From: a virus
IMG/VR virus record: IMGVR_UViG_3300042731_005409
Span: 1-35,276 of that record
Length of the DNA stretch: 35,276 nucleotides
Reading direction: 5' to 3' (one strand)
Shown: piece by piece, positions 1 through 35,276 of the stretch
Layout of the letters: each line of letters starts with the position of its first letter
How positions within the stretch are numbered: the first letter of the stretch is position 1
Notes under the pieces: model-generated
Seen by the model: only the letters and a program-made list of their open reading frames with translations
Told to the model about the DNA's origin: nothing
The model's database searches: none
Translations under genes and position numbers: made by a program

Positions 1-69
1 AACCGGTGAAACTTTAAATCAAGGAGATGCAGTTAAAATAGGTGGTGAGACGGGTATTCCATTAAGGCA
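1..69. repeat. Direct terminal repeat, left copy
   Basis: These 69 bases are identical to 35208-35276, and the match stops at the window edge. The repeat lies inside the portal gene and joining the ends restores one open frame, so this is most simply the overlap left by assembly of a circular or circularly permuted genome, not a physical terminal repeat. Confidence 0.95.
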
Positions 70-454
70 ATTAATTGAAGGTGATATAGATATAGATTAT
101 GTTTTTGATGTTGACATTACAAGTGCAGCTAGACCAGATTTTCCCGTTATCAGAAAACAATTGGCAGAAGGAATAACAATAGCAACACAACTTGCACCAT
201 TATTACAAGGAAGTAATAAGAAAGTCAACTATGATCTTATGTTAGAAGATTATTTTTCTACTTTTGATGCAATACCAAATGCAAAGAAATATGTATCTGA
301 TTTATCGGGGGAAGAGAAACAAAGGCTTCTAAGTCAAATCGCCCCATCAGGAATGGAAGGTGCTGGAACAGGTACCGGGATTCCTGGTGAAACAACGATA
401 AATGCAGGTGCAGAGACAGTACCAACAGGAGTAGAAGGGTTGAATCAGGTTTAA
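1..454 (+). CDS. Portal protein, C-terminal part (gene spans the window junction)
   Basis: The frame is open from base 2 (first codon acc) to the stop at 452-454 and is the same frame as the portal gene entering from the right end. A Met codon at 161 is internal and not a start. The joined protein is 608 aa. This part has the end of the clip/stem-distal region followed by a Gly/Thr-rich tail (about residues 575-608), as is usual for the flexible, barrel-proximal C-terminus of podoviral portals. The stop is followed after 10 bp by the next gene, with its AAAGGAGGAG site in between. Confidence 0.88.
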   Translation, partial: TGETLNQGDAVKIGGETGIPLRQLIEGDIDIDYVFDVDITSAARPDFPVIRKQLAEGITIATQLAPLLQGSNKKVNYDLMLEDYFSTFDAIPNAKKYVSDLSGEEKQRLLSQIAPSGMEGAGTGTGIPGETTINAGAETVPTGVEGLNQV

Positions 455-464
455 AGGAGGAGAT

Positions 465-755
465 ATGGGAAGCAAATCACGTTTGTGTTATGGGACTGGA
501 TGCACAAAAGAACAATATGAAGAGATTTTTGGGCATAGTGGCCCTAAAATAAAAGATGAGGAGAGAGGGCAAGCAAAGAAAGATGTACCTATACATAGTG
601 ATTTCGGAGTATATAATACAGTTAAACATACACTGAAAGATTTACATAGATATAAAGATCCTAAAGATCGGGCAAAGATTACTAAAGAATATTTTGGTTT
701 AGAGAAAGAATATAGAACCAATAGAGTCATTGGTAAAGTAGACGTAAAACTATAG
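465..755 (+). CDS. Small hypothetical protein downstream of portal
   Basis: A 96-aa, charged, soluble protein with a perfect AAAGGAGGAGAT ribosome binding site. It has two Cys near the N-terminus (CYGTGC) and no membrane segment, and I recognise no family. It lies between portal and scaffold genes, so a late role in head assembly is possible but inferred only from position. Confidence 0.7.
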   Translation: MGSKSRLCYGTGCTKEQYEEIFGHSGPKIKDEERGQAKKDVPIHSDFGVYNTVKHTLKDLHRYKDPKDRAKITKEYFGLEKEYRTNRVIGKVDVKL

Positions 756-765
756 GAGGATGAAG

Positions 766-912
766 ATGGCAAAGCCTAAGAAGGAAAAAAAATCAGAAGA
801 AAAAGAAGTAAAAAAACAAGTAACTGATGAAAATGTATGTAAGTTTGGCGACAAGAATGCAAAACCTAAGTTTGGTGACAAAGATGCAAAACCTAGATTT
901 GGTGGAATCTAA
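766..912 (+). CDS. Lysine-rich microprotein with a short internal repeat
   Basis: A 48-aa ORF with TAGGAGG eight bases before its ATG. The N-terminal half is almost entirely Lys and Glu. The C-terminal half repeats the unit KFGDKxAKP (KFGDKNAKP, KFGDKDAKP, then RFGG). The DNA of the units is nearly identical (tttggYgacaaRgatgcaaaacct), so it is a recent short tandem duplication. Function unknown; a nucleic-acid or capsid-interior role is only a guess from the charge. Confidence 0.6.
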   Translation: MAKPKKEKKSEEKEVKKQVTDENVCKFGDKNAKPKFGDKDAKPRFGGI

Positions 913-913
913 T

Positions 914-1102
914 ATGCCATTACAAAAAGGTAAAAGCCAAGAAGCTGTAAGCAATAATATTAAAGAACTTATAAAGAGTGGTAGAAATAGAAAACAAGCT
1001 ATTGCTATAGCCTTAAATAAAGCAGACAAAAGCAAGAAAAAGAAAAAGAAAAAAGGCAAGAATCTTAATTTAATGATAATGGTAGGTATGAAAAAGAAAT
1101 GA
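914..1102 (+). CDS. Small basic phage protein (MPLQKGKS type)
   Basis: A 62-aa protein starting MPLQKGKSQEAVSNNIKEL, then a QAIAIALNKA helix and a poly-Lys tail. Small proteins of the pattern MPL-KGKS-N-KEL-QAIAIA are common next to portal and terminase genes of tailed phages; their function is not established. The ATG at 914 lies two bases after the previous stop, so translation is probably coupled. An upstream in-frame Met at 827 falls inside the previous gene and is not used here. Confidence 0.72.
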   Translation: MPLQKGKSQEAVSNNIKELIKSGRNRKQAIAIALNKADKSKKKKKKKGKNLNLMIMVGMKKK

Positions 1103-1236
1103 GTGGCAAAAGAGCTAAACAATTAAGAATAATAGCTAGAGAACAAGGCTTAGATTATCGTAAACTTAAAAGAGCATATAATCTCAAAGCTATAAAAATA
1201 AAAAAAAGAATTAGATGCAGAAATACAGATGTATAA
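1099..1236 (+). CDS. Small basic protein
   Basis: A 45-aa Arg/Lys-rich ORF whose ATG overlaps the previous stop (ATGA), a strong coupling signal in this genome. It contains a helical segment (AKQLRIIAREQGLDYRKLKR) resembling small nucleic-acid-binding helices. It overlaps the next gene by 22 nt in another frame. Function unknown. Confidence 0.6.
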   Translation: MSGKRAKQLRIIAREQGLDYRKLKRAYNLKAIKIKKRIRCRNTDV

Positions 1237-1388
1237 AATGTAATGGACTTATGTTTTACGGCAGATTTTTAGGTGATATAGAGATAAAATGTCGTAAATG
1301 CGGATATATTAACAAACTTATACATAGAGGTAAGTTTACATTACAAATAGATGAAAGTTTAAGACAGAACCAGTTTTATTTTAAATAA
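1215..1388 (+). CDS. Com-like zinc-finger protein
   Basis: A 57-aa protein with CIKC near the N-terminus, a conserved GD-IEIKC core and CRKC (four Cys in two CxxC pairs), followed by GYIN. This is the layout of the Com family, whose Mu member is a translational activator that binds mRNA of the mom gene. No mom-like gene is visible here. It ends 34 bp before the terminator at 1423 and could act on late mRNA, which is inference. The start overlaps the previous gene by 22 nt; the Cys pattern supports this frame. Confidence 0.75.
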   Translation: MQKYRCIKCNGLMFYGRFLGDIEIKCRKCGYINKLIHRGKFTLQIDESLRQNQFYFK

Positions 1389-1422
1389 GCGCTACGAGTG
1401 CTAAATACATATAGAGGTTTTC

Positions 1423-1461
1423 AAAACCCAAGTTGACATAGTGTCGGCTTGGGTTTTTTTT
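1423..1461 (+). terminator. Rho-independent terminator before the scaffold gene
   Basis: AAAACCCAAG (1423-1432) pairs with CTTGGGTTTT (1448-1457); inside are two T-G wobbles and a GACA/TGTC stem closed by the triloop TAG, giving a nearly continuous 16-bp hairpin. The T run extends to 1461. It separates portal and accessory genes from scaffold and capsid genes and probably acts as a partial terminator or RNA 3' end, because no promoter is visible before the capsid genes. Confidence 0.85.
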
Positions 1462-1463
1462 CG

Positions 1464-1483
1464 TTTCTATGCGGTCATAGAAA
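1464..1483 (+). promoter_or_regulatory. Perfect 8-bp hairpin in the scaffold leader
   Basis: TTTCTATG (1464-1471) and CATAGAAA (1476-1483) pair perfectly around the tetraloop CGGT, three bases after the terminator T run and 38 bp before the scaffold ATG. A nearby GCCGAC (1490-1495) is complementary to GTCGGC (1443-1448) in the terminator, so an alternative pairing is possible. The hairpin may protect the 5' end of processed capsid mRNA. Confidence 0.5.
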
Positions 1484-1521
1484 AGTGCCGCCGACTTGAA
1501 AGGGCGCAAAAAGGAGTAAAC

Positions 1522-2433
1522 ATGTTAGACGAAGAAAGAATTGATGTAATGGAAGCGGATTCTGAAACCGCTGAGGATTCATCACCTGAACCAACAGAAG
1601 ATCAAGAAACTCAAGGGGAATCGTCATCAGAAGACGTTAACACTGAAACCCCAGAAACAGAAGATGACATTGATAACGATAGTTATGAAGAGGGTCAAAC
1701 AATCCCTTATGAAAGATTTAAAAAACATCGTGATCAATATAATGAAGTAAAGCAAGAAAATGAAAATATTAAACAAGAACTAGACGATGTAAGGGGGGCG
1801 TTACGTCATCCAAAAGTGGTACGAGCATTACTTGAAAGTGAAGGTAAGTCTGAAAGAGAAATCCAACAGATCTTAAAAGAAGAAGGGTTAGAATCAGGAG
1901 AAGACAAACAGTCAGAACAAACAGAGCAAGAAATACTAGCTAAGTGTGTGGATGGATTAGATTTGACAAAACAAGCATCTTGGTTAACTGCCATAATGAG
2001 GATTTCAAAACATTATTCTTCTCAGGCCGTTGACCCTGTAGCTAAGAGGCTTTCTGAGAAAGAAATGTATCAGAAAGTTTTAGATATGGAAGCAGACGCT
2101 AAGAAAATAGCAAAAGATGTATACGGGATAGAATACGGTCAAGCTGGGAAGGATGAAAATAATCCAAACACTGCTGTTGGTAAGATATCAAAGTATCTTA
2201 AAAAATATCCTGAACATTCCGGATTAGGGCATTCAACACTTCTTAAATTAGCTATGAGTGAAGAAGGGTTTAAGACTGCTAAACAGAAAGGTATCGATCA
2301 CGAAAAAAAGCGACAAGAAAGTTTAAGGAAAGTTGCTATGGAAGGCGAAACAGAATATAGTCAATCTGCAACACCTAATGCAGACTGGTCTACTAGCGCT
2401 ATACTTGCTTGGTCTAGGAAATACAACAAATAG
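1522..2433 (+). CDS. Scaffolding protein
   Basis: A 303-aa protein directly upstream of the major capsid gene. The first 60 residues are very acidic (Glu/Asp/Ser/Thr-rich), followed by a coiled-coil stretch (RFKKHRDQYNEVKQENENIK) and more helical, charged sequence. This composition and position are typical of head scaffolding proteins, which guide procapsid assembly and are lost on maturation. The start at 1522 is chosen because AAAGGAG precedes it; the frame extends upstream to 1441, but that part lies in the terminator and leader. Confidence 0.82.
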   Translation: MLDEERIDVMEADSETAEDSSPEPTEDQETQGESSSEDVNTETPETEDDIDNDSYEEGQTIPYERFKKHRDQYNEVKQENENIKQELDDVRGALRHPKVVRALLESEGKSEREIQQILKEEGLESGEDKQSEQTEQEILAKCVDGLDLTKQASWLTAIMRISKHYSSQAVDPVAKRLSEKEMYQKVLDMEADAKKIAKDVYGIEYGQAGKDENNPNTAVGKISKYLKKYPEHSGLGHSTLLKLAMSEEGFKTAKQKGIDHEKKRQESLRKVAMEGETEYSQSATPNADWSTSAILAWSRKYNK

Positions 2434-2441
2434 GAGACAAG

Positions 2442-3503
2442 ATGGCTGTTAATTACGATAGAATTGCTCGTGATGTTGCTTTCTCGTTAGAAGTTAAATC
2501 TCCAAAAATTGCTGAAAATATATTCTTGCAAAATGGTGCATTGGTAATGTTTGGAGCAAAAAGACGAGTAAAGGTCAATAAAGGGGGCAATAGATTTGAT
2601 GAAAGAATTAGATTAGGTTCTAACTCTAACACCGGTCATAGAGCTAAAACTGCTCAGATACCCACAGATTTTCAGAATAATGTACAGACTGCATATTATG
2701 GGCACGCAGTTTGCTCTACGGCAGCAATTGTTAACTTGGTAGAAGTAGATCAAAACCAAGGAACTGCAAAGATAGATGATCTTGCAGAAGATGCCGTAAC
2801 TGAAGCTCAATTAACTATGGTTAATGAAATAGGTGAAGCTATTATGCAAGAAACTAGTGGTGCAAATGATCCTATAAGTATACAAGAAACTTTAGAAGCT
2901 ACAGCTTACGGTTCACAAACATCTTCTCTTGGTGGTATTTCAAGAGCAGATTATCCAGGGTCAGATGTTACAGCCGCATACCAGAACCAGTATGATAATA
3001 ATGGGATTTCTGATGTTGGTGCAGCAGCAGGTAAATCTGCTTTGGAAAAGTTCTTATGGGATTGTTCGCCAGGCGGCGGTTCAATGACAGAGCAACCGGA
3101 TCTTGGTATAACTACTACAGGAGTTTTTGCCAAAATGACTGGTGGGGAAGATGCTCTAAGAAGATATCCGCCTAATGCCAAAATGATGGAATTAGGTTTT
3201 AATAATGTTATGGTTAACAATGCCACCATAATTGCTGATAGAAATTGTCCTACTGGTACTCTTTTTGCTGTTAACACCAATTATGCTAGAGTTCAAGTTT
3301 TGGGAGGCCCTAAGACTAAGAATTTTGGTATGGTAAAAACAGTAGGTGATGGTAAACAAGAAATACCATTGCAAGTAAGACCACCAATTGAAGCAGATGA
3401 TTACTTAAATTATGTAATCAAAGTTTATCTAGTATATAACATCACTTTTAGCGGACTTAGACAGCATGGTAGGATAGCAAGCATAACGGAGGCAGGAGCA
3501 TGA
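2442..3503 (+). CDS. Major capsid protein
   Basis: A 353-aa protein with TAGGAG before its ATG, following the scaffold gene by 8 bp. It has no signal peptide. It starts MAVNYDRIARDVAFSLE and has a motif near the C-terminal third (ADRNCPTGTLFAVNT) typical of HK97-fold capsid subunits of podoviruses, where an Asp-x-x-CP-G-x-x-x-x-N segment belongs to the A domain. Length and order (portal, scaffold, capsid) fit. The stop overlaps the next start by 4 nt. Confidence 0.88.
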   Translation: MAVNYDRIARDVAFSLEVKSPKIAENIFLQNGALVMFGAKRRVKVNKGGNRFDERIRLGSNSNTGHRAKTAQIPTDFQNNVQTAYYGHAVCSTAAIVNLVEVDQNQGTAKIDDLAEDAVTEAQLTMVNEIGEAIMQETSGANDPISIQETLEATAYGSQTSSLGGISRADYPGSDVTAAYQNQYDNNGISDVGAAAGKSALEKFLWDCSPGGGSMTEQPDLGITTTGVFAKMTGGEDALRRYPPNAKMMELGFNNVMVNNATIIADRNCPTGTLFAVNTNYARVQVLGGPKTKNFGMVKTVGDGKQEIPLQVRPPIEADDYLNYVIKVYLVYNITFSGLRQHGRIASITEAGA

Positions 3504-4072
3504 GGAAGATCTTAGCGTTAGTATTGGTTAGCTTGTTTGCAATAACAAGCCTTTCATTTGCAGCAACAGATTATGCAAGTGATAATGTAGATATTTTCGG
3601 TAAACATATGGGCGCAACAGGAACAACCCCAGGTACAAAAATTGTCAAAATAAGATACGGTAAAGCCGGTGATGGACTTTTTGATGATGAACTTGCATCT
3701 GGAACAGTAGTTTGTTGGGATACCACATCTGCCGATGGATATACTATATCTGCATGTACAACATCAAACGATCCTGCTTATGCAGGTGTACTTGTTACAA
3801 CTGTTAAGACAGCAGATTCAACAATAGTTAGAGGGGGCGGTAAAAATGTTGGATATATGGCTGTTGAAGGATATTGTTTGATAAAGTGTGAAGCAAATGC
3901 AACAGCAGGACAACCAATTGTGGTAAGTGGTGCAATTGGAGGAAATGCTACAACCATTGATAAGGCACAGTTGGTAAATGCAAATGCTTTACCAGTTGTA
4001 TCTAGGGATGTTGGAGTATTATTAAGAGCTCCGGCAACTGAAAGTGGATTAGCACAAGCATGGTTAAAATAA
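3500..4072 (+). CDS. Exported or anchored capsid-associated protein with signal peptide
   Basis: A 190-aa protein beginning at the ATGA overlap with the capsid stop. Residues 1-21 form a clear Sec signal peptide (MRKIL, then a hydrophobic core, with S-F-A at the cleavage site). The mature part is beta-rich, with segments resembling capsid decoration or head-fibre proteins (short Gly/Ala/Thr strands, VEGYCLIKCEANATAGQPIV). Decoration proteins often follow the capsid gene, but a signal peptide on one is unexpected because heads assemble in the cytoplasm. Either it is exported or the N-terminus anchors it; sequence alone cannot decide. Confidence 0.72.
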   Translation: MRKILALVLVSLFAITSLSFAATDYASDNVDIFGKHMGATGTTPGTKIVKIRYGKAGDGLFDDELASGTVVCWDTTSADGYTISACTTSNDPAYAGVLVTTVKTADSTIVRGGGKNVGYMAVEGYCLIKCEANATAGQPIVVSGAIGGNATTIDKAQLVNANALPVVSRDVGVLLRAPATESGLAQAWLK

Positions 4073-4083
4073 CATGTTAAAAA

Positions 4084-4120
4084 TTTGGGGAGTAGACTTA
4101 GGTTTGCTCCCCAAACCTAA
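4084..4120 (+). promoter_or_regulatory. Two mutually exclusive hairpins
   Basis: TTTGGGGAG (4084-4092) pairs with CTCCCCAAA (4107-4115), while TTAGGTTTG (4098-4106) pairs with CAAACCTAA (4112-4120). Both stems are 9 bp and share 4112-4115, so only one can form at a time. Downstream, ACCT (4115-4118) can also pair with AGGT (4123-4126), part of the ribosome binding site of the gene at 4136. There is no T run, so this is not a classic terminator; a switch or RNA-processing site is possible. Confidence 0.6.
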
Positions 4121-4135
4121 AAAGGTAAAGTATAG

Positions 4136-4678
4136 ATGACTACTTGGACAAAATCAACAAAATTAGAACCCATTATAGGCAACAATGTTGCTGATAGTGG
4201 AGATGGAAGTATAGGCTTTTTGCAGAATTATTTTCTGGGTGGACAGTTTAAGGCTAGAGAATCGCAAGACTTAAATAAAATGCATGTTTTATTACAAAAT
4301 CCTAGTAGTGTTGATTCAACAACTAAAGTAAAAGGGTTTGTATATTCAACTGCTGGCGCAAAATTAAGTTCTAGCGATGAAACTGCAACTCAAACATTGA
4401 CAGCAGTGTCAAATACTCTTGTAGCTTTAACGTTTAGTTCTCCATTAACTTTAGCTGCGGGTACAGAGTACATATTAGTAGTGATACTAGAAAAAGATTT
4501 GGCAGTTAATTTAAGAGGTAATGATTTTAGGGGTATAGGAGTTACAGCAAATGGTGGTGCTGGTGCTTATGCATCACCACCAGCAAATTTAACTTTTAGT
4601 GAAAGAACAAATAAAGAAAATCCGGTTATTATTGGCATGAATTCAACAAGTACGCCAGTATATTATGTACAACAATAA
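4136..4678 (+). CDS. Beta-sandwich virion or adhesin-like protein
   Basis: A 180-aa protein without signal peptide or membrane segment. It is rich in Ser, Thr, Ala and Gly with alternating beta strands (FVYSTAGAKLSSSDETATQ; LTLAAGTEYILVVIL), resembling jelly-roll modules in phage virion and surface proteins. It sits between the decoration-type gene and the connector, so a virion role is likely; the exact function is not recognised. Confidence 0.62.
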   Translation: MTTWTKSTKLEPIIGNNVADSGDGSIGFLQNYFLGGQFKARESQDLNKMHVLLQNPSSVDSTTKVKGFVYSTAGAKLSSSDETATQTLTAVSNTLVALTFSSPLTLAAGTEYILVVILEKDLAVNLRGNDFRGIGVTANGGAGAYASPPANLTFSERTNKENPVIIGMNSTSTPVYYVQQ

Positions 4679-4686
4679 AGGAAAAT

Positions 4687-5412
4687 ATGACAGGTGCACA
4701 ATTTTTAAATGTTCTATGTTCTTCCTCAAGTATTCTTGGTTTAAGCGATAAATCATCTAGTGATACTGTATGGAGGGCCACTGTTTTGGAATGGCTAAAA
4801 CTAGTTTTCAAGGATATACAAACCAGACAAGTATCTTTTCATTGGAAATTTCTTGAAGTTACAGCTACAGCATCAACAGTTGCAAATCAGTTTTATTATA
4901 CGTTACCTACAGATATAGATAGGAAAAAAATTGTGCATGTATATGATCAAACAGATGAAATTACTTACATATTTGTGCCATATGAAAGGTTTAGAAAACT
5001 TGTAGCAAAAGAAACGGCACATACAAGTAGCAGTATAGTAAATTGGACTCTATGGTCTAATCAGATAGGGTTATATCCAGTTCCAGATAGTGCAAAAACA
5101 TTCTATTTGGATTATGTACAAACTTTTACAGATATTGCAGATGATGCTAATAGTATAGAACTTCCTACTGCATATGACAATATTATAATAGATGGTGTTA
5201 TGGAATATGTATATAGATTTGATCCAACATTAGGAAATGCACTTAATCAAAGACAAATATATGAATCTGGCATCGAACGCATGATAAAAGAAAATGGCCA
5301 GAACATATCAGAGATAAACGTGCCAATGTCGCATAGAGCAAAATATAGACGTAGAAACGAACTAGATGGGAGGAATTCAGTGTTATTTCCACTGGATAAT
5401 ACTAACGTATGA
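4687..5412 (+). CDS. Head-tail connector (adaptor) protein
   Basis: A 241-aa protein with AAAGGAAAAT before the ATG. Central features such as FYYTLPTDIDRKKIVHVYD, IGLYPVPDSAKTFYLDYVQ and ELPTAYDNIIIDGVMEY are characteristic of podovirus adaptors (T7 gp11 / P22 gp4-like role), where an LYP-P-D segment precedes a paired helix region that binds the portal ring. Its position after the head genes and before the tail genes agrees. The last codons overlap the next gene by 4 nt. Confidence 0.72.
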   Translation: MTGAQFLNVLCSSSSILGLSDKSSSDTVWRATVLEWLKLVFKDIQTRQVSFHWKFLEVTATASTVANQFYYTLPTDIDRKKIVHVYDQTDEITYIFVPYERFRKLVAKETAHTSSSIVNWTLWSNQIGLYPVPDSAKTFYLDYVQTFTDIADDANSIELPTAYDNIIIDGVMEYVYRFDPTLGNALNQRQIYESGIERMIKENGQNISEINVPMSHRAKYRRRNELDGRNSVLFPLDNTNV

Positions 5413-6614
5413 GATATTTATTACTTTTGTACATTTTAAGTGTACCTTTATTTTTTATACCTGGGCAGCATTTCAGGCAAGTTCAGGAAATGTATTTTCA
5501 AGCTTCTTCAATAATATTAATATTAGGAGGAACTTTTTTTGAATCAAAACCTTTGAAACGAAATATGTTAAATATTAGTATTGGAGTTTTTATTGCATGG
5601 ATGCTTGTGATTTGGGCTATTCATTTGCAAGGATGGTCTATATTATTTAATGGGCTACTTGGATTTTTAGTTTATACAACCATAATACGTACAATAAAAA
5701 AAGATGATATTAAATTTATTGCAAAATCTTTATTGTTTTTTGCAATTTTTATTGTTATATACCGGTTATTCCAACATTTTGATTTTGATATGAGAGGGCA
5801 ATATATTTTGAATGATGGTGGGGTTCCTGAATGTGCTTTTTTTGGCATCAAATCATCTATGGGTATGTATATGGCAACAATAATACCTGTAATTTCAATT
5901 TATTCGATATTTGGGTTTTTATTTTTACCATTTGTAGCACTAAGCTATTCTAGTGGTGCTGTATTGGCTAGTATAGTATCTACAATGGTATATTTTTGGT
6001 ATAGATTGCGTAAGATGTTTTGGATAAGTTTGATACCTATAATTATAGGCGGTTTATTTTTTATTAAGTATATGGATAATCCTACAGGGATGCAAAAAAC
6101 TCGTATACCTATGTGGGGAATGGTATTTCAAGATTCAACTAAAAAATTTGCAGGATATGGTTTGGATAGTTTTAGAGACCCCAAAAATTCTTTAAGTACA
6201 AAATATTTTAAACATTGGAATAGTAATAAAACAGTAAGAGCATATAAAATTATTGAAGATAATAAATTTCTAGGCTGGAATATTGCTGAAGAACCACCTG
6301 AAGAGATAAAAAAACGTATAGCAACAGGCAAAAATCCATTGGATGAATGGGATCATCCTCATAACGAATTTCTGTGGGTATTTTATGAGCTTGGATATTT
6401 AGGTGTTGCATTGCTAGGAATAGTAGTATTTTTTGTTTGCCAAAGATTTAGGCAAAGCTATAAAGATAGAATGACTGTTGCATTGTTTTCTTCACTGGTA
6501 TGTTACTTTATTTTTTCTACAACTCAGTTTCCGTTGCATTTAGCAAGATTAGCATATTTATTACCAATAATAGGTGGCTTTTTTTATGTATCTACAGAGG
6601 AGGCGATACGATGA
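5409..6614 (+). CDS. O-antigen ligase/polymerase-like membrane protein (Wzy_C type)
   Basis: A 401-aa protein with about ten predicted membrane segments. A large loop around residues 227-325 carries the Wzy_C hallmarks: Arg232 in TRIPMWGM, the GYGLDSF segment, and HPHNEF (316-321), followed by ELGYLG and another membrane span. WaaL and Wzy enzymes with this domain join O-antigen or related polysaccharides at the periplasmic face of the inner membrane. The gene is embedded in the virion operon and coupled by ATGA overlaps to the connector before it and the exported microprotein after it. Surface modification of the infected cell (superinfection exclusion or receptor change) is the likely use, by inference. 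Confidence 0.8.
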   Translation: MRYLLLLYILSVPLFFIPGQHFRQVQEMYFQASSIILILGGTFFESKPLKRNMLNISIGVFIAWMLVIWAIHLQGWSILFNGLLGFLVYTTIIRTIKKDDIKFIAKSLLFFAIFIVIYRLFQHFDFDMRGQYILNDGGVPECAFFGIKSSMGMYMATIIPVISIYSIFGFLFLPFVALSYSSGAVLASIVSTMVYFWYRLRKMFWISLIPIIIGGLFFIKYMDNPTGMQKTRIPMWGMVFQDSTKKFAGYGLDSFRDPKNSLSTKYFKHWNSNKTVRAYKIIEDNKFLGWNIAEEPPEEIKKRIATGKNPLDEWDHPHNEFLWVFYELGYLGVALLGIVVFFVCQRFRQSYKDRMTVALFSSLVCYFIFSTTQFPLHLARLAYLLPIIGGFFYVSTEEAIR

Positions 6615-6784
6615 AAATATTAGGTATTTTTTTGGGGCTTATTTTGGGTTATGTTATAGCGCTAACTATAAACAGTGCAATAGCAGATTCAACTACGAAA
6701 CCTAACCAGTTTCAATCAGAACAATATATTTTTAATAAAGTTTATGATTCTAGTACAAATACTTTAACTGTAAGGAGTAATTAA
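6611..6784 (+). CDS. Exported microprotein paralogous to the next gene's N-terminus
   Basis: A 57-aa protein: a signal peptide or anchor (residues 1-25, A-I-A cleavage-like site), then the motif PNQFQSEQYIFNKVYDSS. The same motif (PNQFRSVQYVLNKVYDST) follows the signal peptide of the adjacent 371-aa protein, so the genes are partial duplicates. The start is set by ATGA overlap with the ligase-like gene and the upstream GAGGAGG. The frame extends upstream to 6500, but that is inside the previous gene. Confidence 0.72.
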   Translation: MKILGIFLGLILGYVIALTINSAIADSTTKPNQFQSEQYIFNKVYDSSTNTLTVRSN

Positions 6785-7899
6785 TGCGCAAATGGTTTAT
6801 TGTTGGCTTAGTTATAGCTATATTAGCTACAACCGGATTTTTTGTATTAGCAGATTCTAGTTGGACCCCTAATCAGTTTAGATCGGTTCAATATGTTCTT
6901 AATAAGGTTTATGATTCTACGAATTATGCTTTAAATATAGCATTTTCAGGTGGTATTACTATGGCAGGTGATCTTGAAATGGGAAATACACCTTATTCTA
7001 TTGATGGTGGAACCAATGGGCTTGCTTTTGATCCGGATAATGATGGTACTAATGAAGCTACTATGGATTCAGATGGTATTATCCAAGGTGATACTCTTAA
7101 TGACAACGGAGCTGATAAACTTGCTGCTGAAATCTTGCATATTATGACAGATCCAAAATTGCTTTCTATGTGGAGTGGTACGCCAGGAGACGGAACAACA
7201 GAATTAGATTATTCTGGTGCTGGAGAAACTATTACCTACACTTCTTCGAGTTCTTGGACATCAGCAGATCAACTAAAACAAGGAGAAGCATATATATTAG
7301 ATTATGATGGTACAGATGATTATGTTACAATTACAGACAGTAATAATTTAAGTTTTGGTGATGGTGCAAATGATTCAGATTTTACAATTTTTGCTCTTGT
7401 TTATGTAGCCCCTACACCAACACAATATACTATTATAAGTAAAGATGATAGAACAACAGGTGCGACAGAACAAGAATATGTACTTCGTATGAATTCTGGT
7501 AATAAACCGCAAATGGGGTTCTGGGATGATTCTGTACCGGTTTTTGCTTATCGCTTGGTAGATGCTGCGTTATCTACAGGATGGTATTTTATTGCAGCAG
7601 TATATGACAATGCAGGTGGTACAGGTGCAACAGTAATGAACGGAGTAACACTATATTGTTGGAATTCTAGCACGACATCAGCAAGTGTGTGCACAAGTAC
7701 AGCAACCAATCAAGGTACTTATGTTGCTATGGAAAATACTGCATCTGATGTTTTTATAGGAGGATATACTGCCTCAGGAGGGACATTGACTGAACCTATA
7801 AATACAGATATAGGATTAGTCGGAATCGAAAAATCTGCGTTAAGTGCAACGTCTCTATGGAAAATATGGATAGCTGTAAGATCTTATTATAACGTGTAG
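6784..7899 (+). CDS. Exported LamG-like (concanavalin fold) tail or adhesin protein
   Basis: A 371-aa protein starting by TAATG overlap. Residues 1-23 form a signal peptide (V-L-A, then DSSW). The PNQF-NKVYDS module follows (about 27-47), then a linker and a LamG/concanavalin-like domain (about 155-371) marked by the DGTDDYVTITDSNNLSF strand, SDFTIFALVYV and GWYFIAAVYDN. LamG-type domains in phages usually bind sugars in fibres or spikes. A signal peptide on such a protein is not usual. Confidence 0.7.
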   Translation: MRKWFIVGLVIAILATTGFFVLADSSWTPNQFRSVQYVLNKVYDSTNYALNIAFSGGITMAGDLEMGNTPYSIDGGTNGLAFDPDNDGTNEATMDSDGIIQGDTLNDNGADKLAAEILHIMTDPKLLSMWSGTPGDGTTELDYSGAGETITYTSSSSWTSADQLKQGEAYILDYDGTDDYVTITDSNNLSFGDGANDSDFTIFALVYVAPTPTQYTIISKDDRTTGATEQEYVLRMNSGNKPQMGFWDDSVPVFAYRLVDAALSTGWYFIAAVYDNAGGTGATVMNGVTLYCWNSSTTSASVCTSTATNQGTYVAMENTASDVFIGGYTASGGTLTEPINTDIGLVGIEKSALSATSLWKIWIAVRSYYNV

Positions 7900-7907
7900 G
7901 AGGAAGT

Positions 7908-9194
7908 ATGAAAAAAATAATATATGTAATGTTGCTGTTCTGTGTTCTTAATACAAATAGTTTTGCGGATGATGGCTGGAGAACAGATACAGGGTTTATG
8001 GATACCCGAGTTGACGGCGGAGATTATTATATTGTCAAAGTTCTGAATACTTCCAATTCGGGGTTATATTCAACTCAAGTTACTGGTGGCGGTGCTATAG
8101 ATCTTGTTGGTCTAGGTCTTAATGGAGAATACTTCATTAACTGTGTAGATCCTCTTGTTGGTGATAGTTATATTCAGCTTAAACAAACAACGATAGCATA
8201 TGAACCAATTATCATGGAAAAATCTATACAAAAAGGGGATGCAACGCAGACGTTTCAGAATATTATTTCTAATGGATCTTTTCAATATTTTTATTCTGGG
8301 ACAAGCAGTCAGCCAGATGGATATACAAATGAGGGTAGTCCGACAGTCGCACGGGACACCGGAGAATGCGACAACATGGAAGATACGCCATATGCAGTTA
8401 AGTATACGGCAACAGGTGCAGGGAATGAAGGCGGGAGCATGACATTAAGCAATCTTAAGGCTTCGACAACTTATGCTGTAACCGTAAGAGCGAAAGCAAC
8501 GGCTGGAGATACCGCAAGGCTTTTAACTACAGGTGGGAGTACAAACATTGATACAGAAACAACATCAACTTCTTGGACAACTTTAAAGGGGACATTTACA
8601 ACTGATGCTACACCTACAGATGTAAACCTAAAACTCGTATCCAAAAATGATGGTGATATCGTATATTTTGATAAACTTATGATTGTTGAGGGTACATATT
8701 ATTGCGCATATCAAGTACATCCAGAAGATCATCTATACAAGCAATCCTCTTTTGGTATTGTGGCTGATGATGTTAATAATACTTCTATAACGTCAACGTA
8801 TAGAGGATATTGCAATACTACGGGATTTTATGCATATCCTGTTTTAGTTAATGGTGCGGTAAATTTTTCGTTCAAAGTTCCGGATCAGGTATGCGGAAAA
8901 CCTGTTGTAATAGATCAAATTACAATTGATTATAATACACAATCGAATGATGATTATATAACTGCTTGTGGCGTAACGCTCAATAATGGAGACGGAACCG
9001 TGTATAATGCTATTCGTTATACTGATGATATAGGTTTAGGGTCAAGCGGAAATGGAAGCCAAGATATATTATCTAGTCCAGTGGAACTAGAAAGCGGAGC
9101 ATATTATTTTTATATTGATGTCGATGGCGCTGATGCTGTAGATGATGTTAGATTTTATAGGGCAATAATATCTTATCATCTAAAAGTACGATAA
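7908..9194 (+). CDS. Exported carbohydrate-binding-type tail protein
   Basis: A 428-aa protein with GGAGGAAGT before the ATG and a signal peptide (residues 1-20, S-F-A, then DDGW). The middle (about 115-265) resembles a CBM4/9-type jelly roll: NGSFQYF start, GSMTLSNLKASTTYAVTVRA, SWTTLKGTFTTDAT and a final DKLMIVEG strand. The C-terminal third is another beta domain. Likely a receptor- or glycan-binding structural protein; the export signal makes its place in the virion unclear. Confidence 0.68.
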   Translation: MKKIIYVMLLFCVLNTNSFADDGWRTDTGFMDTRVDGGDYYIVKVLNTSNSGLYSTQVTGGGAIDLVGLGLNGEYFINCVDPLVGDSYIQLKQTTIAYEPIIMEKSIQKGDATQTFQNIISNGSFQYFYSGTSSQPDGYTNEGSPTVARDTGECDNMEDTPYAVKYTATGAGNEGGSMTLSNLKASTTYAVTVRAKATAGDTARLLTTGGSTNIDTETTSTSWTTLKGTFTTDATPTDVNLKLVSKNDGDIVYFDKLMIVEGTYYCAYQVHPEDHLYKQSSFGIVADDVNNTSITSTYRGYCNTTGFYAYPVLVNGAVNFSFKVPDQVCGKPVVIDQITIDYNTQSNDDYITACGVTLNNGDGTVYNAIRYTDDIGLGSSGNGSQDILSSPVELESGAYYFYIDVDGADAVDDVRFYRAIISYHLKVR

Positions 9195-9207
9195 TAAGGA
9201 TTAATAA

Positions 9208-10758
9208 ATGGCACAAATAAAATTAGCTTTAGGATTAAACAGAGTAGCTCCTATTTGGGAACTTATTCAAGCACAAGATGGGTTTATAGAATGTACTAAA
9301 CTACAGAACTATATTGCTAGAGATAAGAAGATTACTAAGATAGGAGGAACTGAAGCATATAATCCTATACAGCTTCCTGAGAATGTACCTTGGGTACATA
9401 GAAGCTATCATAAACGTGGTGATGGCTCATTTCGTAAAGTAATGTTCTGTTACTCAGATGGACAGATATATTATGGTGATGATGTTGCTAGAACTTTCAC
9501 AAGTGCTCAAGCTGGTTTCAATAAGGAAGTCATTCCAATGCATGTAACTTTCCAAGTTTCAGGGAACTCTATTCTCTATTTTATTAGCGGTGAGGACGAG
9601 ATATACAAATATGATGGAAATGGTTCTTTTCAATGGGAAAAAACTACTATAAATGAGGATATAGGACGTACAGTAGTACAGGCAGCAGCACATTTAGATC
9701 GAGTTTGGTATGTAAGCAAAGATTCGTCTACATTGGCGTATTCAACCACATTAAAGCCTGAAGATTTAAGTACAGATGCAGGTGATATTGTTGTAGGACA
9801 AGAAACGGATTCGGTAATACGTGCAGTTATTGTTGGAGCTAATGAAACTCTATATATCTTCAAAAATAATAGTATATGGCAGCTTTTTGGTAGAACTCCA
9901 TCAACTTTTCAATTTAGAAAAATTACAGATAAATATGGGTTAGCTACAAAACGTACTGTATATCCTGTAGGAAGTGGTTTTGTTTTTTGGGATGAACTTT
10001 CTAAAGAATTACACTTTTTTGGTGGCACTGAAGCTAGTATAACACCTTTAACTGAAGATGAAATCAGACTAAGAGATATTATAGATCAGACTCCACATGA
10101 AATACAAAAAGCTGCAATGACAGTACATAGAGGTCTATTTAGATTTGCGTTTAAACATAGAGAAGATAATCAACATCCTGATAGAGAACTTATATATGCA
10201 GTTAACGATCCTAGACCTGATGGCAAACCTAGATGGTCAATGTCTAAAGGCGCAAAAGTTATGTCATATTCTACTTGGCAGCTCCAGGGAGATAGAAATG
10301 AACTTGTAACAGGACATAGCGAATATGGAAAAGTTATGTATCATAACAGAACCAATAATTTTGATGGTGGAGCTATAGAAACCATTGTTAGAACTGGTGA
10401 AGTAGTAGCAAGTGAAGATAAAGCTGTTAGATTTGATGGTTTTAAAATTCAAGCAACTCCGGGCCCTTCAGATGCAGAACCTTTATTTAGATATTTTATG
10501 GATGGTAGAATTTCAGATAGAGGAGAAAAAGGGCTAGATATGGAAGGTGAAACACGAGCAGTAGGAGAATTTAAATTACAAAAACAAGATCTGTTTAATA
10601 CTAGGATTATTCCTTTGAGTTCTTATTCAAGAGGTAATTCTATAAGTTTTGAAATATATGATAATAGTTTAGATACATTTTTGGAATTTGGTAATATCTC
10701 ATTTACAGCGAGAGATAGATACAGAATTAGAAACAGTAAATCTCATAGAGCACCTTAA
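9208..10758 (+). CDS. Tail nozzle / tubular protein B-like beta-propeller
   Basis: A 516-aa protein with no signal peptide. Repeated propeller blades are visible (GGTEAYNPI, SDGQIYYGDD, DEIYKYDGNG, RVWYVSKDSSTLAYSTTL, NETLYIFKNNSIWQLFG, KELHFFGGTEASITPL). The segment with FKNNSIW-L-G is characteristic of podoviral tail-hub or nozzle proteins of the T7 gp12 / P22 gp10 type, which extend the tail below the connector. Its size, and its place after the connector and among tail genes, fit. Family assignment is by pattern. Confidence 0.78.
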   Translation: MAQIKLALGLNRVAPIWELIQAQDGFIECTKLQNYIARDKKITKIGGTEAYNPIQLPENVPWVHRSYHKRGDGSFRKVMFCYSDGQIYYGDDVARTFTSAQAGFNKEVIPMHVTFQVSGNSILYFISGEDEIYKYDGNGSFQWEKTTINEDIGRTVVQAAAHLDRVWYVSKDSSTLAYSTTLKPEDLSTDAGDIVVGQETDSVIRAVIVGANETLYIFKNNSIWQLFGRTPSTFQFRKITDKYGLATKRTVYPVGSGFVFWDELSKELHFFGGTEASITPLTEDEIRLRDIIDQTPHEIQKAAMTVHRGLFRFAFKHREDNQHPDRELIYAVNDPRPDGKPRWSMSKGAKVMSYSTWQLQGDRNELVTGHSEYGKVMYHNRTNNFDGGAIETIVRTGEVVASEDKAVRFDGFKIQATPGPSDAEPLFRYFMDGRISDRGEKGLDMEGETRAVGEFKLQKQDLFNTRIIPLSSYSRGNSISFEIYDNSLDTFLEFGNISFTARDRYRIRNSKSHRAP

Positions 10759-10767
10759 AGGAGGAAA

Positions 10768-12063
10768 GTGAAAAAATTAATATCATTTGTTGTTATTGGC
10801 TTATTATTCTGTTCACAAGCCCATGCAGGCGTTATTTCTTATACAGCATTAAGTTCAGATGCAGGAGTTTCTTATAGTCATTTTAATGATAGTTTTACTA
10901 CTATTTATAATGAATTTAATGGAGGTATAGATTCAGATAATATAGAAAATGATTCCTTAAAAGAAGCAGATATGGCAGATGAAATTAATCCACGTATAAG
11001 ATCAGATGAACAGTTAGGAGATTATACTTTTACAGGACATCTTCCAGCAGATAGTGCTAATTTAACTAGTGATATTTCTGCAGGTACTTCATATGTAGAA
11101 GGGTTTCGTGTAGTTACATCTGCTACGAGTAAAACCTATACTGCAACTAAAGATACATGGGTATATATAGATATTAATGGCACTTTTCAATATGAAGAAG
11201 TAGCTGTTGGAGCTGCACAACCAACAACACCAGCAAATTCGCTTCTTTTAGCGACAGTAACCACAGATGCTACAGAAATAACTACAGTAACAGATAGACG
11301 TGTAACAGCACCGCCAGCTATACGTACATATCAAGATGCTCGAACTGGTTTTATACCAGAATATTCGAGTGCAACTCAAATAATTGTAGGGTCTGGAGAA
11401 ATAGAACTTGGAGCTTCAGGATTGTTAAGGCGTAATACAACAAATACTACTGTTACATGGAGTGATTTAGATACTGGGGCAGAAGCAGCTTCTACAACTT
11501 ACTATGTATGGGCTTATCCAGATGCTAATAATTCTTCTAATGCAGCTTTTAAGATATCTACTTCAAGTTCAGATGCTACCGGGGTTGATAATGAGAGATT
11601 AGTTGGTTGGTTTTATAATGATGCTAATAGCGATATTTCACAAGATGCTATAGGTTCTTGGAAAGGTGATGGTTCTGGCGTCCCAAATTTAGTACAAGAA
11701 CTTTATTCCACTGATATTGAAACTACAGTAACTGCCGGTGATGGTGATTTGATGTCTGGTATGAGAATAGATTTTGTGTGTAGTGGTAGACCAGTAAAAA
11801 TAGGATGGGAAGCACCTTTTAGAGCTGATGCTGTAACTGGTACTGTAAGTATACGATTAGATGATGTTGTAGTAAAAAGTACTGCTTGTGAGAACGGAAG
11901 CAATAAACCTATACCTGCATCAGTAACTTATGTTGCTGCAGGGAGTAGACTTCTTGGGCCTGGCCCACATAAAGCTGAGATATATTGGAAAACTACCGCT
12001 GGCACAATATACCAAGATGGTTCAACTTATGGCGGAAGAACATTTTGGGTGGAGGAACAATAA
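10768..12063 (+). CDS. Exported tail-fibre-like protein
   Basis: A 431-aa protein with a GTG start eight bases after a perfect AAAGGAGG. It has a signal peptide (residues 1-20, A-H-A, then GVIS). The region around 125-175 (TYTATKDTWVYIDINGTFQY, ANSLLLATVTTDA, ITTVTDRRV) is the common module of phage fibre and baseplate proteins. The remainder is beta-rich with a C-terminal jelly-roll-like segment. Probably a host-recognition fibre, or its exported relative. Confidence 0.7.
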   Translation: MKKLISFVVIGLLFCSQAHAGVISYTALSSDAGVSYSHFNDSFTTIYNEFNGGIDSDNIENDSLKEADMADEINPRIRSDEQLGDYTFTGHLPADSANLTSDISAGTSYVEGFRVVTSATSKTYTATKDTWVYIDINGTFQYEEVAVGAAQPTTPANSLLLATVTTDATEITTVTDRRVTAPPAIRTYQDARTGFIPEYSSATQIIVGSGEIELGASGLLRRNTTNTTVTWSDLDTGAEAASTTYYVWAYPDANNSSNAAFKISTSSSDATGVDNERLVGWFYNDANSDISQDAIGSWKGDGSGVPNLVQELYSTDIETTVTAGDGDLMSGMRIDFVCSGRPVKIGWEAPFRADAVTGTVSIRLDDVVVKSTACENGSNKPIPASVTYVAAGSRLLGPGPHKAEIYWKTTAGTIYQDGSTYGGRTFWVEEQ

Positions 12064-12290
12064 TGGTAAAAAGACCCACTGGTGATATTGATGATCAAAA
12101 AGTAAGGTTTCACGTAGAATCTTTACAAGAAGAATCTATGCAGAACCCTTTAAGTTTAAGTGCAGCACCTACAGCAGATGCACCGCTTATACAGGCAAAT
12201 GAATGGGGAGTTTCGGGGGGTAAACTTTATGTAAGACAGGGTAACACAATATATGAATTTACACCTAGTTCAACTATAACAGTAAGTTAA
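12063..12290 (+). CDS. Small virion-locus protein
   Basis: A 75-aa soluble protein coupled to the fibre gene by TAATG. It has a charged N-terminal half and a C-terminal short beta repeat (WGVSGGKLYVRQGNTIYEFT). A fibre chaperone or small capsid-tail protein is possible; no family is recognised. The frame runs upstream to 11985, but the overlap supports 12063. Confidence 0.6.
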   Translation: MVKRPTGDIDDQKVRFHVESLQEESMQNPLSLSAAPTADAPLIQANEWGVSGGKLYVRQGNTIYEFTPSSTITVS

Positions 12291-12299
12291 GGAGGAATA

Positions 12300-13019
12300 T
12301 TGGCAAATATCTTTAAAACACTTTTTGGAGGAGGCCGAAAAAGAGATTTAAATCTTGGCGAGCAATCTCCCTATAAATCATTGACAGATATACCCACAGG
12401 ACGAACTTTGAACGAACAAATTCTTGCTGGTCTTAGTGGTCAGGGTCTTGGTTTTGGTGAAGGGTTTGTTGAACGGACTACTAGCCCTTTTGTACAGGCT
12501 AGAGAAGCTAGGTTTTCTGAAGAAGAATTGCCTTTCTTGTCAAGCGAATTATCTGGAAGAGGTCTAGGTAGATCAACTATAGCAGGTCAGGAAATAGGGC
12601 GAGCTGCAACCCGAAAAGAACGTGATATTAACCAATTAATAGCCGAAGCTAATATGAGAGATTTACAGCAACGTAAAGCAGATGAAGCTAGGTTGCAAAA
12701 CTTAGCTTTTAATTTTGCTCAGGCAGAAGCAGGACATGCAGAGCGAAGGGCTGCTGATACCATGGCAAGAAGACAGTTTCAAATAGGACAAGACGCTGCT
12801 AGAGATGCTAGAGAACTTTCAGGGATTAATAGAGCTATAGGATTAGGTTTAACAACTATACCACAGTTTGCATCAACTCTAGCGGGAGGTGGTTTTGGAA
12901 ATGTTGCACAAATAGGTGGTGATAGTTTTGGTACGGGTAATATAAGCAATTTATTAAACTTAGCAAGACAAGCAAAAATAGCATCACCTTTCACCAAGAA
13001 AAAACAAGGGGTAGAATAA
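12300..13019 (+). CDS. Internal virion (DNA ejection) protein candidate
   Basis: A 239-aa protein with a TTG start preceded by AAGGAGGAATA. Long amphipathic helix with high Ala/Arg/Gln content at about 90-170, a Gly-rich C-terminal region and a basic end. Position after tail genes, with two further helical Ala/Gly-rich proteins downstream, matches the P22 gp7/gp20/gp16 or T7 gp14-16 ejection set, which enters the host with the DNA. Assignment is from composition and context. Confidence 0.6.
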   Translation: MANIFKTLFGGGRKRDLNLGEQSPYKSLTDIPTGRTLNEQILAGLSGQGLGFGEGFVERTTSPFVQAREARFSEEELPFLSSELSGRGLGRSTIAGQEIGRAATRKERDINQLIAEANMRDLQQRKADEARLQNLAFNFAQAEAGHAERRAADTMARRQFQIGQDAARDARELSGINRAIGLGLTTIPQFASTLAGGGFGNVAQIGGDSFGTGNISNLLNLARQAKIASPFTKKKQGVE

Positions 13020-14092
13020 TGGCGAATGGAAACATCGTAGACAGAAATAGCGTTGATAGAACTAATGCTAACAACCCTTTTTTTGGTAGATCACCAGAAG
13101 AAATAGACAATATTATAGCAACTTTGGAAAGAAAAGAAAAAGAAATGGCATTGCAAAATAATCTTAATGATCAAATTGCTAATGCTATGCCACAAGAAAG
13201 TTTTGGGGCTAGGTTAGGTAGAGGGCTATTAGAAGCATCTCAGACAGCAGCAGATGTTTTTCTGCAATCTGGAGGTGTAAGTCCAGGATCTATTAGAAGA
13301 CCTAGCACTACTACTTCTGCTATGCAACCAGAAAGTGAATTAAATAAATTGATTGAAAGAGAAGTTGCAAAGAAAAAAGTAGAACAATTATTTCCAGAAC
13401 AACAAACTCCTAGGGAAAAGTTAGAAGAAGTTCTATTATCAAGAGTTGTTGCTCAACTAGAAGGTCAACAAGATAAGCCAGGAGAAGAAGGTACCCCAAC
13501 ACAAGCTTTGCCTCCGGGTACAACTGCTAATATTGGAGGTATTTCAATACCCGTTACAGGAAAACAAACAGCAGCACAAGAAAAAAGACAAGTTGAAAAA
13601 GTAGAGCTTGCAGAAGGTCTTGAAGGTTTATTAGAATCTTTTGATCGTGCAGTGGCAGAAGGAAAAGAAAGTATTCCAGCTTTTGGAAAAAGAGGAATCA
13701 AAGGTAGGCTTGCAGGGCAAGCTGCTAAAATTAAAGGGCAATTAGGTTTTTCTCCAGCTATAGACGTTTTTAATTCTCAAAAAGATGCTTTTGCAACAAC
13801 AGTAGCTAAAGCTGCTGGAGAAGTTAGGCCAACGGATAAAGATATTGAACGTTTCGTTAAAACGTTGCCCAACCCAGCTAGATCTGATGAAGAGAATGCG
13901 TTGATAATTGCAGATATACAAAAAAAAATTCAACAAGGTAATATTGGAGATTTATGGACTGGTGGTTCAACAACTACTGGATCTAAGACTAATAAAACAC
14001 AAGGAAAAATAAAAGAAGGAGCTACAGCAACTAATCCAAATACAGGTGAACAAATAATATTCAGAGGTGGAAAATGGCAAAAAATCCAGTAA
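13019..14092 (+). CDS. Internal virion protein candidate
   Basis: A 357-aa hydrophilic protein coupled by TAATG. Charged helices near the N-terminus (about 27-47) and around 115-145, a low-complexity Pro/Gln/Gly linker, and a C-terminal NPNTGEQIIFRGGKWQKI motif similar to short C-terminal tails of phage virion and lytic-complex proteins. Likely part of the ejection or internal complex with its neighbours; no enzymatic motif seen. Confidence 0.58.
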   Translation: MANGNIVDRNSVDRTNANNPFFGRSPEEIDNIIATLERKEKEMALQNNLNDQIANAMPQESFGARLGRGLLEASQTAADVFLQSGGVSPGSIRRPSTTTSAMQPESELNKLIEREVAKKKVEQLFPEQQTPREKLEEVLLSRVVAQLEGQQDKPGEEGTPTQALPPGTTANIGGISIPVTGKQTAAQEKRQVEKVELAEGLEGLLESFDRAVAEGKESIPAFGKRGIKGRLAGQAAKIKGQLGFSPAIDVFNSQKDAFATTVAKAAGEVRPTDKDIERFVKTLPNPARSDEENALIIADIQKKIQQGNIGDLWTGGSTTTGSKTNKTQGKIKEGATATNPNTGEQIIFRGGKWQKIQ

Positions 14093-15588
14093 AATTACCA
14101 GCAGGGTTTGTTTTAGATCAAGCAACTACAGAGCAAACTAGCCATACAGCTGTTTTGCCTTCAGGTTTTACATTAGATCAGGCATCTCCCGCTGAAAAAG
14201 AAGCAGTTACTCCTGAAACTAGAAAGGCTTTACCATTTATGTCTCTAAAACCTGAGTTTGAAGAAGGTGTTACTCCGACTCCTAGACGTGTAGCACAAGC
14301 AGTAACGGGAAGAGGACTTGGCAATATTTTAGCAGGGTTACAACGTGAAGAAGCTATGGGAACTGAAATTCTAAGAAATATCATCAAAAGACCAGAAATA
14401 GCTGCTTCTTTTGCTCAAAGTGCTGTTCAGCCTACGCAATTGTTACGTGTAATTCCTAAAATAGCTAGTCAGCCTGAAGTTCAAAGCGCATTGAAAGGTA
14501 AAACCGCTCCAGAAATGGGTGATATATTAAGAGAGGCAGGTGCACCAGAAGGTGTAGCAGCAACAGGAGGCTTTTTAATGTCTGCTGCATTACCTTCAAA
14601 TATTCTAGGAGGTAAATTTTTAAAAAGTGCTGCAAAAGGTATCAAGGGAGGCGCCCGAGGCATTTTAAATTCTATCGGCATACAATCAAGAAAAGCTGCT
14701 AAAAGACCAGGGCTACTAGCTAGAGCAGGAGCATTAATTACTGGAGTAGAACAAGACGTGCTTCAAGAAGCTAGTGAACGTGGATTTAGAAATGTATTAC
14801 AGAAAAGATTTTTTGATAAAAAGATACCAGCTGCGGTACAAGAAACTATAGAAAAAAATCTTGATGATGTATTGCAAATTGCAGATAATAAATTTGATGA
14901 AGCAACTAAGTCATTAAGGAATACGGCAGTAGATACGGTAAGGTTAAAAAAAGATCTTTTTAAAGGCTTAAAGAAAAAGCGATTTGTAAAAAAGACTCCT
15001 GAAGAAAATTTATTAAGAAAAGTAACTAAAGATATAGAAAATGCTGATATAAAGAATTTGGGTGATCTGCTTGATTTTAGACGTGAGCTAGATGATGTTA
15101 TTTTTAATGAAAGTGAATTACAAAGAACAGGTACAAAACAAATAAAAACTATAAGAGATAATGCTAGAAAAATTTTAAGAGAAAATCCTCTAATTAAAGC
15201 AGCAGATGATTTATGGTTTAATCTGAAAATCCAAACTAGAGATATTGGTAAAAAAGTAACTTCTGATACTGGTGAAAATTTCCTAAAAAGGTTTTCTAAA
15301 TTAACAGCAAGACAAAAACAAAAACTCGTAACTTTAGAAAGAGAACTTTTAAATCTTAATCCAAATGCACAACCGTTTATAAGCGATTTAACAAATTTTT
15401 CTTTAGCTCAAGATTTTACAACACCAGCAACTTCAGCATTAAGGCCAGTATCTTTGCTAGAAAAAACAGCAAAACCTTTATTTAGAGGTGCGTTAAGAAC
15501 AGGAGAAGCAGCTCAAGCAGGAGCTAGAAGAGTGGGGCAAGCATTACCATTTACAGCAATTCCAATAACAAAAAGAGCAACAAGATGA
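14074..15588 (+). CDS. Internal virion / DNA ejection protein candidate with repeated LP-GF-LDQA motif
   Basis: A 504-aa, mostly helical, basic protein that overlaps the previous gene by 19 nt. The N-terminus carries two copies of a motif (LPAGFVLDQA, about 8-17, and LPSGFTLDQA, about 29-38), a repeat seen in phage internal virion proteins. There are Ala/Gly-rich, membrane-interacting-type segments around 160-210 and a long coiled-coil region at about 250-440. I see no lytic transglycosylase motif, although this position often carries one. Confidence 0.6.
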   Translation: MAKNPVKLPAGFVLDQATTEQTSHTAVLPSGFTLDQASPAEKEAVTPETRKALPFMSLKPEFEEGVTPTPRRVAQAVTGRGLGNILAGLQREEAMGTEILRNIIKRPEIAASFAQSAVQPTQLLRVIPKIASQPEVQSALKGKTAPEMGDILREAGAPEGVAATGGFLMSAALPSNILGGKFLKSAAKGIKGGARGILNSIGIQSRKAAKRPGLLARAGALITGVEQDVLQEASERGFRNVLQKRFFDKKIPAAVQETIEKNLDDVLQIADNKFDEATKSLRNTAVDTVRLKKDLFKGLKKKRFVKKTPEENLLRKVTKDIENADIKNLGDLLDFRRELDDVIFNESELQRTGTKQIKTIRDNARKILRENPLIKAADDLWFNLKIQTRDIGKKVTSDTGENFLKRFSKLTARQKQKLVTLERELLNLNPNAQPFISDLTNFSLAQDFTTPATSALRPVSLLEKTAKPLFRGALRTGEAAQAGARRVGQALPFTAIPITKRATR

Positions 15589-15827
15589 TTAGATTAATAA
15601 TTATTATATTAATATTATTATTAAATGGATGTGCAGGATACACCAAATACTATGAATTGGATCCAGAAACGGATAAACTTAAATGTACCATGATGGTGAA
15701 GACTAAAGGGACACAAATCCATGATGTATCTAAAACTAAGGAGAAGTTTGCAATTATGACAGATTCAAAGACACAGCCATTGAAAGATTTTATTTCTTTA
15801 AATTTATTAAAAAATGAATTGGATTGA
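15585..15827 (+). CDS. Small lipoprotein (Rz1-like candidate)
   Basis: An 80-aa protein starting at an ATGA overlap. Hydrophobic leader followed by a lipobox-like LNGC at residues 13-16, then about 64 mostly charged residues. It is followed at once by a membrane-anchored coiled-coil protein, so the pair could be outer and inner spanin subunits, although Rz1 is usually Pro-rich and nested in Rz. Alternatively it is a superinfection-exclusion lipoprotein. Confidence 0.6.
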   Translation: MIRLIIIILILLLNGCAGYTKYYELDPETDKLKCTMMVKTKGTQIHDVSKTKEKFAIMTDSKTQPLKDFISLNLLKNELD

Positions 15828-15828
15828 T

Positions 15829-16143
15829 ATGACAAAAAAACAAAATGATACAATAAAGAATTATCTTTACATTATAGGGGCTGTAGTGGCCCTTGTAAGC
15901 ACTATAGTAGGGGTGGCTACAGGATATGCCAACTTGAGACAAAGTGCTGCTGAGACGCAAAAAAAGGTGAAAAAACAGGCTTGTAGGATAGATTCTAACG
16001 AAAATCGAGTAAATCAGGTAGAAAAGACATTAATTGCTCAATCTGTTACCTTGGGCTATATAAAGCAAAAACAACAAGAATCACATGAGAAACAGAACAG
16101 GATAATAGATATTTTGGAAAAAATGACACAAAAAGAGAATTAA
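15829..16143 (+). CDS. Membrane-anchored coiled-coil protein (inner spanin candidate)
   Basis: A 104-aa protein: one membrane segment (about residues 10-34) followed by a long coiled coil rich in Gln/Lys/Glu. Membrane anchor plus periplasmic coiled coil is the layout of Rz (i-spanin). A second Met five codons upstream (15814) is possible; 15829 is chosen as it begins two bases after the previous stop. Confidence 0.55.
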   Translation: MTKKQNDTIKNYLYIIGAVVALVSTIVGVATGYANLRQSAAETQKKVKKQACRIDSNENRVNQVEKTLIAQSVTLGYIKQKQQESHEKQNRIIDILEKMTQKEN

Positions 16144-16144
16144 T

Positions 16145-16231
16145 ATGGAAATGGAAGCAGCTCAAACAGGAGTTATTTTTCTATTAATAATAATTTTTTT
16201 GGTTTACTTAGCAACAGATAGAAAGGAATAA
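16145..16231 (+). CDS. Single-span membrane microprotein
   Basis: A 28-aa ORF (MEMEAAQTG, then a 15-residue hydrophobic core, then charged ATDRKE). It lies between the two stops of the lysis cassette with minimal gaps. Possibly an accessory holin or antiholin; size only allows a membrane-insertion role. Confidence 0.5.
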   Translation: MEMEAAQTGVIFLLIIIFLVYLATDRKE

Positions 16232-16233
16232 TA

Positions 16234-16512
16234 ATGTCAGATAAACTTGACGAACATGATAAGAAAATACACCATTTGGAAATACAATTAACTGAAATTA
16301 AAGGAACTGTAGACCATATAAAAGATCGTATAGATAATGGCATGAGTACCACTATTACTAAGATTTGGGATAAAATAAATGTAGATATAATGCCTGCAGT
16401 ACAAGATTCTACTTTTTGGGTGGGGAAATTAAAACAAGCGGTATTTTGGATAGCTGTAATGGCTTTTGTAGGTGGAGTGGCAAAAATAGGAATGAGTGTG
16501 TTAGGACTATGA
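16234..16512 (+). CDS. XhlA-like haemolysin/holin-associated protein
   Basis: A 92-aa protein with an N-terminal coiled coil (about residues 1-45: KLDEHDKKIHHLEIQLTEIK) and one C-terminal membrane helix (about 68-90). This matches the XhlA layout, a membrane-associated partner of holins in prophage lysis modules. The start is preceded by AAAGGAAT; the end overlaps the next gene by ATGA. Confidence 0.65.
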   Translation: MSDKLDEHDKKIHHLEIQLTEIKGTVDHIKDRIDNGMSTTITKIWDKINVDIMPAVQDSTFWVGKLKQAVFWIAVMAFVGGVAKIGMSVLGL

Positions 16513-16691
16513 ACGAAGTAAAAGGATTACGTACATATTGGATAAGTGACATAAATAAAGCATTTATAAAAATAAATGACTTAAGAAAATCTATAGAAAA
16601 AATTAAGTTCAATCCATTAATTAAAAAAGATATTTTAGAAGATATTGATAAACTTTTAGATATAATGGGTAGAGGGAAAAATGCGAAATAA
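16509..16691 (+). CDS. Small helical protein
   Basis: A 60-aa, mostly helical, charged protein (NDLRKSIEKIKFNP, LEDIDKLLDIMGRGKN) with no membrane span. The start is set by the ATGA overlap; the upstream extension of the frame lies inside the XhlA-like gene. Unknown; lysis regulation is possible from position. Confidence 0.52.
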   Translation: MNEVKGLRTYWISDINKAFIKINDLRKSIEKIKFNPLIKKDILEDIDKLLDIMGRGKNAK

Positions 16692-16857
16692 GAGGTTTCT
16701 ATTCGCTACTATCGCTATTATTTGTGTTACGATCACAGCTGTGATCTTAAAGTATCCAGCAAGCGATTACGTAAAGCTGGTGGGGATTATAACCGCTATA
16801 TTTACTGCAGGTCAGACTTTTACAGATCATCATAAAATCAAGAAAGGACAAGAATGA
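16681..16857 (+). CDS. Two-span holin candidate
   Basis: A 58-aa protein with two hydrophobic helices (about 5-21 and 31-46) joined by a short turn (PASDYVK), a short basic N-terminus and a charged tail (TDHHKIKKGQE). This is a class II holin topology. It overlaps the neighbours by 11 and 4 nt. The palindrome GATCACAGCTGTGATC (16731-16746) lies in its coding sequence. Confidence 0.58.
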   Translation: MRNKRFLFATIAIICVTITAVILKYPASDYVKLVGIITAIFTAGQTFTDHHKIKKGQE

Positions 16858-17093
16858 GTTTAGCAAATTTTTTATTAAAAACTATAGGATCAGATATACT
16901 TTTGGCTACAATAGAAGAACAAGACTGGTATAAATTGGGTCAGGAACAAGCCCAACCAATAGATACTTTTTTAGATGACAAGTTTGGTGAGAAAAAATCT
17001 GAAATTATACAACAAAAAATATCACCAGCGATAGAAAAGTTTATAGAAGGTTTTACGGATAAATTGTTATCTGACCAAAATGAGGAGGATTAA
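16854..17093 (+). CDS. Small hypothetical protein of the lysis region
   Basis: A 79-aa, acidic, soluble protein (LGQEQAQPIDTFLDDKFGEKK). ATGA overlap upstream and one base between its stop and the next start. No motif recognised. Confidence 0.5.
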   Translation: MSLANFLLKTIGSDILLATIEEQDWYKLGQEQAQPIDTFLDDKFGEKKSEIIQQKISPAIEKFIEGFTDKLLSDQNEED

Positions 17094-17094
17094 T

Positions 17095-17412
17095 ATGGGA
17101 TTGTTTCAAGATTTTGCAGATTGGATTAAAGGCTGGCAAACACCTGTATGGTTAAGAAAAATATTGAAATATTTACTAGATTTTGTTATACTGCCAACAT
17201 TGAAAGGTATCGGTCAAGAAGTATATTCTGATCTTCAGAGACTTATAGTCACTGCCTCAAAAAACAATAAATGGGATAATAGAAAGAAATTTGATTATGT
17301 ATTTGATGAATTTAAAAGCAAATGGGGTAAAATGAAAAATATAAAAGATCATACAATAAACTTTTTAATAGAGCTTTGTTTTTCCGAACTTAAACGCAAA
17401 AAAATAATTTAA
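17095..17412 (+). CDS. LLH-type holin-like protein
   Basis: A 105-aa protein starting after GAGGAGG. The N-terminal amphipathic segment (DFADWIKGWQTPVWLRKI) is followed by a hydrophobic stretch. The C-terminal pattern (ASKNNKWDNRKKFDYVFDEF, then TINFLIELCFSELK) resembles phage holins of the LLH family, in which a Lys-rich helix precedes a final LIE-AV-L segment. The membrane character is weak, so confidence is moderate. The last gene of the late operon. Confidence 0.5.
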   Translation: MGLFQDFADWIKGWQTPVWLRKILKYLLDFVILPTLKGIGQEVYSDLQRLIVTASKNNKWDNRKKFDYVFDEFKSKWGKMKNIKDHTINFLIELCFSELKRKKII

Positions 17413-17419
17413 TTCCCTA

Positions 17420-17438
17420 TAGCACATCATAGCACATC
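17420..17438. repeat. Short tandem direct repeat
   Basis: TAGCACATC occurs twice, separated by one A (17420-17428 and 17430-17438), followed by a partial TGCAC. It sits between the end of the late operon and its terminator. Could be a protein binding site or a relic; nothing further can be said. Confidence 0.45.
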
Positions 17439-17460
17439 TATGCACTCTTCCTTGGCATAA

Positions 17461-17494
17461 AAAACCCGGTTGTTAATCTCCTGCCGGGTTTTTT
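17461..17494 (+). terminator. Late-operon rho-independent terminator
   Basis: AAAACCCGG (17461-17469) pairs with CCGGGTTTT (17484-17492) across a 14-nt loop and continues into T residues to 17494. It ends the head-tail-lysis operon and insulates the early promoter at 17524. Confidence 0.88.
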
Positions 17495-17523
17495 GTTTCT
17501 ATAAACTTTTTACATTTTTTTTC

Positions 17524-17551
17524 TTGACATTTTGTGCGTACATGGTATACT
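17524..17551 (+). promoter_or_regulatory. Early sigma70 promoter
   Basis: TTGACA (17524-17529), a 16-base spacer and TATACT (17546-17551). It lies just after the late terminator and before the ribbon-helix-helix gene, so it should start the early transcript. It is overlapped by the operator at 17534-17565. Confidence 0.8.
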
Positions 17552-17565
17552 TTAATTGTACGCAC
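17534..17565. promoter_or_regulatory. Inverted-repeat operator on the early promoter
   Basis: GTGCGTAC (17534-17541) and GTACGCAC (17558-17565) form perfect 8-bp arms with 16 bases between them. The left arm is in the -35/-10 spacer and the right arm after the start point, so bound protein would block RNA polymerase. The adjacent ribbon-helix-helix gene is the natural candidate for the repressor. Confidence 0.75.
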
Positions 17566-17581
17566 GACGAGAGGAGTTAAT

Positions 17582-17725
17582 TTGAAAGAAGAAAGAATTT
17601 ATATTAGGGTTTCAAAAAAAGAAAAAGGAGTAATAAAAAACACAGCAGCTAAGTGTGGAAAGTCTATAAGCCAGTATTTATTGGGGTTACACAAAAAATA
17701 TTTGAAACAAAGGAGGAGGAGATGA
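17582..17725 (+). CDS. Ribbon-helix-helix regulator (first early gene)
   Basis: A 47-aa protein with a TTG start after GAGAGGAG. The short basic strand (RIYIRVSKKEK) and two helices (VIKNTAAKCGKSISQYLLG) are the Arc/MetJ or MobC-type ribbon-helix-helix pattern, which binds DNA as a dimer through the strand. It lies directly downstream of an inverted-repeat operator, so autorepression of early transcription is the simplest reading. The frame runs upstream into the promoter, which rules out earlier starts. Confidence 0.72.
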   Translation: MKEERIYIRVSKKEKGVIKNTAAKCGKSISQYLLGLHKKYLKQRRRR

Positions 17726-18015
17726 AAGATTATTCTAAGTGTGCTATGGGGCGAATTTGGGAAACAAAAGAAACTAGAGGAGTATGGTTGGCTAAAAAAT
17801 TATTACAGCAAATAAAAACTTTAGAAAAATTAGTTGAAAAAAGAGTTACGATTTTGGGGGCAAAACGTAGCTATATTGATCCAGAGGAAATTTTTGCTAA
17901 TAAGTACGATCAAGAAAGAGAGGACAATGAGTATTGGGATGAAGATACAGAGTATTGGGAAGATATCCGTCCACAGCATCCAGATGATAGGCCAGGATGG
18001 ATAAGGGGGTTATAA
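17722..18015 (+). CDS. Hypothetical early protein with acidic C-terminus
   Basis: A 97-aa protein after AAGGAGGAGG, overlapping the previous stop by 4 nt. Basic helical N-terminal half and a very acidic, Trp/Tyr-rich second half (YWDEDTEYWEDIRP). Acidic tails of early phage proteins can mimic DNA, but that is a guess. Confidence 0.55.
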   Translation: MKDYSKCAMGRIWETKETRGVWLAKKLLQQIKTLEKLVEKRVTILGAKRSYIDPEEIFANKYDQEREDNEYWDEDTEYWEDIRPQHPDDRPGWIRGL

Positions 18016-18857
18016 TGAAAAGAACAATAAAAATATCTGCTGGTGTAAGTGGAGTAATAGCTACTGGATCATACGAAAATCTAAAACCATCATTTTTATG
18101 GGAAGAGGTGATTGAAGATTGTAAGCTTAATGATAATCAAATAGAAGATAGAATAAGAGAATTATACCAAAAAGGTTATGATGAATTAAAGAAAGCAGAA
18201 CAGAAAGCAACTATAGAAAGAATTGAAAGAGAAAGGAAAGACTTTAGGTTTCGTAAAAATCCTGAAACAGGAAAAATGGTGCCGTCCGTAACATCTATAA
18301 TAAATTATGATGCAGATTTTTTTGTGTCTCAGGAAGATCTCGTGCAGTATGCATCACAAGGCAATATAACGCATATGCAAGTCAACAAGTATATCGAAAC
18401 GAAAGAATGGATACCAGCAGAAAAAATTAAAGAAATATGGACAGATATTGTTATATTAAAAAAAGGGAAACTTAACTTATCTGTAGAAAACGGTAATTTT
18501 TTAGCATTTGTAGAAAAATATCCTATAGAAAATCTTAAAAATGGTTATGCAATATTTAATAATGAAGAAAATTATTCGGGTGAACATGATTTTACTGGAA
18601 TACCAAAATTTAAAGGTGCAGAAGAAATTTTGACAGTTTTTGATGTAAAAAGATCAGTGGATAAAATTAAACATGGGATGCAAGTTGCAGCGTATTCTAA
18701 AATAGTAGGAGCAAAACAGGCTATATTAGTCCCGATAAACGGTAAAACTGCACAAGGTTTTTCTAAACCAGTAATATTTACTCAACAACAGCTTGAAGGA
18801 TATTATCAAATGTTTTTAGAAAAACGTAAGCAATTTAAAAAGAGATATGGAGTATAA
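18015..18857 (+). CDS. PD-(D/E)XK nuclease (RecB/Cas4-like)
   Basis: A 280-aa protein. Motifs in order: an early His in GNITHMQVN (His120), Asp192 in GEHDFTG, Asp210-x-Lys212 in VFDVKRS, and Gln223/Tyr227 in MQVAAYS. These match the active site of RecB/Cas4-type exonucleases, which use Asp, Asp/Glu and Lys with a metal ion plus the Q-x3-Y motif. The N-terminal ~80 residues are a separate helical segment. Likely role: exonuclease in phage recombination or replication, with the small proteins downstream as partners. The ATG at 18015 is set by TAATG; Met at 17997 would overlap the previous gene. Confidence 0.8.
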   Translation: MKRTIKISAGVSGVIATGSYENLKPSFLWEEVIEDCKLNDNQIEDRIRELYQKGYDELKKAEQKATIERIERERKDFRFRKNPETGKMVPSVTSIINYDADFFVSQEDLVQYASQGNITHMQVNKYIETKEWIPAEKIKEIWTDIVILKKGKLNLSVENGNFLAFVEKYPIENLKNGYAIFNNEENYSGEHDFTGIPKFKGAEEILTVFDVKRSVDKIKHGMQVAAYSKIVGAKQAILVPINGKTAQGFSKPVIFTQQQLEGYYQMFLEKRKQFKKRYGV

Positions 18858-18858
18858 G

Positions 18859-19143
18859 ATGAATTTTAAGTCAGAAATAAATTGGGAAAATAAAATAAAA
18901 GCATGCAAAGTTTTTTTAAGGAAAGATAAAAATAATAAGCAGTTTTTTGTTGGAGATTTGACTAAAACCATAAAAGTTATTATACAAAAAAACAATTCTC
19001 AATATGCGAAAGAAGGAGAATGGATAATATCTTTTGTACCAGTTATTTTTAAAAAAGTTGAAAATGACATAAAAGAGATTGATGTCAATGAAAATTTTAA
19101 CTTTGAACAAAAAAACCAAAATAGTGAAGATTTTGTGTTTTAA
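18859..19143 (+). CDS. Possible single-strand DNA-binding protein
   Basis: A 94-aa protein with beta-rich basic core (KVFLRKDKNNKQFFVGDLTK, then EGEWIISFVPVIF) and an Asn/Glu/Asp-rich C-terminal tail ending in DFVF. An acidic tail with terminal Phe is a hallmark of SSB proteins (E. coli SSB, T7 gp2.5), and the gene follows the nuclease with one base between. The OB fold is not demonstrated from sequence, so this is a suggestion. Confidence 0.42.
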   Translation: MNFKSEINWENKIKACKVFLRKDKNNKQFFVGDLTKTIKVIIQKNNSQYAKEGEWIISFVPVIFKKVENDIKEIDVNENFNFEQKNQNSEDFVF

Positions 19144-19169
19144 AATGAAAACAAAATTGGAGAAAACGA

Positions 19170-19535
19170 GTGGATATGGAAATTGATAAAATTTTAAAAC
19201 AAGCTGCTGGTAAAATTGCCTCTATAGGACAAGACGCCGAAGAAAGTAGATTTTTATGGCAAGAAGCAAAGGAACAACTAAAACAAATGGAATCAAAACT
19301 ATATCTTGAAACTAAAGCTAAAAATAATGGTATGACAGTTAATGAAGTAGAAGCTGTGATAAATTCTGATGATGGTATATATGATCAGAAAATGGCAGTT
19401 ATATCGCATGAATCAGAATTTAGAAAACTAGAAGTTAAGCTTAAAAGCTGGGAAGAAGCATTGAATTCGGCGAAAATGATAGGTAGACTTAAAATTGCAG
19501 AAATGAGTAGTTTGAATAACATAGTAAAAAATTAA
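19170..19535 (+). CDS. Coiled-coil early protein
   Basis: A 121-aa helical protein. GTG at 19170 has GGAG at a good distance; ATG at 19176 is an alternative. The segment GQDAEESRFLWQEAKEQLKQ and a second long helix at about 78-112 suggest a dimer-forming coiled coil. Position beside the nuclease and SSB candidate suggests a recombination or replication partner; the family is not recognised. Confidence 0.55.
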   Translation: MDMEIDKILKQAAGKIASIGQDAEESRFLWQEAKEQLKQMESKLYLETKAKNNGMTVNEVEAVINSDDGIYDQKMAVISHESEFRKLEVKLKSWEEALNSAKMIGRLKIAEMSSLNNIVKN

Positions 19536-19554
19536 AGGAAATTAAAGGAGGAAC

Positions 19555-19890
19555 ATGAAGACAATTAAAATCAGTGAAGAGACTTATGAGAAGTTGAAGG
19601 ATCAGTTAGGTGAAGATAAGGTAGATGTAGCTACATATGATGATTTAATCGGAAAAAAATGGTTTTTTAGAACCATAACATATCATCTTGTAGGAAGAGT
19701 TGTAAAAAGAGTAGGAACATTTTTACTTTTGGAAGATGCTTCGTGGGTAGCAGATAGTGGAAGGTTTATGAATTGCGTAAAAGACGGAACTCTTGATGAA
19801 GTAGAACCAGTTGGAGAGATATTTGTAAATCTTGAATCAGTTGGAGACTTTTTTCTTTGGAAACATGCTTTGCCAAAGGATCAAAAATGA
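19555..19890 (+). CDS. Hypothetical protein (MKTIKISEETYEKLKDQL type)
   Basis: A 111-aa protein with a strong AAAGGAGG site. The N-terminus (KTIKISEETYEKLKDQL) resembles the opening strand and helix of ribbon-helix-helix or antitoxin-like proteins. The rest is a beta-rich domain (WFFRTITYHLVGRVVKR, TFLLLEDASWVADSGRF). Proteins like this are widespread but uncharacterised in phages. Its last 4 bases overlap the next start. Confidence 0.58.
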   Translation: MKTIKISEETYEKLKDQLGEDKVDVATYDDLIGKKWFFRTITYHLVGRVVKRVGTFLLLEDASWVADSGRFMNCVKDGTLDEVEPVGEIFVNLESVGDFFLWKHALPKDQK

Positions 19891-20096
19891 ATATATTCGC
19901 AAAAGAACGATGGACATGGTCAGGGTCAGGGTCAGGGTCAGGGTCAAGGTCAGGGGCATGGTTAAAGTCATGGTCATGGTCAAGGTCAGTGTCAGGGGCA
20001 TGGACAGGGTCATGGTCAAGATCAGGGTCAGTGTCAGGGGCATGGTCAAGGTCAGGGACAAGGTCATGGTCAAGGTCAGGGACAAGGTCAATATAA
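19887..20096 (+). CDS. Low-complexity WS/GS/RS repeat ORF
   Basis: A 69-aa ORF (MNIFAKERWTW, then Ser-Gly/Trp/Arg repeats to the stop) made of a hexanucleotide minisatellite. It overlaps the previous stop by 4 nt, like other coupled genes. One alternative frame is also open, so coding is uncertain. If made, it would be an unstructured basic Ser/Trp-rich peptide. Confidence 0.4.
   Translation: MNIFAKERWTWSGSGSGSGSRSGAWLKSWSWSRSVSGAWTGSWSRSGSVSGAWSRSGTRSWSRSGTRSI
19911..20093. repeat. Hexanucleotide (GGTCAG) minisatellite
   Basis: Units GGTCAG, GGTCAA and GGTCAT repeat for about 180 bases, beginning with four consecutive GGTCAG-type units and continuing degenerate. GC content is far above the surroundings. 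Period six keeps reading frames, so unit gain or loss changes length but not frame. Confidence 0.85.
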
Positions 20097-20106
20097 AGGA
20101 TCAAAA

Positions 20107-20160
20107 ATGAATATATTCGTAAAAGAACGATGGTCAGGGACAAGGTCAGGGTCAATATAA
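20107..20160 (+). CDS. Truncated duplicate of the WS/GS ORF
   Basis: MNIFVKERWSGTRSGSI, 17 aa: it copies the first residues and then the end of the ORF at 19887. The DNA around both starts (GGATCAAAAATGAATATATTCGYAAAAGAACGATGG) differs by one base, and the repeat array between has collapsed to a few units. A tandem duplication with loss of repeats. Confidence 0.4.
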   Translation: MNIFVKERWSGTRSGSI

Positions 20161-20170
20161 AGGAGCAAAA

Positions 20171-20422
20171 ATGTGTAAAGAAAAAGAAATAGAAAGAGTA
20201 GATTTAGCAATCCAGACATATTTGGTTAATATGTATGATAGTGTAGATTCTATGGCAACTACTAGGTTAGCTTCTTTTCTGGTAGAGTATGGGATAGGCA
20301 CTAGAGATCGTTTTAAAATAATTAAAGTGCATTTTGATGGGAATGGGGCAAGAGAAAGAAACTATATAGAACCAATTCGATATAAAAAAAAGGGGATTCA
20401 AAATGAAAAACAGCAGACTTGA
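20171..20422 (+). CDS. Small hypothetical protein
   Basis: An 83-aa soluble protein after AAAGGAGC. MYDSVDSMATTRLASFLVEYGIG is a helical N-terminal part, followed by a basic C-terminus. Not recognised. Overlaps the next gene by 20 nt. Confidence 0.55.
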   Translation: MCKEKEIERVDLAIQTYLVNMYDSVDSMATTRLASFLVEYGIGTRDRFKIIKVHFDGNGARERNYIEPIRYKKKGIQNEKQQT

Positions 20423-20633
20423 AGACTTAAAGGAGAGAGTAAATAGTATGAACAGAAATCAAGATGAGGCAATAGAATTAATTAGGGGTATGTTATTTGA
20501 AATAGATGATTTAAGAACTTTTTTAGGTTTTCTTTTGAAGTATATTGAAGCTAAGAATGAAGGAAAAGACGAGGAAGAGCTTAATAAGAAATTTGAACAG
20601 TATAAAGATTTTTTCTACACAGGTGGATTTTAA
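20403..20633 (+). CDS. Small helical protein
   Basis: A 76-aa helical, charged protein (DEAIELIRGMLFEIDDLRTF) with probable coiled-coil dimerisation. The start at 20403 overlaps the previous gene; a Met at 20448 is an alternative with GGAGAG upstream. Unknown function. Confidence 0.52.
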   Translation: MKNSRLEDLKERVNSMNRNQDEAIELIRGMLFEIDDLRTFLGFLLKYIEAKNEGKDEEELNKKFEQYKDFFYTGGF

Positions 20634-20646
20634 AGAAAGGAGAGAC

Positions 20647-20796
20647 ATGATAGACATGAGAGAATATGTAACAGATTTTATAGATGATCTGAGATTTGAT
20701 ATTATGGATTGTGTTGCGATATGTGAACAATGCGAGAGATTGTTTCAAAAAAAAGGTTGCGAAGATTGTAAGTTGAAAAATATGTTCAAGGAATAA
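20647..20796 (+). CDS. Cys-rich microprotein
   Basis: A 49-aa protein with AAAGGAGAG before its ATG. The C-terminal half has C-x5-C-x2-C and a later C-x2-C (CVAICEQCERLF, GCEDCKLK), a zinc-ribbon-like set. The longer frame upstream overlaps the preceding gene and is not used. Confidence 0.58.
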   Translation: MIDMREYVTDFIDDLRFDIMDCVAICEQCERLFQKKGCEDCKLKNMFKE

Positions 20797-20800
20797 AAAG

Positions 20801-20917
20801 TTGCGGATAGCGGTAAGTTTAGTATTAATTGTTACAACTATAGGTATTGTTGGTTTTCAATACTGGCTAGATGTAACCACAGATTTTAAAAAATACAACA
20901 TTATTAAAAGGAGATAA
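20801..20917 (+). CDS. Single-span membrane microprotein
   Basis: A 38-aa ORF with a TTG start nine bases after AAGGAA. Hydrophobic helix of about 18 residues (IAVSLVLIVTTIGIVGF), then a polar tail ending KRR. Its last codons contain the AAAAGGAG ribosome binding site of the next gene. Low to moderate support because of its length and TTG start. Confidence 0.42.
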   Translation: MRIAVSLVLIVTTIGIVGFQYWLDVTTDFKKYNIIKRR

Positions 20918-20922
20918 TTATT

Positions 20923-21051
20923 ATGTTGAAAAAAATTCTTGATTTCTTAAAAAAAATATTCGATAAAAAATCTAAAAAAGAAGAAGAGCTGGAATGTAAT
21001 AAAAGATGGGAACATATAGTTAAATATGATAAGATAAAAAAGAAGAAATGA
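20923..21051 (+). CDS. Lysine-rich microprotein
   Basis: A 42-aa ORF (MLKKILDFLKKIFDKKSKK) with AAAAGGAGA upstream. The amphipathic basic helix could bind membranes or nucleic acid. It ends immediately before the promoter at 21053. Confidence 0.5.
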   Translation: MLKKILDFLKKIFDKKSKKEEELECNKRWEHIVKYDKIKKKK

Positions 21052-21052
21052 A

Positions 21053-21081
21053 TTGACAATTGGTCTTTGAGAATGTATAAT
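21053..21081 (+). promoter_or_regulatory. Consensus sigma70 promoter
   Basis: TTGACA (21053-21058), exact 17-base spacer and TATAAT (21076-21081): both hexamers match the consensus perfectly. Expected start is near 21088. It drives the leader RNA at 21088-21218 and, if read-through occurs, the replication-type gene at 21236. Confidence 0.92.
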
Positions 21082-21087
21082 AGCATA

Positions 21088-21218
21088 ACTATGGAAAATA
21101 CAAAACACGAACCAAATTTAACCAAATTTATATAATCATTTAGGGTATAGTTTGCCTACACCTTTTTTCGTCAGAAAATCGTGTTTTGGGCTGTCCATGA
21201 CTATACCCTATTTTTTTT
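21088..21218 (+). ncRNA. Structured leader or small RNA with terminator
   Basis: From the expected start (about 21088) there is a 14-aa leader ORF (21091-21135, MENTKHEPNLTKFI), then TAGGGTATAGT (21141-21151) pairing with ACTATACCCTA (21200-21210): 11 perfect pairs. Inside are smaller stems (GCC/GGC, CAC/GTG and TTTTTT/AGAAAA with a CGTC loop). Eight T residues follow (21211-21218), giving an intrinsic terminator about 130 nt after the start. It may be a stable small RNA or an attenuator controlling the gene at 21236; I match it to no known RNA family. Confidence 0.7.
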
Positions 21219-21235
21219 AGGGGTTAGGGGTAAAG

Positions 21236-21589
21236 ATGGATTGGATAAAAATTAAAACTCAACATGTTCTGTTTTCGGATTTGTCCGACAAACAACTGTT
21301 GGCGCTGATCAGAATACAATGTCTTACAGCACATCTTGAAACAGAACCATCTGAAGAACAAATATTAAAATTAGTGCACTATAAAACCTTCAAGAGTCTC
21401 AAAAAAAATCTTAAGAAAGGGCCAAGAGACCTCCAAGAGATACTTAATAGAGTGTTAAGAGATGTCCAACGAGTCCTCAAAGAAAGAGAGCGTTGGAAGG
21501 CAAACAAACAGAGAAGTCGGTCACTAGAGAAGAATGTCTACAAGGACATCTCTGTGGAATCTCTAGTAAGAGAAGATAAGAGAAGATAA
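21236..21589 (+). CDS. Replication-type DNA-binding protein candidate
   Basis: A 117-aa protein (MDWIKIKTQHVLFSDLSDKQL) resembling the N-terminal winged-helix part of phage replication initiators (RepO/DnaD-like): a WIKI- start, LSDKQLLALIRIQCL helix, VHYKTFKSLKKNLKKG helix and a basic C-terminus. The usual helicase-recruiting C-terminal domain is absent. It lies between a regulated terminator and a DnaA-box cluster, fitting origin recognition. Assignment is tentative. Confidence 0.55.
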   Translation: MDWIKIKTQHVLFSDLSDKQLLALIRIQCLTAHLETEPSEEQILKLVHYKTFKSLKKNLKKGPRDLQEILNRVLRDVQRVLKERERWKANKQRSRSLEKNVYKDISVESLVREDKRR

Positions 21590-21610
21590 GAGTATAATAA
21601 TAGTAGTACT

Positions 21611-21637
21611 TGTGGATACTGTGGATATTGTGGATAG
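21611..21637. other. Cluster of DnaA-box-like 9-mers (probable origin)
   Basis: Three abutting 9-mers (TGTGGATAC, TGTGGATAT, TGTGGATAG; 21611-21637) each match the DnaA box TGTGGATAA at 8 of 9 positions and all lie in one orientation. A perfect TGTGGATAA is at 21721-21729. An AT-rich stretch (21590-21610) precedes them and the replication-type gene is immediately upstream. No phage replicase genes are visible, so use of host DnaA would make sense. Confidence 0.7.
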
Positions 21638-21646
21638 GGGAATGAA

Positions 21647-21832
21647 ATGGATGATTATTTGGTACTAAACAATAAGATACATACTACTTGTAACTGCGGA
21701 AGACATTGGACTTTTATTTTTGTGGATAATGCTTCCAAACAAAAAATAATAGAAAGTATTAAAAGTGGACTAAAGTGTAAAAGCTGTGAATTTATGGAAA
21801 GACACAAAAGACACAAAGGAGATAAGATATGA
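21647..21832 (+). CDS. Small zinc-ribbon protein
   Basis: A 61-aa protein with C-x-C near the N-terminus (TCNCGRHW) and C-x2-C (LKCKSCEF) later, with His residues around, consistent with one zinc site. Basic tail (ERHKRHKGDK). The perfect DnaA box at 21721 lies in this gene. Unknown function. Confidence 0.6.
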   Translation: MDDYLVLNNKIHTTCNCGRHWTFIFVDNASKQKIIESIKSGLKCKSCEFMERHKRHKGDKI

Positions 21833-22026
21833 GTATGACAGGATGGAAAATTGGATTTGCATTAGGGCTGATTCTAAATGTGTTGGGTATCTTTATATCC
21901 CCATCACAATCTATTAATCTTTATATATGTTTTTTTTGCTTAGGAAGTTTAATGTTTATAAACGCAGTAGAGTTTCTGGCTAGGCAGATAGTAATAGCTC
22001 TTACACAGCCAGAATGGGATGAATAA
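21829..22026 (+). CDS. Two-span membrane protein
   Basis: A 65-aa protein with two hydrophobic helices (about 6-23 and 29-55) and an acidic tail. ATGA overlap upstream and TAATG downstream. No family recognised. Confidence 0.58.
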   Translation: MSMTGWKIGFALGLILNVLGIFISPSQSINLYICFFCLGSLMFINAVEFLARQIVIALTQPEWDE

Positions 22027-22409
22027 TGATAGATAACGACAAACATAAGGTATCTTATCAATTTAAAAAAAATTCCCCTAGAATTAAAAATTATGCATCA
22101 GCTACCTGCCTAAAAGGGCATAGACATGATTCAGTAGGAGAAGCAGCATACTGTAATCAATTACAGCTATTATTAAAAGCTGGGGAAATAATAGATATAG
22201 AATATCAGAAAACATTTGATTTATGTATAGATGGAAAAAAGATATGTGGTCATAGGGTGGATTTTTTGGTAACAATGCCAGACGGATCAAAATGCGTACA
22301 TGAGTATAAAGGGTTCGCTACTCAGCTATGGGCTCTGAAAAAGAAAATGTTTGAGGCATGTTACCCTGAAATCGAATATAAAGTTAAAGGGAGAAAAGAT
22401 TTGATATGA
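22026..22409 (+). CDS. DUF1064 family PD-(D/E)XK nuclease
   Basis: A 127-aa protein with DSVGEAAYCNQLQLLLKAGEI (Glu39), CGHRVDF (Asp79) and HEYKGF (Glu93, Lys95), then KKKMFEACYPEIEYKV. This is the DUF1064 pattern, a family related to T7 endonuclease I, which resolves branched DNA. Asp, Glu-x-Lys are intact. Probably resolves replication or recombination intermediates before packaging. Confidence 0.78.
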   Translation: MIDNDKHKVSYQFKKNSPRIKNYASATCLKGHRHDSVGEAAYCNQLQLLLKAGEIIDIEYQKTFDLCIDGKKICGHRVDFLVTMPDGSKCVHEYKGFATQLWALKKKMFEACYPEIEYKVKGRKDLI

Positions 22410-23170
22410 ATAGATTTATTTCAAAAATGCTAGGAGTTTTATTTATATTGACTTTTTCAACCGGTTACGTTGGAGGAGCACTTCAACCCTGGTCTAAGAT
22501 GAATGAGGCGGAGTTACAGCTTTTTGTCTTTGAGAAAGTTTTAGATTATAAGCAAATTAAGGGAAAACAGAAACAGACAACTATAGATCTCTATGCACGA
22601 GAGCATAATATATGTGCAGTATTTTGTGAAAAATGCAACAGAGTTTTGGCTTTGGGCAATAATGGGGGAGGTGGGACTATGGGGATCAAAAAAGTAATAT
22701 GCCACGAATGTGTATTCGATTACTATGATGATATTAGATTAGGGATAACTCCAGCACGATGGACTGCAAGAAAATTATTTGTGAGGAAACAGGATTTGAC
22801 AGAAGCATACATCAAAGAGCATCCACATTTGTTGCTTGAAATGGAAGAGGCAGAATTTAAGGCGTTATTATATGAGCAAATATTAATTGATAATCAAGCC
22901 AATAAATGGCATCGGGAGAAAAAATTATTTGAATTTGCGAAGATTAACGGAATGTGTATTAATATGTGTGCAGAATGCAAAAAAGTAACTGGAGCCTCCT
23001 ATCAAGCAAAAGAAGGATCTCAGGGACTATCACATGGATATTGTTATCCTTGCGTTGTTAAGATGTACCAAGATATGCAGATGGATCCGCCTACTGAATT
23101 CGAGACAGCGCACAAAATATTGCTTGACAAAAATTCGAAGATACAAAGATATGTTAGGAGTAACCCATGA
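22406..23170 (+). CDS. Protein with duplicated zinc-ribbon module and N-terminal signal
   Basis: A 254-aa protein. Residues 1-25 resemble a signal peptide or anchor (MNRFISKMLGVLFILTFSTG). The rest contains two homologous halves: each has an acidic/charged helix (MNEAELQLFVFEKVL; MEEAEFKALLYEQIL), a Cys pair (FCEKC; MCAEC), a Gly-rich loop, a second pair (ICHEC; YCYPC) and a similar tail (PARWTARKLF; PTEFETAHKIL). This is an internal duplication of a two-CxxC module. Zinc ribbons after an export signal are odd; Met32 (22499) could be the real start. Confidence 0.65.
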   Translation: MNRFISKMLGVLFILTFSTGYVGGALQPWSKMNEAELQLFVFEKVLDYKQIKGKQKQTTIDLYAREHNICAVFCEKCNRVLALGNNGGGGTMGIKKVICHECVFDYYDDIRLGITPARWTARKLFVRKQDLTEAYIKEHPHLLLEMEEAEFKALLYEQILIDNQANKWHREKKLFEFAKINGMCINMCAECKKVTGASYQAKEGSQGLSHGYCYPCVVKMYQDMQMDPPTEFETAHKILLDKNSKIQRYVRSNP

Positions 23171-23427
23171 GTAAAGAAGAGTGGGGAATATACAGAGATT
23201 GGCGTAAAGAGAAACAAAAAAAACGCCAAAAGAATAAAGAATATTCAACTAAGATACTAATCGAAAATGGAATAAAGTTTAAGTCGTTTAATAATGGTAT
23301 TCATCTTAGAATTGGCAATGTAAATTTTTATCCGTCAACAGGATTGTTTCAAGGGCCAGATTTTGCAGGACGAGGGATAAAAAATTTACTTAAAAAATTG
23401 AAAAGAAAGAATAGGGAGGAAAGATGA
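23167..23427 (+). CDS. Small basic phage protein (YPSTG type)
   Basis: An 86-aa basic protein with [18 protein letters not shown], then a compact beta segment ([18 protein letters not shown]) and [10 protein letters not shown]. This short conserved arrangement is frequent in phage early regions; its function is unknown. Coupled by ATGA overlap. Confidence 0.62.
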
Positions 23428-24023
23428 AAATAGAAATAAAAAATAGGTATAATGGAAATATAATCTTATGTGGAGAATATGAGTCTATTAAAGAGTGTTT
23501 GACCAAAAATAAAGCTGCGGACCTCCGCTATGCGGACCTCCGCTATGCGGACCTCCGCTATGCGGACCTCCGCTATGCGGACCTCCGCTCTGCGGACCTC
23601 AGCGATGCGGACCTCCGCTATGCGAACCTCAGCTCTGCGGACCTCCGCTATGCGGACCTCAGCGATGCGGACCTCCGCTATGCGGACCTCCGCGATGCTG
23701 ACCTCAGCTCTGCTGACCTCCGCTCTGCGGACCTCCGCTATGCGGACCTCCGCTCTGCGGACCTCCGCTATGCGGACCTCCGCGATGCTGACCTCAGCTC
23801 TGCGGATACAAATAAAAGATATATACAGATATCATGTATCGGCTCAAGACAAGGGCGGACAACATATTGTTTTGAAGATGATGTTGTTTTTTGCGGATGC
23901 TGGAAGGGGGGACTCACAGAATTTAAAGAGCGGGTAGAAAAAGCGCATAAAAATAATAAACAATTTTTAGCGGAGTATTTGGGGTTTATTGAATATATAA
24001 ATAAATTAAAAAAATTAACATAA
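23424..24023 (+). CDS. Pentapeptide-repeat protein
   Basis: A 199-aa protein. After a 31-residue N-terminal cap come about 19 pentapeptides of the form A(D/N)L-x-x (mostly [15 protein letters not shown]), residues about 32-128. They should fold as a right-handed quadrilateral beta-helix. The C-terminal domain (about 130-199) has an [18 protein letters not shown] segment. Pentapeptide proteins can mimic DNA (MfpA/Qnr) or serve other binding roles; the target is unknown here. The repeat DNA is much richer in GC than its neighbours. Confidence 0.82.
23517..23805. repeat. 15-bp minisatellite encoding the pentapeptides
   Basis: About 19 units of GCGGACCTCCGCTAT and variants repeat in frame. Each unit contains the inverted repeat GCGGA-CC-TCCGC, so the array is also a chain of short palindromes. 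Several consecutive units are identical, showing recent expansion. Confidence 0.88.
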
Positions 24024-24025
24024 AT

Positions 24026-24043
24026 ATTGTTATGGGACGTTAA
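24026..24043. repeat. 18-bp direct repeat, copy 1
   Basis: ATTGTTATGGGACGTTAA, just before the ribosome binding site of the DUF5662 gene. It recurs at 24673-24690 with one difference (A for G); a degenerate third copy (ATTGTTATCGGTCATT) is at 24526-24541. The pair brackets the DUF5662 gene and the intergenic region after it. Confidence 0.7.
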
Positions 24044-24059
24044 TAAAAGGAGAAAGAAT

Positions 24060-24521
24060 ATGGATATTGGCATGGAAGTTTTAACAGATTTGATAATGCA
24101 CAAAATTGAAGTATCTGAAAATCTAAAAGAAGTAGAAAGCGAATTAAACCGAAGAGGTATCGTTCATGATAAGAGCAAGTTTTTACCGATAGAACATGAC
24201 GCTTTTGTTAAAACTCGGCCGGATTTTAAAAAAGCTAATTATGGAACACCTGAATATCAAAAATGTATCGAAGCTATACAACCTTCAATTGACCATCATT
24301 ATTCTAACAATCGACATCATGTAGCATATCATGAAAATGGGTTTTCAGACATGAACTTGATTGATATTTTAGAAATGCTTGCAGACTGGAAGGCGGCAAA
24401 TCGAAGAAGTCCAGATTTGAACTTTGAAGATTCATTGCCAAGTTGTTATAAAAAATATAACATCCCAGAGAATATGCAGAAACATATAGAAAAAACCTTA
24501 AAATATTTAGGTTGGATATAG
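24060..24521 (+). CDS. DUF5662 family protein
   Basis: A 153-aa protein. VHDKSKF near the N-terminus, HHYSNNRHHVAYHENG in the middle and DMNLIDILEMLADWKAANRR match the DUF5662 family, whose His/Asp-rich pattern resembles a metal-binding HD-type fold; its biochemical role is not established. The start is set by AAAAGGAG. Bracketed by direct repeats, so it may be a cassette. Confidence 0.75.
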   Translation: MDIGMEVLTDLIMHKIEVSENLKEVESELNRRGIVHDKSKFLPIEHDAFVKTRPDFKKANYGTPEYQKCIEAIQPSIDHHYSNNRHHVAYHENGFSDMNLIDILEMLADWKAANRRSPDLNFEDSLPSCYKKYNIPENMQKHIEKTLKYLGWI

Positions 24522-24698
24522 ATTTATTGTTATCGGTCATTGCGCCTGCTTGTGCGCAGAAAAATAAAGCCCCTCAGCCCCTTAGGGAGACAGGACACAA
24601 TTTGAGCGAGGATTAAATAACCGGTTGTTTAACTAATTAGTAGCGGACGAGTCATAGGGGCAGGAATTAATTATTGTTATAGGACGTTAAGGAGGGAA
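24522..24698. other. Structured intergenic region
   Basis: About 180 bases before the next ORF. Contains TGCGC...GCGCA (24540-24559 area), GCCCC matching GGGGC near 24658, a nearly perfect 20-bp palindrome TTAAATAACCGGTTGTTTAA (24613-24632, one mismatch) and repeat copies at both ends. No T-run terminator and no tRNA that I can fold. Confidence 0.5.
24673..24690. repeat. 18-bp direct repeat, copy 2
   Basis: ATTGTTATAGGACGTTAA, 17 of 18 bases identical with 24026-24043, again followed by a GGAGG site. Confidence 0.7.
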
Positions 24699-24764
24699 AT
24701 GGAGGAATGGGGCAAAAAGAATAAAGACAAAGAAATATATAAAAAAAGGAGGCGAAATGAATAG
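24699..24764 (+). CDS. Possible leader peptide of the RNA ligase gene
   Basis: A 21-aa ORF (MEEWGKKNKDKEIYKKRRRNE) after a strong TAAGGAGG; its end overlaps the ligase start by 8 nt, and it includes the ligase's own AAAGGAGG site. Very basic and too short to evaluate; may couple translation of the ligase. Confidence 0.32.
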   Translation: MEEWGKKNKDKEIYKKRRRNE

Positions 24765-25659
24765 TTGGAATTCCTATCCAAAAGTATGGAATATAGGTCA
24801 TCCAAATATTGCAGAAATATTTGAAGACGAAGTATTGATAGAAGAGAAAATTGATGGATCGCAATTTTCTTTTGGAGTTTTTAATGGAGATTTAAAATGT
24901 AAATCAAAGAGCGTTGAATTAGATATAAATGCTCCAGAAAAAATGTTCCTAAAAGCAGTTCAAACAGCAGTATCTTTAGCACCTTTATTGAAAGATGGAT
25001 GGACATATAGAGCTGAATATCTATCAAAACCTAAGCATAACACATTAGCTTACGAGAGAACGCCAGAAAAGAATTTAATTATTTTTGATATTAATATAGA
25101 TCTTGAAACTTATTTAAAATATGAATATAAAAAGCAAGAGGCAGAGAGATTGGGACTTGAGATAGTACCTACTTTTGGATCTATTAAGATAAATAATTCA
25201 GAGAATTTGCTTGAATTATTGGAAAAAACAAGTTGTTTAGGCGGCCAAAAAATAGAAGGAATAGTCTGTAAAAACTATAATCAATTTGGTAGAGATGGTA
25301 AAGTTTTATTATGTAAATATGTTTCAGAAAAATTCAGAGAAAAACATAAATTAGACTGGAAAGAGCGTAATAAAACGAATAACGATATTATAGATCTATT
25401 GGGCCAATCTTTTAGAACAGAAGCTAGATGGGAAAAAGCTATAATTCATCTACTAGAAAAAGGAGAAATCGGGAATTCGCCAGATCCTAAATATATCGGG
25501 AAAATAATAAAGGAAATCCAACAGGATATAGAAGAAGAATGCTTTGATATTATTGCTAAAAAATTAGCATCCGCAGCCCTTCCAAGAATTAAAAAAATTG
25601 TATCTCGAGGATTTCCCGAATGGTATAAAGAAAAAATGTTGAAAAGTCAATTTAATTAA
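24757..25659 (+). CDS. RNA ligase (Rnl2-like)
   Basis: A 300-aa protein. Motif I EEKIDGSQF gives the AMP-accepting Lys31; TYRAEYLSKPKHNT (83-96), IEGIVCKNY (166-174) with Glu167, and LLCKYV (184-189) with Lys187 match nucleotidyltransferase motifs III/IIIa, IV and V. The C-terminal ~100 residues form a helical domain. Such ATP-dependent ligases seal nicks in RNA, for example repairing tRNAs cut by host defences. No polynucleotide kinase is visible nearby. The ATG has AAAGGAGGCG before it. Confidence 0.85.
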   Translation: MNSWNSYPKVWNIGHPNIAEIFEDEVLIEEKIDGSQFSFGVFNGDLKCKSKSVELDINAPEKMFLKAVQTAVSLAPLLKDGWTYRAEYLSKPKHNTLAYERTPEKNLIIFDINIDLETYLKYEYKKQEAERLGLEIVPTFGSIKINNSENLLELLEKTSCLGGQKIEGIVCKNYNQFGRDGKVLLCKYVSEKFREKHKLDWKERNKTNNDIIDLLGQSFRTEARWEKAIIHLLEKGEIGNSPDPKYIGKIIKEIQQDIEEECFDIIAKKLASAALPRIKKIVSRGFPEWYKEKMLKSQFN

Positions 25660-25673
25660 AAAAGGAGAGAAAA

Positions 25674-25781
25674 ATGAAAAAGAAACTACTAAGGGTTTTT
25701 TTGAACGGGATTATGAAATGTTTTTATGGACGTGAAGGGGAAGGGATAACAAGGGAGATATGTGAGGTTTACGGGTTTTAA
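25674..25781 (+). CDS. Microprotein
   Basis: A 35-aa basic/hydrophobic ORF (MKKKLLRVFLNGIMKCFYGREG) with AAAGGAGAG before its ATG, after the RNA ligase. Could be a small membrane-associated peptide; coding support is the ribosome site only. Confidence 0.4.
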   Translation: MKKKLLRVFLNGIMKCFYGREGEGITREICEVYGF

Positions 25782-25817
25782 TTTAGGGTAAGGGAAAGGT
25801 AAGGGGGAAGATAAACA

Positions 25818-26171
25818 GTGATATGTCCTTATTGCGGAAAAGAAGCTAAATGGTGTGAAAATAAAGAAATCTATGGTAAGAACTATGGAAAATCTTATAT
25901 GTGTTATTATTGCAAGGAATGTAACGCATATGTCGGATGCCATAAAAATACGAGAAAACCACTTGGGACTATGGCAAATGCCGAGTTAAGGGAATGGCGA
26001 AAAAAAGCTCATGCAAACATAGACCCTTTATGGAAAAGCGGAAGCATTAAAAGAAAAACAGTATACAAACTACTGAATAAATTTTTTGGAAAAGAAATAC
26101 ATATTGGGGGATCTGATATAGAAATGTGCAAAAGGATATCGGCAATAAATTTTAGATTTTGTAAAAGGTAA
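25818..26171 (+). CDS. DUF3268 zinc-finger protein
   Basis: A 117-aa protein with a GTG start. CPYCGKEA, MCYYCKECNAYVGCH, PLGTMANAELREWRKKAHANID and the C-terminal half match the DUF3268 zinc-finger domain: several Cys followed by PLGT-ANAE-R-WR-KAH. The function is unknown; such proteins occur in many phages. A copy of its first codons and upstream bases occurs at 28731. Confidence 0.78.
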   Translation: MICPYCGKEAKWCENKEIYGKNYGKSYMCYYCKECNAYVGCHKNTRKPLGTMANAELREWRKKAHANIDPLWKSGSIKRKTVYKLLNKFFGKEIHIGGSDIEMCKRISAINFRFCKR

Positions 26172-26183
26172 GGAGAATAGATA

Positions 26184-26318
26184 ATGGATAAAAAGACAAG
26201 GGAAAGTATTAAAATTTGTGAAGAAATAAAACAAGAACAAGGGCAATATGGGCAAGTTGTATGGCAAATAAAGATGAGATATCATCAAATAAAATGGCGG
26301 AACATATTGAAAACATAG
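26184..26318 (+). CDS. Small hypothetical protein
   Basis: A 44-aa polar ORF (MDKKTRESIKICEEIKQEQG) after AAGGAGAA. It overlaps the next ORF by 58 nt in another frame. Not recognised. Confidence 0.45.
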   Translation: MDKKTRESIKICEEIKQEQGQYGQVVWQIKMRYHQIKWRNILKT

Positions 26319-26383
26319 AAGATGAAATTGTAGGCGGAGTAGCCAATGCTATTAAATCCCACATATTAGGGGGAGGAGAGTGA
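26261..26383 (+). CDS. Small hypothetical protein
   Basis: A 40-aa ORF (MANKDEISSNKMAEHIENIE, then VGGVANAIKSHILGGGE). No clear SD for the first ATG; Met at 26294 is an alternative. It ends within the strong GGAGGAGAG site serving the next gene. Confidence 0.38.
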   Translation: MANKDEISSNKMAEHIENIEDEIVGGVANAIKSHILGGGE

Positions 26384-26385
26384 AG

Positions 26386-26565
26386 ATGAACATGCAGTTG
26401 CTAGTCAGGGTAATGTTAAGTGTTTTTTTGTTGTGGCAAATATGGACGCACTCCCATTGGTCGGTAGCATTGGTTTTAACATTACTATGTATATTTTGTG
26501 AGGTTATTGCAAGGTTCTGTAGATTTATAATCGTAGATATTAAAAAAATATTAAAGGAGGACTGA
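26386..26565 (+). CDS. Membrane microprotein
   Basis: A 59-aa protein with two adjacent hydrophobic segments (about 4-18 and 25-48) and a charged tail (DIKKILKED). GGGGGAGGAGAG precedes; a GTG two codons upstream is an alternative start. Confidence 0.55.
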   Translation: MNMQLLVRVMLSVFLLWQIWTHSHWSVALVLTLLCIFCEVIARFCRFIIVDIKKILKED

Positions 26566-26568
26566 GAA

Positions 26569-26895
26569 ATGAGAAAGATACTAAATCAACATGGTGACGT
26601 AATAATTAAGAAAATTGATAAGATACCTGAAGGTGCAAAAAAAATATCCGTAACAAAGGGATATGTCCTTGAACATGGAGAAGGTGTTCATACGCATACT
26701 TTACCAGATTCAAATATTGCTGAAAAAATGGATATATACGAGAAAGCCGGGACTTTGTATTTAGCAACAAAACAAGAAACATATGTAGATCATGAGGAAC
26801 ATGGTACACAAGTTATAGAAATCGGATTAGGAGAAAAAGATATTGAAAGAGCTTGGGATTATGAATCAGAAGAAGAAAAAAGAGTGGTGGACTAA
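26569..26895 (+). CDS. HEEH-motif protein paired with the DUF6745 gene
   Basis: A 108-aa protein: GYVLEHGEGVHTHTL, then YLATKQETYVDHEEHGTQVIEIG and a C-terminal RVVD. Short proteins with the GxxLxHGE-H and HEEHG pattern are typically encoded next to DUF6745 genes, as here, where the next gene overlaps by TAATG. The clustered His/Glu suggest metal binding in a small beta fold. Function unestablished. Confidence 0.65.
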   Translation: MRKILNQHGDVIIKKIDKIPEGAKKISVTKGYVLEHGEGVHTHTLPDSNIAEKMDIYEKAGTLYLATKQETYVDHEEHGTQVIEIGLGEKDIERAWDYESEEEKRVVD

Positions 26896-28307
26896 TGGAA
26901 TTAATAAGAACTCCTACTAGAGCTGAAGGTGGAATAACACCAGAAGAAAAAGAAAAAATGGATAAACTTACAAAGAAATGGATTAAAAATGCTTTGCAAA
27001 CAGGAGAAACCGATAAAGAAAAACTTATAGGTGCTATTAAAAGATTATATAAAGTATCTGGATTAAAAGAACCTAGAGTTGTTATTGTTCCTTCTCCTAA
27101 AGTAATGGCGTTGGCGTACGGTATAGCTGCTGGTATTTGGTATCTTAGAAAAAACAAGAAATTAATGCCTAAGATCTATAAAGCAACCGAAGAAGCAACC
27201 AGAGAAGCAACCGAAAAAGCAACCAGAGTCGCAACCAGAGTCGCAACCAGAGAAGCAACCTTTGCCGCAACCTTTGCCGCAACCTTTTACGCAACCGAAG
27301 AAGCAACCGAAGAAGCAATCGAAGAAGCAACCAGAGTCGCAACCGAAGAAGCAACCAGAGACGCAACCGAAGAAGCAACCTTAGCCGCAACCAGAGACGC
27401 AACCGAAGAAGCAACCTTAGCCGCAACCAGAGAGGCAACCTTTGACGCAACCGAAGAAACAACCAGAGAGGCAACCTTTGACGCAACCTTTGCCGCAACC
27501 GAAGAAGCAACCAGAGCCGCCTTTAAAAAAATAAATAATAAAAATTGGTTAGTATCATTAGCACAATATTTTGCAGGTAAAAACTATAAATTTGTAATTA
27601 GTTGCATACAATATTGGTATAGAGCATATCAAGGTGGTAATATGTGGTCTGGATTTATTGCTTATGGAGACGCTTGTGAGAATGTGCTTCGCTTAACTGG
27701 ATTATCTGTATGGGAGGCATTCCATGCGTATAGAGACAGTGGAATATATGGTGGATTTAGAGCCATGCACGAAAAATTTTGCATAGTTAGCGATTTCCCC
27801 GAATATATAAAAACTAATAAAGATAATAAGCCGCATTGTGAAACTGGGCCATCTCATAGATGGAGAGACGGATTTGAGATATATTATCTAAACGGAATAA
27901 AAATGACAAAAAAACAAGTTATGACACCTGCGGAAGAATTAGATATTACAGAAATACTTAATATGGATAATGTAGATCAGCAACGAGAATTAATAAGGAA
28001 AGTTGGAGCAGAAAGATTAATATTAAAATCAGGGATGAAACCAATAGATTCATTTGTCCATATAACCAAAAACAATAAAAAATTAGAGTATAAATTGTAT
28101 CATTTGAAAGTAAAAGATAAAGACAGGAAATATTTGTATTATGAACACGCAACTTTACCCGGCGTATTTTATGCTAGACCCGTCCCTCCAGAATGTACAA
28201 AAGCAATACACGGCAGAGCATGGATAGCTCATGCAATCGAACGTGCAGAAATAGAAAATTGTGATATTAAACAATTACAAGAATGTTTACCGGATTATGT
28301 AGATTAA
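26895..28307 (+). CDS. DUF6745-like protein with a tetrapeptide repeat insert
   Basis: A 470-aa protein in three parts. N-terminal ~95 residues are helical (LTKKWIKNALQTGETDKEKL). Residues about 96-211 consist of ~28 four-residue units AT-x-x (ATEE, ATRV, ATRD, ATFA, ATLA). The remainder (about 212-470) has SIRQ-like and GPSHRWRDGFEIYYLNGIKM, then QRELIRKVGAERLI, the DUF6745 signature. The usual version of the family lacks such a repeat. The repeat should form an amphipathic helix or stalk. No catalytic residues are known. Confidence 0.7.
   Translation: MELIRTPTRAEGGITPEEKEKMDKLTKKWIKNALQTGETDKEKLIGAIKRLYKVSGLKEPRVVIVPSPKVMALAYGIAAGIWYLRKNKKLMPKIYKATEEATREATEKATRVATRVATREATFAATFAATFYATEEATEEAIEEATRVATEEATRDATEEATLAATRDATEEATLAATREATFDATEETTREATFDATFAATEEATRAAFKKINNKNWLVSLAQYFAGKNYKFVISCIQYWYRAYQGGNMWSGFIAYGDACENVLRLTGLSVWEAFHAYRDSGIYGGFRAMHEKFCIVSDFPEYIKTNKDNKPHCETGPSHRWRDGFEIYYLNGIKMTKKQVMTPAEELDITEILNMDNVDQQRELIRKVGAERLILKSGMKPIDSFVHITKNNKKLEYKLYHLKVKDKDRKYLYYEHATLPGVFYARPVPPECTKAIHGRAWIAHAIERAEIENCDIKQLQECLPDYVD
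27183..27522. repeat. 12-bp minisatellite (GCAACCnnnnnn)
   Basis: About 28 units, each beginning GCAACC and followed by a variable half (GAAGAA, AGAGTC, AGAGAC, TTTGCC, TTAGCC, TTTGAC and others). The conserved half encodes Ala-Thr, the variable half two residues. In-frame period, with longer blocks also duplicated (for example the GAAGAAGCAACCTTAGCCGC block appears twice). Confidence 0.85.
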
Positions 28308-28321
28308 CTGGGAGAGAATAG

Positions 28322-28666
28322 ATGAAAAAATATCTAGAATACGCAAAACATGTTACTAATGACAAATATATTATAGCTTGGGTCAAGGTAACGCTTAGCA
28401 ATTACCTCGAATTGAGAATAAAAATAAATAAGGACTGTGCCAAGCAAGTCGGTGGAGTTGTATCAGAGATCATAAGCGGGACAAATTCGCTCATAGTAAC
28501 TGGCGAAAATTCGAGAATAAAAGCCCAAAAAAACACATTGGTTATTGGATATAAATATGATGAAAAGGGTAACATATCAACTTACAAGGTTATGCAAATA
28601 GATGGCAAAAAAATAAAAGAAGATACTTGGTATATGTATAAGAACGGTGAGTTTGTGGAGGAATGA
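28322..28666 (+). CDS. DUF7666-like protein with degenerate ice-nucleation-type repeats
   Basis: A 114-aa protein. The middle (SGTNSLIVTGENSRIKAQKN) looks like decayed octapeptides of the ice-nucleation/solenoid type, followed by LVIGYKYDEKGNISTYKVMQ, IDGKKIKEDTWYMYKNGEFV, a tail common to small phage proteins with such repeats. GGGAGAG precedes the ATG. Function unknown. Confidence 0.6.
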   Translation: MKKYLEYAKHVTNDKYIIAWVKVTLSNYLELRIKINKDCAKQVGGVVSEIISGTNSLIVTGENSRIKAQKNTLVIGYKYDEKGNISTYKVMQIDGKKIKEDTWYMYKNGEFVEE

Positions 28667-28731
28667 TGCAATTAGTTTTGTATATCAAATGGAACGAAAT
28701 CTGGAAAGCGAGTGAAAGGAGGAATAAATAG
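28663..28731 (+). CDS. Possible microprotein
   Basis: A 22-aa ORF (MMQLVLYIKWNEIWKASERR) coupled by ATGA to the previous gene. It contains AAAGGAGG for a following GTG. Weak support. Confidence 0.3.
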   Translation: MMQLVLYIKWNEIWKASERRNK

Positions 28732-28745
28732 TGATATGTCCTTAA
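28731..28745 (+). pseudogene. Truncated copy of the DUF3268 gene start
   Basis: GTG ATA TGT CCT TAA reads MICP then stop. These codons and the bases before them (ATAAAYAGTGATATGTCCTTA) match the start of the gene at 25818 except for one base. After this the sequence diverges into the tRNA-like element. A relic of duplication or recombination. Confidence 0.5.
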
Positions 28746-28769
28746 AAATGTTATTTAAATAGCACATTG

Positions 28770-28942
28770 ACAAGATGGGTGGTGGAACAGGTAGACACAG
28801 GACATGCCTGAAAGATGCATGCTAGAATTAGATCGGATCAGTCGACATTCGGATAATTCATGTAGGGTGACTATACGAGTGCTACGGCATTACTTTAAGA
28901 GTGTGACGGGCAAAATCTCGGCAAATCCCTACCCCATCTTGT
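28770..28942 (+). ncRNA. tRNA-Leu-like RNA of abnormal length
   Basis: The 5' part AGATGGG-TG-GTG-GAACAGGTAGA-CAC-A (28773-28799) aligns position by position with the acceptor and D-arm of bacterial tRNA-Leu. The end CCCATCTTGT (28933-28942) pairs perfectly with ACAAGATGGG (28770-28779), ten pairs. TAGGG (28863-28867) pairs with CCCTA (28927-28931) like a T-stem, and CAAAT before it resembles a T-loop. The whole spans ~168 nt rather than ~85, and no convincing anticodon arm forms; TTTAAGA (28894-28900, UAA centre) and CTGAAAG (28808-28814) are candidates. No CCA is encoded. A tRNA with insertion, a tRNA-like regulator or a decayed tRNA are possible. Confidence 0.55.
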
Positions 28943-28994
28943 TAATACATAAGTTGTAAAAAGATAGTTATTAAGTTGTCAAAGGAAGGTGCAA

Positions 28995-29168
28995 ATGAAA
29001 AAAAAACTAAAAAAACCAAAGTTTGACATCCAAATGGATATAAGAGATCAGGCATATATCAGGGTTAAAGATAAGGTATTTGCTGTGATCGTCAATGATT
29101 ATGGGAATGTAATATGTATGCTCACGAATTGGGAGCAATACAAGAAAGATACTGAATATAAAGGTTGA
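28995..29168 (+). CDS. Small hypothetical protein
   Basis: A 57-aa protein after AAAGGAAGG. A basic start (MKKKLKKPKFDIQMDIRDQA) is followed by beta strands (YIRVKDKVFAVIVNDYGNVI). Unknown; could be a small nucleic-acid-binding fold. Confidence 0.55.
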   Translation: MKKKLKKPKFDIQMDIRDQAYIRVKDKVFAVIVNDYGNVICMLTNWEQYKKDTEYKG

Positions 29169-29169
29169 A

Positions 29170-29229
29170 TAAGATCAGGATAATGATCTTAGAGGAGAGA
29201 AGTTAAATAAGATCAAAGCACTGATCTTA
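29170..29229. promoter_or_regulatory. Duplicated inverted repeat upstream of a zinc-ribbon gene
   Basis: TAAGATCA-N6-TGATCTTA occurs twice (29170-29191 and 29208-29229), 38 bp apart, with perfect arms. Each is followed by a GAGG ribosome-binding-type sequence, the second only 11 bases before the ATG at 29241. This could be a tandem operator or an RNA hairpin pair regulating translation. Confidence 0.7.
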
Positions 29230-29240
29230 AGAGGTAGTAT

Positions 29241-29423
29241 ATGATAAAAGGAATGGGTTTTAAGAGAAATTTTTTCTGTCCCAAATGCGGAAGGATTCTA
29301 AGAAAGAAATATGAAAATACTTATAAGTGTTTTGTGTGTGGTGAATGGGCGCTAAGTGACGTAAAAAATACAGCAAATCAGAAAGTTTGTTGTGAGGATC
29401 TAAGAAAAAATGAAATGCCATAG
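29241..29423 (+). CDS. Zinc-ribbon protein
   Basis: A 60-aa protein with CPKCG and CFVCG separated by 14 residues, a classic zinc ribbon, plus a later CC pair. Start after AAGAGGTAG, just behind the second inverted repeat. Confidence 0.68.
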   Translation: MIKGMGFKRNFFCPKCGRILRKKYENTYKCFVCGEWALSDVKNTANQKVCCEDLRKNEMP

Positions 29424-29571
29424 ACTGCCGCCCACAGGAAAAGGGCTTGCAATAAAACCTAAGCTAAGATTTTGTTTTGTAGGTATATGTGTATGGATAA
29501 TATGTTCATTATTATTATGGACTATAATAATAGTATGGGGGGTGAAACTGTGGCGATATATTATAAAATAA
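29410..29571 (+). CDS. Membrane microprotein
   Basis: A 53-aa protein overlapping the previous gene by 14 nt. A Pro/Lys-rich start is followed by a ~25-residue hydrophobic helix (FCFVGICVWIICSLLLWTII). No family recognised. Confidence 0.5.
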   Translation: MKCHRLPPTGKGLAIKPKLRFCFVGICVWIICSLLLWTIIIVWGVKLWRYIIK

Positions 29572-29717
29572 TGGATGAGTTAGATAAATTTTTTGAAACT
29601 TCATGGTATGTTCCAGTATGTATATTGTTAATTGTTATAATAGGATCCTATGCATATAGTTACATGAAAGGGTATGAGAAAGGAAGGAAAGATGAAAAGA
29701 AAACTTTGTATAATTAG
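29571..29717 (+). CDS. Single-span membrane protein
   Basis: A 48-aa protein with a short polar start, one helix (VPVCILLIVIIGSYAY) and a basic tail (GYEKGRKDEKK). TAATG overlap favours 29571; GTG 29550 and ATG 29535, behind a G-rich site, are alternatives. Confidence 0.5.
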   Translation: MDELDKFFETSWYVPVCILLIVIIGSYAYSYMKGYEKGRKDEKKTLYN

Positions 29718-29820
29718 TATTGGATATGTTTGTGTATTTATATTATTATGTTTTATTCATTTTTTTTCAGAAATCAAAATAGCAGAAGGAAAAGCAGAGG
29801 CAATTAAGTTAGTCAATTAA
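29692..29820 (+). CDS. Membrane microprotein, possibly frameshifted
   Basis: A 42-aa protein: basic start, hydrophobic helix (about 5-25), then a charged helix (SEIKIAEGKAEAIKLVN). An open frame without its own start (29813-29923) continues directly in another frame with a plausible C-terminal part (IKENSKIIITKDGINPQLII), so the gene may have been longer before a one-base change near 29812. Confidence 0.48.
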   Translation: MKRKLCIISIGYVCVFILLCFIHFFSEIKIAEGKAEAIKLVN

Positions 29821-29909
29821 AGAAAATTCTAAAATAATAATAACTAAAGATGGAATAAATCCACAACTAATTATCGGGAATCTACCCCTAAAAACAGAAG
29901 GAGAAAAGG

Positions 29910-30110
29910 ATGGAAACAGTTAAGTATTACTTAGGACTCTACGGCGAGAAAATAGGATGGGCAATAATAATCTTAGTAACATTATGGGATTTCTTTTTCA
30001 CAGGAGCAAGAAATCTGTTGCATTATTCAATATGCTGGAAAGGATTAATAGCATTGTGGGTAGGGATATTGCTCATAAAGTTTTCAAAGTATATAGAAAA
30101 AAATTACTAA
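29910..30110 (+). CDS. Two-span membrane protein
   Basis: A 66-aa protein after GAAGGAGAA with two hydrophobic helices (about 16-33 and 42-58). Not recognised. Confidence 0.55.
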   Translation: METVKYYLGLYGEKIGWAIIILVTLWDFFFTGARNLLHYSICWKGLIALWVGILLIKFSKYIEKNY

Positions 30111-30119
30111 GGGGGAGAA

Positions 30120-30407
30120 ATGATCGATATTCAAAGACTTATAGAAGATGCTGGGAAGACCCTACAAGAAGAAAAAGAAAGAATATTACAAAACTATATC
30201 AAAGAAGTTATCGAAAAAAGAGATAAAGCTCATCAAGAGTTTTTAGACTATTCCTATTTATTGCAAGAGCTCGCTAAAGACGGAAATATAATAAAATTTG
30301 TAGCTGAAACGCAAAACAGAAAGAAACTAGACGATATAGGCCAGGTAGCGATTTGGGCAACAGAGAGGAAGATACTAGAAACAAATGAGAGGAGTAAGCA
30401 TGTATGA
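30120..30407 (+). CDS. Coiled-coil protein
   Basis: A 95-aa, strongly helical, charged protein (EEKERILQNYIKEVIEKRDK) after GGGGGAGAA. Probable dimeric coiled coil; unknown role. Overlaps the next gene by 8 nt. Confidence 0.55.
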   Translation: MIDIQRLIEDAGKTLQEEKERILQNYIKEVIEKRDKAHQEFLDYSYLLQELAKDGNIIKFVAETQNRKKLDDIGQVAIWATERKILETNERSKHV

Positions 30408-30750
30408 AACATGTATAAAATGTGGGAGTCGATATACATTTTCTGAGACAACGTTTCCAGTTAAGAGTTTTGATTTGAAAGGCAATCTAAGAGGTCATTA
30501 TTGTTTTGTGTGTGTAAATAAACCTTGGAGATATCGAAGCCGATACAACAAATTATTAATAAAAGGTACAAATGTATTGGATTGGGAACAAGTTACAGAG
30601 TATTGTGCGGAGTGCGGTAAAAATTTTGTAAAAAACTCCCCTACACATAAAACATGTTCAGGATGCAAAATAAAAAGAAAAAAAAGGCTAGACAAAAAAG
30701 CAAAAGAAAAGAGGAAAAATGAAAGAAAAATACGAAATATGCACAAATGA
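30400..30750 (+). CDS. Double zinc-ribbon protein
   Basis: A 116-aa protein with CIKCG...CFVC in the first half and CAECGKNF...CSGCK in the second, followed by a very basic tail (KRKKRLDKKAKEKRKNERKI). Likely nucleic-acid-binding. The start at 30400 follows GAGAGGAG; an in-frame Met at 30385 lies inside that site. Confidence 0.68.
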   Translation: MYETCIKCGSRYTFSETTFPVKSFDLKGNLRGHYCFVCVNKPWRYRSRYNKLLIKGTNVLDWEQVTEYCAECGKNFVKNSPTHKTCSGCKIKRKKRLDKKAKEKRKNERKIRNMHK

Positions 30751-30919
30751 AGTAGATATTACCATGACATATAGCATAGGAGATCTAAATAAACTAGATA
30801 AGAAAAACTGCAAGATAGATATAATAGCTAAAGGAGATCTGCCCCATCATCTAATAGAGGGCATAGTAGACTGCCTAAAGAAAATACAAAGAGACAACCC
30901 ACATTTGGAGGAGATATGA
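30719..30919 (+). CDS. Small hypothetical protein
   Basis: A 66-aa acidic protein (ITMTYSIGDLNKLDKKNCKI) overlapping the previous gene by 32 nt; GAGGAAAA precedes. Not recognised. Confidence 0.52.
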   Translation: MKEKYEICTNEVDITMTYSIGDLNKLDKKNCKIDIIAKGDLPHHLIEGIVDCLKKIQRDNPHLEEI

Positions 30920-30972
30920 AAGATAGGCATATAGAAGAGGGAGAAACTATAATAAAATTGGAGGAAAGATGA
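30916..30972 (+). CDS. Possible leader microprotein
   Basis: An 18-aa ORF (MKDRHIEEGETIIKLEER) after GGAGGAG, overlapping both neighbours by 4 nt. It may serve translational coupling. Confidence 0.35.
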   Translation: MKDRHIEEGETIIKLEER

Positions 30973-31283
30973 CAATAGGAAATATGAATCCGCTTTTATT
31001 AATATTTATTGTGATTTGTTTAATTGTTGCGAGTGTATGTTCTATAGATTCTTATAAACATATTAAAACGCAACGGATTTTAAAGAAAGAAGCTCTTGCT
31101 GATTATATTGGTAAATCTGTACTTGTTCAAGAAGATGAGAATATATGGAATGAAGCAACTATTGTATATACCATAGAGCGTCTAAATAATGGCCACATAA
31201 ATTATGCTGTTACTTTGAAAGGGTATCCTAACCAAATTCTTGTTTTTCCAGAGGCAAAAGTCAAACTTGTGGAGGAGAAATGA
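30969..31283 (+). CDS. Membrane-anchored small beta protein
   Basis: A 104-aa protein: one N-terminal membrane helix (about 8-26) and a soluble beta-rich part (GKSVLVQEDENIWNEATIVY, then VFPEAKVKLVEEK), like a small SH3-type barrel. ATGA overlap. Unknown. Confidence 0.55.
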   Translation: MTIGNMNPLLLIFIVICLIVASVCSIDSYKHIKTQRILKKEALADYIGKSVLVQEDENIWNEATIVYTIERLNNGHINYAVTLKGYPNQILVFPEAKVKLVEEK

Positions 31284-31324
31284 GCGGTTATGAATATTTT
31301 GCAAAAGATGTCAAAACAAAATAA
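31280..31324 (+). CDS. Possible microprotein
   Basis: A 14-aa ORF after GGAGGAG; may be spurious. Followed by another short ORF. Confidence 0.22.
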   Translation: MSGYEYFAKDVKTK

Positions 31325-31342
31325 ACCAAAACAGGAGGAAAT

Positions 31343-31402
31343 ATGAAAGATAAAATACAAGAAATATTAGCATGTTTTTTTATAATGCGCTTGACAAAAT
31401 AA
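31343..31402 (+). CDS. Possible microprotein over the late promoter
   Basis: A 19-aa ORF (MKDKIQEILACFFIMRLTK) after AGGAGGAAAT. Its 3' end contains the -35 box of the late promoter. The ribosome site is strong, the length minimal. Confidence 0.3.
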   Translation: MKDKIQEILACFFIMRLTK

Positions 31403-31419
31403 TATATTTCATGTATACT
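31391..31419 (+). promoter_or_regulatory. Late sigma70 promoter
   Basis: TTGACA (31391-31396), 17-base spacer, TATACT (31414-31419). Expected start is about 31426, exactly at the ATG of the next gene. It should drive terminase, head, tail and lysis genes through the junction to 17494. Confidence 0.85.
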
Positions 31420-31428
31420 ATATACATG
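31410..31428. promoter_or_regulatory. Palindromic operator at the late promoter
   Basis: CATGTATA-CTA-TATACATG (31410-31428) is perfectly symmetrical and covers the -10 box, start point and first codon. A bound dimer would block late transcription. It differs from the early operator. Confidence 0.7.
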
Positions 31429-31884
31429 GAATGTACACATAAATCTACCAAAATAGCAATATTATTATTTATAATCATATCAATAACTACACATTCTGTA
31501 CATGGTGATGCCAAAAAGATCTTAAAAGAAGGCTTAATAGGAGCTGGAAGTGGTGCAATAGCATCTTCAGCATCAGGTGGCGATGCAACCAAAGGAGCAT
31601 TAATAGGAGCCGGAGCAAATATAGCAGGCAACGCCATATTCGATGCAATAACCTCACCAAACCCAAAACCCAAAAACGAAGTAAGAACCGTATACATAGA
31701 AAACGATAGAGAATACAAACGCAGACCAATGCATATTTCCAGAAAATGGAAAAAGAAACTAAAAAGAGCAAAAGAACTAGCATTTAATCAAGGCTATAAA
31801 CTAGGACATGAAGAAGGATACATTGAAGGCTATATAAATGCATACAAAGAGATGCAAAAGTTCTGTAATGAAAAAACAGAGTGA
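31426..31884 (+). CDS. Exported glycine-zipper protein, first late gene
   Basis: A 152-aa protein. A signal peptide (about residues 8-26, V-H-G, then DAKK) precedes a glycine-zipper segment (GLIGAGSGAIASSASGG, then GALIGAGANIAG), typical of small envelope proteins that insert in or span membranes, and a basic coiled C-terminal region (SRKWKKKLKRAKELAFNQGY). The ATG coincides with the expected transcription start, so the mRNA may be leaderless. Being first in the late operon, it could alter the envelope (exclusion or lysis); this is inference. Confidence 0.62.
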   Translation: MECTHKSTKIAILLFIIISITTHSVHGDAKKILKEGLIGAGSGAIASSASGGDATKGALIGAGANIAGNAIFDAITSPNPKPKNEVRTVYIENDREYKRRPMHISRKWKKKLKRAKELAFNQGYKLGHEEGYIEGYINAYKEMQKFCNEKTE

Positions 31885-31935
31885 TTTTTTTAGTAGGCAT
31901 AACTATAAATATAAAAAAAGGATAGAAAACATAAA

Positions 31936-32247
31936 ATGGCAGGCAAAAAAGGCAAATCGGGAAGATTCACGAAGAGACATGAAATCCAGATAGATGATCT
32001 GTGCAGACTTGCAGTAAGCACAGTAAAAAATTATCTTGAAAAAAAAGATGCACCTTTAGAGAAAAGAGCCAAGATATCTATAGAAGTGGTAAAGAAGTAT
32101 ATGCCAACAAAACTAATAGGAGAAGGTTTTGACAATACAGCAGTTGTCTACAATGTCATCCAAGATATCCAAAGAGATCTTGATAAGGATCGTCTCTCAT
32201 CCATGGTTTTGGATAGAAGAGATGGTATGGACACAGGACGAGCATGA
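31936..32247 (+). CDS. Terminase small subunit
   Basis: A 103-aa basic protein (MAGKKGKSGRFTKRHEIQID) with a helical N-terminal DNA-binding segment, helical middle and acidic-to-basic C-terminal end, directly before the large-subunit ATPase and overlapping it. Small terminases recognise the packaging site and are this size in podoviruses. Sequence similarity is weak, so context carries the call. Confidence 0.72.
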   Translation: MAGKKGKSGRFTKRHEIQIDDLCRLAVSTVKNYLEKKDAPLEKRAKISIEVVKKYMPTKLIGEGFDNTAVVYNVIQDIQRDLDKDRLSSMVLDRRDGMDTGRA

Positions 32248-32764
32248 TTTAGAGAATCCAGTAAAGAAATTTCCGGACAAACAGTATTTAAGGGTATTAT
32301 GTGATCTTTGGTATAGGGAACAATTGTTATTAATTCCCAAGTCAAGACAATTGCTTATGACATGGTTATTTTCTGCGTGTTATTTATGGGATACACAGTT
32401 TCATAAGGGGAGACTGAATTTTTTCCAGAGCAAGAAAGAAGAAGATGCAGATAGGGTGGTGCAGAGAGCATATTTTGTATATGAGCATCAACCAGAATGG
32501 ATAAAACAGTTATTCCCAGCAGAATATACCTTTTGTCATTTAAAATTCCCTAAAGGGAAAAGTGAAATATGGGGAGTACCACAAGGGGAAGCGCAAGTAA
32601 GATCACATACAGCAAGTGGTATATTCTCTGATGAAATGGCGTTTCAACCTGAATCAGAGAGAGCATATACAGCATCAAGACCGACAATATTTGGAGGTGG
32701 TAGGTTTACAGGTGTAAGCACAGCCAATCCAGGTTTTTTTCATTTTTTAGTGGAGAATAGATAA
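32153..32764 (+). CDS. Terminase large subunit, ATPase half
   Basis: A 203-aa protein with the packaging ATPase motifs: HPWFWIEEM-TQDEHD near the N-terminus, Walker A-like PKSRQLLMTW (62-71), Walker B GIFSDE (156-161) and coupling motif GVSTANPG (187-194). It stops after FHFLVENR, where normal terminases continue into the nuclease domain. The TAATG stop overlaps the zinc-ribbon gene. The start is uncertain: ATG 32153 keeps the conserved HPWFW segment; TTG 32129 has AGGAGAAGG only two bases away. Overlaps the small subunit by 95 nt. Confidence 0.85.
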   Translation: MSSKISKEILIRIVSHPWFWIEEMVWTQDEHDLENPVKKFPDKQYLRVLCDLWYREQLLLIPKSRQLLMTWLFSACYLWDTQFHKGRLNFFQSKKEEDADRVVQRAYFVYEHQPEWIKQLFPAEYTFCHLKFPKGKSEIWGVPQGEAQVRSHTASGIFSDEMAFQPESERAYTASRPTIFGGGRFTGVSTANPGFFHFLVENR

Positions 32765-32931
32765 TGGAAGCAAAATATAAATGTAATAATTGTGGTAAAG
32801 AAAAAACCACAAAATCTATAAGTGGGACTAATCCACATTTTAAGAGACCTAAATGTGATAATGCAGATTGTATTAAAAAAAATAAGATGAATATGGTTAT
32901 GGTAACATATGGAGCAAATATAGGTGAATGA
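32764..32931 (+). CDS. Zinc-ribbon protein between the two terminase halves
   Basis: A 55-aa protein with CNNCGK at 7-12 and CDNADC (about 31-36), so C-x2-C and C-x4-C, separated by 20 residues. TGGAGAA precedes its ATG, which overlaps the ATPase stop; its own stop overlaps the nuclease start (ATGA). It is not like a homing endonuclease and is too short for an intein or group I intron. Confidence 0.72.
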   Translation: MEAKYKCNNCGKEKTTKSISGTNPHFKRPKCDNADCIKKNKMNMVMVTYGANIGE

Positions 32932-33824
32932 AGGGTTTAGATATATACGAGACTAAAGATGGATTTACTGTAGCCAAGCTACATTACACAGCAGATCCAG
33001 ATAAAGACCCTGAGAGAGAGGGCGCAGAATGGATAAAAAAAGCAATGAAAGGTTTTCCTGGAGGAAAAACCGGAGCAGCTTGGCGGAAAGAAATGGAAAT
33101 AGATTTTACGGCTTATTCTGGTCAACTGTTATGCTACGACATTTTAACTAACTACAGAGCAAAGATAGTCAAAGATTATGAGATTAAAGAGAATTATAAG
33201 AAGTTTGGCTCTTTGGATTGGGGACGGAATAACCCAGCAAGTTTCCACGAATATATAGTAGGGGAAAATGGACATATACATAGCAATCACGAGGTGTATG
33301 TTAGAGATACTTCGATAGCAGATTTTTGCGCTATGATAAAAGAAGCTCCATACTATAAAGATTATTTATGGATTACAGCAGATCCAAGTATATGGAACAG
33401 GAATCAAGAAACAAAAGATGGGCTGAGAAGCCTAGAAACGTTATTCGCTCAAAATGGCCTTGTATTGAGAAAAGGCATTAGTAGGCATGATGATCTAGCA
33501 ATAGAAGAACTTCTTTCAAGGTGGGGCAATTTAGAGGCAAATAACGCAAGGTTTACAATAAGTCCTAGATGTTACAAACAAATATGGGAATTTGAGCGGT
33601 TAAGATACAGAGATTTAACCACAGCAATGATAGAGCAGAAAAACCCATATGAACAGTTGGTAGATAAAGATAACCATGCATGGGATGATTTTAAATATTT
33701 TATCAGCACATGGTTAAGTGAGCCGGAACAATTGATAGAGCATGCTATTCCAAAAGGATCAGTAGCATACGAGATGTTTATGGACGAAAAGACCGCAAAA
33801 GACTGGAAACGCAAATATAAATGA
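32928..33824 (+). CDS. Terminase large subunit, nuclease half
   Basis: A 298-aa protein. The first part (DIYETKDGFTVAKLHYTADP, then GAAWRKEMEIDFTAYSG) is the linker seen after the ATPase domain in one-piece terminases. The RNase H-like nuclease residues are Asp97 (GSLDWGRNNP), Asp152 (ITADPSIW) and Asp253/254 (HAWDDFKY). It starts with its own AGGTGA site. No ATPase motifs, so packaging requires both halves. Confidence 0.87.
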   Translation: MKGLDIYETKDGFTVAKLHYTADPDKDPEREGAEWIKKAMKGFPGGKTGAAWRKEMEIDFTAYSGQLLCYDILTNYRAKIVKDYEIKENYKKFGSLDWGRNNPASFHEYIVGENGHIHSNHEVYVRDTSIADFCAMIKEAPYYKDYLWITADPSIWNRNQETKDGLRSLETLFAQNGLVLRKGISRHDDLAIEELLSRWGNLEANNARFTISPRCYKQIWEFERLRYRDLTTAMIEQKNPYEQLVDKDNHAWDDFKYFISTWLSEPEQLIEHAIPKGSVAYEMFMDEKTAKDWKRKYK

Positions 33825-33834
33825 TGGGGGTAAA

Positions 33835-35276
33835 ATGGCGTTAAAAGAAAAAGATTTCGAGTATTATAAAAAAGAAATCGATGACGATATTAAGTTCCAT
33901 AGAACCAAGATGAGTGAGGTTAATAGACCTAGTGAAGTAAAAGCAGCTTATAAAGGGAAATTTGAAACAGATGGGTTGCCGAATACAGATTCAGACTACA
34001 TGACAGAAAACCATTTATTTATATCAGCAAATACAGTATTACCTTCTTTATTTTTTCAGTTACCAAGACTTAATGTAAGACCCAAATTTAGAGATGACTT
34101 GAGATTTGCGGCTAATATAATTAATGGCCTTGGAAATGTTTATTTAAACGAAGATGTCAAGAAAGAAAACCAGTTAGCAATAATAGATACCTTTTTACCA
34201 TATGGTTATGGTGCAATAAAAAGTGGATATAATTCAAGGGTTGGAACAATCAAACAACCCAAAACGTCAAAATTTAAAGAACTTTTTACAGGTAAAGTTG
34301 AGGGAGAGAATAGCCAAAATGACAATGCTATGGAATCAGAAGTAGAATATATAAAATATGAAAGACCAGTATTATTAAGACATTCACCCAAACATACATA
34401 TTTGGATCGTAGACAAGATTTCAATAAGGGTACTAGGATGACATTAGAATATCAGAGAAGTGTACAGAACCTTATTGATTCTAATTTATATAAGTTAGAT
34501 AAAACCTTTATTGATCATTTCAAGAGTAGATCAGGCACAAATGATTTACGATGTGCATATGTTACTTTATATGAATCTTGGATGAAGATGGATAAGAAAA
34601 TATTTAAGCTGGTTTATGTTGAAGATTGGCCAGAAGAGTTGGCTTTTATTGAGACTGATTATGACGAAATACCAGTAAGTTTATTAAGATTTAATAAGAT
34701 GGGGGATGTTCTGTATAATGTAGCACATGGTACTCTAGGTTTGGAAGCACAGAAAGAACTTAACTTTCTTAACGAGCTTTGGAAAAAACATGTAGAAAAT
34801 ATACGTAATCAATTTATTATTGATGATAGTGGGTTGACAAACGAAGGGAAAATAACTTTAAATGATAACCCTATAGGGGGGATTATAAAGGCAACTAGAC
34901 CAGGATTGACAGCCATTCCTTTAATGTCCCAGGGTGTTGATCCTGCGCTTTTCAGCAATATTGAGAATTTAAGACAATACTTAAGTTTGTTAATGTCAAC
35001 AAGTGGTGGCAAAGGTGGAGGAGAAAGTGAACTAGCTACAGTTGAGAAGAATAAAGCTTTAGGAGACGCTCTAAGAAGCAGTGGGATGCAAGATGATATA
35101 AGAGATTTCTATATAGATCAAGCTAAAAAAATGGTAAAGAATATCTTGAAATTTGGTGATCCAGAATTAACAGTTACTATTACTGGGGACAATGTAATTA
35201 ATCCTTTAACCGGTGAAACTTTAAATCAAGGAGATGCAGTTAAAATAGGTGGTGAGACGGGTATTCCATTAAGGCA
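33835..35276 (+). CDS. Portal protein, N-terminal and central part (continues at window start)
   Basis: Open frame from ATG 33835 (GGGGGTAAA before it) to the right edge, continuing in phase at 1-454. FISANTVLPSLFFQLPRLNVRP in the wing region, LVYVEDWPEELAFIETDYD, ALLRF-type strand, LNFLNELWKKHVENIRNQFI in the stem helix and KATRPGLTAIPLM are typical of podoviral portals. The gene follows the terminase and precedes the scaffold. The portal dodecamer is the packaging and ejection channel. Confidence 0.9.
   Translation, partial: MALKEKDFEYYKKEIDDDIKFHRTKMSEVNRPSEVKAAYKGKFETDGLPNTDSDYMTENHLFISANTVLPSLFFQLPRLNVRPKFRDDLRFAANIINGLGNVYLNEDVKKENQLAIIDTFLPYGYGAIKSGYNSRVGTIKQPKTSKFKELFTGKVEGENSQNDNAMESEVEYIKYERPVLLRHSPKHTYLDRRQDFNKGTRMTLEYQRSVQNLIDSNLYKLDKTFIDHFKSRSGTNDLRCAYVTLYESWMKMDKKIFKLVYVEDWPEELAFIETDYDEIPVSLLRFNKMGDVLYNVAHGTLGLEAQKELNFLNELWKKHVENIRNQFIIDDSGLTNEGKITLNDNPIGGIIKATRPGLTAIPLMSQGVDPALFSNIENLRQYLSLLMSTSGGKGGGESELATVEKNKALGDALRSSGMQDDIRDFYIDQAKKMVKNILKFGDPELTVTITGDNVINPLTGETLNQGDAVKIGGETGIPLR
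35208..35276. repeat. Direct terminal repeat, right copy
   Basis: Identical to bases 1-69. Removing one copy leaves a 35,207-bp circle. Confidence 0.95.

Follow-up and report, generated by a model that had tools for sequence, protein, structure and literature searches.

Large terminases (TerL) are treated as one chain, and single-chain TerL is the rule. The window studied here, a 35,276-bp virus record (IMGVR_UViG_3300042731_005409) analysed at its full length, raises the question of what such an enzyme can look like when its ATPase motifs and its nuclease residues are encoded by separate genes, with a small four-cysteine ORF between them. A preliminary description of this DNA proposed three coupled genes, stable and not the product of a sequencing error, in which a zinc protein could bridge the two catalytic halves. 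Two matters have to be settled: whether the break is a real property of the phage, and whether the small ORF is part of the enzyme.

Organization of the packaging locus

The first and last 69 bp of the window are identical (1-69 = 35208-35276), and the record is probably a complete genome, circular or terminally redundant. The closed circle would probably measure 35,207 bp, with the portal gene spanning the join. The locus lies on the + strand in the order TerS-like, ATPase, 55-aa ORF, nuclease, portal, with the following features:

31936..32247, + strand: TerS-like small terminase gene, 103 aa; its C-terminal part matches the TerS-like ORFs of the relatives L001 and L002
32129/32153-32764, + strand: terminase ATPase core gene; PHROG terminase large subunit 6.5e-6, profile to T4 gp17 5.6e-15
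32339..32350, + strand: deviant Walker A KSRQ, with Lys before SRQ and no GKT; aligned to gp17 SRQLGKTT
32618..32644, + strand: Walker B region GIFSDEMAF; D160 and E161 invariant
32711..32734, + strand: motif III GVSTANPG; the ATPase gene ends 9 codons later
32764..32931, + strand: 55-aa four-cysteine ORF, C-x2-C and C-x4-C, between the ATPase and nuclease genes
32928..33824, + strand: terminase nuclease gene, 298 aa, also with a predicted ATPase lid subdomain; profile to D6E, P22 and SPP1 terminase nucleases
32928..33122, + strand: N-terminal ~65 aa of the nuclease protein, putative equivalent of gp17 ~302-360 (ATPase subdomain II), placed by the gap between two structural alignments
33123..33728, + strand: RNase-H-fold nuclease domain, residues 66-267; acids D97, D152 and cluster 246-254
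33835..35276, + strand: portal gene, ~608 aa in all, continuing across the circle; weak Head-tail_con and PHROG connector matches

This is the TerS - TerL - portal context, the TerS and portal assignments being weak. The TerS-like ORF of L002 is 168 aa long and has a helix-turn-helix look resembling TerS. The TerS-like gene of the window (31936-32247) and the ATPase gene share 119 bp, and a similar TerS-ATPase overlap is found in L001. The cysteine spacing of the 55-aa ORF and the TAATG and ATGA overlaps are exactly as first described, and the ATPase gene, the 55-aa ORF and the nuclease gene occupy three differing frames. No second terminase, nor any other ATPase or nuclease copy of this family, was found in the window genome; the two activities that a TerL carries on one polypeptide are here in separate genes.

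Other genes of the window include an O-antigen ligase-like (Wzy_C) gene in the structural region (5409-6614), beside an SU10-type adaptor gene, and an RNA ligase gene (24757-25659). Upstream of the terminase genes there is another Cys-rich ORF (30385-30750), of 121 aa, with several CxxC pairs.

The ATPase-core gene

The ATPase had been read as a 203-aa protein from ATG 32153. The end of that ORF, 32764, stands, but its start is probably TTG 32129, giving a product of 211 aa, because the good ribosome site AGGAGAAGG lies just upstream of this TTG whereas ATG 32153 has none. Ribosome sites had been assigned to all three genes; the assignment holds for TTG 32129 and for the 55-aa ORF (GGAG at good spacing), but the nuclease gene is preceded by no more than a weak AGG, and its translation probably depends on coupling.

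The AF2 model of the ATPase (pLDDT 93.8) aligns over residues 1-203 with T4 gp17 101-301 (197 residues, Z 23.4, VIA-align), and the gene encodes an ASCE ATPase fold with Walker B and motif III. The motif positions (PKSRQ 62-66, IFSDE 157-161, STANPG 189-194) agree with the preliminary description, which had placed the ATPase motifs in this gene and the nuclease residues in the 298-aa gene. Pfam Terminase_6N matched below the cut-off in the window. The classical P-loop GK[T/S] is absent: KSRQ is followed by x-x-[TS], and the Lys of the gp17 GKT is not conserved. K63, S64 and R65 of this Walker A are invariant in 25 aligned relatives. In its unusual form it presumably resembles lambda gpA, whose Walker A is also deviant.

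The nuclease gene and the site of the cut

The nuclease model (pLDDT 81) aligns from residue 66 with gp17 361-560 (Z 14.1, VIA-align), and it fits the nucleases of phages D6E (Z 20) and P22 (Z 19) better than that of gp17 in the same type of alignment. The protein has an RNase-H-fold nuclease with conserved acids, of which D97 and D152 are invariant. Because the ATPase alignment ends at gp17 301 and the nuclease alignment starts at 361, the first ~65 nuclease residues would correspond to gp17 302-360; VIA-align covered nuclease residues 64-267 only, and the position of this stretch is deduced from what the two alignments leave uncovered and not from a match of its own. In the gp17 structure, residues 302-360 form the lid, or subdomain II, of the ATPase. 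The N-terminal stretch bears the family signatures HY[ST]ADP and WRKEMEIDF, and its invariant residues H19, E55 and E57 belong to the best-conserved positions in the nuclease gene. In addition, the same lid stretch follows the ATPase after a short linker in two relatives with a fused gene, L070 and L085.

According to the models, the cut is at ~gp17 301/302, inside the ATPase domain and between its ATP-binding core and its lid; since it falls there, the nuclease gene would also carry the ATPase lid. The zinc protein had been said to lie exactly at the boundary of the two domains. This placement does not hold, as the nuclease domain begins at residue 66 (gp17 361), well within the second gene.

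Spread of the split among relatives

IMG/VR and genome contigs were searched with the ATPase or nuclease sequence for relatives, which were then screened for both halves. This gave 93 distinct ATPase sequences, including that of the window; with three cultured-phage outgroups (L043, L044, and L045) set aside, 90 were retained. A separate nuclease gene with the same cut lies downstream of the ATPase in 68 of the 90, and ATPase and nuclease are fused in three (L048, L070, and L085). The remaining 19, mainly marine, have no nuclease downstream of the ATPase. For 12 contigs of the marine-type group the whole record was searched, and the nuclease was present in 10; the other two end close upstream of the ATPase. 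In the three marine-type records examined in full (L121, 1664-4591; L089; L105), the order is nuclease - unknown gene - TerS - ATPase. Among the 68 split relatives the distance from ATPase to nuclease varies between -40 bp and >2 kb, and each of the three relative frames is represented. Both halves were found wherever the contig allows, each with its conserved catalytic residues. Every relative with the split comes from a metagenome, and the cultured-phage collection yielded no clear split member; those homologous cultured TerLs that were inspected are single genes. A possible exception is Serratia phage BF, in which two adjacent genes are annotated as terminase.

These data bear on two explanations in which the phage would have an ordinary terminase after all. 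In a single metagenomic contig whose zinc insert is seen only here, one might suspect that a normal terL has decayed, or that the assembly or the sequencing is at fault. However, the same cut appears in dozens of contigs from many metagenomes, with varied frames and gaps, and the catalytic residues are conserved in both halves, which makes this explanation exceedingly improbable; for the split itself, the comparison of these sequences can be said to have refuted it already. The preliminary description had itself pointed to relatives with an intact single gene, and to an insert confined to this assembly, as signs that it was mistaken: no near relative has an intact single gene, but the insert is indeed seen only in the window.

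In the second explanation, a group I intron, inteins or a programmed frameshift would join the halves again. Such interruptions of terL are known: group I introns, which are self-splicing, occur in Bastillevirinae (PMC11878797) and an intein in Microcystis phage Mic1 (PMC7156551), and an apparent intein is present in one of our relatives, L012. The coding sequence is interrupted in these cases too, sometimes with homing-endonuclease genes, but it is rejoined by RNA or protein splicing, whereas the window family has separate products from genes that can be reordered. No intron family was found in 31500-34500, where the Rfam scan returned chance matches, none near gathering, and neither intein domains nor a group I/II intron were detected at the break in the window. 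Moreover, the ATPase stops at gp17 301, with no residues to spare for an intein half, and the gaps are of any frame. In the marine clade no single protein could arise by frameshifting, readthrough or splicing in cis, because in the members sampled the nuclease is encoded upstream of TerS and the ATPase. The varied gaps and frames together with the marine reordering rule out assembly error, readthrough, frameshifting and cis-splicing as explanations for the family as a whole, and rejoining of the halves has hardly any likelihood left.

Regarding inteins in this family, that of L012 (3-1895) appears to lie inside the nuclease, near the DKDNH motif. The nuclease frames of L061 and L062 are ~1 kb longer after the DKDNH-motif region, and an intein is possible there.

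The ATPase tree places the fused members, on long branches and with modest support, within the split ones. One old split with two or three re-fusions at later times would fit this topology, although the same site may have been split more than once. As far as sequence comparison can tell, the split is old and family-wide, and neither an error nor a recent break. Two proposals of the preliminary description are thereby borne out: the terminase is split into separate coupled genes, and the arrangement is stable, as it recurs in dozens of independent metagenomic phages and is even reordered in the marine clade.

The slot between the two halves

The status of the 55-aa ORF is different. Its codon score, 0.163, is within the range of real genes, yet not outside that of off-frame sequences, and by itself the coding evidence is modest. 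A homologue of the protein was found neither in viral contigs, nor in 50,697 cultured-phage records, nor in 18,671 frames of the relatives' loci and the window.

The proposal of a three-gene terminase in which this protein bridges ATPase and nuclease draws on its place right between the halves, on the overlaps and the ribosome site of the ORF, and on the recurrence of small zinc-type genes in the slot. The ~164 bp that encode it are, however, missing at this junction in the closest relatives, L001 and L046 (75-76% ATPase identity), in which the ATPase and nuclease genes overlap directly. In L046 (76%) the junction reads ...AACAGATGAAGGG..., and the ATPase stop overlaps the nuclease start. Two further relatives also lack the 55-aa gene and have unrelated inserts: a 30-aa membrane-like peptide in L021 and a 200-aa HNH gene (1555-2157) in L002. 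The zinc ribbon is thus not conserved with the split terminase, and a required zinc bridge is not supported, because the closest relatives lack the gene.

Elsewhere in the family the slot houses genes of many kinds, labelled by eye except for the HNH gene. Three related phages (L022, L059, and L076) have small protease-like proteins with HExxH-like motifs, and other contents are fibre-like (L035 and L037), epimerase-like (L060) or TerS-like (L084). Zinc-type proteins are found in L026/L027/L082/L087 (120-160 aa), L036-L041 (~120 aa), L058, L090 and L112; none is detectably similar to the 55-aa protein of the window. Small genes of the zinc type are more frequent in the slot (9/35) than elsewhere (30/525; p 3e-4), but the enrichment is weak after clustering by clade (three of eight ATPase clusters, P 0.03) and was rejected as proof of a role. 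With the halves reordered in the marine clade as well, a zinc-bridged three-gene enzyme appears very unlikely.

Alternatively, a homing endonuclease may once have entered the gene junction, and the 55-aa ORF would be what remains of it or of its zinc finger. Such enzymes often have Cys-rich fingers at the N-terminus, and the close relative L002 holds its HNH gene in the same slot. Against this, the 55-aa ORF resembles neither the L002 HNH protein nor HNH families, with no HNH match in Pfam or PHROGs and no HNH catalytic motif, and the DNA of the window and of L002 between the conserved flanks shares short, chance-level matches. We consider such an origin unlikely.

The last codons of the L002 HNH gene (EFFHYLVENKL) repeat the ATPase C-terminus, as if an invader had rebuilt the end of the gene. 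The possibility that the 55-aa ORF closes with a comparable leftover of the ATPase 3' end was rejected, the alignment being no better than shuffles.

From the contents of the slot in the different relatives, we conclude that the ATPase-nuclease junction is probably an insertion hotspot between two essential cistrons. The 55-aa gene is best read as cargo and not as a required bridge, possibly with a role specific to this phage.

A model for a bipartite terminase

The reading that we prefer, and hold to be very probably correct, is a bipartite TerL made of an ATP-binding core gene and a lid-nuclease gene whose products assemble in trans, the 55-aa ORF being a separate inserted gene. The product of the first gene would be the ATP-binding core only (equivalent to gp17 ~101-301), and that of the second would combine the RNase-H nuclease with the ATPase lid (subdomain II). 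These neighbouring, often overlapping cistrons would be translated together. The split, its site, its recurrence and reordering in the family and the lack of an intact copy are seen directly; from them we infer assembly in trans and function as a packaging motor. Because the cut lies inside the ATPase domain, the two products would have to rebuild one motor unit in trans. Most likely they come together at the portal without a covalent bond; each motor subunit would then be a heterodimer in which the lid acts in trans to the ATP site. TerS would load the halves on DNA, and the portal would act as usual. The zinc-type ORF appears to have been inserted cleanly between the cistrons, as the split terminase of relatives exists without it.

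A variant of this model is a hetero-oligomeric motor whose slot repeatedly recruits small metal-binding proteins as accessory motor subunits, namely the 55-aa protein and those of L026/L027/L082/L087 and L036-L041. We give this variant a rather low probability.

Comparison with known terminases

The bipartite enzyme shares with the single-chain T4 gp17 and Terminase_6-type proteins the ATPase and RNase-H folds, Walker B, motif III and the TerS and portal neighbours. It differs from gp17 in being encoded by two genes cut at ~301/302, in its deviant Walker A and in having the predicted lid on the nuclease protein. The fused relatives and the cultured TerLs (e.g., those of Pelagibacter phage Hodr, Pasteurella phage Pmp11 and Microbacterium phage Shocker) are homologous in sequence to one or both halves, but each is one continuous gene of ~450-650 aa, with no cut and no cargo. 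The phi29-type packaging ATPase, one chain with a vestigial, decayed nuclease domain (PMC7672431), is similar in that the ATPase has no working nuclease domain of its own. In the window, by contrast, the nuclease is conserved, on a separate protein, and carries the putative lid. No published terminase made of separate ATPase-core and lid-nuclease proteins was found in the full-text collection searched, which contains few subscription papers.

Implications

What is new here is a family-wide, two-gene variant of a known enzyme in a large group of uncultured phages. Where a search demands a complete terL, these phages may be given wrong scores, and a tree inferred from one half may overlook the other. 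The reason that large terminases are treated as one chain is that the lid is generally taken to transmit the stroke of the ATPase to the nuclease, or DNA-gripping, domain. A natural cut between the ATP site and the lid would provide a ready-made test of this coupling with separately purified parts.
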